Positions 1 through 64,000 of a stretch of 64,000 nucleotides of DNA are shown one piece after another. This DNA is from an uncultured Clostridia bacterium (GTDB lineage Bacteria > Bacillota > Clostridia > Lachnospirales > Lachnospiraceae), in the NCBI GenBank assembly GCA_948467395.1, contig CAOKDX010000006.1, positions 62,001-126,000 of the forward strand, written 5' to 3'. A program made the position numbers and the translations under genes. The notes beneath the pieces were generated by a model that was not told where the DNA came from, made no database searches, and saw only the letters and a list, made by a program, of their open reading frames with translations. Position 1 is the first letter of the stretch, and the number at the start of each line of letters is the position of its first letter.

Positions 1-495
1 CCTCCGCACTTCCTCCTTTGAATACCATCCCGCCCGGATCTCCTCCACCGAAGAGCTGCTTTTCTGAAAAGTGCCTGCCGCAGTGCCCACCAGACATATA
101 TTGCTCTCATTCGAAAATCCCACCGCACTATAGCTGAGGGGCATCGTCTCCGTAATCTCCACCAGGTCCAGCCCCGTCTCCTCCCTTAGCTCCCGCTCCG
201 CGCTCTCCTCCGGAGTCTCTCCCGGGTCGATGAGCCCGGCGGGAAAATTATATACCCAGTTCCCCGGTGCCAGCCGAAATTCCCGGTTCAGAAGAATCCG
301 CTCCCCCGTCCTGTCATGCATGATCAGCACCACCGAATCCGGCGTCTGGTCCTGCAGCTCCTCCCATGTCCGTATGGAGGGATCGCGGCTGATCATCTCA
401 TAGATTTTCTCCTCTCCCTCCTCCGTCTCATATGTGATATCGTACCGGTGGATAAATTTGCCCTGATGGATCTTCTTCACCGACTGAAATTTCAT
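1..495 (-). CDS. NUDIX hydrolase, ADP-ribose pyrophosphatase-like (3' end outside window)
   Basis: The first 165 codons of a leftward gene are present; the C-terminus lies beyond the left edge. The translation starts MKFQSVKKIHQGKFIHRYDI. A complete Nudix box sits at residues 87-109: G87, five residues, E93, seven residues, then R101-E-L and E105-E-x-G-L. This is the Mg2+-binding catalytic loop of enzymes that hydrolyse nucleoside diphosphates linked to another moiety. The beta-strand pattern before the box (VVLIMHD...ILLNREFRLAPGNWVYNFPAG) is typical of the ADP-ribose pyrophosphatase branch, but the substrate is inferred, not shown. The start is supported by a GAGGGG ribosome site about 8 nt upstream. 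It is divergent from the Big_2 gene. Confidence 0.85.
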   Translation of the reverse strand, partial: MKFQSVKKIHQGKFIHRYDITYETEEGEEKIYEMISRDPSIRTWEELQDQTPDSVVLIMHDRTGERILLNREFRLAPGNWVYNFPAGLIDPGETPEESAERELREETGLDLVEITETMPLSYSAVGFSNESNICLVGTAAGTFQKSSSSVEEIRAGWYSKEEVRR

Positions 496-571
496 ATTGC
501 AATTCCCCTCTCTCTGTGTTATATTATGTTCTAACCCTCCCAATACTCCTTTTTCATTAAGGAGGGGTTCT

Positions 572-1600
572 ATGAAACAATATTCTATTTTTCGGGGGAC
601 AGCCCTGTCTCGTAAGCTGACGGCTATCCTTATGCTGATAGCGGTAACTGCCGCTGTATTTTTCAATACTGTGCCTGCGTGTCAGGCTTCTGGATATTCC
701 ATTGTTATTCTATCACATTATAACAAAACATTAAAGATCGGACAATCCTTCTATCTTGCCGGCGTCGCCAGCAATGGGAAGAGGATTACATGGAAGAGCA
801 GCAGTGCCCGGACTGCCTCTGTGAATACATACGGGCGCGTCACTGCCAAAAGGGCGGGAATCTGTAGCATCACAGGGAAGACGACTGGCGGGGAGGCCAG
901 CTGCCGTCTTACGGTAGAGAAAACGTCCATCACCCTGTCTGCCGCCTCCATCACTATGGAGAACGGCGCTTCCTTCCGGCTGCGGGGGAGTACATCCAAC
1001 GGATCCGTGATCACATGGATGGCGTCCCGTTCCAGCGTGGCGGCCATAGATGAAAGCGGAAGGATCGAGGCCAAAAAGCCAGGGGAGTGCACCGTCACCG
1101 CCTGCGCCGACGGCACGAAAAAAACCTGTAAGGTTACGGTGAGGAAACCAAAGATCACATTAAACCACTCTGCCGTTAAGCTATACCGCAGGCAGACCTG
1201 CCGTCTCACTGCCAGAGTGTCTTCCGGCCGCACCGTGACATGGAAATCCAGAAAGAAAAGCGTCGCCGTGATCAGCGACAGCGGCATGGTCACAGCCAAA
1301 AAACACGGCACCGCCATGATTACAGCGAAGGTGGACGGCGTGACAAAGGAATGCGAGGTCACCGTACAGCCGCCGGAAATCAAACTGAACAGGACTTCCA
1401 TTACGCTAAAGAAAGGAAAGACGGTGTCACTGGAAGCTCAGGTGAGTTCCGGTATCCCGCCCTCCTGGAAGAGCAGCAAAAGCAGCATAGCCACCGTGGA
1501 TAAAAACGGTCTGGTCACTGCCAGGAAGAAGGGAAGCTGCGTGATCTACGCATCGGAGGACGGCACAAAAGAAAGCTGCCACATCACTGTGACAGCCTGA
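572..1600 (+). CDS. Secreted protein with four Big_2 (bacterial Ig-like) repeats
   Basis: A 342-residue protein. The start at 572 is chosen over an upstream in-frame ATG because AAGGAGG lies 6-7 nt before it and because it gives a clean signal peptide: basic MKQYSIFRGTALSRK, a hydrophobic core, then a VPACQA-like cleavage site near residue 39. The rest is four repeats of about 78 residues, each with the Big_2 pattern: a beta strand (ITL...), G-x-S/T, ITWKSS-like, S-VA-V-D-x-G-V-T-A-K and a closing C-x-V-T-V strand. Most repeats carry two Cys (for example ...SITGKTTGGEASCRLTV). There is no catalytic domain, sortase motif or transmembrane anchor, so it is probably released or non-covalently surface-bound. 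Its partner is unknown. Confidence 0.85.
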   Translation: MKQYSIFRGTALSRKLTAILMLIAVTAAVFFNTVPACQASGYSIVILSHYNKTLKIGQSFYLAGVASNGKRITWKSSSARTASVNTYGRVTAKRAGICSITGKTTGGEASCRLTVEKTSITLSAASITMENGASFRLRGSTSNGSVITWMASRSSVAAIDESGRIEAKKPGECTVTACADGTKKTCKVTVRKPKITLNHSAVKLYRRQTCRLTARVSSGRTVTWKSRKKSVAVISDSGMVTAKKHGTAMITAKVDGVTKECEVTVQPPEIKLNRTSITLKKGKTVSLEAQVSSGIPPSWKSSKSSIATVDKNGLVTARKKGSCVIYASEDGTKESCHITVTA

Positions 1601-1633
1601 TAATCGGAGTATTGGGAGGGCACAGAGCAGAGA

Positions 1634-3658
1634 TCAGATCTTCTCGATCCATTTCCCCGTGCTCTGCAGCACCCCTTTGTTGTCAAGTACCAGCTTATAC
1701 TGATCCCGGGGCAGCTCATCCAGCCATATACATACATGGTAATAGGCATCGCCGAATACCTTCGGCATAGTCTGCTCGGTATCATCAAAAATGGCGCGGT
1801 AGACGCCCTTCTTTCCCACCAGATAGATCCGTCGGATATCGTGATCCACCCCCTGCACGAAGAGGACATCCTCCTCCAGGAATACATCTTCTCCGGATAG
1901 AAGCTTTCTTGTACAGCGGCTGAAATCCAGCTCTGCCGCCTCTTCCCCTGACAGGTGCTCCGGCCGCTGCAGATTGCCGCAGAAATAATCCTGTGTCTTG
2001 GGATCGTACTGGATGGGCTCCGCAAGCTTTGCCGCATCCGGAGTAAAATCATAGGCCCGGAAAAAACCGGGTTTCACATAGAGCCGGGTCAGGCACTTTC
2101 CTGTGTCGTAATCAAATTCATATATGCCGCCCCAATACTTCTCCTCAAAGGGCTTGGCATACATGCCCGCCATGGAGTAGACGCGTCTCTCCTCCGGACA
2201 GTAGAGGCCGTTGGAGCGGATCCTTGCCTTCCGGTGACCGAAGCTGCGGTCAAGACGGACCGTCATTTCCTCTTCATTGATCTCATAAAAGCTCACATAG
2301 GACTGGGTGTCCCCGTCAAAGCCTTCAGATTTACGGCGCTTCGCCCAGTGGTTATCGTATACGATCATCCGCCGTACATGCGGGTCGTCCCCCTCTTCCC
2401 TGTCCAGAAAGAACGCGGCATGCTGCTGATAGATCCACCTCACATCCCCCTCCGGCTTCAGCAGAAACGGAACCATCCCGCTTCCCTCCCAGAAATCCGG
2501 CGGTGCCAGAATCCAGCGGAGCTTTTTACTCGTATAGTCTACACAGACCACTGAGTGGATATTGCGCAGGGAGATCAGGATGGAATCGTCCTCCTTATAA
2601 TATGCCGCAGAGTTTACATGGGCCCAGTCCACCCAGTCAATATACGTGTCGTCCAAAATCTGGTCGATGCGTATGCTGTGAACAACCCGGCCGGTCTCCC
2701 GGTCCCATTCCTCCACAAGATCTTCCGTGTGGCCCTCCATGGTCCCGGTGCCCACCAGAAGGTTCCCGCCGGGAGTCTTCTCCTCTACCGTATGATGGAT
2801 CCCCTTCTCCGAAAAATAGGTCTTAAATACCCTGCCCATATAATCCATATCGTGTCCCTGCACCGCTGTGGGATTGGTATAGGTCGGGCGCGAAACCCTT
2901 TTCTCCATAAAGTAGAATCTCCCTCCGTGCAGCGGAAACACACCGTAGCCCTTCACAGGACGGCGCAGATAATACCGCATCTGCCCGGTTCTGTCAAAGG
3001 CGCAGGTATTGATATCCAGACCACCGGATATCAGTATATTCTTGAATGCCGGATTCTTAGACACCTTCTTAATCTCGATCAGATCCCTCAGGTTTGAGGG
3101 AAGGTTTTTGGTGGGTACGGGAATGGTTCTCTCCCGCAGCACGCCGCCGTTCTTATCCAGAAGCTGAAATTGGACGATATTTTCCCGCCCTGCGTATAAT
3201 GCCAGAACAGGCACCCGGTGGAGCCGTGCCAGAGGCAGCTCCGAGGTGTAGTCCTCCGTTTCGTGGTCGCCCTTCACGGTGACACGGACGGCACAGGGTT
3301 CGGAAGTCTGAAACAATGCCAGTGCTGTCAGCGGGGCTTCCCCATAGGGATTTCTGATAAGAAAAATATGGTCAAAATTATACGTTCCGCTCTCCAGAAC
3401 CATACTGAGATACCGGTCCCGGCACAGCGTCTTCAGGGCAGCCGACTGATGACAGGCAATATTGGTGCGTATGGCGGCAGTTCCGGCCCGGGTAAATTCC
3501 TTCTCAAACTGCTTGGAGCGTCTGGCCAGCCATTTGATTCCCGCATAGGTGACCCGTCCTCCGTCCGGCAGCGTGACCGTCTGCGTTTTCGCATCCTTAT
3601 TAAATAAATCTTTGATATTCTCCCTTACCCGTCCCAGTGTTCTTCTGCAATACAGCAT
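1634..3658 (-). CDS. Aryl-sulfate sulfotransferase (AssT) family protein, no signal peptide
   Basis: A 674-residue protein that I assign to the arylsulfotransferase family (PF05935 type). The N-terminal ~170 residues resemble the Ig-like N-domain of AssT. The remainder shows the beta-propeller features of the family: the run DWVDWAHVNSAAYYKEDDS followed by SILISLRNIHSVVCVD and LRWILAPPDFW. AssT enzymes move sulfate from one phenolic ester to another without PAPS. Characterised AssT proteins are periplasmic or exported, but this one begins MLYCRRTLGRVRENIKDLF with no signal peptide or membrane segment, so it is probably cytoplasmic. GGAGGT lies about 9 nt upstream of the start. It follows cysC by 25 bp on the same strand, which suggests co-transcription with the PAPS pathway. 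The sulfate donor and acceptor are unknown. Confidence 0.75.
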   Translation of the reverse strand: MLYCRRTLGRVRENIKDLFNKDAKTQTVTLPDGGRVTYAGIKWLARRSKQFEKEFTRAGTAAIRTNIACHQSAALKTLCRDRYLSMVLESGTYNFDHIFLIRNPYGEAPLTALALFQTSEPCAVRVTVKGDHETEDYTSELPLARLHRVPVLALYAGRENIVQFQLLDKNGGVLRERTIPVPTKNLPSNLRDLIEIKKVSKNPAFKNILISGGLDINTCAFDRTGQMRYYLRRPVKGYGVFPLHGGRFYFMEKRVSRPTYTNPTAVQGHDMDYMGRVFKTYFSEKGIHHTVEEKTPGGNLLVGTGTMEGHTEDLVEEWDRETGRVVHSIRIDQILDDTYIDWVDWAHVNSAAYYKEDDSILISLRNIHSVVCVDYTSKKLRWILAPPDFWEGSGMVPFLLKPEGDVRWIYQQHAAFFLDREEGDDPHVRRMIVYDNHWAKRRKSEGFDGDTQSYVSFYEINEEEMTVRLDRSFGHRKARIRSNGLYCPEERRVYSMAGMYAKPFEEKYWGGIYEFDYDTGKCLTRLYVKPGFFRAYDFTPDAAKLAEPIQYDPKTQDYFCGNLQRPEHLSGEEAAELDFSRCTRKLLSGEDVFLEEDVLFVQGVDHDIRRIYLVGKKGVYRAIFDDTEQTMPKVFGDAYYHVCIWLDELPRDQYKLVLDNKGVLQSTGKWIEKI

Positions 3659-3683
3659 AAGATTGTCTTACCTCCGTAATATA

Positions 3684-4274
3684 CTAAGATTCTCCCATTC
3701 TGACAACAATCTCCCGATAGACGGTTTCTGCGCACTCTTCTGGCAGAATCCCCGCCGTATCCAGTGTAATTTCCGGATGCAGCGGTTCCTCGTATACAGA
3801 ATCCTTCCCAGTAAAATTTTTGATCTCTTTTTTATATAATCCCTTTGGATCCCTCTCCATACAGGTCTGCAAATCTGTACTGACCCATACTTCGATGAAA
3901 TTCCCCTCCCCGGCACGCTCCCTGGCATATTCCCGCATTTTGCGGAACGGGGAGATAAAGGACACCAGGGTAATGATTCCCGCGTCGCGGAACAGCGCGG
4001 CAATCTCGCTGATGCGCCGGATATTCTCTCGGCGGTCTTCATCCGTAAAGCCCAGATCGGAATTGATTCCGTGCCGGATATTGTCGCCATCCAGCAGATA
4101 GGCGGCATATCCGGCCTCCGTCAGCTTCTTTTCCAATTCCACCGCAATGGTGGATTTGCCGGAACCGGACAGACCAGTAAACCATACCACCAGCCCCTTC
4201 TGTCCCAGCACTCTCTGACGGTCCTCCGGCGTCACCTTATTGGGATGCCAGATAATATTTTCATTTTTATCCAT
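3684..4274 (-). CDS. cysC: Adenylyl-sulfate kinase
   Basis: A 196-residue APS kinase, which phosphorylates APS with ATP to give PAPS. The Walker A motif GLSGSGKS is at residues 34-41. The family motifs follow: [12 protein letters not shown], the FISPFR segment, and [13 protein letters not shown] in the substrate lid. Length is normal for a stand-alone CysC. The ATG overlaps the last 8 bp of cysN, and its AAGGAG lies inside the cysN 3' end, so translation is probably coupled. The gene ends in TAG. No PAPS reductase (cysH) is visible in this window, so whether PAPS feeds assimilation or sulfation cannot be decided here. Confidence 0.95.
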
Positions 4275-6051
4275 GGAAGATGGCTCCTTTTTCCTTCAGC
4301 ATGTTCTTGATCCGGTGAATGCTCCTGCCATACTCCTTCTCTCTCACCTGCATCTCGGGCTGGATATCTGTGGTGAGCTGTTCTCCCACCCAGATCACTT
4401 CCATTTCCCGTTCCACCACAGTCTGCAGTATTTTCTGATCCGCCTTGGTGAGATCCGTAGCCGTCACGATAAGGATCATCCCGGCATCCAGCATAAGATT
4501 TGCCACCTCTCCAAAACGGCGGATCTGCTCTCTGTGATCCGGCTCGCTGGCTTTCTTTGTATCGGCCCCGACTCCGTACAGATATGAACCGATTCCCATA
4601 TAGTAGACATACCGTCCCCGGTCCAGAAGCTCCCGCTCCAGAAGCTTGGCAAGCTTCTTCTTTCCAGTTCCGTCAGGTCCCGTGATCACAAGCAGGTTCG
4701 GTTTCTGGGCGTAGTGCTCGATGCGCTCCTCCTGGGATACGTCACTGACCTCCCATTTATAGTTTCGGAGCATGGTACTCTCCCGAAGCCCCTGCTCTTC
4801 ATCCTCCAGGGCTGCAGTAATGATGCCGCCTCCGGCGATCTCGTATTCATCCACGATCACGAACCGGCTCGTTCCGGCGATATCCCCCACCAGGTCGAAG
4901 GCCACGGGCTTATCGGTGTGCAGAATACATTCCGCCACCTCATTTTTCCCCACAAAACCCTTGGCCTCATCCGAGGAGAGATTAGAGGAATCCAGTACTC
5001 CGTTTACCCTTTCAATCTCCATCCGGACCTTTTCCGCCCCGGTCTTGAGATAATACGTCTTTCCCGGCGCCAGATTTTTCTTACCCAGCCAGAATATGTT
5101 CGCCGTAATGCGCGACGCCGTCCTGGGTGCCGGCTCGTCGGCAATGCTCATCAGCTCCCCCCGGGTGATATAGATCTGCTCCTCCATGGTGAAGCCGATG
5201 GCCATACCCGGTCTTCCCACCTCAATGGGCGGGGCGTTAAATACTTCTATATTTTTCACATGGCTTTTTTTGCCGGAGGGATAGAATACCACCTCCTGTC
5301 CGGCACGGATCGTACCGGTCTCGATGGTTCCCGCCACGATGCGGCGGTCGTCCCCGTTCCGGGTAAATTTATAAACGTCCTGTACCGGCATGCGGAAGGG
5401 TTGGTCCTCATGGGGCTGCTCGCTCTCAAAATGATCCAGCACCTCCAGTATGCACATACCGCTGTACCACGGCATCTTATCACTTTTCTGTATGATGTTC
5501 TCACCCATAAAGGAGCTGGCCGGCACTACCACCTTTGGCGTCACGTTAATCTGTTTCAGAAATTCAAGATACTCCGCCTTAACCCGCTCAAAAACTTCTT
5601 CCTCATAGTCCACAAGATCCATTTTATTGATCACTACTGCAATCTGGCGGATTCCCAGCATGGACAGCATATAGGCGTGGCGCCTGGAGTTCTCCTGTAC
5701 GCCCTCCTTTGCATCGATCATCAGCAGGGCGGCTTCCGCCCGGGACGCCCCTGTGATCATATTTTTCAGGAACTCGATATGGCCTGGTGCATCCAGGATA
5801 ATATAGTCTCTTTTTTCCGTTTTGAAAAAACATCTGGCCGTATCAATGGTGATTCCCTGGGACTGTTCATCCTTCAGTGCGTCCAGAAGGAATGCATATT
5901 CAAATGGCTTCGAGTTGCGGCGGCAGGTCTCTTTTACCTGCTCCAGCTTCCCCTCGGGCAGTGAACCGGTATCAGCCAGCAGGCGTCCCATCAGGGTGGA
6001 TTTGCCGTGGTCCACATGTCCCACTATGACAATATTCATATCTTCTTTCAT
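4267..6051 (-). CDS. cysN: Sulfate adenylyltransferase subunit 1 (GTPase) with degenerate APS-kinase-like C-terminus
   Basis: A 594-residue EF-Tu-like GTPase that powers ATP sulfurylase (with CysD). G1 is GHVDHGKST at residues 11-19, G3 is DAPGHIEF, and G4 is NKMD. Beta-barrel domains II/III follow to about residue 445. The last ~145 residues are extra compared with a plain CysN and match the layout of an APS kinase (CysNC-type fusion). However, the P-loop reads GPDGTGKKK, lacking the final Ser/Thr, and the DGDNIR motif is replaced by [14 protein letters not shown]. The domain therefore looks catalytically dead. An intact CysC is encoded immediately downstream, so the extension may be structural or regulatory. 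AAGGAG precedes the ATG by 7 nt. Confidence 0.93.
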
Positions 6052-6079
6052 TTATTATCTCCTTTTTTGCCCCTGGTTT

Positions 6080-6961
6080 CTACATGTATCCGTTTCTGCG
6101 CAGATCCTCCAGTCCTCCGCCGCCCTCCTTGTCCTGGGCACGGCCGGAACGCTCTGCGATATTAGCAAATTTTCCAGTTTTCAGTTCATCAATGATCTCC
6201 TGAACATTCTTCGCCGTAGACTCTACCGGGGTTGTACACGGCGCACAGCCAAGAGAGCGGTACCGGGTTCCATTTCCCTGATCAAAATACAGCGGCACCA
6301 CAGGGATATTTTCGCGTCCGATATATTCCCAGACATCTAACTCCGTCCAGTCCAGCAGGGGGTGCACCCGGACATGGGTGCCCGGCGCCCAGTCCGTCTT
6401 GTACTGGTTCCAGAATTCCGGCGGCTGATCGCCCACATCCCAGTCATTGTTCTTGTCCCTGGGCGAGAAATAGCGTTCCTTGGAGCGGCTTCCCTCCTCG
6501 TCCGCCCGGGCGCCCACTATAACCCCCGTATATGCCTCGCAGTGAGTGTCCTTTTCATAACAGCCTCTGCTGTGGTTAAACCGGTAACGCGGCCAGTTTC
6601 CATTGAGGGTATTGGTGAGGGCCTCTGTCTTGAGCTTCATACAGCAGTCAATATGGGACACATTTCCATCGGGAAAGGTCTCCTTTCTGTCCAGTGCGTC
6701 CGTATTCTCTCCGTAAATCATATCAAGATTCCATTCTGCCGCCAGACGATCCCTGTATTCAATCATTTCAGGAATCTTGTGGTGGGTGTCGATGTGCACA
6801 AGAGGGATCGGCACATGGCCGAAAAATGCTTTTCTCGCCAGCCACAGTAAAACCGTGGAGTCCTTCCCGATGGACCACAGCATGCACAGATTTCCCAGCT
6901 CGCTGTATGCCTCCCTCAGTATGTGAACACTTTTGTTTTCCAGTATGTCCAAATGATCCAT
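6080..6961 (-). CDS. cysD: Sulfate adenylyltransferase subunit 2
   Basis: A 293-residue ATP-PPi-hydrolase-fold subunit that adenylates sulfate to APS together with CysN. The PP-loop is visible as [20 protein letters not shown], followed by VPLVHIDT, typical of CysD/CysH. The conserved [14 protein letters not shown] and RSLGCAPCT segments are present, and length is close to that of E. coli CysD (about 300). The start [12 protein letters not shown] is preferred to an ATG 12 codons upstream because AAGGAGGC lies 5 nt before it. It is the first gene of the cysD-cysN-cysC-AssT block (28 bp to cysN). The predicted promoter is covered by the palindrome at 6998-7028. Confidence 0.95.
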
Positions 6962-6997
6962 AAATGCCTCCTTCTGCCTCCAAATTCTTGTTTTCAT

Positions 6998-7028
6998 GTA
7001 TATTTATCCGATATACAGATAAATATAC
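6998..7028. promoter_or_regulatory. Operator-like palindrome between cysD and an XRE regulator
   Basis: Perfect 11-bp inverted arms, GTATATTTATC and GATAAATATAC, are separated by 9 bp (CGATATACA). The site lies 36 bp before the cysD start and 60 bp before the divergent XRE gene. On the cysD strand a candidate -35 (TTGGTA) and -10 (GATAAA, 17 bp apart) fall across it, so a bound dimer would block cysD transcription. The likely ligand is the adjacent XRE protein, by inference only. Confidence 0.65.
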
Positions 7029-7088
7029 CAAAAGAAACCGAAATAACGTATAGTAAAAGTAACATGTATAACTTCTGGGAGGGAACTT

Positions 7089-7304
7089 ATGGTTCTGCAG
7101 CACTTAAAGGATATCCGTGAGGACAACGATGTACGCCAGACAACATTAGCCGAATATCTGGGAGTTTCCCAAAACACATATTCCCAATATGAAAATGGTA
7201 TTATCTCCATATCTCCAGAAATGCTGGTAAAGCTTGCCGATTATTTTCATGTATCGGTGGATTACCTGCTCGGCAGGACAAATAATAAATTTGATAATCA
7301 ATAG
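7089..7304 (+). CDS. Small XRE/Cro-type helix-turn-helix regulator
   Basis: A 71-residue protein that is almost entirely one HTH_3 domain. The pattern LKDIREDNDVRQTTLAEYLG followed by VSQNTYSQYENG (recognition helix) and LADYFHVSVDYLLGRT is typical of phage-like Cro/CI regulators in Firmicutes. No sensor domain is present. It starts 9 nt after GGGAGGG. A TATAGT-like -10 lies at 7049-7054. It is divergent from cysD and flanks the palindrome at 6998-7028, which makes it the obvious candidate to regulate the sulfate-activation operon, itself, or both. The stop is TAG. Confidence 0.9.
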   Translation: MVLQHLKDIREDNDVRQTTLAEYLGVSQNTYSQYENGIISISPEMLVKLADYFHVSVDYLLGRTNNKFDNQ

Positions 7305-7378
7305 TATTTACCATTTTCAGATTCTCTATTACAATGGCAGAAAAATATGTCACTATTATGATAAATTACCATTTATTA

Positions 7379-7933
7379 TCATTTCCAATTTGATTTATTT
7401 TTCCTTGCCTCTCGTTTTAGTACATTTTTTATATAGAAAAAGGTCTCCTTCTCACCTTTCTCCCTCAGCATGATCAGCAGCGCCTCCAGCTGTTCGGAGG
7501 TCTCCCGGTGCATCCACCGGCGTTTCCGCCCTTTATCAAAATATTCATAGGGCCGGGACTCATTATACTCTCTTCCATAATATATCTTGCTGGCCGCCAC
7601 CCTGTCGCAGAACATCTCGATCAGGTATTTCACCGGCATCGGTACGGGCTCCTTGCGGTTCCGCACGGGATCGTAATCGACCCAGTACTCAAAGTGGTGT
7701 TTATTCCGTCCCTGGTGATGCAGCCATGCCCGGCTGAAGCCATTCAGCTTCCGCTCCTTTTCATTGGGGCTCTTACTGCCGACATAATACTTCACCCCCG
7801 GAATAAATTCTGTAGGACTGTATTTCGAGAGATCATGCCCGAGTCCCTGCCAGAAGATGCCCGCCTTAAAGCAGTGGATGATCACCTGGTGGCGGTGTCT
7901 CGTAATCGTTGAAAAATGTTTCCAAAAATGCAT
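7379..7933 (-). CDS. DUF5662 family protein
   Basis: A 184-residue protein with the look of the DUF5662 family common in Clostridia. It has MHFWKHFSTITRHRHQVI, the GHDLSKYSPTEF segment and WLHHQGRNKHHFEYWVDY, rich in conserved His and Asp, which suggests a metal-dependent hydrolase-like site. It ends in a basic KREARKNKSNWK tail. The start is the second ATG of the frame, because AGGAGG lies just before it and inside the longer alternative. The gene is convergent with the XRE gene and divergent from the AGCS symporter. No function is established. Confidence 0.75.
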   Translation of the reverse strand: MHFWKHFSTITRHRHQVIIHCFKAGIFWQGLGHDLSKYSPTEFIPGVKYYVGSKSPNEKERKLNGFSRAWLHHQGRNKHHFEYWVDYDPVRNRKEPVPMPVKYLIEMFCDRVAASKIYYGREYNESRPYEYFDKGRKRRWMHRETSEQLEALLIMLREKGEKETFFYIKNVLKREARKNKSNWK

Positions 7934-8055
7934 GATTTTGCCTCCTGTCACACATGAGTAATATTTTGCCTTAAAGTCAAGTCAGAAATGTGTCATTTTT
8001 TCTGTCATGAACTGCATATGCTTTATTGATGGACACAGATAAGGGGAAATGCAGC

Positions 8056-9351
8056 ATGCGTGCTCTGCTGGAATTAAATCAACTGTTATGGGGCGGCCCG
8101 GTACTTGTCCTTCTTATGGGCCTCCATCTCTACCACACGTTTCATCTGCACTTCATCCAGCGTCGGATCGGAGTGGGAATCCGCCTCTCCCTGGGCGAGG
8201 ATACGGCTTCGGCCGCTCACGGCTTCAGCCGCTTTGGTTCTCTTACTACCACTCTTGCCGCCACCCTGGGTACCGGCAATATTGTCGGCGTCTCCACTGC
8301 CGTATTTTTAGGCGGGCCCGGCGCTGTATTCTGGTGCTGGCTCACTGGCGTATTCGGCATGGCCACCACCTATGCAGAAACCTATCTGTGCAGCAAATAC
8401 CGCTACCCCGACCGGAACGGCAGGCTTCAGAGCGGCCCCATGTATCTGCTCCGGCATCTGCTGCAGCGGCGCGCCCTGGCTGTCCTCTATGCGGCCGCCC
8501 TATGCGTCTCCGCCTTCTTCGTCGGCTGCACAACACAGAGCAACGCCATAACGGATTCCTGCTCCCAGATCTTCGGCATCGCCGCCCCGGTGAGTGCCAT
8601 TGTCACCGCCTTTGTGGTAGGGCTGATCCTGCTGCAGGGCAGGACATGGATCGAGAAATTTTCCATGGCAGTAGTCCCCTCCATGGCTCTCTTTTTTCTT
8701 GGCGGCTGCCTTCTGTACCTGATCCTTCACCGGGCCTATATACCCGCCGCCCTGTCCCATATCCTCTCCTCCGCTTTCGGCCTGGAGCCTGTGGGCGGCG
8801 GGCTGGCGGGCTTCACCATAGGAAAGGCAGTTCGCTACGGAGTAGCCCGGGGACTCTTCACAAATGAAGCCGGGCTGGGGACGGCAGGGCTTGTGGCAGG
8901 AAATTCATCTGAAAATCAGGCAAAAAACCAGGCGCTGATCTCCATGAGTGCCTCCTTCTGGGACACCGTAGTCCTCTGCGCCATAACCGGTCTCGTTCTC
9001 GTGGCCTTTCAGCTGGAATATCCCGGCGAATGGATGTCCCTCTCGGCAGGCTCCCTCACTGCCGCCGCTTTTGGGAAACTGCCCTTCTTCGGGGACGAAA
9101 TACTTGCCGTGGCCATTATCAGCTTCGCCCTGGCGACGCTGGTGGGATGGAGCTTCTTTGGACGGCAGGGCTTTGAGTACCTGTTTCACGGGCACGGCAG
9201 CCGGCTCTACCTCACCCTCTATATCCTGATGATTTTTGTCGGTGGAATCATGCCCCTGAATCTTGTATGGGAACTCACCGACCTGATCAATCTGTTTCTG
9301 CTGATCCCCTCCGTCTATCTCCTGATCCGCTGCCGCCGCATACTCCCGTAG
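8056..9351 (+). CDS. Sodium:alanine symporter (AGCS) family permease
   Basis: A 431-residue multi-pass membrane protein of the amino-acid:cation symporter AGCS family (AlsT/DagA type), importing alanine or glycine with Na+. The family signature is visible in the first third: GSLTTTLAATLGTGNIVGVSTAVFLGGPGAVFW read in two blocks, then GMATTYAETYL. The second diagnostic block is GVARGLFTNEAGLGTA. About ten hydrophobic segments are apparent. The start at 8056 is chosen because AAGGGG lies 9 nt upstream; an in-frame ATG ten codons earlier lacks a site. The TAG stop overlaps a hairpin repeat at 9350-9385. Na+ coupling fits the Na+-type ATP synthase elsewhere in the window. Confidence 0.92.
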   Translation: MRALLELNQLLWGGPVLVLLMGLHLYHTFHLHFIQRRIGVGIRLSLGEDTASAAHGFSRFGSLTTTLAATLGTGNIVGVSTAVFLGGPGAVFWCWLTGVFGMATTYAETYLCSKYRYPDRNGRLQSGPMYLLRHLLQRRALAVLYAAALCVSAFFVGCTTQSNAITDSCSQIFGIAAPVSAIVTAFVVGLILLQGRTWIEKFSMAVVPSMALFFLGGCLLYLILHRAYIPAALSHILSSAFGLEPVGGGLAGFTIGKAVRYGVARGLFTNEAGLGTAGLVAGNSSENQAKNQALISMSASFWDTVVLCAITGLVLVAFQLEYPGEWMSLSAGSLTAAAFGKLPFFGDEILAVAIISFALATLVGWSFFGRQGFEYLFHGHGSRLYLTLYILMIFVGGIMPLNLVWELTDLINLFLLIPSVYLLIRCRRILP

Positions 9352-9385
9352 CTCAACGGCGGGTTCAAATTCGCGCCGTTAAGCT
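9350..9385. repeat. Hairpin repeat at the AGCS stop codon (family with 50755-50786)
   Basis: Twelve-base arms AGCTCAACGGCG and CGCCGTTAAGCT pair at 11 of 12 positions around a loop that contains CAAATT. The left arm begins within the TAG stop of the symporter gene. There is no T-run, so it is not a classical terminator, though it lies between convergent genes. A similar unit (AGCTCAACG...CAAATTGG...CCGTTGAG) occurs at 50755-50786. Confidence 0.6.
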
Positions 9386-9387
9386 GA

Positions 9388-10122
9388 CTACTCTGCCACT
9401 TCATACAGATATCTCCTTCCTCTCCGGCCCACCCGGTCCACCACTCCCAGATAGTGCATCACATTCAGCGCGGTCTGGGCACGGCTTACCGTGAGACGGG
9501 ATGCCTTCGCGTACTCGTATGAATCAAAGGTCTCCAGCTCCGGCGGCACCAGCATCCGGTAATCCTCTGTCCGCTCCAGGCACAGATCCTCCACCAGATC
9601 CACCGGAACCCGGTTGTGGCGGTGCGATCCCTTCTTTCTGTCCTGGCTCCATCCGTCCAGCAGCCTCGATTCTTCCACATCAATCATCAGGATGCGTATG
9701 GATAGATTGGGATCCTTCAGAAACGGTTTGATCTTGTATAATTCCTGAAATACCGCCTGAGGGGTGCCCTTCTTTGGTGATCTGCGCCGTTCCGACACCT
9801 CCCCTGTCTCCAGGTCAATCCACCGGAGCCATTTTGTAGCGGGGACAGGATATACGATGGTCACCTGATAGAGCGGCAGAAATGTTTCCAGCTTTCCCCG
9901 CATGGTATTGAAATTGGCCGTCTGAATCTCCATAACACGGCCGTCACGGTATACATCCGCCACATACCCCTCCAGCGGCACCTCATGAAAGTCCTCGTCC
10001 GGTTCCACATAATTTTTAACCACGGCATGGAGCGTCTTTTCCCCCAACGTTCCGATACCGTGGTTTTCATGTTCTCTGGATAGAATTTTTGCAGCCGCCT
10101 GATTAAAGCTTTTCCTGTCCAT
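9388..10122 (-). CDS. Putative PD-(D/E)XK nuclease-like protein with C-terminal winged helix
   Basis: A 244-residue protein with no name I can give with certainty. The N-terminal part resembles a PD-(D/E)XK nuclease core: E28 in GEKTLH, D56 in [12 protein letters not shown], and E65-I-Q67 in MEIQT. This E...D...E-x-Q spacing resembles CoiA-like enzymes. Residues ~185-244 ([20 protein letters not shown], then [15 protein letters not shown]) look like a winged helix. The start overlaps araD by 20 bp and has no clear ribosome site, so it may be translationally coupled to araD. The stop is TAG. The nuclease call is an inference from pattern only. Confidence 0.6.
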
Positions 10123-10798
10123 AGTAAGCGTTGGCGCCGTGTTTTCTGTAATAGTGCTTGTCCATCAGATACTGCGGTGCTTTGCCCACACGGGGATTCA
10201 GTGTCAGCGTATGATGCGCCATCTCTGCCACCTTGTCCAGTACAACGGCGTTGTACACCGCATTTGCCGGTGACGTTCCCCAGGTAAAGGGCCCATGGTT
10301 CTTTACTACGATCCCCGGCACCTCCAGGGGATCTCTCTCACCGATGGTCTCAATAATGACAGTACCTGTATTTCTCTCATATGCCATATTGATCTCGTCT
10401 GCCGTCAGATCTCTGGTGCATGGGATATCGCCGTAGAAATAATCCGCATGTGTCGTTCCCAGTGCCGGAATCGACATACCGGCCTGGGCAAAGGTCACCG
10501 CCCAGGTAGAGTGGGTATGTACAACGCCGGCCAGCTCAGAATAAGCCTTATACAGCTCGATATGTGTAGCGGTGTCAGAGGACGGACGATATTTTCCTTC
10601 GATTATATTCTGCTCAAAGTCGACAACTACCATATCATCCGGTGTCAGCTCATCATATTCCACGCCGCTGGGCTTGATCACCACATAGTTATTCTCCCGG
10701 TCTATGCCGCTGACATTCCCCCATGTGTAGATTACAAGTCCTTTCTCCTGCAGTTCCATGTTCGCATCATATACTTCTTTTTTTAACTGTTCTAACAT
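10103..10798 (-). CDS. araD: L-ribulose-5-phosphate 4-epimerase
   Basis: A 231-residue class II aldolase-fold enzyme converting L-ribulose 5-phosphate to D-xylulose 5-phosphate; the length equals that of E. coli AraD. Zinc ligands are seen as H94-T-H96 in [10 protein letters not shown] and a third His near 170 in [11 protein letters not shown]75 in RPSSDTATH matches the conserved active-site region, and the C-terminal NAYYGQEKL supplies the late Tyr. GNVSG and KPSGVEY are family phosphate-binding blocks. The ATG follows GGAGGTAGCT, so the upstream in-frame ATG is rejected. The rest of the arabinose pathway (araA, araB) is not in this window. The pentose product could also meet xylose arising from the GH115 locus, but the two loci are 30 kb apart. 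Confidence 0.95.
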
Positions 10799-10923
10799 AG
10801 CTACCTCCATTCAATAATTTGTTTCTATTATACTATTTTTTCCATACAGTGTAAATATTCTCTTTCAGAAAGTTAGGGCAATCTCCTTGAATGATAGGAA
10901 ATTTTCATTTACAATAGAATGCA

Positions 10924-10947
10924 GCATCAAAAAATCCATTTTGATGC
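10924..10947. promoter_or_regulatory. Inverted repeat in the AEC gene leader
   Basis: Perfect 9-bp arms GCATCAAAA and TTTTGATGC are separated by 6 bp, ending 20 bp before the ATG of the AEC transporter and just upstream of its AGGGGG ribosome site. It could be an operator or an mRNA hairpin that tunes translation. No regulator gene is adjacent. Confidence 0.5.
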
Positions 10948-10967
10948 AGAATAGGGGGAAAACAGAC

Positions 10968-11915
10968 ATGGACAGTTTTTTATACAGCATAAACGCCACC
11001 TTACCGGTCTTTCTTCTGATCATACTGGGAAAGGTGCTGTATCGGCTGCATATCATCGACCACCAGTTTACCACAGCCGCAGATAAATTCGTTTTCACCG
11101 CAGCCCTGCCTGCCCTGGTCTTCCGGGATCTGACAGAGAACAATGTCAGGGGCAGCTTTGACGGGGGCTACGTGCTGTTCTGTTTTCTTGTGACCCTGGC
11201 TATCATCCTGGCTATCTGGGGACTGACGGAGCTCTTTATGAAAAACCCGTCGGAAAAGGGCGCCTTTATCCAGGCATCCTACCGAAGCAGTGCCGCCATC
11301 CTGGGACTTGCCTTTATAGACAATATGTACCACAGCGCCGGCATGGCGCCCTTGATGATCATTGGTGCCGTCCCCCTTTACAACATCTTTGCCGTGCTGA
11401 TCCTGACACTGAAGGGGACGAAGGATCCGGGAAAGAAAGAAGCCGGTCTTCGGAAAACGCTGCTGGATATTGCCAGAAATCCAATTCTGCTGAGCATCCT
11501 GATCTCCCTTCTCTTTGTCTTTTCGGGGATCCGCCTGCCGGCCTTCCTGAACAAAACCATCGGCAGCATCGGGGCCACCGCGACGCCCCTGGCCCTGATT
11601 TCCATCGGAGCAGGGTTTGAGGGAAGAAGGGCCGTGAAAAAAATAAAGCCGGCGCTCCTGGCTTCCTTTATCAAGCTGGTGCTCCTGGCCGCTCTATTTC
11701 TTCCCCTTGCCGTCTATGCAGGCTACCGGGACCAGGAGCTGATGGCAATTCTGATTATGCTGGGTTCCCCCGCCACGGTCTCCTGCTATATTATGGCAAA
11801 AAATACTGGAAATGACCATGTGCTCACTTCCAGTATCATTGTACTTACAACGCTATTTTCCTCTGTCACGCTGACAGCCTGGATCTTTGTGCTGCATGCA
11901 GCCTCACTGCTGTAG
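10968..11915 (+). CDS. AEC (auxin efflux carrier) family transporter
   Basis: A 315-residue protein with about ten hydrophobic helices in two five-helix halves, as in the AEC family (malate/malonate/auxin-type carriers). The N-terminal pattern LPVFLLIILGKVLYRLHIID and FVFTAALPALVFRDL is characteristic. The second half carries GSIGATATPLALISIGAGFEG, and LGSPATVSCYIMAKN is near the end. The start MDSFLYSINATLP is chosen because AGGGGGAAA lies upstream; the frame is open for 27 more codons without support. Transport substrate cannot be predicted. It diverges from araD, and the stop is TAG, 1 bp from the convergent DUF6033 gene. Confidence 0.88.
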   Translation: MDSFLYSINATLPVFLLIILGKVLYRLHIIDHQFTTAADKFVFTAALPALVFRDLTENNVRGSFDGGYVLFCFLVTLAIILAIWGLTELFMKNPSEKGAFIQASYRSSAAILGLAFIDNMYHSAGMAPLMIIGAVPLYNIFAVLILTLKGTKDPGKKEAGLRKTLLDIARNPILLSILISLLFVFSGIRLPAFLNKTIGSIGATATPLALISIGAGFEGRRAVKKIKPALLASFIKLVLLAALFLPLAVYAGYRDQELMAILIMLGSPATVSCYIMAKNTGNDHVLTSSIIVLTTLFSSVTLTAWIFVLHAASLL

Positions 11916-11916
11916 G

Positions 11917-12624
11917 TCAGATGCTGAAATCAAAGAATCCACCGTTTGTCTTTACTTCCTCTTCCTGGATTTTATCCCAGTCAACCTCCCGGATCTTCTT
12001 TAGGAGTTCATCCACAGAATCGGCGTAGACCGTTGTTTTCTTAACACGGTCTGGGGACGGTGCGGTATTTTCTTGTTTCTTTGCCTGATCCGCCTTTTCT
12101 TCTTTTCTCTTCTCGATGCCCTTTTCAATATGTTCCTTGTATTTTTCACTGATCTTCTCTACTTCAGCGAAATAGGAGACATTGCCGCTGTCATCGAAAA
12201 CCATGCCGACACGGGATACCTTCTCCCCTGTCTCCTCCAGCTGCTCCTTCATGCCATTCAGGTCTGTGCGGGCAGTCTCTATCTGATTCAGATACTGATT
12301 CTTCGTATCCTCATCGGCAGCCATTGCCTCCAGCGTCTCAGGATCGATCAGCACGCTATATGCCTTTGTCCCGCGGGAAAGATAAGCCTGCGCCTCCGAG
12401 CTGGAGGAATAGTCTGCCACAAAGAAATCCATATCGCCGTATTTCCTCTGCAGCTCCTTCAATAACTCCTTCGCACCCTCACTCAGCTCTGCAGGCTCCT
12501 TCTTAGAAGCTTTGTCTGTCTTGTCCGTCCTTCCATTCTGCGTCCTTGACGTGTTTCTGCCACCCTTCTGTGTCTTGTCATAGTACTGGCTCTGGTAAAC
12601 ACTATAACCATCAATCTTACTCAT
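11917..12624 (-). CDS. DUF6033 family protein
   Basis: A 235-residue, highly charged protein matching the DUF6033 family found in Lachnospiraceae. Visible landmarks: N-terminal SKIDGYSVYQSQYYDKTQ, a Lys/Thr-rich linker, ELSEGAKELLKELQRKYGDMDFFVADY, and a helical, probably coiled-coil region rich in Glu/Lys (~residues 110-185). There is no signal peptide or membrane segment. It begins after AAAGGAGGG, spacing 6. It follows the DUF4253 gene after a 93-bp gap that contains a GGCCGG-rich segment, so it may be a separate transcript. Function unknown. Confidence 0.7.
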   Translation of the reverse strand: MSKIDGYSVYQSQYYDKTQKGGRNTSRTQNGRTDKTDKASKKEPAELSEGAKELLKELQRKYGDMDFFVADYSSSSEAQAYLSRGTKAYSVLIDPETLEAMAADEDTKNQYLNQIETARTDLNGMKEQLEETGEKVSRVGMVFDDSGNVSYFAEVEKISEKYKEHIEKGIEKRKEEKADQAKKQENTAPSPDRVKKTTVYADSVDELLKKIREVDWDKIQEEEVKTNGGFFDFSI

Positions 12625-12717
12625 ATTAGCCCTCCTTTGCCGGCCCGGCCTCCGCCAGGCAGAAATAATATCCTTATTATTTTATATATCGGCCATTATC
12701 CGAAAACTTTATAGTGT

Positions 12718-13491
12718 TCAATCCCACCAGAAAAACCACACCCTGGACAGACGGATACACTCCGCCACCTCCCTGATGGTGCCTGTGGCAGTTCCCTGGT
12801 CTACCCGGTCCGGGCAGAAGGCATAATGCTCTCTGGCAAGCTGATAAGCCGTTTCTTCATCGTCCACCGGCCTGTCCAGCATAAACTCCAGTGTATCGTG
12901 TGAGAAGGCAGCCGGAACAGCGCCGTATTTCTCATACCAGTAACGGCAGACCTCCATCATCTCGGATGCCGCCGGACACTCGTTCCATCCCCCCATGGGC
13001 ATCCACGCGATGACCTCCCACGGATTTTGTACCGGGATTTCAAACAGGATGGTTTCTTCGATACCGTCACCGGAATATCCCACAAATGATGTGAGACAGT
13101 CAAGGACCTCTGCCTCCTCCGGCATTTCCTCCGAGAGTTCTTCCTCTCCCCAGGATCCGTCTTCGTCCATCTCCATATTATCGTCATACCATTCCTTAAG
13201 AAGCGCCTCTGCATCCATTTTTTCCTGCCGGAGGATGGCTTCCCTGGAATAGGACTCATCGGACAGGATTCCAAGCCATTCTGCCAGCGTCTCATCCGAC
13301 TGCACAAGAATCGGCACAAAGCCCTCTTCCCTGCCCCGGGCCGCTGCCTCCAGATATGCCTCATTCACTGCTTCGGCAGAACTCCCCTGGACGAATACCT
13401 GATGCGGGCAGTCTACCTTTGACAGAATCTCTTCTGTGCTCTCCTTATAAATGTGCTTTACTGTTTCATTAGATTTTTTTATATTTTTCAT
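12718..13491 (-). CDS. DUF4253 domain protein
   Basis: A 257-residue protein. The C-terminal half has the recognisable DUF4253 pattern: NPWEVIAWMPMGGWNECP, MMEVCRYWYEKYGAVPAAFS, HDTLEFMLDRPV, then YAFCPDRVDQG and the terminal RVWFFWWD. The family is widespread in bacteria and its function is not established; it is often linked to polymorphic-toxin immunity or to general cytoplasmic roles without proof. The ATG overlaps the dapF stop (ATGA), so the two are translationally coupled. GAGGGGGA precedes the start by 6 nt. An acidic stretch (residues ~120-150) separates the N-terminal and C-terminal parts. Confidence 0.85.
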   Translation of the reverse strand: MKNIKKSNETVKHIYKESTEEILSKVDCPHQVFVQGSSAEAVNEAYLEAAARGREEGFVPILVQSDETLAEWLGILSDESYSREAILRQEKMDAEALLKEWYDDNMEMDEDGSWGEEELSEEMPEEAEVLDCLTSFVGYSGDGIEETILFEIPVQNPWEVIAWMPMGGWNECPAASEMMEVCRYWYEKYGAVPAAFSHDTLEFMLDRPVDDEETAYQLAREHYAFCPDRVDQGTATGTIREVAECIRLSRVWFFWWD

Positions 13492-14327
13492 ATCAATTCC
13501 CCCTCAAACACTGTTACCGCTGGTCCCCTCATTAAAACTTCACCGTTTTCCATATAGGTATCGTACAGTCTGCCTCCCCGGATCTGCACCTCGATCTCAT
13601 CTCCCTGCCGGCAGTATCCATTCAGTACGGACGCCACAACAGCGGCACATGTACCGGTGCCGCAGGAGATGGTCTCACCGGAGCCGCGCTCCCAAACCCT
13701 CATGCGGATGGTGTGGTCATCCAGCACCTCCACAAATTCCGTATTGATCCGGTCCGGGAACAGTTCATGATGCTCAAACAGAGGGCCGGTTTTCTCCAGA
13801 TCCAGCGAGTCGATGCCGGATGCAAAGATCACACAGTGGGGATTTCCCATGGATACGCAGGTAGCTCTGTATGTTTTCCCCTCTACTGTCAAAGGCTGCG
13901 CAACAAAGGTTTCCCCCTCCGCCCTCACTGGTATTTCGGATGGTCTCAATACTGCCCTTCCCATATTCACCTGAACATATGTGACCACCCCGTCCTCCAC
14001 AGTCAGCGCCAGTTCCCTGACGCCGCTTTTTGTTTCTATGGAAATATGGGAGCGGTCCACGATACCATGCTCATAGGCGTATTTCGCCACACAGCGGATC
14101 CCATTGCCGCACATTGCCCCCTCGGAACCGTCGGCATTGTACATGATCATTCGGCAGTCGGCCTTCCGGGACGGGGCAACCAGAATCAAGCCGTCCGAAC
14201 CGATCCCGAAATGCCGGTCACTGACACGCACCGCCAGCGCCTCTGCATCCTGCACCTTTTCCTCAAAGGCATTGACATAGACATAATCGTTCCCCGTTCC
14301 ATGCATTTTTGTAAAATGTATTCCCAT
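13488..14327 (-). CDS. dapF: Diaminopimelate epimerase
   Basis: A 279-residue enzyme interconverting LL- and meso-diaminopimelate for lysine and peptidoglycan synthesis. It has the two catalytic Cys motifs: YNADGSEGAMCGNGIRC around residue 75 and RGSGETISCGTGTCA around residue 218. The N-terminal KMHGTGNDYVYV is the family signature. The start MGIHFTKMHG is chosen for the AAGGAG 7 nt upstream; a longer frame exists without support. It sits 10 bp after DUF1934 and overlaps DUF4253 by 4 bp, so ddl-DUF1934-dapF-DUF4253 looks like a cell-wall-related operon. Confidence 0.96.
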   Translation of the reverse strand: MGIHFTKMHGTGNDYVYVNAFEEKVQDAEALAVRVSDRHFGIGSDGLILVAPSRKADCRMIMYNADGSEGAMCGNGIRCVAKYAYEHGIVDRSHISIETKSGVRELALTVEDGVVTYVQVNMGRAVLRPSEIPVRAEGETFVAQPLTVEGKTYRATCVSMGNPHCVIFASGIDSLDLEKTGPLFEHHELFPDRINTEFVEVLDDHTIRMRVWERGSGETISCGTGTCAAVVASVLNGYCRQGDEIEVQIRGGRLYDTYMENGEVLMRGPAVTVFEGELI

Positions 14328-14337
14328 CACAATCTCC

Positions 14338-14763
14338 TTACTGTTCCACGGTAACCTGTACATTACAGTTGGATATAAATGTCTGGTTCATCTCCAGGTC
14401 ATAATCCATCTTTAGAAAAAATCCGCTCTCCAGCTCAATCTTCTCGATCTGGTTTGTATGGATGCTCACTTCAATCTCACCAATGGGAGTGGAATAGTAG
14501 GTGAATGTAGTCTGATCCGGTATAAACACAAGATGGCTCGCCGCCGATCCCTTCTTCACTACCTCCACCTGTCCCTCTCCGATCTTCAGCGTATTCTTGA
14601 CTACCTGTACCAGACCGTTTTCCTCTTCGCTCACAACCTCATCATAGGTGATGCAGGCAAATCCGTCCTGCATCTCCATCTGTCCCACAGAGACTACCTC
14701 GATGGGTTCGCCATTTCCCTGTGCCTGCAGTCCATGTATTGTTATCTTTACTTCCTGTGCCAT
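14338..14763 (-). CDS. DUF1934 family beta-barrel protein
   Basis: A 141-residue protein matching DUF1934 (YwiB-like, calycin-type beta barrel). Landmarks are MAQEVKITIHGLQ, CITYDEV, the QTTFTYYSTPIGEIEVSIHT segment and a C-terminal GFFLKMDYDLEMN...ISNCNVQVTV. It is made of alternating beta strands without a catalytic signature. Start selection: GGAAGG lies just upstream of MAQEVK, whereas the earlier in-frame ATG has only a weak site. It lies between ddl and dapF, as often in Clostridia; its role is unknown. Confidence 0.85.
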   Translation of the reverse strand: MAQEVKITIHGLQAQGNGEPIEVVSVGQMEMQDGFACITYDEVVSEEENGLVQVVKNTLKIGEGQVEVVKKGSAASHLVFIPDQTTFTYYSTPIGEIEVSIHTNQIEKIELESGFFLKMDYDLEMNQTFISNCNVQVTVEQ

Positions 14764-14806
14764 AATTCCTTCCATTCTGTCCTTTTTCTTCTGCTGTTCC
14801 CGTCTG

Positions 14807-15874
14807 CTACCTCTTATATGCCAGTTCAATCATCTGGTCCAGAAGAACCGGCAGGTCCAGCCCCTCTGCCTCCCACAGCATAGGATACATACTAATATTG
14901 GTAAATCCCGGAAATGTATTTATCTCATTAAATACTACTTCACCTGTGTTCTCTTCCACAAAGAAATCTACCCGTGAGAGTCCGAACCCGTCTATCTGTT
15001 TAAATACTGCCACCGCATTTTCCCGGATCTTCTCCTTTGCTCCTGCCGGCAGATCCGGATCCACAACTGTCCTGGATTCCGAATCGTTGTATTTTGCGTC
15101 ATAATCATAAAACTCCGCCGCTGCCAGAATCTCACCGACCCTGGATGCCTTAACCTCCGTTCCGCCCAGCACGGCACATTCTACCTCGTGCCCCCGGATG
15201 GTCTCCTCAATCAGCACCCGGTGGTCATGCTTCTTCGCCAGTTCAATGGCCGCCCTCAGCTCACCGCGGTTATGTGCCTTGCTGATTCCCCGGGAAGAGC
15301 CGGCATTGGAAGGCTTGACAAAGACGGGATAACCCAGCTCCCTCTCCGCCGCATCCATCGTCTCCTCTATGCCGCTGCAGTCCCGTGCCACATCCGTCAC
15401 ATATTTCGCCTGCCGCACACCGATCCGGTCAGCAAAGATCTTCGTGGATATTTTATCCATGCCCGCAGCTGAGGCAAGTACGCCACAGCCCACATAAGGG
15501 ATCCCCGCCAGCTCCAGCAGCCCCTGTATCGTCCCGTCCTCTCCGTTTCTGCCGTGCAGCACCGGAAACGCCACATCAACGGCAATCTGCTGCACTGCAA
15601 AATCACCTGTTCCTTCGCCGCCGTTTACCTTCCAGATCCCCTGGCTCCTCTGATCCGGAACGATGACTGCGGTTGCCGGGCTCCGGGTCCAGCTCCCATC
15701 CTTTATGCTCTCCGTGGAATCCACATAGAGCCAGTGTCCCTCTCTGGTGATTCCAATCCTATGTATATCATATTTATTCCGATCCAGTCCCTCTATAATA
15801 TTGGCAGCCGAAACACAGGATATCTCGTGCTCCGAAGACTGCCCGCCAAAGATTACAGCAATCTGTCTCTTCAT
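14807..15874 (-). CDS. ddl: D-alanine--D-alanine ligase
   Basis: A 355-residue ATP-grasp ligase forming D-Ala-D-Ala for peptidoglycan precursors. The N-terminal AVIFGGQSSEHEIS, the HGRNGEDGTIQGLLELAGIP segment and the terminal NEINTFPGFTNISMYP are diagnostic. The omega-loop region reads FYDYDAKYND; the Tyr there is the D-Ala-specific type rather than the VanA (D-lactate) type, so intrinsic vancomycin resistance is not indicated. The ATG follows GGAGGTCAAC. The stop is TAG. It is first in the ddl-DUF1934-dapF-DUF4253 row, 43 bp before DUF1934. Confidence 0.95.
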   Translation of the reverse strand: MKRQIAVIFGGQSSEHEISCVSAANIIEGLDRNKYDIHRIGITREGHWLYVDSTESIKDGSWTRSPATAVIVPDQRSQGIWKVNGGEGTGDFAVQQIAVDVAFPVLHGRNGEDGTIQGLLELAGIPYVGCGVLASAAGMDKISTKIFADRIGVRQAKYVTDVARDCSGIEETMDAAERELGYPVFVKPSNAGSSRGISKAHNRGELRAAIELAKKHDHRVLIEETIRGHEVECAVLGGTEVKASRVGEILAAAEFYDYDAKYNDSESRTVVDPDLPAGAKEKIRENAVAVFKQIDGFGLSRVDFFVEENTGEVVFNEINTFPGFTNISMYPMLWEAEGLDLPVLLDQMIELAYKR

Positions 15875-15989
15875 GTTGACCTCCATTTCCTCCTGTCTTC
15901 CTATACCTTATCACTTTACCATGGCGTAGTGGCAAATTCAAGTATAAGAAGGAGTTTTTTTCCATTTATGGACGCCTGTCTGCTTCCTG

Positions 15990-16622
15990 TCAGAACAGGC
16001 TTTGTATCCATTCCACAAGTTTCCAGGAATAGCTGACATCATCCCCTCCCTCCAGCAGGGAGTTATATTCCTCCTCTGTCAGGCTCTGCTTCAGCTGCTC
16101 CTTCGACGTATCCGGAACCACCTGATAGGTGGAATCAACAAAACACAAGGAGGGATACATCACACACCACCAGTTCCGTCCCTCACTGCTGCCCAGTCTG
16201 ACCCGAAGCGCCTCATAATCTCCGGCAGGAAATGTGAGATCCCCATACTCCTTTACCGGGAAATAGCTTTCGCCCAACGTGGCCTCCGCACTGTAATCAT
16301 ATCCCTCGGCCCTCATTTTTTCCGTAGCGATTTCCTCAATTTCCGGCAGATGCTCCACAATTGCCTGGCGTGCCTCGTCAACCGACGATGCGTCCTGCAT
16401 CTCTCCCCGCAGATAGGTTACAATGGTCTCTTTCACCTTCATCTTTAATTCCTGGTCCTCCTCCGTATCACTGTTGGCGATCACATGGAGTCGAATAATC
16501 TGTTCCGCTATCGCCCGCTGCTCCCTCCGCCCGTCTGTGGCCTCTTTGTAAAAATGCATAAGAACACCCGTCACTGCTACCATCATAACGATACCTGCTA
16601 TTTTTAATCTATGCCGTCTCAT
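15990..16622 (-). CDS. spoIIR: Stage II sporulation protein R
   Basis: A 210-residue SpoIIR homologue, the forespore-secreted signal that triggers SpoIIGA to process pro-sigma-E. One N-terminal membrane segment (IAGIVMMVAVTGVLMHFY) precedes the conserved IRLHVIANSDTEEDQELK, the family hallmark. The middle has LGESYFPVKEYGDLTFPAGDYEALRV read in two blocks, followed by GRNWWCVMYPSLCF. The ATG is about 11 nt after GGAGGG; the open frame extends 21 codons upstream without support. This is the clearest evidence that the host makes endospores. Confidence 0.95.
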   Translation of the reverse strand: MRRHRLKIAGIVMMVAVTGVLMHFYKEATDGRREQRAIAEQIIRLHVIANSDTEEDQELKMKVKETIVTYLRGEMQDASSVDEARQAIVEHLPEIEEIATEKMRAEGYDYSAEATLGESYFPVKEYGDLTFPAGDYEALRVRLGSSEGRNWWCVMYPSLCFVDSTYQVVPDTSKEQLKQSLTEEEYNSLLEGGDDVSYSWKLVEWIQSLF

Positions 16623-16771
16623 TGATCCTGTTCCCTCCTGCCTCGTTCCATTACGTCTTACCGCACCTACCAAAAGGATTGACATTTTATCCGGTAATAT
16701 TCAAAAAATCATAGAAAAAACAAATCCGGTATGTTATACTCCTTTATAAAAAATACAAGTGGAGGTAGCAT

Positions 16772-17212
16772 ATGTCTGGCGAACACAAAAAAGGGCTGAA
16801 TGCTGATCTTGTCTGGAGCGATCTGCAGAATTGCTGTAAGGGCGAGTCTTCATGCGGAACATGTCAGGGTACGGCATGTACAATAGGATACGCAAAACAA
16901 TGCATTACGGATTATCGGAAAAACCCGCAAAAAGAGGTCCCGGATGGGATACAGAAGATCCCAACAATGGATTTCAAGGTTTTTGACGAGGTCGAGTTAG
17001 AGACTGCCATCGCACATATTCTGAAGGAATGCAAGGACTGTAAAGAGGATCATACGGAAAGCTGCATTATCAATGTGATACGGAACTGCTATGAAGTCGG
17101 TCTGTTCGGCGACCGGCATTCCTATGAGGGAAGCGCCCTGCAGTATCTGATGTATATCAAAAATACATATCCGGAAAAATCACAGAAAATCGCAGAACTA
17201 TATAGGGGCTGA
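16772..17212 (+). CDS. Cys-rich hypothetical protein
   Basis: A 146-residue soluble protein I do not recognise. It contains ten Cys: 21, 22, 28, 31, 36, 44, 87, 90, 98 and 106, including C28-x2-C31 and C87-x2-C90. This suggests Zn or Fe-S binding. There is no signal peptide or membrane segment, so disulfides are unlikely in a cytoplasmic setting. GGAGGT lies 6-7 nt upstream of the start and a TATACT -10 is at 16735-16740. It is divergent from spoIIR and followed by a clean terminator, so it is monocistronic. Confidence 0.75.
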   Translation: MSGEHKKGLNADLVWSDLQNCCKGESSCGTCQGTACTIGYAKQCITDYRKNPQKEVPDGIQKIPTMDFKVFDEVELETAIAHILKECKDCKEDHTESCIINVIRNCYEVGLFGDRHSYEGSALQYLMYIKNTYPEKSQKIAELYRG

Positions 17213-17232
17213 GATTTGTACGAATCCAGCCA

Positions 17233-17261
17233 GGGCTGTCCGATGCAGGCAGCCCTTTTTT
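17233..17261 (+). terminator. Rho-independent terminator of the Cys-rich gene
   Basis: GGGCTG and CAGCCC pair around an 11-nt loop, followed by six T. It begins about 20 bp after the TGA of the Cys-rich gene. The 3' end touches the stop codon of the convergent NUDIX gene. Confidence 0.85.
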
Positions 17262-17739
17262 ATATTGATTCAGCCGGATGCAGACATACTTCTTTCAGAT
17301 CATCCCCCTCATATCGCAGCTTCAGCGAGAAGAAATCCGCCCCCCTCTCCAGAAGATCCAGAAATATGTAATCCCCATCCCACAGATTCAGTTCCCGCAG
17401 ACGGCTCTTTTCTACCCATTCCAATGTGCCCTCCCGGCAGTCCGCCACGAGCTCCCCCTCGTACCCGTCAGCTGTATAGAGGCACATATATTCCGTATTC
17501 CACCGGTCAGATATAAAGGTAACGAGTCTGCGGAACCGGTAGGATGTCAGCGTAAGCCCGGTCTCCTCTTTTACCTCCCGCAGAAGGCATTCCTCCGGAC
17601 TCTCATCCTGTTCAAAGTGCCCGCCGACGCCGATCCATTTATCCCTGTTGATATCTCCCTCTTTCTTTATCCGGTGCATCATCAGATAACAGTCCTCCTT
17701 CTCGATATAGCAAAGAGTTGTCAGACATGATCTTTCCAT
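17260..17739 (-). CDS. NUDIX hydrolase, 8-oxo-dGTP diphosphatase (MutT)-like
   Basis: A 159-residue protein with an intact Nudix box in the first half: GGHFEQDESPEECLLREV then KEETGLTL, giving G-x5-E-x7-R-E-V-x-E-E-x-G-L. The preceding KWIGVGG and the RFRRLVTFISDRWNTEYMCLY strand fit the small MutT/8-oxo-dGTP group. These enzymes clean oxidised or otherwise non-canonical nucleotides from the pool; substrate not proven. GGGGGA lies 8 nt before the chosen ATG. The upstream in-frame ATG has no site. Its stop overlaps the terminator of the convergent gene. Confidence 0.88.
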   Translation of the reverse strand: MERSCLTTLCYIEKEDCYLMMHRIKKEGDINRDKWIGVGGHFEQDESPEECLLREVKEETGLTLTSYRFRRLVTFISDRWNTEYMCLYTADGYEGELVADCREGTLEWVEKSRLRELNLWDGDYIFLDLLERGADFFSLKLRYEGDDLKEVCLHPAESI

Positions 17740-17862
17740 ATAACAGTCCCCCTTTTTCGAATGTGACGGCATCCCCGGCCTGGATGCCGGATTTTATGTT
17801 ATTTTATCACCAAAACCACATGGTGGCCTGGTTACACCAGCAGATCTCTTTCTCTTTTAACG

Positions 17863-17900
17863 AAAGAGCGGGAGATACACGGATCGATCTCCCACTCTTT
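17863..17900. terminator. Strong hairpin downstream of the vWA gene
   Basis: Arms AAAGAGCGGGAGAT and ATCTCCCACTCTTT pair at 13 of 14 positions around a 10-nt loop. It lies 38 bp past the stop of the leftward vWA gene, and about 124 bp upstream of the NUDIX start. The flanks are T-rich on either strand (TTTTC on plus, CTTTCGTT on minus), so it is best read as the terminator of the vWA gene. Confidence 0.65.
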
Positions 17901-17937
17901 TCTGTTTGCATTTCCCTCAAGGGCACCTCCTCTCCCT

Positions 17938-20900
17938 CTATCTGGTCTGATATCTCCTCCTGGCCAGAAGTAAGATAAGCAGCGCACTGGACGCCAAAAG
18001 GACCAGCACGTGGACCGGCTCTGCCCTGTCCCCTGTATCCGGCGCATTTTCCCCTGCCCGCCGTTTGCGGTCAGCATACGCCCTGCCCTTTGGCAGATTG
18101 TCGTCCAGCTTTGTTTTGGACGGGTCCTCAGAGCCATTCTTCTTTGCCTTTGGCGCCGGCGGTGCTGGAATGTCCAGCGCTTGATAGGTCACTGCGGCAT
18201 GGCCGAGCTGGGCGTCCAGATCTACCTTTGTCTCATTGCCAGAGGATGCCACGCCAAGATAAAATACCGCCGTGTTATTTTTCTCATCCATTTCGGCGGG
18301 AGCCGCATATCTGCCCTCTTTTCCCTCTTTCGTATAGTCCGGTGAAAAATGTCTGTTTCCATCCGCTATCTTCCGGGTTCTGATAGTGCCAAACCGAAAT
18401 GGCGTCTTATTTTCTACTTTAATCGTGTATTTCCCAAGAGGGAGCGCAGCGGAAGGTGCTGAAAACACACTGACATATCCGCCGCTGTCGGCACGAAGGG
18501 CTTTGAGCTGCTTCGTCGTAAAGGAGAAAGGTAGTTTCAGCCCGGACCTGCTCTCCTTCCCATTATAGGTCCTCACTACGGAAAAGTTCTCGTTTAATCG
18601 GAGTTTCCCGCCATTTTTCTTAACCAGATATTTTAAATCGGAGAGAAGCACTCTGGCCTCCACAATAATCTCACCCCGGACAATATCCGTCTGGTGCATC
18701 CCCAATCCCCGCACCTCCGTTTTCTGCTCCGTTCCCACCGGCGCCTTGGGCGAGGCATAATCCGGATCGGTCAGGATTCCCGCCGTCTCTTTCCTCCGCT
18801 CTTCCACCGACATCGGCAGATAGGAGACAGATAACTGGTAATACCTGCTTGTGGTATCTGTCGTTTCATATGGAGCATAGATTCCTTTGTTTTTTGGAAC
18901 TCCGTTTACATCACATTCCGTCCAGCCGTAGGCAAGCCATCCGATCTGCTCCGCCTGCTGCACCCTGCCCGCCTGATTGCTGCCCGCCGTGTCAGGCAGA
19001 TAATAATATGGTATCTGGATCCGTCTGCCCTGCCGAAGCTGTTCTGGCAGATCTCTGCCCTCTTCCCTCTTCTGCAGGATATTCCAATTGATATACCGTT
19101 CCAGATATTCATAATAAACCTTCTCCCTGACCCTGCCGGAAAGCTCCGCCAGTGCATCCTCCGGAACTATGTTCTGACCCATATAAATCTTCCGGTAACC
19201 GTTTTCGAGTTTCAGTTTCAGCAGCTCTACGTGGACGGAGGTTCTTGGAAATCCCCGGGAGGGATAGTTCAGAATCCTTCCGGTCTCCTTATCCTTACTG
19301 CAGAGAGTATCCCCCTCTCCGGAAGAACTGTCCCGGTCGTCCGGATGGAATACCAGATTCATGCCGCTGTCATTTCCGTTGGATATCACGGCATTTCCAC
19401 CGATAAAATCTTCCTTTGCCCGGACTGTAATCCTGGTTTTCCAGACATTCAGCCTCTCGGCTCCGGTACTGCAGCCAGGGATCGTCTGCCCCCTCCACTG
19501 GAGATAGTACATATCCCTGACACTGTCATAAAACAAAAGGGCTTCCTCCCCTACCGTTCCGGCGGCATCTTCCCCCTTCTTTTTTGTGGTGCAGACCTTG
19601 AATCCGCTTTTGTCGTCTATTTTCTTTTCAGTGCCCTTCACCTGGATAGTGCCGCCGGCATTCAGGTGGATGGTTCTGCCGTCCGCATCTACCAGATCAA
19701 ATCTTGGATCAATGTAGTCCTGGATCGTATAACCCGGTAGATTGTTTACAATGCGGTTCAGTATCTCCCGGGTAAATACCTCTGTCAGATCCTCGACGTC
19801 ATTTGCATAAAAGACATCGTCCTCTTCCGAGGCCAGTGCATTCAGAAACGGCTTCGCCGCCTCTTTCTGATTGCCGGCGCTCTGGAGCATAACGCAGTAG
19901 ATCTTATAGCCCTTTTTCTTTAGCTACTCTGTCAGGGCAAGCGCCCCCTCTTTATCTGTGTTATCCTTTCCGTCGGTAAAGATAATCAGGTTTTTATCCA
20001 CAGAATCCTGATCATCCAGATGGATATCCAGATTTTCCATGTACGACTTCAGTCCGGCCCTGGTGGTAGTCCCGCCGGTAAGGGCATAATTATACTGATT
20101 CACCCCGCTCTCTGTCTCATAGTCCAGGATCGTACGTTCTCCCCTGCGCAGTCCGAGCATTCCAGTGCTGTCCATCGTATTGGCCGTCCAGTTCTGCAGC
20201 ACCAGCCGGTCCAGGTTTCTTATATTATCCGTGCTGAAACGGACGGCCGCCACCCTGCTCTTTGGCGATACCTCACTGAGGCGGGTCACGAATGAGCCAA
20301 GGGCACGCTGCAGTGCCTCGGTCTTGATCCGCATCAGATCCTCTTTCTTGTAGACATAGGAACAATGGGAATCATTCTGCGTCCATCCCGCCCCGCTCGT
20401 ATTGATGATACCGTCCTTTTCCTCACCGCGTTTCTGATTCCTGCCGGTATTGTAGAAACAGCGCAGGAAACCTTCCCTGTCTATATAGAAAATAACAGAA
20501 CCGTTCCAGCTGTCCGCCGCATCCTTTCCTATCGCCGGTCTGTCTCCCTCATTGCCTTTAAATAAATCCTTATCTCCTGTATAAATATATTCATCGGTAT
20601 TGGCGCTCCGGGGGTCCTTCGTTCCCTCCGGCCACTCCTCCATCCGGTTGTATATCACCTCGTCTCCAGGAATGCCCTGATACCTCTTGGCCGTCAGCAG
20701 CTTTTCATTGATACTGTCTGACCAGTTGCTGTCAGAGGAAACAAGATACCATCCCGCGCCGTTTCCGCTGGCATCGGCATTTTGCAGCTTCGCTATCGTT
20801 TTTTCTTCATCCGACGGCGCCGTGGCGGCATAAAAGGTTTTTGCGTCAACCGCTTTCAGGGTCCTCTCATAGATACCCGATACGTCTTCCTTTGACAGGG

Positions 20901-22518
20901 CATCGTTATAAAAATATAATTCGTCCATTAGAAATAAGGCGTCCCTATTATCCGTTTCCCATTTTCCTCCGTTTCCGTAATCCTCCTGCCACACGCTTCC
21001 GCCCAGCAGGACAGCCATATCCTCAGCCCCAGATGACAGAACGCCGCCGTGCACCGTTCCCTCCGCCTTCTTATCTTTTCCTTCGAAAATGGATACCGTC
21101 ATATCGCCTGTATCTGTATTTTCGGAAAATACATAGGTACATATTATCCAGTCCCTGCCCTTGGAAAGTTCCGCTGTTACCGATCTGGTCTTCTCCGCAT
21201 CGTTGTCCAAATCATTCCCGGCGGTGGGAATCCCGATTCCACTGGAGACCTTGGTCTTTGCCGATCTGGTATCCGCATAGACCGCATACCATGCCTGACT
21301 TCCGGTGCTGCTCTGATCCCTGCTGCCAATCCACACCACGGGCCTATCACTGGAGCCCCGCACAGCAAAAGAGATTGTAAAGGATTTCCCCTCCGGTTTA
21401 ATATCCATCAGGACCGCACCCTGTGATTTTTCCCGGTATGTGCGCACCAGATCCAGAGATTTACCCACATAATTATAAGCAGTATTTTTGTCCCTTGTGT
21501 GCAGCGGCGTACCATAGATTTTCTCATCTAATTTTCCTGTCTCCTTCTTCACTGCCACCACCTTCAGCTCCTTACTGGCGGGATCATTTTCTGCCGTCTC
21601 ACTAAAATCACCGACTTTATTCGTATTTCCGTCATTAAAGGGATAATATCCTGCCAGTCTGTCTTTCCGGGGAACTGTCTTATCCGGCGAAATCGTCTTC
21701 GCCGTTCCATTCCAGTACCCAATGGGCACATATTCCTTCGTATCCGCACTGGGATCGTACACAAAATAAGTATACCCGCTGTATGCCAGTTTACTGTTAT
21801 CGGTATAAAAAGGATTCAGTATTTTGTTTACCTCGTTCTGGGGGATATATTTCATCTTTCCGTATTTTGCAATCTGTGCATCTGTCATTCTCATGGGTTC
21901 CAGATCATTGGATGTAAAGGCCATGCTGCCGGAGGCGTCCAGCACCATCCCCACGTCGGATCTGTTGTCCTCCACATACCATGATTCCAGTGACAGTTCA
22001 AACTGCCTCCCGTCTCCCTTCGCCGTCTTATCCGTATGTAATCCCTCTTTGGAGGTATTATATCTTTTTATTCCATCCTTACCCTCTTTTGTCTCGCTGC
22101 CTCCCAGATCCGCCCCCACCTTTTCCAGATTTGAATTCTTATAAAAGGCATGAACCTTGGCAAGATGGATATCTTTTTGATAGGATATTTTCAAAACAGA
22201 ATTGTCCGGTTCTTCCTCGTCCCGTTCCCTGTCAACTGCTTCATGGCCGGCAGCAGTAGCAAACCCGGAAAACGTCTCTCCATCTCTTTTTTTCACATGG
22301 ATCGTAACAGTGGGATCACCTTCCACAAGGTATCCCTCATCATCTGTGTGTGTGCCATCTGCATACCAATGCCTCACAATATAATGCAGTTTCTCATCCT
22401 TAACGTCTGCTGTATCATTTGATGCCAGTGTGAGTCCTCTCAGTCCCGGAAGAATCAGACAAAAAAGCAGCGCCAGCTCCAGGCATCTCCTGATCCATTG
22501 TCTGCATCGACATCCCAT
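17938..22518 (-). pseudogene. Giant vWA/LamG surface protein with sortase-type anchor, interrupted by one in-frame TAG
   Basis: The frame would encode about 1,525 residues. Order: signal peptide (residues 1-31, hydrophobic LELALLFCLILPG), a vWA domain opening with the MIDAS motif DASGS near residue 193, an insertion of over 500 residues that contains a LamG-like (concanavalin) region (~360-560), then the rest of the vWA fold (VAAVRFSTDN ~754, GGTTTRAGL ~816, IIFTDGKDN ~853). Several beta-rich Ig-like domains follow. The C-terminus APDTGD, hydrophobic helix and RRRYQTR form a sortase-like cell-wall signal. Codon 865 is TAG (19924-19926), in the helix after the last vWA strand. The reading frame continues without any shift (LKKKGYKIYCVMLQSAG). 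AAGGGGG precedes the ATG. This is either a nonsense mutation, a sequencing error or recoding; the truncated product would lack its anchor. Big MIDAS adhesins bind host or matrix ligands; the target is unknown. Confidence 0.8.
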
Positions 22519-22610
22519 GATCTAACCCCCTTTATCCGTCCCGTTGTCACCATCGGACTGCATTCTGATTGTATATTATCAGTATATGTCTCTTTTGCCA
22601 AAAAGAGCAG

Positions 22611-22643
22611 AAAAACCCGGATTCATGCTGAGATGAAATCCGG
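22611..22643 (-). terminator. Terminator of the atp operon
   Basis: On the minus strand CCGGATTTCAT and ATGAATCCGG pair with one bulged base around a 6-nt loop and are followed by GTTTTT. It lies about 40 bp past the atpC stop. Confidence 0.85.
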
Positions 22644-22683
22644 ATCCCTCTTTTCTATATTTTGTGCCTGCTCTTAACGTCAG

Positions 22684-23094
22684 TTATTTACCTGCCAGCT
22701 TAATACGGATCAGCGACTTGCGAAGCGCCAGCTCTGCCCGCGGCATATTGATATTGTGATCGGAATCCTTTATCCTTCGTTCTGCCCTCTCCTTCGCCTC
22801 ATAGGCGCGGTTCAGATCAATCTCGTCCGGCCACTCACAGGACTGGGCAAGTATCGTCACCTTCTCCTGGGTAATCTCCATAAATCCTTCCAGCACGGCA
22901 GCCTCCCTGAGCTGGCCGCCCTCTTCCGTAATGGTCATAATGCCAGGCGCCACTATGGTAGTCAGAGGGATATGGTCGGCATAGATACCGATGTCGCCCT
23001 CTGTCGTGGTCAGCTCCACCATCTCCACCCCGCCTGTATAAAAGACGCGCTCCGGTGAAATGACTTCGAGCTGGAATTTTTTGAGTTCAGCCAT
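22684..23094 (-). CDS. atpC: ATP synthase F1 subunit epsilon
   Basis: A 136-residue central-stalk subunit. The N-terminal beta sandwich (FQLEVISPERVFYTGGVEMV, GDIGIYADHIPLTTIVAPG) is followed by a C-terminal helical hairpin (AYEAKERAERRIKD, ALRKSLIRIKL). It couples gamma rotation to F1 and usually acts as an intrinsic inhibitor. It is the last gene of the atp operon, 42 bp after atpD, and is followed by a terminator. The first residues MAELKKF are preceded by AAAGGATG at a rather long spacing. Confidence 0.95.
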   Translation of the reverse strand: MAELKKFQLEVISPERVFYTGGVEMVELTTTEGDIGIYADHIPLTTIVAPGIMTITEEGGQLREAAVLEGFMEITQEKVTILAQSCEWPDEIDLNRAYEAKERAERRIKDSDHNINMPRAELALRKSLIRIKLAGK

Positions 23095-23136
23095 GCTGTA
23101 ACCACATCCTTTCTATCCATTTACAGGAATCCTCTC

Positions 23137-24594
<1,458 letters not shown>

Positions 24595-24598
24595 CTAC

Positions 24599-25495
24599 CT
24601 ATTCAATTGCCGACGCACCGGCAACAATTTCTGTCAGTTCCTGGGTGATCGCCGCCTGACGGGCGCGATTATACTGAAGTCCCAGGGTATCAATCATTTC
24701 CTCTGCATTGTTCGTCGCACTGTCCATGGCCTGCATACGCGCTCCGTTTTCACTGGCTACCGATTCCACCAGCGCTCCGAAGATCAGGCTGTTCATATAC
24801 AAAGGTATAATATAACCGAGAGTCTCTTCCTCCTCCGGCTCATAATTCATCAGCGCCACAGCCCCGCTCTTTTCTTCCCTGCCGGACGGCACATCCGTCT
24901 GCAGTGCCTTTATATCCGCCTCATCAAAGGGCAGGATCTTAATCATGGTGGGAATCTGTGTCACAGTATTTTTAAATACCGTATAGGCCAGATACACTTC
25001 ATCTATTTCGCCGCTTTCCAATGCATGGATCACCGTCTTGCCAATGGATACGGCGTCCCCGAACTGTGGTTTATTGATGACCTCGGAATAATCCCCCTCG
25101 CAGGTGTAACCAAGACGTCTCAGGGACTCCAGTCCCTTGCGCCCCACCGGATAGATCACCGTATCCTCCCGGTGAAAGCTGCCCTGTGTCACAAGCTTCA
25201 CAATATTAGAATTATAGCCGCCTGCAAGTCCCCGGTTGGAGGTAATCAGGATCACCCCTTTTTTCTTAGGCACTCCCTCTTTTGCCTCCCTGACATACGG
25301 GTTCCCCGCGCCGCCGGACTTTGCCAGCATGCCGGCAACGGTCTCATACATTTTATTGAAATACGGCTTGGTCTCCTCTGCGTGCCCCTTTGCCTTCTGG
25401 AGCTTTACGGTGGAAACCAGCTTCATTGCCTTAGTTATCTGGGAAGTGCTCTGAATACTTGCCTTACGCCTTTTAATGTCCCTCATTGAGGCCAT
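24599..25495 (-). CDS. atpG: ATP synthase F1 subunit gamma
   Basis: A 298-residue rotor subunit. The N-terminal helix MASMRDIKRRKASIQSTSQI (then TKAMKLVSTVKLQKAK) and the C-terminal helix ENGARMQAMDSATNNAEEMI (then DTLGLQYNRARQAAITQELT) form the conserved coiled coil that turns inside the alpha-beta ring. ITSNRGLAGGYNSN in the middle is diagnostic. It starts 14 bp after atpA stops, with GAGAGGTG upstream. Normal length for Clostridia. Confidence 0.96.
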   Translation of the reverse strand: MASMRDIKRRKASIQSTSQITKAMKLVSTVKLQKAKGHAEETKPYFNKMYETVAGMLAKSGGAGNPYVREAKEGVPKKKGVILITSNRGLAGGYNSNIVKLVTQGSFHREDTVIYPVGRKGLESLRRLGYTCEGDYSEVINKPQFGDAVSIGKTVIHALESGEIDEVYLAYTVFKNTVTQIPTMIKILPFDEADIKALQTDVPSGREEKSGAVALMNYEPEEEETLGYIIPLYMNSLIFGALVESVASENGARMQAMDSATNNAEEMIDTLGLQYNRARQAAITQELTEIVAGASAIE

Positions 25496-25509
25496 ATCAT
25501 CACACCTCT

Positions 25510-27024
25510 CTAATCTTCATGCAGAAACTGCTTTTTATATTCTTCAATCGCCGTTACCAGTTTCTTTTCCGTCTCCTCACTGATCTCCCTGTCATCGCGG
25601 ATCGCAGCCGGAATATCCGGATATTTCGTATCTACAAAATCAAACAATCCCTTTTCGAAATTCAATATATCCTCCACCGGAATATCCAGAAGGTACTGCT
25701 TAGTGGCGGCATAGATAATGATTACCTGATACCATACCGGCAGAGGCGCGTACTGACCCTGTTTGAGGATCTCTCGGATCCGTTCCCCCTGATCCAGCTG
25801 ACGCTTCGTATCGGCGTCCAGATCGGAGCCAAACTGTGAGAATGCCGCCAGCTCGCGGTACTGTGCCAGCTCGATACGAATCGGTCCGGCAATCTTCTTC
25901 ATCGCCTTGATCTGGGCAGAGCCGCCTACGCGGGATACGCTCAGGCCCGGGTTGACCGCCGGACGGAAACCGGAATTGAACATCTCCGTCTCCAGATAGA
26001 TCTGCCCGTCAGTAATGGATATTACATTGGTAGGGATATAGGCGGACACATCTCCCGCCTGGGTCTCTATGATCGGCAGTGCGGTCAGGGATCCCCCTCC
26101 CAGTTCATCGGATAGTCTCGCTGCGCGCTCCAGCAGTCTGGAATGCAGGTAGAATACGTCACCCGGATATGCCTCACGCCCCGGCGGTCTGCGGAGCAGC
26201 AGGGACAGGGTACGATATGCGGCCGCATGCTTGCTCAGGTCATCGTAGATAATGAGCACGTCCTTTCCCTGTTCCATCCATTCCTCACCGATGGCGCAGC
26301 CGGAATACGGTGCGATATACTGCAGCGGGGCCAGCTCGCTGGCAGTAGCCGCCACAACCGTAGTATAATCCATGGCGCCGCTCTCCTCCAGCGTCTTTAC
26401 GATATTGGCAACCGTGGACGCCTTCTGGCCGATGGCTACATAGATACAGAGTACATCCTGATCCTTCTGATTGATAATGGTATCAATGGCGATTGCCGTC
26501 TTACCGGTCTGGCGGTCGCCGATGATCAGCTCACGCTGGCCTCTGCCGATGGGCACCATGGAATCAATGGCCTTGATACCAGTCTGCAGCGGCGTATCTA
26601 CGGATTTACGGGAAATAACACCGGACGCCACACGCTCAATGGGGCGGAGCTTATCGGTGTTGATGGGACCCTTGCCATCAATGGGCTGTCCCAGCGCATT
26701 GACAACTCGTCCGCTCATGGCGTCTCCCACCGGTACTGTGGCGACGCGTCCTGTCGTCTTTACCATATCCCCTTCATTGATATTGGCGGCATCACCCAGA
26801 AGTACGGCACCGACATTGTCTTCTTCGAGATTCAGCACCATTCCATATACCTCATGCGGAAACTCCAGAAGCTCGCCCTGCATCGCCTTTTCCAGCCCAT
26901 GAATCCGGGCAATACCATCCGCAACCTGAATCACGGTTCCTACATTTGCCACTTCGAACTCCGTACTATATTTCTTTATTTCTTCCTTAATCACTGAACT
27001 GATCTCTTCAGGTTTTAAGTTCAT
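25510..27024 (-). CDS. atpA: ATP synthase F1 subunit alpha
   Basis: A 504-residue non-catalytic nucleotide-binding subunit. It has GDRQTGKT (Walker A, near residue 170), the [10 protein letters not shown] segment and [11 protein letters not shown] (Walker B), plus the [20 protein letters not shown] signature. The start [11 protein letters not shown] is taken at the ATG 9 nt after AAGGTG rather than at a GTG four codons upstream. Located between atpH and atpG in the standard order. Confidence 0.97.
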
Positions 27025-27082
27025 GTAAAAGCACACCTTCTTTCTAAGTATAGCGGTTTTTCCTGAATGCCTTCTATACTTC

Positions 27083-27655
27083 CTATACTTTCTTTCCTGT
27101 CTTTCCGTTCGACAGCTTTACTTTATATAATTGTCTTGACATCGCCTCCAGCTTCGACCGGATGCTGTTGTCAAGCACTCTGTCCCCGATTCGGATCACC
27201 AGGCCGCCCAGCAGACCTTCGTCTACCTGGTACTGCATCTCCAGCGATTCATAACCAGAAACCTCAAGAAGCCTGTTTTCCAGCTGTTCCCTCTGCCGGT
27301 CCGTCAAGGGCATCGGCGCGGCTACACGGACCACACCAATCCTGCTGTATTCCTTCGCCTGTTCATCAAAATAATCCAGAACAGAAAGAATCTCCCCAAT
27401 ACGGTTCTTGCGCACCAGTACATCCAGGAAACCCATCATGTCCTGAGACAGCCCCGCTTTGAAAATATCTTCCAATACGGCAGTTTTTTTCTGCTGCGTC
27501 ATTTCCGGATGGCACAGGACCGGCAAAAAATCAGGATTGTCAGCAATTGTCTGACGAACCAGCCTGACCTCCTCCCATACGGCTTCCAGCTTATCCTCTT
27601 CCACTGCCAGCGAAAACAGGGCGTCCCCATATACTTTAGAAACTAATTTTGCCAT
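27083..27655 (-). CDS. atpH: ATP synthase F1 subunit delta
   Basis: A 190-residue peripheral-stalk subunit joining b to the top of F1. The N-terminal helical domain starts [20 protein letters not shown]; the C-terminal part has the OSCP/delta pattern [20 protein letters not shown] followed by [20 protein letters not shown] and [13 protein letters not shown]. It overlaps atpF by 13 bp and lacks a strong ribosome site of its own, suggesting translational coupling. Confidence 0.95.
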
Positions 27656-28161
27656 GTTGCATCACCCATTTCCTTCAATGTCTCATCAACAAGCTTCGCC
27701 TGTGTCTCCTCATCCATGGATCCGGCAACGAATCTGCCGGCCATAAGGGCTGCCACCTGAACCATTTCCTGCTTCATCTCATCGCGGACCTTATCCTTCT
27801 CCAGCGCCACTTCTTTTTCTGCACGAACCACGATGCGGTGCGCCTCCTCATTGGCCTGGGCAACGATATCATTTTCCCGCATCTGCGCCTTCTTGCGCGC
27901 CTCTGTCAGAAGCTCCGCCGATTCCTCATCCACTCTGGCAAGTCTGGCATCGTAGTCGGCCTTCATTCCGAGGGCATCCTTCCTGGCTGCCGCCGCCTCG
28001 TCCAGCTGTCCCTGAATATATTCCTTTCTCTTCTGGATCAGCTTCCTTGCCGGATTAAATAAAAGATACGACAACAGGGTAAACAGCACCAGCATTGCCA
28101 CCAGCGTAATGCATGTGTCAAATAATGTCTGGGGATCAAGTCCAAATATTCTTGGTTCCAC
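27643..28161 (-). CDS. atpF: ATP synthase F0 subunit b
   Basis: A 172-residue stator subunit with one N-terminal membrane helix (TLVAMLVLFTLLSYLLF), then a long charged helix (KLIQKRKEYIQGQLDEAAAA onward) that dimerises along F1. The start codon is GTG, set by AAAGGAGGG 6 nt upstream. Only one b gene is present, so the stator is a homodimer, as usual in non-photosynthetic Firmicutes. It overlaps atpH by 13 bp. Confidence 0.95.
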   Translation of the reverse strand: MEPRIFGLDPQTLFDTCITLVAMLVLFTLLSYLLFNPARKLIQKRKEYIQGQLDEAAAARKDALGMKADYDARLARVDEESAELLTEARKKAQMRENDIVAQANEEAHRIVVRAEKEVALEKDKVRDEMKQEMVQVAALMAGRFVAGSMDEETQAKLVDETLKEMGDATWQN

Positions 28162-28203
28162 CTAAAATCCCTCCTTTCTCAAATAATTATGGATGGATTT
28201 TGG

Positions 28204-28455
28204 TTAGATCAGCGGATTTGCAAAGAGCAGGATCATCGCCACAGCAAGGCCGTACAGACCCGTTGTCTCTGCTACCGCCTGTCCAAGAAGCATGGTAGAC
28301 ATTACCTCTCCTCTCGCTCCCGGATTGCGTCCCACGGCGCTGGCGCCATAACCGGCCGCGATACCCTGTCCTACACCAGGTCCGATACCTGCGATAACTG
28401 CTAAACCTGCACCAATAGCTGATGCTGCGCGAATAATTGCTTCTGTCATTTCCAT
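28204..28455 (-). CDS. atpE: ATP synthase F0 subunit c, Na+-binding type
   Basis: An 83-residue hairpin of two membrane helices forming the ion-translocating ring. The ion site residues match the known Na+-type signature of the Ilyobacter tartaricus c subunit with an offset of two: Q30, V61, E63, T64, T65 and Y68 correspond to Q32, V63, E65, S66, T67 and Y70. P26 is also present. H+-type c subunits lack the Q and the hydroxyl residues beside the acidic one. The enzyme is therefore predicted to run on Na+. An AGAGGTAATTATT leader precedes the ATG. Confidence 0.95.
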
Positions 28456-28516
28456 AATAATTACCTCTACTTTCTTTTTTTATAATTTTTTGTGAAGAAT
28501 CCCTTTTACGCCTTCC

Positions 28517-29224
28517 TCACGTTTCATCCGTTGCTGCGGCATTCGCAATGAATACCATCGTCAGCATGGCAAATACATACGCCTGCAGGGCACCGGCAAA
28601 TACATCCAGATAGGCGTGCAGGGCGGCCGGCCATGCCCAAAGGATAAACCTGGGCAGCAGGCCATAGATCAGCGCCATCATCATCGTGCCAGACAATATA
28701 TTGGCAAACAGACGCAGTGACAGCGAGATTGGCGTGGCAAATTCACTGATAAGGTTCACTGGGAAAAAGACAAAAATCGGCTCAAAGAGTCCCTTCAGCT
28801 TGCCCCACTTCTGCCATTTAATGCCCTGATACTGGATCATGACAAAGGTGATCAGCGCCAGCGGCAGTGTCACTCCATAATCCGCCGTGGGCGGCCTGAG
28901 TCCAAATAACCCGGACAGGTTACAGGTCAGAAGCAGCATGAAGACAACGCCGATATAGTTGCAGAATTTTGGTGCCAGCTTATTCCCCATATTGTCATAC
29001 ACCAGTTTGTCCACTGTCTCCACTGCCAGTTCAATGACATTTAGAAATCCAGTCGGCGCCTTGGTGGGATCCGCCTTCTTTATCTTCCTGTTTGCCACCA
29101 GGGCAAATAAGACCAGAACCGCCATGACAATGACCAGGCAGACATGGCTGGTGGTGAGATACACCGTTGTTCCCCCAAGCTGTATAGGCAGATAGCCATG
29201 TACATAAAAATCAACGCCTTCCAA
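28517..29224 (-). CDS. atpB: ATP synthase F0 subunit a
   Basis: A 235-residue membrane subunit forming the ion half-channels against the c ring. Five or six hydrophobic segments are visible. The family region LISEFATPISLSLRLFANIL carries the essential Arg in the fourth-to-fifth helix, and the C-terminal VFAGALQAYVFAMLTMVFIA is typical. Start codon TTG: the frame has no ATG before residue 67, and AAGGAG lies 9 nt before the TTG. Located between atpI and atpE. Confidence 0.94.
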   Translation of the reverse strand: MEGVDFYVHGYLPIQLGGTTVYLTTSHVCLVIVMAVLVLFALVANRKIKKADPTKAPTGFLNVIELAVETVDKLVYDNMGNKLAPKFCNYIGVVFMLLLTCNLSGLFGLRPPTADYGVTLPLALITFVMIQYQGIKWQKWGKLKGLFEPIFVFFPVNLISEFATPISLSLRLFANILSGTMMMALIYGLLPRFILWAWPAALHAYLDVFAGALQAYVFAMLTMVFIANAAATDET

Positions 29225-29289
29225 GCCTTCACTCTCCTTTCCTTAAATATTTATAACATGCAGACTGACGAAATCAGTCCGCCCTATTA

Positions 29290-29694
29290 TCACATTCCCT
29301 TTTTTTGTTTCCTTCCGTCCCTGAACTCCTCATAAAAAGGAACGGCGATCGCCGCCAGCTTGCGGCCAAATAATCCCGCCAGAACGGTATAGGGCATCAC
29401 CCAGCGGGAGACAAAAAAACTGCCCAGCAAGACAGCCAGTTCCATCACGCTCCGCAGGATCCCCATAAGGCGGGAGTGATTCACCGCCCGCTTCTCCGGA
29501 AGATCTAGTTCAATATCCAGGCTGCCATACAGATGGATCATCATAAGGGACGCCGTCAGGCTTCCCACTATCTCCCCCAGCACATAAGCCAGAGGGGACG
29601 CCGTCAGAAACACACCGGCAAGTATGACGATCCCGGCAATGATCCAGATCCCCGCAATGGTTTCAATCAGCGTGGTCTTTGCTGTCTTCATCAT
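29290..29694 (-). CDS. atpI: ATP synthase subunit I (AtpI-like) membrane protein
   Basis: A 134-residue small membrane protein with four hydrophobic segments (IIAGIVILAGVFL, YVLGEIVGSLTASLMMIHLY, SVMELAVLLGSFFVS, PYTVLAGLFGRKLAAIAVPF). Position before atpB and its topology fit AtpI, which helps assemble the c ring or supply Mg2+. Sequence conservation in this family is low, so position carries weight. The start MMKTAKTT lies inside the end of atpZ (32-bp overlap) with AAAGGACAGG upstream. Confidence 0.8.
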   Translation of the reverse strand: MMKTAKTTLIETIAGIWIIAGIVILAGVFLTASPLAYVLGEIVGSLTASLMMIHLYGSLDIELDLPEKRAVNHSRLMGILRSVMELAVLLGSFFVSRWVMPYTVLAGLFGRKLAAIAVPFYEEFRDGRKQKKGM

Positions 29695-29962
29695 CCTGTC
29701 CTTTCCCGTCTCCCTCACTGCCCCCGGAACCGCTGCCGGGCTTATAGTGCCCTGTCAGTACCAGCATACTCCGGATGGCCGCCAGCATACCGATGATCAT
29801 CATAATGGGCACCCATATCTTCGTTACAAAAAGACGGTCTATATAGTATCCGATGGCGAGGCTCATTCCCATGCAGACCATAATGGACAATCCGATCTGC
29901 AGGATCATGGCCAGGGCGTGCATTGTTTCCTTTCGGTTCTTTGCCTTGTCCCGTTCCCTCAT
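29663..29962 (-). CDS. atpZ: AtpZ/AtpI family protein
   Basis: A 99-residue protein with two membrane helices (LAMILQIGLSIMVCMGMSLA and IWVPIMMIIGMLAAIRSML) and a Gly/Asp/Ser-rich acidic tail (GSGSGGSEGDGKGQDDEDSK). The GYYIDR segment between the helices matches the AtpZ pattern (G-x-x-x-D). AtpZ and AtpI act together as assembly factors or cation channels for F-ATP synthase. The start ATG follows GGAGGCAGGC; a GTG five codons upstream is rejected because it precedes this ribosome site. Confidence 0.85.
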   Translation of the reverse strand: MRERDKAKNRKETMHALAMILQIGLSIMVCMGMSLAIGYYIDRLFVTKIWVPIMMIIGMLAAIRSMLVLTGHYKPGSGSGGSEGDGKGQDDEDSKDHAD

Positions 29963-29973
29963 GCCTGCCTCCC

Positions 29974-30765
29974 TCACATTTCTCTTGCCTTCCTCACACA
30001 GGCTCTCTGCCCCTCGATCACGGCGCTCCGAAATCCTTTTTCCTCCAGGACCCGCACCGCCTCGATGGTAGTCCCCCCCGGGGAGCAGACCATATCCTTC
30101 AGCTCACCGGGATGCTTTCCCGTCTCCAGGACCATCCGGGCACTCCCCAGTACTGACTTCGCAGCCAGCTCGTAGGCCTGGGCCCGGGGCATGCCGTCTG
30201 CCACGGCGGCGTCCGCCATCGCCTCAATAAACAAAAACACATAGGCGGGCGAGCTTCCACTCACTCCGATAACGGTGTCAATCATTTTCTCCTCTACTAC
30301 CGCCACCATGCCAAAGCTCTCGAAGAGCCGGATCGCCCTCTGCCTGTCTGTCTCTGTCACCGCTTCATTGAAACACATGCCAGCGGCGCCTTCCTGAACC
30401 AGTGCCGGCGTGTTCGGCATCGTCCTCACTAATCTGATAGTTTTCCCAAAGAGGTGTTCAATATTCGAGATCGTCCGGCCCGCCGCAATGGAGATCACCA
30501 GTGTCTCCTCCCCGACAAGGTCTTTTATCTCCGAAATCACTTCCTCAAACACAAAGGGCTTCACCGCCAGTACAAGTAGATCCGACTTCGCGGCCACCTC
30601 TTTGTTATCTGTAGTGGTATGCACTCCAAGCTCATCCCGGATCCTCGTAAGCTCCTGTTCCGACCGGCGGGAGACGATGATTTCCTCCGGCCTGCGGAGT
30701 CCCTCTGCCAGAATACCCTTCAGCATCGCCTGCGCCATATTCCCGCATCCAATAAAACCAAGCAT
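29974..30765 (-). CDS. proC: Pyrroline-5-carboxylate reductase
   Basis: A 263-residue enzyme reducing P5C to proline with NAD(P)H. The N-terminal Rossmann motif is GFIGCGNMAQAM at residues 3-14. The C-terminal dimer domain has the ProC signature region GVSGSSPAYVFLFIEAMADA plus PRAQAYELAAKSVLGSARMV and PGELKDMVCSPGGTTI. It lies between rpiB (11 bp) and atpZ (11 bp). The AGAGGGTAAGAT leader supports the start. Confidence 0.95.
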   Translation of the reverse strand: MLGFIGCGNMAQAMLKGILAEGLRRPEEIIVSRRSEQELTRIRDELGVHTTTDNKEVAAKSDLLVLAVKPFVFEEVISEIKDLVGEETLVISIAAGRTISNIEHLFGKTIRLVRTMPNTPALVQEGAAGMCFNEAVTETDRQRAIRLFESFGMVAVVEEKMIDTVIGVSGSSPAYVFLFIEAMADAAVADGMPRAQAYELAAKSVLGSARMVLETGKHPGELKDMVCSPGGTTIEAVRVLEEKGFRSAVIEGQRACVRKAREM

Positions 30766-30776
30766 ATCTTACCCTC

Positions 30777-31202
30777 TTACTCAATCATATCCACACGGCG
30801 CCGATGTCTCTCCGCACCGGAAAATTCCGTGTCAAGAAATGTGTCTACTATTTTCTCGGCCAGTCCCGGACCGACAACCCTGGCCCCAAAAGCCAGAATA
30901 TTGGCGTCGTTATGTAAACGTGTGGCCTCTGCGCTGAAACAGTCGCTGCAAAGAGCAGCCCGTATCCCCTTCACCTTATTGGCGGCGATGGAGATGCCGA
31001 TGCCGGTGCCGCAGATCAGAATTCCCTTCTCACACTCACCATCCGCCACCGCATGGGCTACCTTTTTCCCGTAGACCGGATAATCTACGGGGTCCGCATT
31101 GTAGCTGCCATAGTCCTTATACTCCAGTCCCCGTTCCTCCAAATGTTTCATAATAACCTGCTTTAATTCGTAACCTGCCTGGTCACTTCCCAATGCTATC
31201 AT
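30777..31202 (-). CDS. rpiB: Ribose-5-phosphate isomerase B
   Basis: A 141-residue RpiB/LacAB-fold enzyme interconverting ribose 5-phosphate and ribulose 5-phosphate (possibly also allose 6-phosphate). MIALGSDQAGYELKQ and YPVYGKKVAHAVADGECEKG are diagnostic; the catalytic Cys is in GILICGTGIGIS. RLHNDANILAFGARVVG is the phosphate-binding block. GGAGGTAGTGGA precedes the ATG. It is the YwlF equivalent in the conserved sua5-ywlE-rpiB-atp neighbourhood. Confidence 0.95.
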   Translation of the reverse strand: MIALGSDQAGYELKQVIMKHLEERGLEYKDYGSYNADPVDYPVYGKKVAHAVADGECEKGILICGTGIGISIAANKVKGIRAALCSDCFSAEATRLHNDANILAFGARVVGPGLAEKIVDTFLDTEFSGAERHRRRVDMIE

Positions 31203-31206
31203 TCCA

Positions 31207-31656
31207 CTACCTCCAGTCCAGTTTCTTTTTTATCCTGTAGAGCAGTTCTTTAAGCTCCACATAAAACCGGTCATATGCCTCCTCGTCACCGCCGTAGGGA
31301 TCCACCACATCATCCTCTTCTTCCTCCAGAAATTCCATCAGGGTTACTACATTTTCCGTGAGTCCGAATTCCTCGGCGAGCTTTACCTTCTCCGTAAAGT
31401 TCATGGCAACCACCAGTGTTTTTTCATCTACCTCTGCTCTGTCAAATTCCTGTGACACCTGCTCCTCACATGGTATCGCATGTTTCATCAAAACATCTGT
31501 CACCTTCAGATTGCGCGGTTCCGGAAACAGTACCACCAGTCCCCGGGAACAGATTCTCTTCGACTTGTCCATGACAATACTCTTCATGATCCATTCTGCC
31601 ATCGGACTCAGATATACATTTTCCTTACACACAAAAATCAGTTTATCGTAAGCCAT
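31207..31656 (-). CDS. ywlE: YwlE-type low-molecular-weight phosphatase with lost catalytic Arg
   Basis: A 149-residue protein in the position and with the length of B. subtilis YwlE (protein-arginine phosphatase). The P-loop should read C-x5-R-S; here it is VCKENVYLSPMAE. The nucleophilic Cys and the following S-P-M-A-E are kept, but the phosphate-binding Arg is Leu and the usual TGNTC is KENVY. The general-acid region DPYGGDEEAYDR is intact. It is therefore probably inactive as a phosphatase and may bind ligands or partners instead. The start MAYDKLIFV is taken for GGAGGAATCCC; the upstream extension has no site. No protein-arginine kinase gene is in the window. Confidence 0.85.
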   Translation of the reverse strand: MAYDKLIFVCKENVYLSPMAEWIMKSIVMDKSKRICSRGLVVLFPEPRNLKVTDVLMKHAIPCEEQVSQEFDRAEVDEKTLVVAMNFTEKVKLAEEFGLTENVVTLMEFLEEEEDDVVDPYGGDEEAYDRFYVELKELLYRIKKKLDWR

Positions 31657-31669
31657 GGGATTCCTCCAA

Positions 31670-32719
31670 TCATTTCGGAAGAAATTCAATGCGATGCCCC
31701 GCCGCCTTCAAAAGGCGGTTCATGACAGCCTCACTCTTCTCCTCCCCCGAAAAGCTTTCGGAAAAAATAACCTCTACCCCCAGTCGGTCAAACTGCCGCA
31801 GCGCCGCATATAAGCCATTGGCAACCGTCCCCTTCTCTCGGGAGCCTGCCGCCACTACATGTCCATGTCTGTAACAGTGCCGTGTCTCATCTGAAGCGAG
31901 GATGCCTACCCGGTCTGCCGGATAAGCCGCTGCCCCCGCATTGATCGCTGGCACTACATCTATTATACTGCCCTCATATACCGTCATCGCCGCCCTGGGC
32001 GCATAATGACGATATTTCATCCCTGGTGCCTTTGGCCTCACCGAGTGGTCCCGCTCCGCCAGACCGGGATCCATCTTTACGCTGCCAGCCACCTGGGCAG
32101 CCATCTCCCTCGTAATATATCCGGGGCGTAGAATCACCGGCGATGTCCCCGTCAGGTCAATAATGGTAGATTCTATCCCGATGCCGACGCTGCCGCCCTC
32201 AATGATCATATCAATCTTCCCATCCAGATCCTCCCTGACATGCTCTGCCATGGTGGGGCTTGGCCTTCCGGATGTATTGGCGCTTGGCGCCGCCACCGGC
32301 ACCCTGGCTTCTGCAATAAGCTCCTGCGCCCCTGGATGGGCAGGCATGCGCACTGCCACAGTATCCAGCCCCCCGGTGGTCTCATAGGGAACGGCCCCGC
32401 TCTTCTCAAAAATCAGAGTCATGGGTCCGGGCCAGAATGCATTCATCAAAGCCTCCGCCTTTGCCGGAATGTTTTTTACAATGGCATCCAGTTCTGACCG
32501 GCAGCTGATATGAAGGATCAATGGATTATCACTGGGACGCCCTTTGGCTTCATATATTTTCCTGGCGGCATTTTTCTGAAGTCCGTCTCCCCCCAGGCCA
32601 TACACTGTCTCTGTGGGAAAAGCCACCAGTCCACCACTGCGAAGAATCCCTGCCGCCCTTCGGAGATCCTCCCTCCGATAGCCCTGCTCAGGATTCCAGT
32701 GAATGTATTCTGTATTCAT
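31670..32719 (-). CDS. sua5: L-threonylcarbamoyladenylate synthase (Sua5 type)
   Basis: A 349-residue two-domain enzyme making TC-AMP for the t6A37 tRNA modification. The YrdC domain spans ~1-205 with GGLVAFPTETVYGLGGDG and KGRPSDNPLILHI; the C-terminal Sua5 domain (~225-349) follows the linker PKAPGMKYRHYAP, which marks the long Sua5 rather than the short TsaC form. AAGGAATGAGTT precedes the ATG. It heads the block leading to rpiB and atp. Confidence 0.95.
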   Translation of the reverse strand: MNTEYIHWNPEQGYRREDLRRAAGILRSGGLVAFPTETVYGLGGDGLQKNAARKIYEAKGRPSDNPLILHISCRSELDAIVKNIPAKAEALMNAFWPGPMTLIFEKSGAVPYETTGGLDTVAVRMPAHPGAQELIAEARVPVAAPSANTSGRPSPTMAEHVREDLDGKIDMIIEGGSVGIGIESTIIDLTGTSPVILRPGYITREMAAQVAGSVKMDPGLAERDHSVRPKAPGMKYRHYAPRAAMTVYEGSIIDVVPAINAGAAAYPADRVGILASDETRHCYRHGHVVAAGSREKGTVANGLYAALRQFDRLGVEVIFSESFSGEEKSEAVMNRLLKAAGHRIEFLPK

Positions 32720-32778
32720 AACTCATTCCTTCTATTCTGCCGAAATCTGCTCATATGTATTATCATACCATATTATGG

Positions 32779-33483
32779 TTATTTATACAAGAAATTTTCA
32801 ATTCCCTGACAGATCCCCTCTGCCATCTTTTCCTGATATTTTTCATCACAGAGAAGCGCCTCCTCCGCCGGGTTTGACAGAAAACCACATTCTACGATAA
32901 CAAGCGGACAGGACACCTTCCGCAGCATATAGTAACTGTCATTGGCCTTCTCCACACGGTGGTTGTCGTCCCCCACAGCCTCCCGGATGCTGCCCTGAAG
33001 GATATTCGCCAGTCTCTTTCCCTCCTCCGACCCCGTATAATAAAATACCTGGGCACCCTTGGTCCCTGCCGAAAAGCTGTTCTGATGAATGCTGACTGCC
33101 AGCGCAGGTTTTGTTTTGTCGATCAGCGCCACCCTGTTTTTCATATCTGCCAGCTTCTTTGATGACTCATTTCCCGTGCACAGCGCCACATCTTCTGATC
33201 TGGTCATGGAGACGGTGTACCCGCTGTCCGCTAATCTCTGCTCTACCTTCTTGGCGATAGCCAGATTGATGTCCTTCTCCAGGGTCTTCCTCGTCCCCAC
33301 CTTTCCGGGATCAAATCCGCCATGTCCGGGATCGATCACGATCACCGCCTTGGTTCCCTCTGCCGTCTGATTCAGCGTTGTCTCCTCCTCCGTCCGGCTC
33401 TGCCACAGCACGATAACCAATATCAGGGAAAACAACAATACTGCGGAGACCCTCCTCCCGTATCCCCTGTATTTTTCTTCCAT
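32779..33483 (-). CDS. cwlD: N-acetylmuramoyl-L-alanine amidase CwlD
   Basis: A 234-residue Amidase_3 enzyme with an N-terminal membrane segment (VSAVLLFSLILVIVLWQS). The zinc-site motifs are VIVIDPGHGGFDPG (His), the DINLAIAKKVEQRL helix with its Glu upstream, SIHQNSF (His) and LVIVECGFLSNPAEE (catalytic Glu). Length matches B. subtilis CwlD, which converts muramic acid to muramic delta-lactam in the spore cortex for later germination. The start MEEKYRGYG is set by CGGAG 8 nt upstream; a further 16 codons of open frame are ignored. CwlD identity rests on length and organisation; another amidase of the same fold remains possible. Confidence 0.85.
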   Translation of the reverse strand: MEEKYRGYGRRVSAVLLFSLILVIVLWQSRTEEETTLNQTAEGTKAVIVIDPGHGGFDPGKVGTRKTLEKDINLAIAKKVEQRLADSGYTVSMTRSEDVALCTGNESSKKLADMKNRVALIDKTKPALAVSIHQNSFSAGTKGAQVFYYTGSEEGKRLANILQGSIREAVGDDNHRVEKANDSYYMLRKVSCPLVIVECGFLSNPAEEALLCDEKYQEKMAEGICQGIENFLYK

Positions 33484-33545
33484 ATAAAACACTCCGTACA
33501 TTCTTTTAATACTAATGTACGGAGTTGACAAAAAATCTATGCCTT

Positions 33546-35243
33546 TTATTTCAGTTCCCCTTCAATCATGCTCCACGTAGCGGCACGTTCGAAACCAAGT
33601 TTCCAGAAAGCGACTCCCGCCACTCCCTGCTTATTTACAACTTCTAATTTCTTTTTCAGCGATGTCTCCTCTTCCAGCCATATTTTATAGATGGCGCCAT
33701 TCTCCTTATACTGGGCGTAATACTGGCCAGTCTTTTCATCCCACTCCGGCGTCGTATCGTGAGACCGCAAAAGGCTTTCCGCCGAACTCATTCCATAGGC
33801 AGACGGAGACGTCACCTTCACTTTAGATTTCGTCTTCTCCTCCTTCCACAGCCGGGTGAAAAAGGGAAGAGCTGCAATAACACGCTCTTTTGGCACTCTG
33901 GCAACCGTATCCTTCACTCCCCTATCCACAAATCCAAGCGAAGCGACAGAACCGCTTTTCCCGCCCCCCTGATAGTGCTCGTCATATCCCATCACCACAA
34001 CATAATCCACAATCCTGCCCTGCTCCTGCAGATCATAAAACGCATTGTAGTCAGCTGGCACATAATTGTCTACGGATACCACCAGATCGTTTACATGAGC
34101 CTTCAGGGTAAGTTCCCGCAGAAACTGCAGATATGCCGCCGCATTATCCTTAGTTATTTTTTCAAAATCAATATTTATACCGTCCAGATCATACTGGATC
34201 GCCGTCCCCACAAGGGAATTGATCAGCTTTGTACGAGTACTCGTGATACCAAGGATCTGGGAGAGCTTCAGCTTTTTGTCAAAATCATTTACCAGCCCCC
34301 ATACCTGAAGTCCCTTGGCATGTGCCTGATTGACATATTCTGTATTGGCAAGCGAAGTAAAGTTTCCCTTATTATCACTCAGTGCAAACCAGGTAGGGGA
34401 AAGAACATTCATACGCGCCGCCATGGCAAGGCTGTCTGGCATGGAAGAAATATTTGTGGTCATCTGATGCCATCCAAGGCAGACTGTCTTCCCCAATCCT
34501 TTCTGCGGAAAAGATTCCGGAGTCTTCTCAAATTTCCATGCCCCTTCCTCTGTCTTGTCCACACGATCTACCGGTATATACCCCGTAATGCCATCCTCCG
34601 TAGTTACCGACATATATTCATTTTCCTGTTTCGTGGCAGTCTCTACAATGACCCTGCTGCCCTCCGGCACCTCCACAAGCCAGGGATATTTCTTCCCCGG
34701 ACCGGTGCGGACACGGGTGGCACTGGTCATCACGCCAAATGTATATTTCTTTGTCCTGTCTGCCATAACTACCAGCCGGGATGGATTTTTGTATTCTTTG
34801 TAATAACAGGAGGCATGTTCCCCAATAAAGGAAAGGGAGATATAAAATGCTTTTTCCGTCCTGATAAGAACCGGCTTGTCTGTCTGCTTATTCTCTTTGC
34901 CGATTACATAGGCCGCCGCTCCCTGTTTTGCCTGGATCACTCCGGCCGAAGTGGCATAGGAGAGGATTCCCTCTTTGGCATCCACATAGATCCTCTGATC
35001 CATTTTGGCAGCGATATCAGCCGGCACATACAGTTGACCACCCTGTATCACAGCCCTGTTCTCAAGCACCTTATCATCTACGATCATGGCAGTCTCACCT
35101 GCGGCAAGCTTGAAAATGGCATTCAGATCCTGTTTTTCATTGCTGGGAGCTATATACTTATATATCGCAGCAATAATCAATACCATTACAAGAACACCCG
35201 CCAGAATCATCGCTATCAGCACAACTTTTTTTTGTCTGTCCAT
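33546..35243 (-). CDS. Glycoside hydrolase family 18 protein with SH3-like domain
   Basis: A 565-residue membrane-anchored or exported protein. An N-terminal helix (VLIAMILAGVLVMVLIIAAI, residues ~8-27) is followed by a stalk resembling copper-amine-oxidase N domains (~60-160), an SH3b-like domain (~175-245, ATRVRTGPGKKYPWLVEVPE) and a GH18 barrel. The GH18 active site DGINIDFE carries the catalytic acid at its end. GH18 proteins with SH3 or LysM stalks are often spore-cortex or cell-wall N-acetylglucosaminidases (SleL/YaaH-like). The start MDRQKKVV uses GAGAGGCAAAAGG. It lies 62 bp before cwlD and may be transcribed with it. Confidence 0.88.
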   Translation of the reverse strand: MDRQKKVVLIAMILAGVLVMVLIIAAIYKYIAPSNEKQDLNAIFKLAAGETAMIVDDKVLENRAVIQGGQLYVPADIAAKMDQRIYVDAKEGILSYATSAGVIQAKQGAAAYVIGKENKQTDKPVLIRTEKAFYISLSFIGEHASCYYKEYKNPSRLVVMADRTKKYTFGVMTSATRVRTGPGKKYPWLVEVPEGSRVIVETATKQENEYMSVTTEDGITGYIPVDRVDKTEEGAWKFEKTPESFPQKGLGKTVCLGWHQMTTNISSMPDSLAMAARMNVLSPTWFALSDNKGNFTSLANTEYVNQAHAKGLQVWGLVNDFDKKLKLSQILGITSTRTKLINSLVGTAIQYDLDGINIDFEKITKDNAAAYLQFLRELTLKAHVNDLVVSVDNYVPADYNAFYDLQEQGRIVDYVVVMGYDEHYQGGGKSGSVASLGFVDRGVKDTVARVPKERVIAALPFFTRLWKEEKTKSKVKVTSPSAYGMSSAESLLRSHDTTPEWDEKTGQYYAQYKENGAIYKIWLEEETSLKKKLEVVNKQGVAGVAFWKLGFERAATWSMIEGELK

Positions 35244-35274
35244 CCTTTTGCCTCTCCCTTCCTCTGTCTGTTTC

Positions 35275-36324
35275 TTATATAGAGTCCGCCTGCAGACCTT
35301 CAGTTTCCGATCTGCCGACGACAGCCTCAACTTCCTCTATTGTTTTATCCGAAGCACTGGCAATCTGCTCCACAGTATAACCATTTTTATACAGGCTGCG
35401 AATAATTCTTGCCTCTCCTATCGCTTCTCCCCTTGCCTCTCCTATCGCTTTTCCCCTTGCCTCTCCTATCGCTTCTCCTCTTGCCTCTCCTATCGCTTCT
35501 CCTCTTTCGAGGATCCCCTGACTTAGATTACACATTACTCTCACATCCTCTCTCATTCTATCATCTATGGGTATTCTATACTCAGTCTCTATAATCCCTA
35601 ACTTTTCAACAGCGGACAATTCCATTGATAACAACGTACCCAACAAACGATGCAGTTCATATTTTTCATCATTCTCGGGAATTTCATTGGCTATACCGAT
35701 TAGAACGATATTGAGCAGATCAAGTCTGCCTCTCCATTGGTAAGAACCCAGCCGGTTATCATTAGTCAAATGTATATAATCCATGCAGTTTTCATCCATG
35801 TTCATACAAACCCAGATAGAAAACACTCTCTTTATATCACTGTAATTTGTTTTTACAAAATCCCTTTCCTTCTGGGAAGAAACAAGGCGGCTGACATAAA
35901 AGACTGCTCTATCCAGAATATAGTAACTCGTAGGTTCATCCTTCTGCGCTTCCAGATTCACAATCACTTGCGAGATCCCATCCTTCATTCTAACATAAAA
36001 AATAATATCAAATCGAATAAGCCCTTCATTGATTTCTGCATTTTCTGTGTTCAAGCCAACAATTCTCGGGCCCTCTTTCACACTGCCCGAATCTGTTTTC
36101 CCTCCTGAATTCGTCAGTCCCGGCTCCACTGGAACAATACCAATAAAAGGCTCTCCCTCAATATATGACGCCACGTCTTGTGGTTTCATCCCCCGAAACT
36201 CATCCATTGTATTTACCAGAATATATGCCAATATTATCTTGTTTCCCAACAGACGTTTTGCCTTTTCATCATATTGGGCTTCTGTATCCGCCGCATGTAT
36301 CGCATTGCCAATCTCTTCTCCCAT
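35275..36324 (-). CDS. Rpn/PD-(D/E)XK nuclease family transposase-like protein
   Basis: A 349-residue protein of the PDDEXK-transposase/Rpn group (PF12784 type). The nuclease core shows D in RFDIIFYVRM and E-x-Q in VIVNLEAQKDE, then the family block YYILDRAVFYVSRLVSSQ. These are recombination-promoting nucleases present in many copies in gut Clostridia and are not true transposases of an IS with terminal repeats. Near residue 275 are four repeats EAIGEARG, encoded by 24-bp direct repeats, a hallmark of this family. The C-terminus NGYTVEQIASASDKTIEEVE is a short helix-turn-helix-like tail. GGAGGAGATT precedes the ATG. Confidence 0.85.
   Translation of the reverse strand: MGEEIGNAIHAADTEAQYDEKAKRLLGNKIILAYILVNTMDEFRGMKPQDVASYIEGEPFIGIVPVEPGLTNSGGKTDSGSVKEGPRIVGLNTENAEINEGLIRFDIIFYVRMKDGISQVIVNLEAQKDEPTSYYILDRAVFYVSRLVSSQKERDFVKTNYSDIKRVFSIWVCMNMDENCMDYIHLTNDNRLGSYQWRGRLDLLNIVLIGIANEIPENDEKYELHRLLGTLLSMELSAVEKLGIIETEYRIPIDDRMREDVRVMCNLSQGILERGEAIGEARGEAIGEARGKAIGEARGEAIGEARIIRSLYKNGYTVEQIASASDKTIEEVEAVVGRSETEGLQADSI
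35409..35504 (-). repeat. Four tandem 24-bp repeats inside the Rpn-like gene
   Basis: The unit TTGCCTCTCCTATCGCTTCT plus CCCC/CCTC is repeated four times without gaps. Units differ at one or two positions. It encodes the heptad-like EAIGEARG block (24 bp = 8 residues), so copy number can change without breaking the frame. Confidence 0.9.
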
Positions 36325-36400
36325 AATCTCCTCCCTGTGTATACGCTACCATTATACTTCAATCCCCCCGCTAAATCAACCTTCTTAAGGTAGTTATTTT

Positions 36401-37111
36401 TCACTCCCCCGGGGGATATCCAGAAGCCTTTTGCTGTCTCCTTTTCATTCGCCGCCAGTTCCAGTATCCGTACAGGTCATTTGCCAGAAACATCAGAAAA
36501 CAGAATACCATTGGAAGGGATGAGCGGTCACTGACGGCCGCCAGAACCCACAGCACGATAAGCACCACATCATTGGCGCCATAGGCCAGCGCATACCAGG
36601 GATTCCTCATCAGCATAAGATAGGAGGCCGAGAAACTGGTGGCAATGGACACGGTGCTCCAGAAGAGATTTGCCGTACCCCAGAATCTCAGTATATAGTA
36701 GAACAGCCATGTCACCAGCGATGTCAGAATGGGAAGAAGAGCCTTCTGCCGTACAGTCAGCTGGTGAACCTCCACTTCCGCACTCTGCTGATAGGGGTGC
36801 CGGAGCCAGGAAATTACCGACATCATGGCGATGGGAGCCGTCATGCCAAGATAGGTGGCCATCTCGCCATAATAATGGAAACCAAATGAGATCCAGCCAT
36901 ACAGAAGGCTGAATGACACTGTGAGGAGCTGTCCCAGCACCGCCCCCTTCGACACGAAGATCAGCGCGCTGACCCCCACAAGGGAGGCCGCCAGCGTCAG
37001 GAAATCCGGTTTCCCGGAGCACAAAAAGGATGCAGACACCACGGCAACGGAAGCCGCCCACAATACACATTCAAATTTCGTCAGGCTTTTGATGGTTTTG
37101 ATCAGCTGCAT
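36401..37111 (-). CDS. pnuC: PnuC-family nicotinamide riboside transporter
   Basis: A 236-residue membrane protein with about seven hydrophobic helices. The pattern GQLLTVSFSLLYGWISFGFH and YLGMTAPIAMMSVISWLRHP is characteristic of PnuC, and LMFLANDLYGYWNWRRMKRR near the end matches the family C-terminal block. PnuC imports nicotinamide riboside for NAD salvage; PnuT/PnuX relatives take thiamine or other vitamins, so the substrate is probable rather than certain. GAGAGGGGAAAT precedes the ATG. Its leader contains a terminator-like hairpin (37136-37189), suggesting regulation by transcription attenuation. Confidence 0.88.
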   Translation of the reverse strand: MQLIKTIKSLTKFECVLWAASVAVVSASFLCSGKPDFLTLAASLVGVSALIFVSKGAVLGQLLTVSFSLLYGWISFGFHYYGEMATYLGMTAPIAMMSVISWLRHPYQQSAEVEVHQLTVRQKALLPILTSLVTWLFYYILRFWGTANLFWSTVSIATSFSASYLMLMRNPWYALAYGANDVVLIVLWVLAAVSDRSSLPMVFCFLMFLANDLYGYWNWRRMKRRQQKASGYPPGE

Positions 37112-37135
37112 ATTTCCCCTCTCTTTCCCTAAGGC

Positions 37136-37189
37136 AAAAAGCATCCATACACATATCTTCTAAGACCTACCGATATGTCCATGAATGCT
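37136..37189 (-). terminator. Attenuator-like hairpin in the pnuC leader
   Basis: On the pnuC strand an 18-bp stem, AGCATTCATGGACATATC with GATATGTGTATGGATGCT (one mismatch and two G-U pairs), encloses a 14-nt loop and is followed by TTTTT. It ends 24 bp before the pnuC start. A smaller hairpin CTGCC-ACCG-GGCAG (37201-37214) sits at the 5' end of the leader. The arrangement fits premature termination controlled by a ligand or protein. Confidence 0.7.
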
Positions 37190-37220
37190 TCTGCATTATC
37201 CTGCCCGGTGGCAGTACTTT

Positions 37221-37247
37221 ATTATATAAGTTCTGGATGCTAAAACC
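37221..37247 (-). promoter_or_regulatory. Candidate pnuC promoter
   Basis: A perfect TATAAT -10 lies at 37221-37226 on the minus strand. The -35 is poor (CGGTTT/TCGGTT about 16-17 bp upstream), so an activator or weak basal activity is possible. Transcription would begin just before the small leader hairpin. Confidence 0.5.
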
Positions 37248-37297
37248 GATTCCCTATTAGGATACAATAGATTGGGGAATAAGTCAAGGACAGGATG

Positions 37298-40267
37298 TTA
37301 CTTCACTGTCACGTTAAATTTCTTTACCGCCTTTCCGCTGGTGAATTTCAAAGTGATCTTACCTTTTTTCTTTCCCTTGATCGTGAGTTTTCCTTTCTTA
37401 AAGGTTACCTTTGCTATCTTTTTGTCCTTTCCCTTCCACCCGCCAAGCTTAATACCGGAGCCGGATGGATTGACGGAGACCGTAAACTTCACCGTCTTAT
37501 TTCTCTTCACTGCCGCTCTGCCTGCCGCTTTCTTTCCCTTCTTTATTTTGATGGAAGGATTTTTCACAGTAACCCGCACCGTCTGGGAGATTCCGTTTGC
37601 TTTCGCCGTGATAACGGCTGTCCCTTTTTTCACTGCCCGGATCACACCGTTTGACACAGATGCCACCTTGGTATTGGAAGAAGACCACTCTACCATCTGG
37701 GAGCTTCCCGTCACATCAGCCCGCACCGTAGTTCTATTTTTCTTCTTTCCTGTATATAGCGTTGCCTTTGCCGCGCTGAGTTTCAGTGATGCCTGGGTGC
37801 CGCCTGGGTTGATATTCTGGTTGTTACCGGGATCCTGGGTGCCGCCCGGGTTCTGGTTTCCTCCCGGATTCTGATTATCTCCAGGATTCTGATTATCCCC
37901 GGGATTCTGTCCGTCTCCTGGATTATCACCTGGATTATTTCCGTCCGGATTTTTCTCCTCTGTCTCCACCCTCACATGGCATACTGCTTTGATATCCAGA
38001 TCCACTGCAGAAACTGCGGTAATATCCGCCTCGCCGCTCTCTGCCACAGCTGTCACATTCCCCTCCTGGTCCACATCTGCCACATCTGTGTCTGAGGAGG
38101 ACCAGATAAGGGTTTTGTCATCGGTGGTATCCGCTGGCTCAAAGACTACCTCCAGTTTCTTTTTTCCAAAGACAATACTATTGTCCGCCGTGTTCTTACT
38201 ATTTGTAAGGGTAATATCTGTTTCGGCAAAATGGATGCCTGTCAGGGGATGCTTTCCCTCTATCAGGGTCTGTCCGCCTGTCACGTCCTTTTCTGTGTCG
38301 GTTCCCGCAGTAATCGTACCTGTCACTGCCGTATAATTGTCATTTGTAACAGTAATCTTGTATTCCTGTCCCTTTTTCAGTCCCTTCAGGACAGCTCTGC
38401 CATCCTCTCCGGCAGTGACTATATATACCACTTCCTCCCCGGACCTTAATTCTATCTGGGAATTCTTCCTGGCTGTGATGACGGCAGAGCAGGTAGTTTC
38501 GTTTTCCGGCACGCCGGCTGCAGCCAGCTGATCCACCTCGGCCTCATTCAGTGCGCGGCCATATACCTGGATGCCGTGAAGGCTTCCCATCAGATCCCCA
38601 TGATTTCCCTCGCTGTCTCTTCCGATCATGATATTGGATGCCTCCGAGATGATCCGCTCAAAATCTATACCCGACAGATCGTTCTTCTCACAAGCCAGTA
38701 CTCCGTCCACATAAGAACGGCATCCGTTTTCGTCAATGGTGAAGGTGAGATTTTTTACCTTCCCTGTCTCATATTTCTTACAGCTGTCCCATGCAAACCC
38801 ATTTTTGCAATCCGGATTCGGGTAAAGTCTTGTGAGTTCACCGGTCTCCTGATTCACATATACGGTAATAAAACCTATGGTATTTTTGAGCAGTACATTG
38901 CCGTCAGCACCGGTAACCGCCAGCAGATCCCAGAAATCGGCGCCGTTTTCTTTGTAAATATTGCTGAAATTCCATTTTATATGAAAGGTCAGCCCCTTTG
39001 CCAGGGTGGCGCCGGACAGCAGGTCTTTGTCCAGCGAGATGCCCGCCCTGCCGCCGGCCCCGTCCTCGGATGACTGGATGCTGCCCTCGGATACCGCCGC
39101 ATCCCCCATCGGTGTAATGGTGTAGCCGCCGGATGTAACTGTTTTTTTGTCCTCACTGGTGACAGAGGTATCCGCAGTAAAGTCAGTATTCAGCAGCAGG
39201 CCGGAGGTGAGGTTGGTTTCCTTCCTCTGCAGATTTCCCACCGCTGTCTCCAGTTCTGCCTTCGCCTTGTCTACTGCCTCCTGTTCCGCGCCTGGGTCGG
39301 CATTGACAGCCACTGCCGCTGCCAGCTTCTCTTTCAGCTCCGCCGCCGTACTCTCTGTATACAGTTCAAATCTTCCCAGCTTCTGAGCCTCGGCAATCGC
39401 TGCCGCCAGCGCAGTTTTATCCGTCTGTACCACATCACCGCCTGTCACACTGCTATAGACCTGCTCGGCTGACAGCGCGGTGGTATAAATTTTGATATCA
39501 TCATACAGGATCTCACTCATATCCTCCGTGGAGGTCTGTCCATTTGACGGAAAGCCTCCGCAGCCCAGGGCATGAAACTGATTGGTCGCATATTTCTCCA
39601 GCGCCGGAACAAATCCGTTTGTTTTGTCTCCGCCGGTGGGAGCCGACGAAGTCTGTTCGATGCCGTCCAGATACACCCTTACATACTCCTTGTCCAGAGT
39701 GAGCGTCACGGTGTGCCAGCTGCCAAAGTGCTCCTACGTCTTCTTTGCCTCCGGGGTGTCTCCCCAAACCTGAGGCGTGCCGGCATTGACGCCGGTAACA
39801 AGATTGGCCTTTGTCCGGAGAAGATTCCATTCACCGTATTTCGTCGGCGTGGAATAGAAGATCGCCGATGCATCCTGCAGATTTTTCTCCGCATCAATAT
39901 TTACTCTCATAGATACGGTGAGACCGCTCTCTCCTGTCACATCGCGGAAGATTCCTGTGGGGAGTTTGGCATAATTTTTGCCAAAAGATTTTACCCCTCC
40001 GTCATTGACACGAAGGGCATGGTTATCCCCTTCTGAAACCACTTCCACCACGCCGCCGTTGACCTCCGGCGTGATGGCACTTTCCTCCCCTGTCTGTGTT
40101 CCCGTACTCTGAAGGGGTGCATCCCCTTCAAAGTCATATACATATGCCGGATCCGGCAGCGGAGCCGTTTCTGCACCGGCTGTCACCGGCCCGGCAGCCA
40201 GCGGCGTGGACAATGCCACTGCCGCAGAAAGGATAACTGCCATTCCCCTGTGTAACTGTTTTCTCAT
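37298..40267 (-). pseudogene. Secreted LamG/Big_2 protein interrupted by one in-frame TAG
   Basis: The frame would encode about 988 residues. Order: signal peptide (MRKQLHRGMAVILSAAVALS..., residues 1-31), a LamG/concanavalin domain (~35-265), a FIVAR-like helical hairpin (~275-345), a second LamG domain (~355-590), a CarboxypepD-regulatory-like strand region, a Big_2 domain, an NxPGG-rich linker and a final Big_2-type domain ending KKFNVTVK. Codon 178 is TAG (39734-39736), inside the first LamG domain: EAKKT, stop, EHFGSWHTVTL, with no frame change. AGGGGGAATCAGT precedes the ATG. It is adjacent and similar in architecture to the GH115 C-terminus downstream, suggesting shared substrate attachment. 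LamG domains bind carbohydrates or proteins; no catalytic domain is seen. Confidence 0.82.
37798..37950 (-). repeat. Repetitive Pro-Gly-Asn linker
   Basis: Imperfect 12-18 bp units encode repeated NPGD/NPGG/NQ blocks joining two domains of the LamG/Big_2 protein. Low complexity, likely a flexible cell-wall-spanning spacer and prone to slippage. Confidence 0.8.
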
Positions 40268-40296
40268 ACTGATTCCCCCTTATTCTCTCTGTGCTT

Positions 40297-43200
40297 TTAT
40301 TTTTTTACTGTTACTTTTATATTGATCTTTTTCTTTCCGCATGAAACCCGAATGTTCGCCTCCTTCTTTTTCTTCTGTGGAGAGATCCTGCAGGTGATAA
40401 CCCCATACTGGTCTACCTTGGCATACTTTTTCCCTTTTGTTACTTTATAAGTAATTGTATCTGTTGTTTTACTGGTGAACTTTTTGATCCGTATCTGTTT
40501 TACGGCGCCTTTCTTTCGCATCGTCAGCTTCTTTGCCGTGGCGATTGCCAGGCTCTTGTTCTGTTTCTTTTTCTTCACCACCCGGATGGTGACAACCTTT
40601 TTCAATGTCTTTCCCTTCACCGTTTTATTTGCGGCTGTTACCGTAATCCTTGCGGTTCCGGTTTTATTTTTCCGGATCGTGACCTTCCCTTTCGCACTGA
40701 CCGATGCGAGTTTCTTATTTGAGCTGGCAAACTTCACCTTCTGGGATGCCCCAGTGGGAGTTATCACCGCTTTCAGCTGCACCGTCTGCTTCTTCTTGCT
40801 CCTAGCCAGGTAAATCGTACTGCCCACACGATTTTTTACGGCTGCTGTCAATTTTGACGGATAGACTGTCTTATCATTTCCGTCTGCTCCCCCCGGATTG
40901 CCATTGCCGCCGGGCGGATCGGAAGGCTCCGCCGCCTTTGTCAGATTGTCCATGGCCTTCTTCAGACTGTTAAATGCATTGATATAATCCTGTTCTCCGG
41001 CATTGGCGTCCTCATATACCTTCGCTGCCCTTTCCATCTCTGCCTCCAGCACTTTTATACTGTCCGCCGTATAGATCTTTTTCGCTGCCTCAGCTTTCGC
41101 CTGTTCCAAAATCAGCGCCACGATGGAACGGTCTATTTTTCCATAATACATATGGCGGATCTGTTCCTCACTGACTGCCTCATCAAAGATCATAAAATCA
41201 TCCGCCAACATTCCGGCAGGCCCCCAGTACAGGTTATTGCCGCCAATCTGAATCGTACCCACATCCTTCAAAAGCTGTATGACGCGCTCCGCATTATCTA
41301 TATTCTGTCCCGCCGCATAATTTTTGTCCCGGGTGGACAGTTTCTTCTCACCGTTGACATAGACGCAGACCTCACTGCCCGTCATGGTGGTAGTCACCAG
41401 ATTCCATCTGCTGTTTTTCAAATATCCCTGCATATCAGACGGTCCCGGAAGGTTGTGCGGACAGTTCAGGTCAATAAATCCCCTGCCCCCGTCGTAGCCA
41501 AAATACGGGGCGCCTGCCAGCCATGCGTAGTTGTATTTATTTGAGAAGGACCAGATAAAGCCGTAATTGTCAAGGGAAGGCGCCTTTACCCATACGGAGA
41601 TGGTGGCTCCTTTTTTCAGATCCCCGCCTTTCAGCGGATTTGTCACGCGAAGCATCGCCGAATTCTCCACCAGTCCCGCGTTTACCCTGAGAACCTGCCC
41701 CCTGGTATCATCCTTTGCGATCACCGGATCGGAGTTACTGCCGGTATGAGACGGCTCTCCCGCTTCATTACCAGTGACAGAATCCTTGAAATCACCCTCA
41801 AAGGAGTAGCAGGCCCGGAGTGCATGTGTGACATCTGCCGCCAGGATCTTGTCCTCCAGCATCGGAAGATATTTGGCCAGTATATCAATGACCTCCTGCC
41901 TCTCCTTCTCTGACAGTCCGGCTTTCCCGGCCCGGGCCAGTGCATCACTTAACTTCTGCGCCCGGTCGGCGTCCGTCTCCTCCACAGTGCCTGTCTCATC
42001 TTTGTCATAACTGCTGGCGCCGTTCCGCACCATCTTTCCTGCCTGTCCGGCTGGTGCGGCAGAATTTGCAGATACCACGATCTTATCTACGGAAAGGCCA
42101 TCTTCCCGTCCTCCCAGGGAAAGCTTGTGCTCCCCGGCTGCCGCCACATTGAGAGACGCCGCCTTCTTCCAGACATAACCGCCGCCCGTTGCACCGATAT
42201 CATTTAATACGGCTGCATATTTCTCATCCAAAAAGATCAGGATCGAATCATCCTCGATGGATTCTGCCTTTAACCGCAGCCACACATTATAATTCCCCGT
42301 CTGCTTCAAGTCGATGATATATTCTGCCTTCGGTCCCAGATTCGTCGAATAGTCCGTGCTGGTATAGCCTTTCGTACTGTTTGGCCCGAAGAAGAGTGCG
42401 CTGCCGCTCCTGCCATTTGTCTCATGCCAGCTGATCTGGCTGTCACTCTTTACCGGTATGATCTTAGCGTAGTCACTGTTCTCAAGAGCAGCCTCCGCCT
42501 CAATATTGATATACCCTTTGGCGTCTTTGATAAATGCGCCCTTTCCGTCATCCTTCAGGGGCTCCTTTTCCTGCCATGCTTCTATGCTCGTGACCGCCCA
42601 TTTATTCCCAGCAAAGGTAAGGGCAATCTCTTTGTTCTCATCGGGTACGGCGGTAAATGTGTATTCCATAGTGCCGCCGGCTTTCACTGCGATATTGCCT
42701 AACACCTTTGTTCCATTGGCCTTCACCGTCATGCCGGATACTGCAAAGCCGCCGGAACCTCTGTCTCCCACTGCCAGGCCGATCCGGTATTTATTCTTTG
42801 TCTGGGTCTTAAAGATAAAGGTGTCCTCCGTCGATCCATACACAAAGCCCTTGTCCCGGTCCGAACACTTGGCGGCGCTGCTGCGGTATACCGCTTTTTT
42901 ATCGGATTTCTCATTTTCCTTCCATCTGAATTTCCTGCCAGTGGCAGCTGCTGTCACGCCGGTATAGCCCTTCTGTACGCTCCCTGCCTGGGCAGAGAAG
43001 TCAAATAAATACGCATCCTCCGTCTCCGTTCCCGCAGCCTCCAGTCCCTCTGCCGAAATCTCCGGCACGGCGGCTGTTTTCGGCGCCTGCCAGCCGGCTA
43101 TCGTCTGTCTGCTCTCCGGGGCGCCGGTTCTGGATGCCGGAGCTGTTTTCCCACTGTGTACGAGATCGATCTTATCAAAGGCAATTCCGGCATCGGACTG

Positions 43201-46200
43201 GATCACCCGCACGGTATGCCATCCTGGATCCGCCACATCGACGGTAAAGGATAAGCGTTCCATGCTCTCCTGGATGTTGATGGACCAGGCGGATCCGCCT
43301 TTCTCCTCCACCAGCGTATTGCCCCGGAGCAGTACTGCCGTTCCGTCATCCAGTCCCACAAGTACTCTGGCGCTTTTGGCTGTGCCGTCATCATATTTCC
43401 CCTCATTCAATGTAGGGAGACGGTACAGAACTCCGTTGTAGGTTCCTGTCGTCTCGAAATACACATGATATTCCAGATACGGAGCGGTCTGTATCGCCGT
43501 CTGCACCGGTGTGTCCTCAGAGAACAGACACGGATGGGAACTGTTGGTATCCGGGTACACCTTCATCAGATCCCCCGATACGCCCAGATCCTTCACCTGC
43601 TTCCATTCCTTTCCCTCCACCGGCACATTGCTGCTGTAGTGTTCCGCCTCCAGGGAAACCACGCCGTTTGCCTCATAATAACCCTTTTTTGCCGCATCGG
43701 CTGTCTTTTTCGTAAGGGAAACGGAAAATTCCCGCAGCTGTTCCTGGCCGCTGCTGATCCGGACCTTCGCCGCCTGTTTTCCCTCTGCCGCTTTTGTCCA
43801 GTCCGCCTTAAGCCAGACCCTTTTCTCCACTTCCACCGGAATGGAATACCGCTTGCCGGATGCCGCTGTCTCAAAGGCCAGCTCTTTCCCCGCCGCATCC
43901 GTCAGCATAAGTTCCTTCCCTGTCTCTACCAGTGCTGTCTGCTTCTGATATCCGGTGGTAAAGAGATCGATAAACCGCACGTCGTCTGTCTGGGAGTGGA
44001 ACTCCAGCGTCACCTCTTCATTCCCTGTCACCTGTCCCTCACACACCGCATCCAGTCCTTCGTCCGCCGACTGCGCGGATACGGAAGCCGTGTCCGGCTC
44101 TGCCTGTATCTTTGGCAGCCCGTTTACATTGGTATAGGGATCCAGTATATTCTTCCACTTGCCCGAAGAGAGCTCGTAGTTAAAGTAATCCACATCCTGG
44201 AGGACCTGCCGGTAAGCCTCCTCTGCCAGCTTCGCATAGGCACTGACACTTAAGAATCGCCCCTGTTGCTTATACACCCTGCTCTTCTGTGCGTAGATTG
44301 TCTTTTGCGCCGTGAGCATAGAGGATCGGATCATATAATGGATCAGCTGGTAATACGCCGCCTTCTCCTTCTCCGGCAGTTTCTCATAGATGGCACTGGA
44401 TCTCTTATCCAGCTCCTCCCACTGATTGACAAACCGCTGTCCCTCGTCGCCATAGTCCGTCACACTGAATTCCGTGCCCTGATTTAACCCGGCAAACTCC
44501 GGTTTCTTGATAAATCCCAGCTGGTATGCCTCTGTCAGAAGATCTGCCAGCTCCTGTGCATTCTCTGCTGACAGTGTAAAATCTCTCTGGAACTTCTCCG
44601 CCATATAGACAGCCGGATCTTCCCCGTGGACGGAATCCACATCCCAAGCCATGTTTAAGAAGAATTCCATCGGGATCTCGGACGGTTTCAGATCCCCCAC
44701 ATTCAGGATCCAGTAGTCATCGGAGCCTGCCGTGTAGGATTTATGCATCTCCTCATACATCAGGCTCAGCGGTGTCGTCGCCATCCAGAGATAACTGCAG
44801 GGCCAGCCCCAGTAGGAAACATGATAATATACCCCGCTCCCGGCATATTTCTGCTGTTCGTTCACTGTCGGATACTGCCGTACATAACCGTAATTATCAT
44901 CACACCACAATATAATGGTGTCATCCGGCAGTCCCAAATCATACTTGTAATATTCCGCCGCCTCTTTATACGGACAGAATACTTTCGGGAACTCGGTTTT
45001 CCGGCCAGTCTCCTCCTGGTATTTCTGTTCGTATTTTTTCAGAATGGCAAGCTGCGCCGTCACTGCCTTTTTCACCACCTCTGCCTTCTGCCGAAAGGTG
45101 GCGGAGGGTCCCAGTGCCGAGCAGAGAATTCCGGCGTCATGGACCGCCCTCAGGCCAATGGTGTATGTATTTTCAAATTTATAGTTGGACGCCACCCGGT
45201 CTTCCCAATAGGCATTCATGGCCTCTGGATTTACCGTGTAGTCATAGGACTTTTTCCAGTCGTTGTCCAGCTTTTTCAGATTATACTTCCCTTTGTTTTT
45301 CTCACACCAGGGCACCCACTCCGTGGGGTTGCAGCACAGAAGCATTTCCGCATGGGAGGAGCCCATGATCACACCGTAGCGCTCCGCCATCTCCGCATTG
45401 TAGGAAACGCCTGTCTTTTCGTTGATATAGGCGTTGAAGGCATCGGACTTCTCATGCATGGCCGGCCACAGTATATTCGCCTTCAGCCGCAGCATGATTT
45501 CAAATACATGGCTGTATGTATTGGCATTGGGCGTGCCGGGACTATCTGTTTTATTCTCGAATTTTTCGGACCAGGAGGTAAAGTTTTCCTCGTCGTTCAG
45601 GAATATCCCTCTATATTTCACATCCGGTTTTTCGATTTTGTTCAGTTTCGCCCCTGGCAGGATCACCTGGGTCTTTTTCTCTATGGGGACATCTCCCCAC
45701 CAGTACCAGGGAGAGACGCCTACCATCTCTGACAGCTCATAGATGCCATAGATCGTCCCTCTCTTGTCACTTCCGGCAATGACCAGGGCTTTGCCTGCGC
45801 CGTCATAAGGATTCTCCACGGTCTGGATGGTAAATGCCTCCCACTCACCAGTGACGCCCGTCAGATCAAGTTTCCCGGCAGCGGCAAGCCTGTCTACCAT
45901 GCCCCCCTGCCCGGCCGTTCCAATAATGATCATATTATCGGTGAAGCCATCCTTCTCCTGTTTCAGGGAAGGCTTCTTTCCGGTAACTGCCTCCACATCC
46001 GTCACCAGATCCCCGGCAGCTCTCTTTACCTGGGGCAGCTCCTTCTCCTGATCCAGATAGATGCTGCTGACCACATTATCCTGGAAGAGAATAAAGTCTC
46101 CCTCCTTATACTCATAGGTACTCTGCCGTACCGTCTCCCTTTCTGCACTGGAACTACCCTGTTCCCTGGCAGAAACCATCGCAGGTTCCACAAACAGCGC

Positions 46201-46248
46201 CGCTGTCAGGATACAAGCGAAGATTCGTTTTGCTGCTCTCCATTTCAT
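40297..46248 (-). CDS. Secreted multidomain GH115 (xylan alpha-1,2-glucuronidase) with CBM-like, LamG and Big_2 domains
   Basis: A 1,983-residue secreted protein. Signal peptide 1-28 (MKWRAAKRIFACILTAALFV...). The GH115 catalytic region (~30-800) has VGVSPWYWWGDVP, KYRGIFLNDEENF, VIMGSSHAEMLL, TIGLRAVHDAGI, ILWCDDNYGYVRQYP and LNVGDLKPSEIPMEFF. A GH115 C-terminal beta domain follows (~850-1045). Then come CBM/malectin-like modules (~1075-1230 and ~1245-1390), a LamG domain (~1473-1706), a FIVAR-like hairpin (~1709-1772) and two Lys-rich Big_2-type domains (~1796-1983). GH115 enzymes remove (4-O-methyl)glucuronic acid from xylan. The start is set by AAGGAG about 10 nt upstream; the frame is open for 147 codons more but these are low-quality. 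It lies 29 bp downstream of the LamG gene start, head-to-tail on the same strand. Confidence 0.9.
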   Translation of the reverse strand: MKWRAAKRIFACILTAALFVEPAMVSAREQGSSSAERETVRQSTYEYKEGDFILFQDNVVSSIYLDQEKELPQVKRAAGDLVTDVEAVTGKKPSLKQEKDGFTDNMIIIGTAGQGGMVDRLAAAGKLDLTGVTGEWEAFTIQTVENPYDGAGKALVIAGSDKRGTIYGIYELSEMVGVSPWYWWGDVPIEKKTQVILPGAKLNKIEKPDVKYRGIFLNDEENFTSWSEKFENKTDSPGTPNANTYSHVFEIMLRLKANILWPAMHEKSDAFNAYINEKTGVSYNAEMAERYGVIMGSSHAEMLLCCNPTEWVPWCEKNKGKYNLKKLDNDWKKSYDYTVNPEAMNAYWEDRVASNYKFENTYTIGLRAVHDAGILCSALGPSATFRQKAEVVKKAVTAQLAILKKYEQKYQEETGRKTEFPKVFCPYKEAAEYYKYDLGLPDDTIILWCDDNYGYVRQYPTVNEQQKYAGSGVYYHVSYWGWPCSYLWMATTPLSLMYEEMHKSYTAGSDDYWILNVGDLKPSEIPMEFFLNMAWDVDSVHGEDPAVYMAEKFQRDFTLSAENAQELADLLTEAYQLGFIKKPEFAGLNQGTEFSVTDYGDEGQRFVNQWEELDKRSSAIYEKLPEKEKAAYYQLIHYMIRSSMLTAQKTIYAQKSRVYKQQGRFLSVSAYAKLAEEAYRQVLQDVDYFNYELSSGKWKNILDPYTNVNGLPKIQAEPDTASVSAQSADEGLDAVCEGQVTGNEEVTLEFHSQTDDVRFIDLFTTGYQKQTALVETGKELMLTDAAGKELAFETAASGKRYSIPVEVEKRVWLKADWTKAAEGKQAAKVRISSGQEQLREFSVSLTKKTADAAKKGYYEANGVVSLEAEHYSSNVPVEGKEWKQVKDLGVSGDLMKVYPDTNSSHPCLFSEDTPVQTAIQTAPYLEYHVYFETTGTYNGVLYRLPTLNEGKYDDGTAKSARVLVGLDDGTAVLLRGNTLVEEKGGSAWSINIQESMERLSFTVDVADPGWHTVRVIQSDAGIAFDKIDLVHSGKTAPASRTGAPESRQTIAGWQAPKTAAVPEISAEGLEAAGTETEDAYLFDFSAQAGSVQKGYTGVTAAATGRKFRWKENEKSDKKAVYRSSAAKCSDRDKGFVYGSTEDTFIFKTQTKNKYRIGLAVGDRGSGGFAVSGMTVKANGTKVLGNIAVKAGGTMEYTFTAVPDENKEIALTFAGNKWAVTSIEAWQEKEPLKDDGKGAFIKDAKGYINIEAEAALENSDYAKIIPVKSDSQISWHETNGRSGSALFFGPNSTKGYTSTDYSTNLGPKAEYIIDLKQTGNYNVWLRLKAESIEDDSILIFLDEKYAAVLNDIGATGGGYVWKKAASLNVAAAGEHKLSLGGREDGLSVDKIVVSANSAAPAGQAGKMVRNGASSYDKDETGTVEETDADRAQKLSDALARAGKAGLSEKERQEVIDILAKYLPMLEDKILAADVTHALRACYSFEGDFKDSVTGNEAGEPSHTGSNSDPVIAKDDTRGQVLRVNAGLVENSAMLRVTNPLKGGDLKKGATISVWVKAPSLDNYGFIWSFSNKYNYAWLAGAPYFGYDGGRGFIDLNCPHNLPGPSDMQGYLKNSRWNLVTTTMTGSEVCVYVNGEKKLSTRDKNYAAGQNIDNAERVIQLLKDVGTIQIGGNNLYWGPAGMLADDFMIFDEAVSEEQIRHMYYGKIDRSIVALILEQAKAEAAKKIYTADSIKVLEAEMERAAKVYEDANAGEQDYINAFNSLKKAMDNLTKAAEPSDPPGGNGNPGGADGNDKTVYPSKLTAAVKNRVGSTIYLARSKKKQTVQLKAVITPTGASQKVKFASSNKKLASVSAKGKVTIRKNKTGTARITVTAANKTVKGKTLKKVVTIRVVKKKKQNKSLAIATAKKLTMRKKGAVKQIRIKKFTSKTTDTITYKVTKGKKYAKVDQYGVITCRISPQKKKKEANIRVSCGKKKINIKVTVKK

Positions 46249-46304
46249 AACTGTCACTCTCCTTTTTGTATTCAGTGCCATTGTTATCATCAAAGCCCAA
46301 CGGC

Positions 46305-47153
46305 TCAAAACAGCGCAATTGAGCTTAGTAAAACCGCTGCCACACACAGGATGCTCCCCGCCCGCTTTCTCCTGCTCATGGGCCTGCCGGTTATCAGGCA
46401 TGCCGCGAAGAGAACGAAGAGCTGCATGGGCTGGATCAATGTATAAAAAAATATATTTGCTGCGGCGGCCTCTGCCTCTGTCATCAGCCCGGCGGCATTG
46501 GTCAGCCTTGACAGTACCACGCCCGCCATTTCTTTCCCCGCCGGGGGCTTCCTTTTCGAAAGACGCGGCAGCTGGATCAGCGCCACCGCCGTCAGTACCA
46601 GGATAAGTATCGAAACAGGGTTTCCATGCTGTGCCATCCTCCCCATCTGCAGCCCATACATAAATTTTGATAAGATATACACCAGGCACACGCCAATGCT
46701 TTTTTTCATCTCACCTGGTGCTCCCTTTCGATCTGTCAATATCAGCCAGATCCCGAATAAGAGACACAGGGCAAGCAGGAGGATGCCGGTCTGAAACCTG
46801 CTTTTCCCCTCCCATAGGTTGATGCCGTAGGACAGGATCACGTTGATCCCCAGCCACGCCTTTAATTCATAGGGCTCGCTATTCTTCAGCAGCAACGCTG
46901 TTGTGTAAAACTCCAGAACCTTCCACACCACCAGGCATGCCAGCAAGAGGAAGCTGGAACGGTTCATCCCCAGCCGCCATCCAGTGAAGGGCAGGCAGAG
47001 CACCAGCCAGAATACCGTCATCAGTGATACAAGGAAGGTGTACTCCTCCGGCGTGCACTTGAGCTTTGCGGATATGTATTTGTCCCCATAGGCCGTGAGG
47101 GAATAGAAGGTAATGGTGAGAGCTGCCCAGATCATCGCGGCTCCCCATCCCAT
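46305..47153 (-). CDS. DMT/EamA-type membrane transporter
   Basis: A 282-residue protein with about ten hydrophobic helices in two repeats, as in the drug/metabolite transporter superfamily. N-terminal MIWAALTITFYSLTAYGDKY and C-terminal FFYTLIQPMQLFVLFAACLI are the typical halves. It overlaps the end of the cytosolic GH115 gene by 22 bp, with AGGAGA inside that gene's 3' end, so the two are co-translated. It may carry a sugar or uronate fragment, or a metabolite of its breakdown; this is inferred only from position. A hairpin of the AGCTCAA type spans the stop codon. Confidence 0.82.
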   Translation of the reverse strand: MGWGAAMIWAALTITFYSLTAYGDKYISAKLKCTPEEYTFLVSLMTVFWLVLCLPFTGWRLGMNRSSFLLLACLVVWKVLEFYTTALLLKNSEPYELKAWLGINVILSYGINLWEGKSRFQTGILLLALCLLFGIWLILTDRKGAPGEMKKSIGVCLVYILSKFMYGLQMGRMAQHGNPVSILILVLTAVALIQLPRLSKRKPPAGKEMAGVVLSRLTNAAGLMTEAEAAAANIFFYTLIQPMQLFVLFAACLITGRPMSRRKRAGSILCVAAVLLSSIALF

Positions 47154-50100
47154 TCCCGGTCTCCTGGCGGGAGCTCATCTCCCATGGTCAGGTAGATCCG
47201 GTCCACCCGGAACCCGGTCTTTACCGGGAGGATGGTGAAGGTATGCTCTCCTGCTGTCAGCCGGATATCTGCGATCAGATTCCAGTAATAGATATGGGAT
47301 GTTCCATAAGTAAACTGGCCGCCCCCCGAGTACTGCTCTTCCCGGGGCCGGACGTCCCCGTCCACTGCCAAAGCAAGGGAATCCGACCGGTCACCCGGAA
47401 CATACATCAACAACCACACGTGATAACGTCCCTCATTCTGTATCTGCAGTCTATAATTCAGTCCCGGGGCATCCCGGGGATCCTCATATAGCATCCCCGC
47501 CGGCTCTGCCTGCATGGCAAGTCCGGTCCGCCCTGCTGTCTCCGACTGCAGATGCTCCCAGCCGCTGATCCTCCCTCTGTCGGAGGTTCTCCAGGCCGTC
47601 TCGTTCTCCGCCAGGACACATTCCGCTTCGATGCCCAGCCGTCCCTCTTTCTCCGTCAGGCTCTCCACTGCAATTACCTTCCGGACATCCTTCCCCATAC
47701 CGTCTGCCCTCTCATAGTCTCTCGCCTTCCCTCTCCCGGTCTGGGGATACGCCTCATTGTGTGCATAGAGGCGGTCGATCTTCCAGAAATCCTTTCCTGC
47801 ATAGACCAGCTCCGGCAGAGGCAGCTCCTCCTGCCGGATCCGGTAAAATCCTGCGGTCTGTCTTTGCAGCTCCGGAAGGTTGATCTCCGGTTCATCCTTG
47901 GGATATACCATATCATAGCCGCCGTTTTCCAGAATGGACGGCAGTCCCAGATTGTTTGATTTCCTCGGGGCGGTATAGATGTTGATCCGATCCAGTGTAA
48001 CGAATTCATCCGGTATCGTCACCGTCATGGTATGCCTGCCCCCGCTCTGCGGATTCCACACAAAACAGAGTTTCTCACCGTTATCCAATATGCTGTCCTT
48101 CCAGCCGGCCCGCCATTCATCGGTAACGGAGGATTCCAGCTGCACCGCCGGCTCCCCGTCCATCTGCACCTCCATCCGTATCCTTCCTCTGGAATTCAGT
48201 GTCACGTACCGCTGGATCTCTACCTGGGTCCTTCCGCAGGAACCGATATAGAATTCATATTCCAGCACCGCTTTGGCGCCGTTCTCTGGCACCGCCATCA
48301 CCGCGTCCCCGCACATGCGCCCCAGCCCGGGTACGATCTCTACCTTCTCCCCCTGGCTGAACTGGCTGGCAATGATCGCCACCCCGCCGTCCGCCTCCAC
48401 AAAACCGCAAAAGCCTTCCGGTTTTTGCAGATCATTCCTTTTCTGGATGCGGAGGGTTTTCCTCTCCCCGGTATTGATCCCGCACAATTCCAGTATCGTT
48501 TCCCCGGTTCTGTCCTCCTCTTCCTTCACCTGGGTAAAGTAGATCCGTTTTTCTGTCGTCACCTTTCCCCTTGGGCTGGAAACGGCAACGCCTGAACCCT
48601 CCAGTCCCCGGATCTCGTATTCCAGTTCGCCGCCTCCCAGATTGCCGATCTCAATCCATTTCTTCCGGCTGCCGCCTGGATAGAAGGTCAGTTCTCCTTC
48701 CTCCGCGATCCGGACGCCATCCCATGTCACCACGCCCATGCGGGGGCTCTCCTCGATTGCCAGAGCCGGCTTTCCCGCCGGATAGAGAGGGATGCCGGGC
48801 GGTGGAAATGCCTCGGGGGTGAGGATCCGGCTCCATTTTCCACCACACATAATATAATTATAGTAATAGAGCATCTGCCTTCTGCCATCCATCATCACTC
48901 TGGAATACTCCAGGTATCTGTCAGCCGCCGCGCCAAATCCTCTGTCATACGACAGCCTGCTGCGGTCGGCATAATAATACTCCGCATTGCACCAGAAGGA
49001 GGCGTGTATTTTCATCAGGAAAAGCTGAAAGAAAGAATCCCTTTCTTCTTTCGGAAGAGAGCCCCATAACCGGCTGCCTCTGTCGTATAAATCCTTCAGG
49101 CGCACAAGCCTTCTTCCCGCCTCATCTCCATACCCTTCCTGGGAAAAGGCATCCGATACCAGGTGTTCCACCTTTCTGACATTGGTCAGCTGCGCATACT
49201 TGCCATACAGATCTGCCGCCTCACTGCCGATGTCCCCGGAAAAGTTATAATCTGTCCATTCCTGTACAAACCGTTCCGGATCCCTTGTTACCGCCCCTTC
49301 CTTTCCCGCCTCCCAGCCATAGCGGAGAAAATACTCCATGTCCATCTCCAGCGGTTTCAGAGCCCCGGCATTCAGCACCCACAGCTTACGGATCCCTTTC
49401 CGGTAGGACTTTTCCAGTTCGTTCCCCGTCTGGGCCAGGGGGATGGAATTGAGGAAGAGGTAGCACATCTCCGAGTGCGCCCAGTAGGAATTGTGGAAAT
49501 ACAGTCCGTGGCCGCCCTTCCTCTCACGCTCCTTTTCATCCGGATACCGGCGCATATGGCCAAAGTTATCGTTCACCCAGATCAGCGTTACGTCCTCCGG
49601 CACCTCCAGCCCCGCATCATACAGATCCAGAACTTCCTTATAGGGGACAAATGTCTGCACGGCATCTTCTGCCTTTTCCTTCCCCAGTACCTGCCGCAGT
49701 ATCTCCCGCTGGTCACGGAATACCTTCTGCATCAGTTTGATCTTCTCCCGGCGGATCCCCTCTTCATCCAGTTCCTTATTTTCATAGATCTTACTTGTGA
49801 CAAACCCGGAGTCGTGTATCCCTCTCATGCCGATGGTATATGTATTTTCATATTCCCGGTTCTGCTCCAGACCCTCCCGCCAGTATTCCCGGATCCGTTC
49901 CCGGTTCTCCCCCTCTATGGAATAATCATAGCTCAGATCGGAATAACCCTTCCTCTCCCGCCATGGCTGCCATTCGTTCTGGTTGCTGCGCAACAGCATA
50001 TCGCAGTGAGATGTGCCTACCACGATCCCCATCTCATCCGCCAGCTCCCCGTTGCGGGGATCTTCATTAAAATAATTGACGTGCATGGCCGGCCATATGT

Positions 50101-50704
50101 AATTTGCCTTCAGCCGGAGCAGCAGCTCAAATATCTTTTCATACAGCTCTGGCCCTATCGTTCCATCCGCCGTATGCTCCTTCGCCCATGCCTCCAGCTC
50201 CTCCTCGTCATTGATAAAGATGCCGCGGTACCGCACCGACGGATAGTCGGCCAGATAGAAGCCGGCAGAGATAGGAAACGGGCGTTTCCTGACCGGCACA
50301 TCCCCAAAATAGTGCCACGGCGAGACGCCAATCCGCCGGGATAGCTCATATACTCCGTAAATGGTCCCCCTCCGGTCCGCCCCGGCGATGTACAGAGCCC
50401 CTTCCAGCTCCTGGATCACATAACCCTCCCAGCGGTACACGCCGTTTTCATCCAGAATAGGGTCTGTCTTTAACCTCCCCTGCCGGATCCGGCTGTCGAT
50501 CTCCTGGTTCTTTCCAATGGTGCCGATCACAATGTATAAATCTGCCCTGCCGTCTCCACCGCTTTCTGTCTCACAACGGCAGCCAATGGCCCTCTCTATA
50601 TCCGCCTTAAGCTGGCGGATACTTCTCTCCACCGCCCTGTCCTCCTCTTTGGAATAGGACAGTACAACGTATCCACTCCTATTTGGAAAAAGACTCTGGT
50701 CCAT
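47132..50704 (-). CDS. GH115-family protein, cytoplasmic form
   Basis: A 1,190-residue protein without a signal peptide. It has all of the GH115 landmarks of its neighbour: IGVSPWHYFGDVPV, VRYRGIFINDEEE, IVVGTSHCDMLL, TIGMRGIHDSGF, LIWVNDNFGHMRRYP and LNAGALKPLEMDMEYFL, in ~1-650. The C-terminal half has Ig/CBM-like beta domains, including two that end in a D-RIN-x-Y or D-RIYL strand. With one extracellular and one intracellular GH115, side-chain removal can proceed in two steps: trimming of the polymer outside and hydrolysis of imported oligomers inside. AGGAGGTGGAGTA fixes the start, rejecting a 12-codon extension. Confidence 0.88.
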   Translation of the reverse strand: MDQSLFPNRSGYVVLSYSKEEDRAVERSIRQLKADIERAIGCRCETESGGDGRADLYIVIGTIGKNQEIDSRIRQGRLKTDPILDENGVYRWEGYVIQELEGALYIAGADRRGTIYGVYELSRRIGVSPWHYFGDVPVRKRPFPISAGFYLADYPSVRYRGIFINDEEELEAWAKEHTADGTIGPELYEKIFELLLRLKANYIWPAMHVNYFNEDPRNGELADEMGIVVGTSHCDMLLRSNQNEWQPWRERKGYSDLSYDYSIEGENRERIREYWREGLEQNREYENTYTIGMRGIHDSGFVTSKIYENKELDEEGIRREKIKLMQKVFRDQREILRQVLGKEKAEDAVQTFVPYKEVLDLYDAGLEVPEDVTLIWVNDNFGHMRRYPDEKERERKGGHGLYFHNSYWAHSEMCYLFLNSIPLAQTGNELEKSYRKGIRKLWVLNAGALKPLEMDMEYFLRYGWEAGKEGAVTRDPERFVQEWTDYNFSGDIGSEAADLYGKYAQLTNVRKVEHLVSDAFSQEGYGDEAGRRLVRLKDLYDRGSRLWGSLPKEERDSFFQLFLMKIHASFWCNAEYYYADRSRLSYDRGFGAAADRYLEYSRVMMDGRRQMLYYYNYIMCGGKWSRILTPEAFPPPGIPLYPAGKPALAIEESPRMGVVTWDGVRIAEEGELTFYPGGSRKKWIEIGNLGGGELEYEIRGLEGSGVAVSSPRGKVTTEKRIYFTQVKEEEDRTGETILELCGINTGERKTLRIQKRNDLQKPEGFCGFVEADGGVAIIASQFSQGEKVEIVPGLGRMCGDAVMAVPENGAKAVLEYEFYIGSCGRTQVEIQRYVTLNSRGRIRMEVQMDGEPAVQLESSVTDEWRAGWKDSILDNGEKLCFVWNPQSGGRHTMTVTIPDEFVTLDRINIYTAPRKSNNLGLPSILENGGYDMVYPKDEPEINLPELQRQTAGFYRIRQEELPLPELVYAGKDFWKIDRLYAHNEAYPQTGRGKARDYERADGMGKDVRKVIAVESLTEKEGRLGIEAECVLAENETAWRTSDRGRISGWEHLQSETAGRTGLAMQAEPAGMLYEDPRDAPGLNYRLQIQNEGRYHVWLLMYVPGDRSDSLALAVDGDVRPREEQYSGGGQFTYGTSHIYYWNLIADIRLTAGEHTFTILPVKTGFRVDRIYLTMGDELPPGDREWDGEPR

Positions 50705-50754
50705 TACTCCACCTCCTAAACTCAATGACAGATTTCCCATGATACCATCGGGCT

Positions 50755-50786
50755 AGCTCAACGCTACAAATTGGTACCGTTGAGTT
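50755..50786. repeat. Hairpin repeat upstream of the AraC promoter
   Basis: CTCAACG and CGTTGAG pair perfectly, with an inner TAC/GTA pair and a loop AAATTG; AGCTCAACG...CAAATTGG matches the unit at 9350-9385. It ends 3 bp upstream of a TTGACA box and lies between two divergent genes, so it could serve as an operator. Confidence 0.55.
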
Positions 50787-50789
50787 ATA

Positions 50790-50818
50790 TTGACAAAATT
50801 CTCTTTTTCTTATACTAT
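50790..50818 (+). promoter_or_regulatory. Promoter of the AraC-family gene
   Basis: TTGACA at 50790-50795 is a perfect -35. Two overlapping -10 candidates exist: TATACT at 15-bp spacing and TACTAT at 17-bp spacing (50813-50818). The AraC start is about 76 bp downstream. Confidence 0.65.
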
Positions 50819-50893
50819 ATTACTAAATTTCACAAATTTCTCATGCCATATTGCGTATTTTCTTTGTAATGTTGCGATTAAGGAGCGATGCGA

Positions 50894-51712
50894 ATGATTC
50901 AGCTGTACTCAGATCAGTTAGAGTTTAAGATTAACCGGGATTACAACTACTGGAACCCCGATTTTCATATGCACAATTTTTATGAAATCTTTCTGCTGCA
51001 GGAGGGAAATATTGATTTTTACATGAATAATACGAAGCGTCATATTGATCCGGGCACTATGGTATTTATCACAGACCAGGACATCCACAAAAGCACACTG
51101 ATCACGGAAGGTTTGTATGAGCGGGCCTATATCCATATCCCGCCCTCCCTCCTGAATGCCTGCTCCAGTGCCTCCACGGACCTTTCCGCCTGTTTCCATG
51201 CCGTCTCCGGCCAGTTCTTCCAGCCCGGGAAGAAACAGGCAGATCTGTTTTTTAATACAGTGAGAAATATGATGAATTTAGAAAAGAAGAAAGACTTTGG
51301 ATACGATATATTGATACAGTCGGAATTACTAAAAATTCTCGTGTCCGTCAATGACCTTTGCCGGAATGGCCAGACGGAACAGTTTCTGGAGCAGTACTCC
51401 GAGCGCATCCGCGAAATGATATACTATATTGAGGATCATTTGAGCGAACCACTGTCCCTGGAGCGGATCGCCAGGCATTTTTCCATAGATAAATATCATA
51501 TGTGCCATATTTTTAAGAAAGAAACAAATACAACCGTTTACCATTTCATCCAGTTAAAGAGGATTGCTATGGCGAAACGGCTGCTGGCTGAGGGAAATAG
51601 CCTGACCGAGGTCTGCTTTGAAGTTGGTTTTAACGATTACAACCACTTTATCACAACCTTTAAAAAGCACTGTGGAATGACGCCTAAGCAGTATGTCCGG
51701 ATGTATGAGTAA
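50894..51712 (+). CDS. AraC-family transcriptional regulator
   Basis: A 272-residue regulator. The N-terminal cupin-like sensor (~10-150) has the pattern HMHNFYEIFLLQEGNIDFYM and DPGTMVFITDQDIHKS. The C-terminal double helix-turn-helix (~170-270) reads EPLSLERIARHFSIDKYHMC, HIFKKETNTTVYHFI, LLAEGNSLTEVCFEVGFNDY and FITTFKKHCGMTPKQY, all standard AraC. The second ATG is chosen (8 nt after GGAG; the first lies only 2 nt away). It is divergent from the GH115 operon, so it probably senses a glucuronoxylan-derived sugar and activates those genes. The inducer is unknown. Confidence 0.93.
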   Translation: MIQLYSDQLEFKINRDYNYWNPDFHMHNFYEIFLLQEGNIDFYMNNTKRHIDPGTMVFITDQDIHKSTLITEGLYERAYIHIPPSLLNACSSASTDLSACFHAVSGQFFQPGKKQADLFFNTVRNMMNLEKKKDFGYDILIQSELLKILVSVNDLCRNGQTEQFLEQYSERIREMIYYIEDHLSEPLSLERIARHFSIDKYHMCHIFKKETNTTVYHFIQLKRIAMAKRLLAEGNSLTEVCFEVGFNDYNHFITTFKKHCGMTPKQYVRMYE

Positions 51713-51752
51713 ATCCGCCATCCGCAGATGTACCATCCAGGACGCCATTGAG

Positions 51753-52268
51753 CTACAGTCTGATATCAATTTTATACTCTTTGTCAATGAGAATAAAATC
51801 AATCCCATGCTTCTGGCACTGAGCCAGCATCCTGGCATTATCCCGCAATACTGTGTCGATCGTACAATACTCATCGTCCAAACGGTCTTCCACTATACTG
51901 GCGTATGCTTTAATATCTTTGAAATGATTCTCTATATACCGCTGACTCATAACCAGACAGTAATATCTGATATTTTTCTGATCATCCGGTTCAAAATCAT
52001 CCGCCCAGCCGAACGGAATATAGCATCCTTCTACAATGAGATTCTGCCTGTTTTCAATGGCTGTTTTTATCATCTCACATACGATGGGCCATAAATAACC
52101 AGTCAGTGCCTCTTCGTCACTTTCCGGCGTCAGCTCTGTATGACCACTTCGGATCAGTCCCATCTTCAAGTGATCTATGGATAAATAGGGATATTTGTAT
52201 TTTTCCAGCAATCTTTGCGCCAGTGCCGTTTTCCCTGTGTGAGACGCACCCGTTATCAAAATAATCAT
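51753..52268 (-). CDS. P-loop kinase-like protein
   Basis: A 171-residue single-domain ATPase/kinase with Walker A GASHTGKT at residues ~7-14. LSIDHLKMGLIRSG follows as the substrate segment and LIVEGCYIPFGWADDF lies in the middle; RYYCLVMSQRYIENHF resembles the lid region of nucleotide/chloramphenicol phosphotransferase-like kinases. No partner is fixed. GGAGGTGGATGAT sets the start. It is last in a row of three tightly linked genes (zinc-ribbon kinase, nucleotidyltransferase remnant, this gene). Its substrate is unknown; a nucleotide or antibiotic kinase is possible. Confidence 0.75.
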   Translation of the reverse strand: MIILITGASHTGKTALAQRLLEKYKYPYLSIDHLKMGLIRSGHTELTPESDEEALTGYLWPIVCEMIKTAIENRQNLIVEGCYIPFGWADDFEPDDQKNIRYYCLVMSQRYIENHFKDIKAYASIVEDRLDDEYCTIDTVLRDNARMLAQCQKHGIDFILIDKEYKIDIRL

Positions 52269-52288
52269 ATCATCCACCTCCCGTTTTT

Positions 52289-52423
52289 CTACCAATTTTC
52301 TTCGTTATTTGTGCCATAGGCATAACTTCCACCCAGTCCGAATAAGATAATGCGTCTGCCCAGCCGCTGGTCATCCCGCAGGAAATCATATTCCGGCAGC
52401 TCCATCCATTCTCTGAAATTCAT
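52289..52423 (-). pseudogene. Truncated nucleotidyltransferase (pol-beta superfamily) N-terminus
   Basis: A 44-codon frame: MNFREWMELPEYDFLRDD, then IILFGLGGSYAYGTNNEENW and a TAG stop. The GLGGSYAYGT-NNE block is the start of the nucleotidyltransferase signature (GSxxxGTxxxxSDID), but the following catalytic Asp pair is missing. The ATG overlaps the TAA of the preceding kinase gene (TAATG), so it is translated by coupling. It is best seen as the remnant of a full NTase gene of a three-gene module, cut short by deletion. Confidence 0.65.
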
Positions 52424-53028
52424 TATGTTCCCATCTCCATCCATTCCAAAATGCATTTCGCTGTCTCTTCCGGCGTCCTGTCATCCACATTCATCGTAGA
52501 AAACGGGACTTCGCCGATTTTCTCATGAGTCTTGAAAAATTCATTGTAATCCACAGAACTGCTGATCCAGCCCTCATCCGCGATCCCACGGCCGTCGGTC
52601 ATTCTTTTACGCAGTGTCTCTTCCCCACTGGTGAGTGCCAAAACCCTTATTTCACTAAAAAAGCGGGCATGATACACTTGATCTAACTTATCAATATTTC
52701 CCGCCATCGTCCAGGCAACCGCCCTGCCAGACTGGGAAATATTATTAGAGAGACAGAAAATCTGCTCAATCTGATCAAAGTGATCCGCCTCTGTTTCATG
52801 AGGCATGATATTATAAAACAGATCTGCGTCAAGCACAACATAGTCTGTAGTCAGCTTTTGTAATTCCTTCGCTGCCGTTGTCTTTCCCACGCCGCTGCAG
52901 CCAGTGATCACATACAGAGGTTTCTTTATAAATCCCCACTTTGAACCGCATTCCGGACATATTATATAATGATCTGAAACCTCTTTATTCCATTGAGTAT
53001 TCCTGCAGTGAGGACATATTGTAACCAT
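52423..53028 (-). CDS. P-loop kinase with N-terminal zinc ribbon
   Basis: A 201-residue protein. The first ~35 residues form a zinc ribbon, CPHC-x16-CPEC (MVTICPHCRNTQWNKEV..YIICPECGSKW). The kinase domain follows with Walker A GCSGVGKTT (~45-53), VVLDADLFYNI and a late LRKRMTDGRGI segment like nucleoside/nucleotide kinases. The start ATG is fixed by GGAGGAAGGCAGG; the 75-codon upstream extension overlaps the LRR gene and is rejected. It is coupled to the nucleotidyltransferase remnant (TAATG). The substrate is unknown. Confidence 0.8.
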   Translation of the reverse strand: MVTICPHCRNTQWNKEVSDHYIICPECGSKWGFIKKPLYVITGCSGVGKTTAAKELQKLTTDYVVLDADLFYNIMPHETEADHFDQIEQIFCLSNNISQSGRAVAWTMAGNIDKLDQVYHARFFSEIRVLALTSGEETLRKRMTDGRGIADEGWISSSVDYNEFFKTHEKIGEVPFSTMNVDDRTPEETAKCILEWMEMGT

Positions 53029-53063
53029 CCTGCCTTCCTCCGTTTTCGCTATTTCGTCGTTTC

Positions 53064-54476
53064 TTATCTTCCTGTGATTTCTGTTACATTTACCTTTATC
53101 TTGCATTTCACATCCATCGTTCTCATCCGGACTGTAATCTCTGCCTTGCCCTTCCTTATCCCTGTGACCTTCCCTTTTTTTGTTACCTTTGCCACCCGGG
53201 GATGGGAGGATGTAAATTTGAGGATATCGGTTTTTAATTTCCAGCCCTTCCAAAATCCAGTTGGCGTAGAGACGGTGATTCCTGGGGCAATATCCAATGT
53301 TCTGGAACTGCCTTTTTTTACTTCCAGCCTGTTCTTTGAAGGTTTCAGGGCATAAACTCTCTGGGAATCAAAATATTTCCTTTTCTTGCCCTTTGTCAGT
53401 GTTATCACTGCCACATATCTGTATTTTTCTCCCGTCTTGCCCTTTACCTTTTTATTCCCGGAGGATAGCAGATAGGGAGCCTTCTTTATCTTTTTGATTC
53501 CCGGCGTTTTGGCAAATGCACCAGTCCCGACATATGCCATCGATGCCGGCAATGCTGAGATTTTCTTAAGATTTGTGCAGCCGCCGAATGCACTTCCCTC
53601 TATTTTCCTCAGTCCGGAGGGAAAAGACACTTCTTCCAGATTACGGCACCATCGGAAAGTCTCCGCTCCGATCACCCTCACCCTGTCTGGTATCTTTATT
53701 TTTTTAAGAGAATTACAATTTTTGAATCCATGGATTTCTCTTAGATTTTTGCTCCATCTGATTTTCTTTAATTTATGGCACCAGTTAAAGCCCTGCACTT
53801 TTGTGATATTATCCGGAAGATAGATGCTTTCCAGTCCGTCACATGCTACTGCCGATGCTGTCTTGTATTTTTTATTTTTTGAAAATACAATCTTCTTAAT
53901 AAATCGATTCTGAATAGCCATCGAAAATGTAATACTGGACGGCATTCTGTATACTGTGGCTGTTTTCTCATCCGGATATTCCAGAAGCGCACTCATATCT
54001 TTATTATACAACACCCCCTCCTTCGCCTTCAAGAATTTATTGTTTGGATCTACTTCTATTTGCTCCAGACCAGCCAGTCCTTCCAGCGGTATATATTTCA
54101 TTTTCCCCGTATGATCCGCCGCCTTGACAGGCCTAATGCTTTTGGGTAAAATCAGCTTTTTAACAGCAGCATCTCTCTGGTCCTCTCCGCTAATATGCAC
54201 ACAGAAATAACGGCCAAAATCAATACTCATCACTTTTTTCCCGTCAAGAACCTCTGGAATTTTTAACACAGAAACATCCCCTTCAACAGCAGCCCCTGTA
54301 ATTTCAATAGCGTTTTTGAACTCACTGGACTCTCGATAAGTATAAGTAATTCTCCCACTAACTGCCTGTTTATCACTGCCCCCTTCCGCTTTTATTACCT
54401 CTGCAGGTAAAAAAGCAAGCAACACTCCAGCCAAAAAAATTTTTCCTGTTATCATTATTTTTCTTTTTATTTCCAT
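53064..54476 (-). CDS. Secreted BspA-type leucine-rich-repeat protein with Big_2 domain
   Basis: A 470-residue exported protein. Signal peptide ~1-30 (IMITGKIFLAGVLLAFLP). LRR_5 repeats fill ~90-330, with units such as LKKIKIPDRVRVIGAETFRWC and LEEVSFPSGLRKIEGSAFGGC (each repeat ~21-23 residues, LxxIxIPxxVxxIG pattern). The C-terminal ~110 residues are a Big_2-type domain (LEVKKGSSRTLDIAPG, then RVAKVTKKGKVTGIRKGKAE). BspA LRR proteins in gut bacteria bind host proteins or polysaccharides. The ATG start follows GGAGGAATTGTG; a GTG directly before it is the alternative. It is 28 bp after the subtilase gene and may share its transcript. Confidence 0.88.
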   Translation of the reverse strand: MEIKRKIMITGKIFLAGVLLAFLPAEVIKAEGGSDKQAVSGRITYTYRESSEFKNAIEITGAAVEGDVSVLKIPEVLDGKKVMSIDFGRYFCVHISGEDQRDAAVKKLILPKSIRPVKAADHTGKMKYIPLEGLAGLEQIEVDPNNKFLKAKEGVLYNKDMSALLEYPDEKTATVYRMPSSITFSMAIQNRFIKKIVFSKNKKYKTASAVACDGLESIYLPDNITKVQGFNWCHKLKKIRWSKNLREIHGFKNCNSLKKIKIPDRVRVIGAETFRWCRNLEEVSFPSGLRKIEGSAFGGCTNLKKISALPASMAYVGTGAFAKTPGIKKIKKAPYLLSSGNKKVKGKTGEKYRYVAVITLTKGKKRKYFDSQRVYALKPSKNRLEVKKGSSRTLDIAPGITVSTPTGFWKGWKLKTDILKFTSSHPRVAKVTKKGKVTGIRKGKAEITVRMRTMDVKCKIKVNVTEITGR

Positions 54477-54504
54477 CACAATTCCTCCCTCATAACTGAT
54501 TTTA

Positions 54505-56538
54505 CTATTTAATAGAGTAAGCAGCCACGCTAACTGCCAATGTTGGACTGATCGATTTCATATAATCTTCAAAATAGTAGAGTTTAAAAATACTAGCATT
54601 ATATTTTACTCCAACATAAAAATCTGATGCAGTTCCTATTGAATCATTTGCGAAATGTTTGATTACATTAGCAGCGACTGATTGAGCAGCTATAAACCTT
54701 TCTTTAACAATATTTGACTTATCAGCATAATCATTTGGTGTCCCGTGAAACAGCCTTCCATATTTAGCAGTCCAAACAGAATGAGCATACACATCTGTAG
54801 CTGTATGCATTGCTACTCCATAAGCAAACGCGGCCCGATATTTCGTTGAACTCCCAATACTTCCCCAGGAAACATTGGCAAATAACTTTAAATAATCCTG
54901 TGATGGATTGTTCACATCGCATGGACCTGGATCATTGTATATTTTTCCTCCTCTTATTTCTTTTGCATATTTTGTACATGTAATATAATTACTCACATAA
55001 TTGCATCCCACTGTCCCTGCTGTCGTTTTAAAATAGCCATGCAGACAGGGATGCTTTGTCATTCCTGCCATTCCACTTGCCGCAGTATCTGGATATACCG
55101 CTCCCTTCTTTACCATAGAAATAACATTTGCGTTTATGGGATTTTGACTAATGTATCCATTTGCACTTAATGCACTATCAGCCAACGTTTCATGTGTTTT
55201 CCCGTCAGGATCCTCCTTTTTATTGCAATTCCAGGACCCATTCACATAATCCACATCTGTAAACTCCTGCACTGGGGCATTATTTTCTTCTGCCTTATTT
55301 TCATTCTGCTCTACTGTCTTCCAAGGTTGGTAGCTCTGTTCAAATTCATCATAAATATTCAATGCCTGCCCATAGTCCAACAGTCCATTTCCATATTTTT
55401 TCTCATCTCCATATTGATTTGCTGCCACATCCATAAGTTGACGGATAAAGTCCGCTGGTTTCGTCCGATCTTTTTCCCATAGTCTTGCCGCCACCCCAAC
55501 CACGTGCGGCACTGCCATACTAGTGCCATTGCAGACCAACGTACCACCAAAGCCCCCTGTTGTTCTTATCTTCTCAGCCGGCGCAACAATCTCCACCTCT
55601 TCCCCTTCCGCACTGTAATCGCAGGCAGTCCCGTCTATATCCGTTCCCCCTACTGCCATAACTTCATCCATTGCCGCCGGGTATTCTACCACTCCATGAT
55701 TCCCCGCCGCCGCCACTATCAGAATTCCTTTTTTATGAGCCGCTCTCACAGCCGTTTCCAGTGCCTCCGACCTCTCCATCGTGCCAAAACTAATACTAAT
55801 GATATTGACATCCTTTTCTATCGCCCAGTAGATTGCTTCCACAATCCGGCTCACCGGCGCCACCTTATTCCCATCCAAAACTCTTGCCGAATACAGTTCC
55901 ACATCCGGAGCGATTCCTGTGATCCCTTCCTCATTATCACGTGCGGCGATCACTCCGGCAATGGAGGTTCCATGACCGGATGTATCCCAGAACAACGGAA
56001 GCACTTCTTCCTCCCCAGGGATCAGATTGATAGATTCCTCCACCTCAATATCTTCAAATAAATCGACACCGGAATCGATCAGCGCAACCTTTACTCGGTT
56101 CCCTGTACAGGCTCCTTCTGCCCTGTCGCCCTCGTCCAGACGTATTGCCTGCATATTCCATTCCAGGTCCTCTTTTTCTTTTGATTCCACTTTCTCGGTT
56201 TCGACATCTTCAAAAGAACCTCGTACTTCAATATCTTTCTCGACGAGATCAATCTTTTGGTCCCGTTCCAATAACTCTGCCTCCCCTTCTGTCAGTTCCA
56301 GTGTGATAAAATTATCTTCCTGCATACTGTCACAGCTAAGTTCAGAAATGGTATCTCCTTCTTCATATTTTTCACCCAACGCCTCCCTTTTATTTCCCGC
56401 AGCCGTCTGTACAATATAGACTTGTTTCTTCTCCTGATCTTTTGCCCTTACACTGGTGTAACACATTCGATTCCCCAATCCCAGCACCAGTATGGCACAT
56501 AGTGAAGCAGCTATTGTTTTTTTACAACATCTTTTCAT
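54505..56538 (-). CDS. Subtilisin-like serine protease (S8) with unusual C-terminal domain
   Basis: A 677-residue exported protease. Signal peptide ~1-32 (TIAASLCAILVLGLGNRM). The catalytic triad is intact: Asp near residue 153 in VALIDSGVD, His near 192 in SGHGTSIAGV, and Ser near 341 in NGTSMAVPH. A prodomain-like segment (~35-130) precedes it. The C-terminal ~260 residues after a Glu/Asn-rich linker contain GVAMHTATDVYAHSVW near 575-590, an H-x3-D-x3-H pattern resembling the zinc phospholipase C/S1-P1 nuclease-like fold. There is also HFANDS and other conserved His/Asp. That fusion is unusual; function of the tail is unknown. The start uses GGAGGAT; ATG is preferred to a GTG two codons upstream. 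Confidence 0.87.
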   Translation of the reverse strand: MKRCCKKTIAASLCAILVLGLGNRMCYTSVRAKDQEKKQVYIVQTAAGNKREALGEKYEEGDTISELSCDSMQEDNFITLELTEGEAELLERDQKIDLVEKDIEVRGSFEDVETEKVESKEKEDLEWNMQAIRLDEGDRAEGACTGNRVKVALIDSGVDLFEDIEVEESINLIPGEEEVLPLFWDTSGHGTSIAGVIAARDNEEGITGIAPDVELYSARVLDGNKVAPVSRIVEAIYWAIEKDVNIISISFGTMERSEALETAVRAAHKKGILIVAAAGNHGVVEYPAAMDEVMAVGGTDIDGTACDYSAEGEEVEIVAPAEKIRTTGGFGGTLVCNGTSMAVPHVVGVAARLWEKDRTKPADFIRQLMDVAANQYGDEKKYGNGLLDYGQALNIYDEFEQSYQPWKTVEQNENKAEENNAPVQEFTDVDYVNGSWNCNKKEDPDGKTHETLADSALSANGYISQNPINANVISMVKKGAVYPDTAASGMAGMTKHPCLHGYFKTTAGTVGCNYVSNYITCTKYAKEIRGGKIYNDPGPCDVNNPSQDYLKLFANVSWGSIGSSTKYRAAFAYGVAMHTATDVYAHSVWTAKYGRLFHGTPNDYADKSNIVKERFIAAQSVAANVIKHFANDSIGTASDFYVGVKYNASIFKLYYFEDYMKSISPTLAVSVAAYSIK

Positions 56539-56654
56539 ACGCACATCCTCCTTATCAAGCTCAATTTATCCAAAACAACACGCCCTAACTCCTTTATATA
56601 TAAGATACACGAGAAGGTATTCTGATTCATAACAATTTAAAAATCTCTGTTTTT

Positions 56655-57125
56655 TTACAGCATCCTCTTTAGAATATCCCGCGCCCTGGAAAGTCTTGAC
56701 AAGATAGTCCCCTTAGGTTTATGGAGAAGTTCTGCCATTTCTTTTGTTGAATATCCCTGATAATAATATAGTATGATTACATCTCTTAAATCCTTTTCCA
56801 GGGAAGAAATGAGTTCCCGAAGCTCTATGTAGCCATTATTTACTGCTTCTATAAGCTCCCTTCCCTTGTAAGGATCATCGGCGGTAACGATCCTTTGATT
56901 CCTTCGCATCAACAGCTTGGTTTCATTTATAAGGATTTTTAAGAGCCAGGGTTTGAATTTATTCCTGTCCCGCAGCGTATCCCTATTCTGAAAAGCCCTG
57001 AGAATAGCATTTGCCACCGCATCCTCTGCATCATAATGATTCTTCAGGATACGATATGATACAGCATACATTTCAAGACCGCATTTAGAAAGCAGCTGCA
57101 CAAATACGTCTGTTTCCGTTTTCAA
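56655..57125 (-). CDS. ECF-type RNA polymerase sigma factor
   Basis: A 156-residue sigma-70 family protein with region 2 (YRILKNHYDAEDAVANAILR and FKPWLLKILINETKLLMRR) and region 4 (LEKDLRDVIILYYYQGYSTK then EMAELLHKPKGTILSRLSRA). No extra sensor domain is present. The start codon is TTG, fixed by GAGGAGGGGA. No anti-sigma gene is adjacent. It lies 116 bp upstream of the subtilase and LRR genes on the same strand and is a good candidate to direct them. Its leader carries a structured RNA and U-run at 57157-57223. Confidence 0.92.
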   Translation of the reverse strand: MKTETDVFVQLLSKCGLEMYAVSYRILKNHYDAEDAVANAILRAFQNRDTLRDRNKFKPWLLKILINETKLLMRRNQRIVTADDPYKGRELIEAVNNGYIELRELISSLEKDLRDVIILYYYQGYSTKEMAELLHKPKGTILSRLSRARDILKRML

Positions 57126-57156
57126 TCCCCTCCTCTGCCTGATTTATAAATTATGG

Positions 57157-57223
57157 AAAAACCCGGAACGCCAGTGGGGCGTGGAGTCCCCTGCTATGAG
57201 CGAAGCATTTCGGCGCCCCGGGT
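57157..57223 (-). ncRNA. Three-way-junction leader RNA with terminator-like U-run, upstream of the ECF sigma gene
   Basis: On the minus strand a 12-bp outer stem pairs ACCCGGGGCGCC with GGCGTTCCGGGT (two G-U pairs). Inside it are two hairpins: TGCT/AGCA with an 8-nt loop and GGGG/CCCC with an 8-nt loop, joined by GAAA and ACT linkers. TTTTT follows at once, 31 nt before the TTG start. On the plus strand the two wobble pairs become A-C mismatches, so the RNA is on the sigma-factor strand. It is GC-rich in an AT-rich gap. The shape suggests a riboswitch-like attenuator or a dispersed structured repeat; I cannot name the class. Confidence 0.55.
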
Positions 57224-57310
57224 AAATGGCATACCAACGCCATTCACTATTAAAGAACACCACTACACACCAAAACCCTACAAAAAATTTTTAAATTTTC
57301 TTGTTTTCGT

Positions 57311-57350
57311 TATTTTGCATAAAAATACGTCAACATTTTTATGCAAAATA
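57311..57350. promoter_or_regulatory. Perfect 16-bp inverted repeat
   Basis: TATTTTGCATAAAAAT and ATTTTTATGCAAAATA are exact reverse complements around an 8-bp spacer (ACGTCAAC). It lies between the sigma-factor leader and the terminator of the next upstream gene. A TTGACG box falls in the spacer on the minus strand. Probably an operator for a dimeric regulator; a structural role in RNA is also possible. Confidence 0.6.
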
Positions 57351-57353
57351 GAC

Positions 57354-57386
57354 AAAAGAAAAGCCCGGCTGAAAAGCGCGGGCTTT
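57354..57386 (-). terminator. Terminator downstream of the hypothetical membrane gene
   Basis: On the minus strand CGGGCTTT/AAAGCCCG arms (8 bp, 57360-57367 and 57379-57386) close an 11-nt loop and are followed by TTCTTTTG. It lies 33 bp after the stop of the gene at 57419-57892. Confidence 0.8.
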
Positions 57387-57418
57387 CAAAGGGTACTCCT
57401 TTATTCAATTTTACTACG

Positions 57419-57892
57419 TCAAAAATCTGTATTGATAATGGGCGAACCAAATAGGACATTTGTGACATCCCTTTTCTCATCATAGGACACTGCCACGTTC
57501 ATATTGATTCTTTTACCATTTATCGTTTTATATTTCTTAATGCCTGTTGTATAACCATAAGCGGTGTAGTAGTTTGCACTGAGCTGGGAATCCTGGGCCA
57601 TTACCTCACTCCCGCCCATGGTGCGGAACATGTCATGAGCCAGTCCCTTCATCTGTTCCTTAGTAAGCCTGCCCCTGACTGCTCCCTGAGTACAGGTGTT
57701 ACCCTCCTCAGCATTTCTCTTGTCCCCGTTCTGCCGCTCCGTCTGCTCCCGCAGTACGGTTACCTGATTCTTGGCAAAGGCCTGGGTAAAATCTGTATTT
57801 GAAACATATAACCTTGTGATTATAATCTGAACCAGCACGATCAGCCACAGCACTGCCGCAGCGAAAACCGCGATACGAAATTTTCTAAGCAT
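57419..57892 (-). CDS. Membrane-anchored hypothetical protein, possibly YwmB-like
   Basis: A 157-residue protein with one N-terminal membrane helix (IAVFAAAVLWLIVLVQIIIT) and an extracytoplasmic domain of about 130 residues. The C-terminus (TTGIKKYKTINGKRINMNVA, YDEKRDVTNVLFGSPIINTDF) resembles the end of YwmB-type proteins, but the full-length YwmB (~240 residues) is longer, so this is a weak match. AAGGAG lies 10 nt before the ATG. The gene is 58 bp past fabF on the same strand and is followed by its own terminator. Confidence 0.7.
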   Translation of the reverse strand: MLRKFRIAVFAAAVLWLIVLVQIIITRLYVSNTDFTQAFAKNQVTVLREQTERQNGDKRNAEEGNTCTQGAVRGRLTKEQMKGLAHDMFRTMGGSEVMAQDSQLSANYYTAYGYTTGIKKYKTINGKRINMNVAVSYDEKRDVTNVLFGSPIINTDF

Positions 57893-57950
57893 ATCCTGTC
57901 AACTCCTTACCGATGAATTGTTATATATAGGATATCCTCCTTGGAAAATT

Positions 57951-59201
57951 TTATTCAAATTTCTTAAAAATCACACTGGAATTCTGCCCCCCAAAACCAA
58001 AGGAGTTGCTCATGGCCGCCCTTACTTCCTTTTGAATAGACGTTCCCGGCACGTAATTCAATTTCTCACATTTTTCATCCAGATTTTCAAGATTTAATGT
58101 AGGCGGTATGATACCTGTACGGATTGCCTTAATACACGCGATGGCTTCCGTAATCCCCCCCGCCGCCATCATATGGCCTGTAGCTCCCTTGGTAGAGGTA
58201 ACCGCCATCTCTTTTGCGTGGCTGCCAAACAGCTCTGTCACGGCTGCGGTCTCGATAGGATCTCCCACCGGGGTAGAGGTGCCGTGGGTATTGATATAAT
58301 CCACATCCTCCGGGCGAAGCTCCGCATTCTCCAGCGCCTTTTTCATGCAAAATACCGCGCCGATCCCCTCCGGATGCGGACTGGTCACATGATAGCCGTC
58401 GGTGCAGTTGGCGAAACCTGCCACTTCCGCCAGAATCTTCGCCCCGCGCTTCTTCGCATTTTCCTCTGTCTCGATGATCAGCGCTCCGCCGCCCTCACCG
58501 ATGACAAACCCATCCCGGTCTCTGTCAAAGGGCCTGCTGGCTCCCTGAGGATCATCGTTATTCGTTGACAGGGCATGAGCCGACGACAACCCCAGGATAA
58601 ACAGGGGTGACAGAGCGGATTCCGTCCCCATGGCAAGAACCGCATCCGCCTGCCCCGACAAAAGGAGCATACATGCCGCGCTGATGGCGTCTCCGCCGGA
58701 AGAGCATGCGGTGCTGACGGTAAGACTGGGGCCGCGGTAACCCTTGGCGATAGCCACCTGTGCCGCCGCCTCATTGCCAATGATCTTCGGCACAAAACGC
58801 GGGCTCACTTTCTTATGTTCGCCCCGGCTGACGCCGTCCTGGGTCTCTGCGATGGGAGAAAGCCCCCCCAGCGCTGTCCCGACCACGATGCCCATTCGTT
58901 CCGGCTCTGCCGCCGGCTCACCGGCCTGCCCGATGGCCTCCATGGCAGCCGCATATCCATACTGCATAAAGACATCCATCTCCCGCATAAGCTTTTTGGA
59001 CATATATTTTTCCGCATCAAAATCTCTGACCTCTGCCGCAATCTTCACAGGAAGCTCCGAAGTGTCAAATCGTGTAATGGGACCCACCCCGCACCTTCCC
59101 TCCGTGAGATTGGTCCAGTATTCCTCTACTCCGATGCCTACCGGTGTCACGGCACCCATTCCCGTCACTACCAGCCGGCTATTCATTGGATTCGTTTTCA
59201 T
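57951..59201 (-). CDS. fabF: Beta-ketoacyl-ACP synthase II
   Basis: A 416-residue condensing enzyme that elongates acyl-ACP with malonyl-ACP. The catalytic Cys is in TVSTACSSGGDAI (~residue 170). The two His lie in YINTHGTSTPVGDPIE and STKGATGHMMAAGG. N-terminal RLVVTGMGAVTPVGIGVEEY and C-terminal NSFGFGGQNSSVIFKKF are standard. The start MKTNPMNSRLV overlaps the end of the acyl-CoA synthetase gene by 23 bp, with GAGG about 6-7 nt upstream; MNSRL, five codons in, has no site. It forms an operon with the synthetase. Confidence 0.95.
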   Translation of the reverse strand: MKTNPMNSRLVVTGMGAVTPVGIGVEEYWTNLTEGRCGVGPITRFDTSELPVKIAAEVRDFDAEKYMSKKLMREMDVFMQYGYAAAMEAIGQAGEPAAEPERMGIVVGTALGGLSPIAETQDGVSRGEHKKVSPRFVPKIIGNEAAAQVAIAKGYRGPSLTVSTACSSGGDAISAACMLLLSGQADAVLAMGTESALSPLFILGLSSAHALSTNNDDPQGASRPFDRDRDGFVIGEGGGALIIETEENAKKRGAKILAEVAGFANCTDGYHVTSPHPEGIGAVFCMKKALENAELRPEDVDYINTHGTSTPVGDPIETAAVTELFGSHAKEMAVTSTKGATGHMMAAGGITEAIACIKAIRTGIIPPTLNLENLDEKCEKLNYVPGTSIQKEVRAAMSNSFGFGGQNSSVIFKKFE

Positions 59202-60912
59202 TTTCTACCTCATTCTCTTTCCCATTTTCCTCTTTTTTCTCACTGCCCTCATCCATATCCCGAATCTCTTTTCTGCGGATCTTGCCGCTGATGGTCTTCG
59301 GCAGCTCCTTGGTGAAATCCAGTATCTTCGGCCATTTATACGAGGCAATATTCTTTTTCAGAGACTTCATAATCTCGCTCTTGAGCTTATCCGATGCCTC
59401 TTCCCCATTTGTCAGGACGATGCTGGCCTTGATGGCCTGGCCCCGGATGGGATCCGGCACCGCCGTCACGGCGCATTCCAGCACATAGGGCAGCTTCATG
59501 ATCTCGTTTTCTATCTCAAAGGGGCCGATGCGGTATCCGCTGGACTTGATGACGTCATCCGTCCGTCCCACATACCAGAGATATCCGTCCTCATCATAAT
59601 ATGCCGTGTCCCCAGTGTGGTAGTACCCGTCATACCAGGCGGCGTCCGTCTTTTCCTCATCCCCGTAATATTCCATAAAGAGCCCGTCCGGTATTTCCTC
59701 TGCGGTGCGGATCACAATCTCTCCCTCTTCCTCCGGCGCCGCCAGCGTACCATCGGGCAGCATGACCCTCACGTCATACTGCGGTGTCGGTTTTCCCATA
59801 GAGCCCGGTCTCGGCCTGGCACCGGTGAGATTTCCGATGATCAGCGTCGTCTCCGTCTGACCGAAGCCCTCCATCAGAGTCAGCCCGGTCTTTGCCCGGA
59901 ATTTCTCATATATCTCGGGATTCAGCGCCTCTCCCGCCGTAGTGACGTTCTGCAGGGAGGACAGATCGTACTGATCCAGCTTGAGATGCACCATTACACG
60001 GTAAACTGTGGGGGGGGCGCAAAATGTTGTAATCCGGTATCTCTCGATCATGCGCAGAATCTCTTTCGCATCAAAATCGTCAAAATCATAAGTAAAGACA
60101 GCCGCCTCACAGAGCCACTGACCATAGATTTTCCCCCAGAGCGCCTTGCCCCACCCGGTATCGGAGATGGCGAAATGGATTCCCTCCGGATCTACCTGAT
60201 GCCAGTATTTCGCCGTGACATAGTGTCCCAGAGGATATTTGAAATTATGTGTGGTAATCTTCGGATATGAGGTAGTGCCCGAGGTAAAAAACATGATAGA
60301 GGGATCGTCTCCATGGATCGCCTGCTCTCCTCTCGGCCGTTTGAAATGACTGGAAAAATATTTTACTTCCTTATTAAAGCTGTGCCATCCCTTTCGGCTG
60401 GCTCCCACCATAATCTTCACCTTGAGATTCCGGTAACTCCTTGTGGCCTTATCCACCTCCCGGGAAACGGGACCGTCCGCTGTGCACAGGATGGCGTCCA
60501 CCTTCCCTGTCTTAAAGCGGTACTCAAAATCTGATTTCAATAAAAGATTTGTCGCCGGGATCACGACGGCGCCGATCTTGTGAAGAGCGAGGATTGCAAA
60601 CCAGAACTGATAGTGACGCTTCAGGACCAGCATCACATGATCACCCTTGCGGATTCCCAGATACTGCAGGTAATTTGCCACCTTGGAAGAATACCTGGAC
60701 ATCTCGTAGAAAGTAAAAGCCCGCTCCTTCCCTTCCTTGGATATATGAATCATAGCTGTCTTATCGGGACACTTCTTCGCCAGTTTATCGACAACATCAT
60801 AGGCAAAATTAAAATTGTCGTCATTGGTAAATGATATGTTTTTCAACACTCCGTTTTCGTCTTCCTCCACCTGGACAAATGGTGCGGCTACGGCATCTTT
60901 TTTAAGGCTCAT
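59179..60912 (-). CDS. Acyl-CoA/AMP-forming synthetase (medium-chain type)
   Basis: A 577-residue ANL-superfamily enzyme activating a fatty acid (or similar carboxylate) with ATP and CoA. The AMP-binding P-loop is IMFFTSGTTSYPKI; the A5/A7 region is EGFGQTETTLIIG and YHTGDTAYYDEDGYLWYVGR; the C-terminal hinge ends KTISGKIRRKEIRDMD with the catalytic Lys. It has a Glu/Asn-rich tail (residues ~555-577), which is unusual and may be linker-like. The start MSLKKDA is supported by AGGAAAGG 9 nt upstream; an ATG three codons earlier is too close to it. It is the first gene of the fabF operon and lies under the palindrome at 60955-60971. Confidence 0.93.
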   Translation of the reverse strand: MSLKKDAVAAPFVQVEEDENGVLKNISFTNDDNFNFAYDVVDKLAKKCPDKTAMIHISKEGKERAFTFYEMSRYSSKVANYLQYLGIRKGDHVMLVLKRHYQFWFAILALHKIGAVVIPATNLLLKSDFEYRFKTGKVDAILCTADGPVSREVDKATRSYRNLKVKIMVGASRKGWHSFNKEVKYFSSHFKRPRGEQAIHGDDPSIMFFTSGTTSYPKITTHNFKYPLGHYVTAKYWHQVDPEGIHFAISDTGWGKALWGKIYGQWLCEAAVFTYDFDDFDAKEILRMIERYRITTFCAPPTVYRVMVHLKLDQYDLSSLQNVTTAGEALNPEIYEKFRAKTGLTLMEGFGQTETTLIIGNLTGARPRPGSMGKPTPQYDVRVMLPDGTLAAPEEEGEIVIRTAEEIPDGLFMEYYGDEEKTDAAWYDGYYHTGDTAYYDEDGYLWYVGRTDDVIKSSGYRIGPFEIENEIMKLPYVLECAVTAVPDPIRGQAIKASIVLTNGEEASDKLKSEIMKSLKKNIASYKWPKILDFTKELPKTISGKIRRKEIRDMDEGSEKKEENGKENEVENENESNE

Positions 60913-60954
60913 GAATGTCATCCTTTCCTTTTATTATGCGCTGTTTACATGTAT

Positions 60955-60971
60955 GTGGTTTTTAAAACCAC
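60955..60971. promoter_or_regulatory. Operator-like palindrome in the acyl-CoA synthetase leader
   Basis: GTGGTTTT and AAAACCAC are perfect 8-bp arms around a central T. It starts about 13 bp downstream of the predicted -10 of the leftward promoter, so a bound repressor would act as a roadblock at the 5' end of the mRNA. Regulation of a lipid-metabolism gene by a TetR, FapR or similar dimer is possible, but the ligand is unknown. Confidence 0.7.
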
Positions 60972-60983
60972 TTCTTAAGGTAA

Positions 60984-61012
60984 AGATTACATCACGTAAA
61001 TCGGTTTGTCAA
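60984..61012 (-). promoter_or_regulatory. Promoter of the acyl-CoA synthetase-fabF operon
   Basis: On the minus strand TTGACA (-35, 61007-61012) and TAATCT (-10, 60984-60989) are separated by exactly 17 bp. The gene start is about 70 bp downstream, beyond the palindrome. Confidence 0.75.
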
Positions 61013-61021
61013 CTGTTTTTA

Positions 61022-61050
61022 TTGAATTTTCGTTGTTTTTATGCTAGAAT
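61022..61050 (+). promoter_or_regulatory. Promoter of the nfnAB operon
   Basis: TTGAAT (61022-61027) and TAGAAT (61045-61050) are 17 bp apart, with TGC directly before the -10, an extended -10. Transcription would begin about 38 bp before the nfnA start. Confidence 0.75.
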
Positions 61051-61094
61051 GGTTCTACGTGTAACTATCAACTGCTAAATGGAGGATAAATATC

Positions 61095-61934
61095 ATGTTC
61101 AAAATTGTTGGAAAGAAATCCCTGAATCCTACTGTTTCCCAAATGACAATAGAAGCGCCTCTGATTGCCAGAAAGGCGGAGCCGGGACAGTTTATTATTT
61201 TCCGCGCAAAGGAAGACAGCGAGAGAATTCCTTTGACGATTGCAGATTTTGACCGCGAGGCCGGAACTGTTACGATCATATACCAGATCGTCGGCGCAGG
61301 AACCATGGAGCTGGATACTTTGAATGAGGGAGAATATATTCATGATTTTGTCGGCCCGCTTGGCGAGCCAACACATACAGAAGGACTGAAAAAGGTTGCC
61401 GTGGTGGGCGGCGGCGTAGGCTGTGCCATCGCTTATCCCGTGACGAAGAAGCTGCATGAACAGGGTGCGGAGGTTCATGCCATCGTCGGATTCCGCAGTC
61501 AGGATCTGGTGATCCTGGAGGATGAATTCCGGGCGGCCAGCAGCAAGCTTGTTATGATGACGGACGACGGCAGCTATGGCGAGAAGGGTCTTGTGACAGA
61601 CGCCCTGGAGAGACTTATCAATGACGGCAATGAATATGATGAGGTGATCGCCATCGGCCCCCTGATCATGATGAAGTTTGTCTGTCTCACTACGAAGAAA
61701 TATAATATAAAGACGATAGTCAGCATGAATCCCATTATGGTAGATGGCACCGGTATGTGCGGCGGATGCCGTCTGACGGTGGGCGGTGAGACGAAGTTCG
61801 CCTGTGTGGACGGACCGGATTTCGACGGCCATCTGGTTGATTTCGACGAGGCAATGCACCGCGGAACGATGTACAGGGAATTTGAGACACACGCCAGGGA
61901 AGAGTCCTGCAGACTGCTGAAGGAGGGAAAATAA
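61095..61934 (+). CDS. nfnA: NADH-dependent reduced ferredoxin:NADP+ oxidoreductase subunit A (FAD/[2Fe-2S])
   Basis: A 279-residue small subunit of the electron-bifurcating NfnAB (also called SudB or sulfide/dihydroorotate dehydrogenase-like). The N-terminal FAD/ferredoxin-reductase half has PGQFIIFRAKEDSERIPLTI; the NAD site is KVAVVGGGVGCAIAYPV; and the [2Fe-2S] ligands are in VDGTGMCGGCR and FACVDGPDFDGHLVDFD. It overlaps nfnB at a TAATG. Nfn couples NADH and reduced ferredoxin to NADP+ reduction in anaerobes, supplying NADPH for biosynthesis. A near-perfect ATG spacing of GGAGG supports the start. Confidence 0.93.
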   Translation: MFKIVGKKSLNPTVSQMTIEAPLIARKAEPGQFIIFRAKEDSERIPLTIADFDREAGTVTIIYQIVGAGTMELDTLNEGEYIHDFVGPLGEPTHTEGLKKVAVVGGGVGCAIAYPVTKKLHEQGAEVHAIVGFRSQDLVILEDEFRAASSKLVMMTDDGSYGEKGLVTDALERLINDGNEYDEVIAIGPLIMMKFVCLTTKKYNIKTIVSMNPIMVDGTGMCGGCRLTVGGETKFACVDGPDFDGHLVDFDEAMHRGTMYREFETHAREESCRLLKEGK

Positions 61935-63334
61935 TGCCAGAAAAGAACATGGATATGAAGAAATGTCCGATGCCTGTCCAGGATCCGGATGTGAGAAATA
62001 AAAACTTTGAGGAGGTGGCCCTTGGCTACACCTATGATATGGCAGTAAATGAGGCACGCCGATGCCTGAACTGCAAAAACAAACCTTGTGTCGGCGCCTG
62101 TCCGGTACAGATCGACATACCTGCCTTTATCGAGCGGGTGGCAGACGAAGATATGGAGGGAGCTTTTGATGTCCTCTCACAATCCACCTCCCTTCCCGCC
62201 GTGTGCGGACGTGTCTGCCCACAGGAAACCCAGTGCGAGGGAAAATGCGTCCGGGGCATCAAGGGTGAACCGGTTGGAATCGGACGTCTGGAGCGGTTTG
62301 TGGCAGACTATCACAGGGAGCACTGCAGTGATGCCCCTGTGATGCCGGAGCCAAACGGCCACAAGGTGGCTGTAATCGGAGCCGGCCCCAGCGGCCTTAC
62401 CGTAGCGGGCGATCTGGCCAAGATGGGGTATAAGGTTACCATTTTCGAGGCACTGCATCTCGCCGGCGGCGTACTTGTCTACGGTATCCCCGAATTCCGT
62501 CTGCCAAAGGCCATCGTGCAGAAGGAGATCGACAATCTGAAAGCCATCGGCGTGGACATAGAGACCAATATGGTCATCGGCAAAGTACTTACCATCGATG
62601 AGATCTTTGAGATGGGGAATGAGGCGATCTTTGTGGGCTCCGGCGCCGGACTCCCCCGCTTTATGAATATTCCCGGCGAGAGTCTGAAGGGCGTATATTC
62701 TGCCAATGAATTCCTGACCCGCATCAATCTGATGAAGGCATATCAGGACGGAAGCAAGACCCCGATCCAGCACGCGCGGAAGGTGGCTGTCGTAGGCGGC
62801 GGCAATGTTGCCATGGATGCTGCCCGCAGCGCCAAGCGTCTCGGCGCAGAGGAAGTGTATATCGTATACCGCCGCAGCATGGATGAGCTCCCGGCCCGGA
62901 AGGAAGAAGTGGAACATGCAGAGGAAGAGGGCATTATCTTTAAGACCCTGAACAACCCTGTGGAAATTCTGGGAAATGACGAGGGCATGGTAAGCGGCAT
63001 GCGATGCATCGAGATGGAGCTGGGCGAACCAGATGAAAGCGGCCGCCGCCGTCCGGTAGAGAAGCCGGGAAGTGAATTTGTCCTGGATGTGGACTGCGCC
63101 ATTATGGCCATAGGCACCAGTCCGAATCCGCTGATCCGCTCCACCACACCGGGGCTGGAGGCGAATAACCGCGGCTGCCTGATTACAAAGGATGACTCCG
63201 GTCTGACCACCCGTGACAATGTATACGCCGGAGGCGATGCCGTGACAGGAGCTGCCACTGTAATCCTTGCCATGGGTGCGGGAAAAGCCGCTGCCAAAGC
63301 AATTGATGAGGTATTGTCAGGAAAGAATGACTGA
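61934..63334 (+). CDS. nfnB: NfnB/glutamate synthase small-subunit-like flavoprotein
   Basis: A 466-residue protein of the GltD/NfnB (GltA) family. The N-terminal [4Fe-4S] region reads RCLNCKNKPCVGACPV and CGRVCPQETQCEGKCVRG. The FAD site is VAVIGAGPSGLTVAGDLAKMG and the NADP site is VAVVGGGNVAMDAARSAKRL. As the partner of NfnA it carries the L-FAD and bifurcating b-FAD. On its own it could be mistaken for glutamate synthase small subunit, but the adjacent NfnA and 1-bp TAATG overlap support NfnB. It is followed by a strong terminator. Confidence 0.93.
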   Translation: MPEKNMDMKKCPMPVQDPDVRNKNFEEVALGYTYDMAVNEARRCLNCKNKPCVGACPVQIDIPAFIERVADEDMEGAFDVLSQSTSLPAVCGRVCPQETQCEGKCVRGIKGEPVGIGRLERFVADYHREHCSDAPVMPEPNGHKVAVIGAGPSGLTVAGDLAKMGYKVTIFEALHLAGGVLVYGIPEFRLPKAIVQKEIDNLKAIGVDIETNMVIGKVLTIDEIFEMGNEAIFVGSGAGLPRFMNIPGESLKGVYSANEFLTRINLMKAYQDGSKTPIQHARKVAVVGGGNVAMDAARSAKRLGAEEVYIVYRRSMDELPARKEEVEHAEEEGIIFKTLNNPVEILGNDEGMVSGMRCIEMELGEPDESGRRRPVEKPGSEFVLDVDCAIMAIGTSPNPLIRSTTPGLEANNRGCLITKDDSGLTTRDNVYAGGDAVTGAATVILAMGAGKAAAKAIDEVLSGKND

Positions 63335-63348
63335 TGAGACATGCTTTT

Positions 63349-63390
63349 CGGAGGAGATCCACTTAATCCATCGGGTCTCCTCCGTTTTTT
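63349..63390 (+). terminator. Rho-independent terminator after nfnAB
   Basis: CGGAGGAGATCC and GGGTCTCCTCCG form a 12-bp stem (one wobble) around a 12-nt loop and are followed by TTTTTT. It begins 15 bp after the nfnB stop. Confidence 0.93.
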
Positions 63391-63452
63391 ACATACGGCC
63401 AGATATTTTGCTTTACCGTCTTCCATGTCCATAGAAACGAGTCTAATACGCC

Positions 63453-63503
63453 AAAAAGGGCATCCTGTCAACTATTTCATGCATGGCGGGACGCCCTCTT
63501 TTT
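63453..63503 (-). terminator. Terminator of the right-edge leftward gene
   Basis: On the minus strand AGGGCGTCC and GGATGCCCT pair (one wobble) around a 23-nt loop; TTTTT follows. A T-run on the plus strand also allows bidirectional use. It lies 10 bp after the stop of the leftward gene. Confidence 0.8.
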
Positions 63504-63512
63504 CCTTATCTA

Positions 63513-64000
63513 TTAATTTGTGCCGCCAGCTTGTGCTTTAGCATCGCTCTGATGAATTTCAATCTCAGCGGCGCCGTGGCGGTCTGCCACAGCCACGGTA
63601 TACTGCGTTGTCCTTTCCATACTTCCATCCTTATATCTGTACGGATAATATCCCAACTCACCATTGTCTCCATCCGATTTTGTAAATCCATAAGATGCCT
63701 TGCCGTCTACAACCTTCCTGGTAAAGTAATGTTCGGAGGGCTGTGAGAAGGAGAGGTAGATCATATGGTACCAGCCACTTGCAGATCCCGGCTTCATTAC
63801 CAGCTCACACTTCTCCACCTTATCCCCCTGTACAGCCGGAGCCATGACTTCTACCGTTGCCTTATTAGCAGCGGCAGCCGCTTTCACTCCATTGCAGAAC
63901 AGTCCTTCCTGGATATCTCTCACCTTTAGCACTGCCGCATATGTGGAACCATCATTAAATTCCACTTCAAAAATCATTTTATTGGCGGCATTTGTATTAT
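63513..64000 (-). CDS. C-terminal part of an unrecognised, probably exported protein
   Basis: Only the 3' 162 codons are in the window; the frame runs off the right edge before the first ATG candidate. The visible sequence is a beta-rich domain with alternating strands: IFEVEFNDGSTYAAVLKVRD, VEKCELVMKPGSASGWYHMI, YLSFSQPSEHYFTRKVVDG and YTVAVADRHGAAEIEIHQSD. It ends in an Ala/Gly/Thr-rich AKAQAGGTN. Nothing diagnostic of a catalytic family can be seen. The strand pattern suggests a C-terminal Ig-like or NEAT-type fold of a surface protein, but this is not secure. A terminator follows directly. Confidence 0.7.
   Translation of the reverse strand, partial: NTNAANKMIFEVEFNDGSTYAAVLKVRDIQEGLFCNGVKAAAAANKATVEVMAPAVQGDKVEKCELVMKPGSASGWYHMIYLSFSQPSEHYFTRKVVDGKASYGFTKSDGDNGELGYYPYRYKDGSMERTTQYTVAVADRHGAAEIEIHQSDAKAQAGGTN

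Follow-up and report, generated by a model that had tools for sequence, protein, structure and literature searches.

A folded leader RNA without a recognised class precedes an ECF sigma factor gene in two species of a Lachnospiraceae genus

The minus strand upstream of an ECF sigma factor gene encodes a genuine folded leader RNA that is conserved in a relative within the genus and belongs to no recognised class. The RNA consists of a 5′ hairpin (P0), an adjoining three-way junction (3WJ) in which a 12-bp outer stem (P1) surrounds two 4-bp hairpins (P2 and P3) with 8-nt loops, and a U-run; it is ordinary in kind and new as an individual family. Positions refer to the window, by which we mean the whole stretch of 64,000 nucleotides that was analysed. 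The window's own genome (2.99 Mb, 42 contigs) is designated G000, and G005 and G006 are relatives in the same genus. We tentatively propose that P0, the 3WJ and the U-run may together be a built-in, incomplete attenuator on autoregulation of the sigma factor, releasing an RNA of about 95 nt, a reading that is quite possible although we stop short of calling it probable. The computed basis of this proposal is the predicted fold and its strand, the single copy in the genome, the conservation in one relative, and the exact promoter copies that are confined to the sigma-bearing genomes of the genus.

Predicted structure of the leader

Folding of the minus strand at 57223–57157 recovered the 12-bp stem around two hairpins that the original prediction had described there from the letters (z −3.1 to −3.6). 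The minimum free energy (MFE) of the 3WJ, evaluated in 81 nt, was −33.9 kcal/mol (z −3.14), and 1 of 200 shuffled sequences folded as well. The 68-nt element with a second shuffle set gave a z of −3.57, and the 94 nt of P0 plus the 3WJ gave −3.79, with 0 of 500 shuffles as good in each case. The outer stem had 13 bp in the MFE structure of the window, the 13th pair being lost in G005, and no loop–loop pairing between P2 and P3 was evident by eye. The choice of strand, first argued from G-U pairs in the outer stem, held up: an RNA on the minus strand is favoured because z was lower on the minus than on the plus strand both in the window (−3.57 vs. −1.75) and in G005 (−2.69 vs. −0.09).

The outline of the element needed adjustment at both ends. 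The limits 57157 to 57223 fit the 3WJ, but the structure begins further 5′ with the conserved hairpin P0, which adjoins P1. A U-run was indeed found at the other end (5 U in the window vs. 6 in G005); it had been thought to begin directly after the stem, but its first U lies within the stem and closes P1. The 12-bp stem and the U5 or U6 are elements of an intrinsic terminator, but the stem encloses a junction, with P1 closing a branched part of 39 nt, and the 3WJ is therefore not a canonical terminator. A standard terminator scan of 56500–57950, limited to loops of 3–8 nt, listed none.

Table 1. Features of the sigma factor leader and of genes preceded by the same promoter-like box. Positions without a locus label are those of the window.
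Feature	Position	Strand	Basis
Promoter-like box TTTGTAGGG-WWWT-N10-GGTGTTCTT	57253–57284	−	Three of 39 genus genomes contain it exactly; putative −35/−10 role
Putative transcription start	~57250	−	
5′ hairpin P0, 9-bp form common to G005	57224–57245	−	Folding; adjoins junction
P1 outer stem, 5′ strand (12 bp)	57212–57223	−	Folding; alignment with G005
36-nt core (J1/2, P2, P3)	57176–57211	−	Identical in window and G005
Hairpin P2, UGCU-UCGCUCAU-AGCA	57192–57207	−	Folding; alignment
Hairpin P3, GGGG-ACUCCACG-CCCC	57176–57191	−	Folding; alignment
P1 outer stem, 3′ strand	57161–57172	−	Folding; alignment
U-run	57157–57161	−	Sequence; alignment with G005
Shine-Dalgarno region AGAGGAGGGG	57127–57136	−	Read from sequence
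ECF sigma factor gene (Sigma70_r2, Sigma70_r4_2)	56655–57125	−	Pfam; alignment
30-codon ORF over the element, stop codon excluded	57154–57243	−	Rival reading, not favoured
Box-preceded gene	L096:1624–2220		LytTR domain above cut-off
Box-preceded gene	L088:1594–2187		LytTR domain above cut-off
Box-preceded gene	L095:877–1521		LytTR domain above cut-off
Box-preceded gene	L097:1558–2286		LytTR domain above cut-off
Box-preceded gene	L101:2–511		Weak response-regulator match, below cut-off

Conservation in a relative

In comparison with G005, 62 of the 67–68 positions of the element were identical, as were 22 of the 23 positions of P0 (57246–57224). Identity was 33 of 40 in the promoter stretch (57286–57247), 33 of 50 in the stretch upstream of the promoter (57340–57291) and 22 of 31 in the spacer 3′ of the U-run. 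An insertion of 52 nt follows the U-run in G005, and therefore the spacer to the ribosome-binding site (RBS) varies while the element does not. Identity at the fourfold sites of the sigma gene (31 of 47) was below that of the element (Fisher p 0.0005). Its coding sequence as a whole nevertheless shows strong conservation too, with 398 of 471 positions identical.

It was found that 20 of 20 pairs were kept in both sequences. Three stem positions differ in G005, each pair being retained through G-U, and none of the 20 pairs was changed on both sides, so that there is no strict covariation. The compensatory changes named in the original prediction as its check were thus absent, although every stem difference in the sole homologue preserves its pair. 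Pair-keeping by itself is modest evidence, because 1262 of 20,000 random mutants with six substitutions (6%) likewise retained all pairs, and a shuffle control for pairing is uninformative on two sequences.

The six substitutions in the element all fall outside the 36-nt core (p 0.008 for all six missing it by chance, a post hoc value for a comparison chosen after seeing the data). This invariance would suit a switch, in which a small molecule or a protein bound by the core stabilises or breaks P1, and sigma synthesis follows the signal. Two further observations point the same way. In partial-transcript folds of the window P0 formed earliest and the full P1 formed once its 3′ strand had emerged, from 85 nt on, and at 73–79 nt the 5′ strand of P1 was paired instead with the 3′ strand of P3; in addition, the sequence GGCGTT occurs in both the 5′ arm of P0 and the 3′ arm of P1 in both species. 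However, the alternative pairing of P1 with P3 is not clearly conserved, because a G-to-A substitution at 57217 in G005 sets A opposite C and would weaken it, and no computed partial fold exchanged the GGCGTT copy of P0 for that of P1. Aptamer covariation across many species, by which a riboswitch is recognised, was not found, the element being present in two species and without an Rfam class, and the neighbouring genes suggest no ligand. The original interpretation is thus supported as regards a structured leader on the sigma strand, which is conserved in a relative. Its further step, to a riboswitch or protein-controlled attenuator, is backed neither by a clearly conserved alternative fold nor by pairs changed on both sides, and we consider a switch doubtful.

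The same conservation could also be that of codons, since an ORF of 30 codons beginning with ATG at 57243 runs across the element, and 29 codons of it align with G005 at 93% identity. Of the six substitutions in 87 aligned nt, five affect the third position of a codon and four are synonymous. Against a small protein gene, the reading frame was chosen after the fact, no Shine-Dalgarno sequence is visible, and the ATG lies about 10 nt or less from the putative transcription start. Furthermore, the frame ends at different places in the two species (30 codons vs. 77 in G005) and one change is L to Q. At E ≤ 1, matches in 14 of 39 genus genomes comprised the own genome, G005 and 12 genomes with a best E of at least 0.17; three weak loci were inspected and appeared chance-like, and there was no convincing relative beyond G005. 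A small protein gene is, in our judgement, very unlikely.

Occurrence of the element

A covariance model (R1) was built from two sequences, those of the own genome and G005. Both blastn and R1 found one copy in the own genome. Among 39 genus genomes R1 matched two, the own genome and G005, with scores near 100 bits in both. Among 397 family genomes (without G005, E 0.1) it gave five, the own copy and four at 23–27 bits that were taken as chance because their cores are poor or partly lost and three of them (L033, L035 and L036) overlap or adjoin long open frames. The fourth (L034) is intergenic and a less clear-cut case, but it lacks P2. In 391 class genomes (without G005, E 0.01) nothing was found beyond the own copy. 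With filters off, the best score at ten sigma loci (that of G006, L041, and nine more distant ones, out of 35 sigma-homologue loci fetched from other genomes) was 13.6 bits.

A pattern with the loops and GAAA fixed and the stems free was matched in the GTDB set (84,980 species, from which records of the own genome may be excluded) by one contig, CAJSYQ010000034.1, which is that of G005. The loop pattern found nothing in viral contigs, and blastn found nothing in plasmids and phages. As in the original prediction, no known class was recognised: Rfam 15 gave no matches at the gathering threshold in the whole window. At E up to 10, two of the 30 matches listed overlap the element, and neither comes near its threshold: ZEB2_AS1_3 on the element (11.2 bits vs. 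a threshold of 55, E 4.9) and sRNA162 at its edge on the plus strand (16.6 vs. 78, E 1.2). Judged by title, none of the papers listed in a literature search that leaves out most subscription papers concerns a junction leader of an ECF sigma gene.

The original prediction had also allowed for a dispersed structured repeat, which in mobile form might have landed in the leader. Such an arrival would fit the leader of G006, which has an intact promoter box but not the element. The searches speak otherwise: because the element is present in single copy in the genome and no Rfam threshold was reached, a dispersed repeat is not supported, and G005 likewise has one copy, with nothing beyond its contig in the GTDB, viral, plasmid and phage sets. 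We regard this explanation as extremely unlikely.

The sigma factor gene and its neighbourhood

The downstream protein (156 aa) contains Sigma70_r2 and Sigma70_r4_2 above the Pfam cut-off, as an ECF sigma factor does, and it also matched the sigma70-ECF superfamily model above cut-off; of the 25 families listed out of 66, none was an equivalog scoring above its cut-off. The gap of 31 nt that had been noted between the U-run and the gene is confirmed for the TTG start at 57125 in the ORF list. However, the start is uncertain because the TTG (57125–57123) is not conserved, the aligned codon being TAG in G005 and ATG in G006 (the latter aligned by eye). From this alignment, the true start may be codon 9, 24 nt further on, which is GTG in the window and ATG in G005.

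The sigma gene is followed by genes for a subtilase and then a leucine-rich-repeat protein. The subtilase (54505–56544) had in addition a weaker match to a zinc-dependent phospholipase C domain (27.3 bits vs. a cut-off of 26.8). ECF sigma genes are mostly restrained by anti-sigma proteins; no anti-sigma domain was found by Pfam in the five neighbouring proteins scanned. The preceding gene probably ends, upstream of the leader, in the stem AAAGCCCG/CGGGCTTT with TTCTTTT after it (about 57386–57360), which was seen by eye and is not in the terminator scan list.

The promoter-like box and a candidate regulon

The leader lies between a promoter-like box and the RBS, as originally proposed. The recurring stretch of the box, TTTGTAGGGTTTTGGTGTGTAGTGGTGTTCTT, was found exactly at nine sites in the 39 genus genomes, three in G000, two in G005, four in G006 and none in the other 36. 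With up to three mismatches, two more sites were found in G005 (two mismatches each) and one site in each of six other genomes (two to three mismatches). The reversed sequence, as control, gave 12 sites across the 39 genomes, and mismatched sites are therefore no better than background, except where there is a supportive neighbouring gene. A looser form of the box had nine sites in G000, G005 and G006 compared to two control sites. Among 397 family genomes, one site with at most two mismatches was found in each of three genomes besides the own one, and because this is below the seven control sites, nothing points to the box beyond the genus.

The distribution of the exact box is that of the sigma gene. 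Sigma orthologues in the genus are those of the own genome, G005 (84% identity) and G006 (57%, the gene being truncated where the contig ends). Beyond these, the closest homologue had 42% identity in the genus and 40% among 397 family genomes. The genomes with the exact box are therefore the genomes with a sigma orthologue (3 of 39 in each case). The coincidence of two sets of three among 39 genomes has a chance of 1 in 9139, an arithmetical and post hoc figure for which the identity cut was picked afterwards.

The box precedes the sigma gene in three species. It also precedes, in three species, a regulator with a LytTR domain above the Pfam cut-off (Table 1) and a separate structured RNA, for which the G005 box has two mismatches. 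In G005 a box with two mismatches precedes a LytTR protein that also matched a response-regulator domain below cut-off, and in G006 the box precedes a protein whose response-regulator match is weak and does not reach the cut-off (E 0.0046). Since LytTR-domain regulators and another structured RNA follow the box as well, autoregulation by the sigma factor is likely: it probably reads the TTTGTAGGG...GGTGTTCTT promoter and thus its own gene. Judged from these gene contents, the putative sigma regulon would be composed largely of regulators. The exact box confined to sigma-bearing genomes among the 39 of the genus, together with a second conserved RNA under a like box, defines a small, testable regulon.

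A candidate attenuator in the leader

In the attenuator model, the sigma factor would use the TTTGTAGGG...GGTGTTCTT promoter to transcribe its own gene, and the nascent transcript would fold into P0 and then into the adjoining 3WJ with its 12-bp P1 and U-run. P1 and the U-run would act as an incomplete intrinsic terminator, at which some transcripts would end near 57157 as a compact RNA. The remaining transcripts would read through into the sigma gene, and positive autoregulation would be damped. If true, such leader attenuation would be a brake different from anti-sigma proteins. In favour of this model, a stable fold followed by U5 or U6 is present in both species, partial transcripts are predicted to adopt the full P1 as soon as its 3′ strand is available, and exact promoter copies lie upstream of the sigma gene in all three sigma-bearing species. 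Against it, the element is known from two species, the branched stem is non-canonical, and G006 lacks the element.

The sigma leader of G006 retains the promoter and TAGTGAAT, which are followed by a short leader in which R1 with filters off found no 3WJ. The 3WJ was either gained towards G000 and G005 or lost in G006. Because G006 has the sigma gene and promoter without the 3WJ, the circuit in general does not require the element.

The released RNA might instead be the main product, and the sigma mRNA its read-through form. It would then be a small RNA under sigma control whose loops act in trans, for example by the CUCC of L3 binding Shine-Dalgarno sequences. The loops are invariant, and the other structured RNA that follows a like box in three species also has a terminator-like stem, both of which agree with this explanation. 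When duplexes were evaluated by a crude test that ignores internal folds, the element paired with three regulon leaders no better than shuffles, of which 21, 49 and 57 out of 60 were as good, and eight pairs between the other RNA and regulon leaders likewise did not exceed shuffles in this test. We consider a trans-acting function, including the example given, unlikely.

The leader could also be a passive 5′ stabiliser or insulator, which would cause no termination but would shield the mRNA against decay and leave the AU-rich RBS region accessible. P0 would start within a few nt of the putative transcription start, and none of the computed folds draws the RBS region into the junction, although it is weakly paired in the longest of them. 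This role would leave unexplained both the U-run directly after P1 in the two species and the invariant loops, and it seems distinctly unlikely.

Compared with known systems, the leader resembles intrinsic-terminator attenuators in having a structured region with a GC-rich stem and a U-run between promoter and RBS, but here the terminator-like stem closes a 3WJ, and no clearly conserved antiterminator was seen. It shares with purine-class 3WJ riboswitches a P1 around two hairpins in a leader, but it reaches no Rfam threshold, has 4-bp stems with 8-nt loops, and is not 5′ of a metabolic gene. Like ECF-sigma-driven small RNAs, such as the sigma-E RNAs of enterobacteria, it is a structured RNA directly after an ECF-type promoter, but it is within the sigma gene's own leader. 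It is conceivable, if improbable, that it represents a new class of leader RNA, with one stem serving both as terminator and as part of a 3WJ sensor. A core read by a ligand or an RNA-binding protein would then set the level of an autoregulated ECF sigma factor, and the terminated leader would be a second small RNA of the regulon.

Other structured sequences

The separate structured RNA (L105, about 122–141 nt) is located at G000:C20:40089–40210 (+), G005:C45:168–291 (+) and G006:C10:77956–78095 (−). It is stand-alone, has the core GGAATAAAA..GTACATC and ends in a terminator-like stem of its own. Of its 28 predicted pairs, four are changed on both sides, and two are each disrupted by a mismatch or gap in one of the sequences. 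Rfam gave no match for the copies of G000 and G006, and a covariance model of this RNA (R2) found the same 3 of 39 genomes plus a weak match in G025 (32 bits). In G000 and G006 the RNA is opposite a convergent gene, and the G000 gene facing it encodes a zf-HC2 (anti-sigma-like) domain and adjoins another ECF sigma gene.

A hairpin TAGCTCARCGGCGG..TTYAAATTGGCG.. is located 3′ of the sigma gene in G005 (L003) and 5′ of the promoter in G006 (L041). A near match with one mismatch is present in the window at 9357–9375, where 14 of 100 shuffles matched at three or fewer mismatches; this hairpin is possibly a dispersed repeat.
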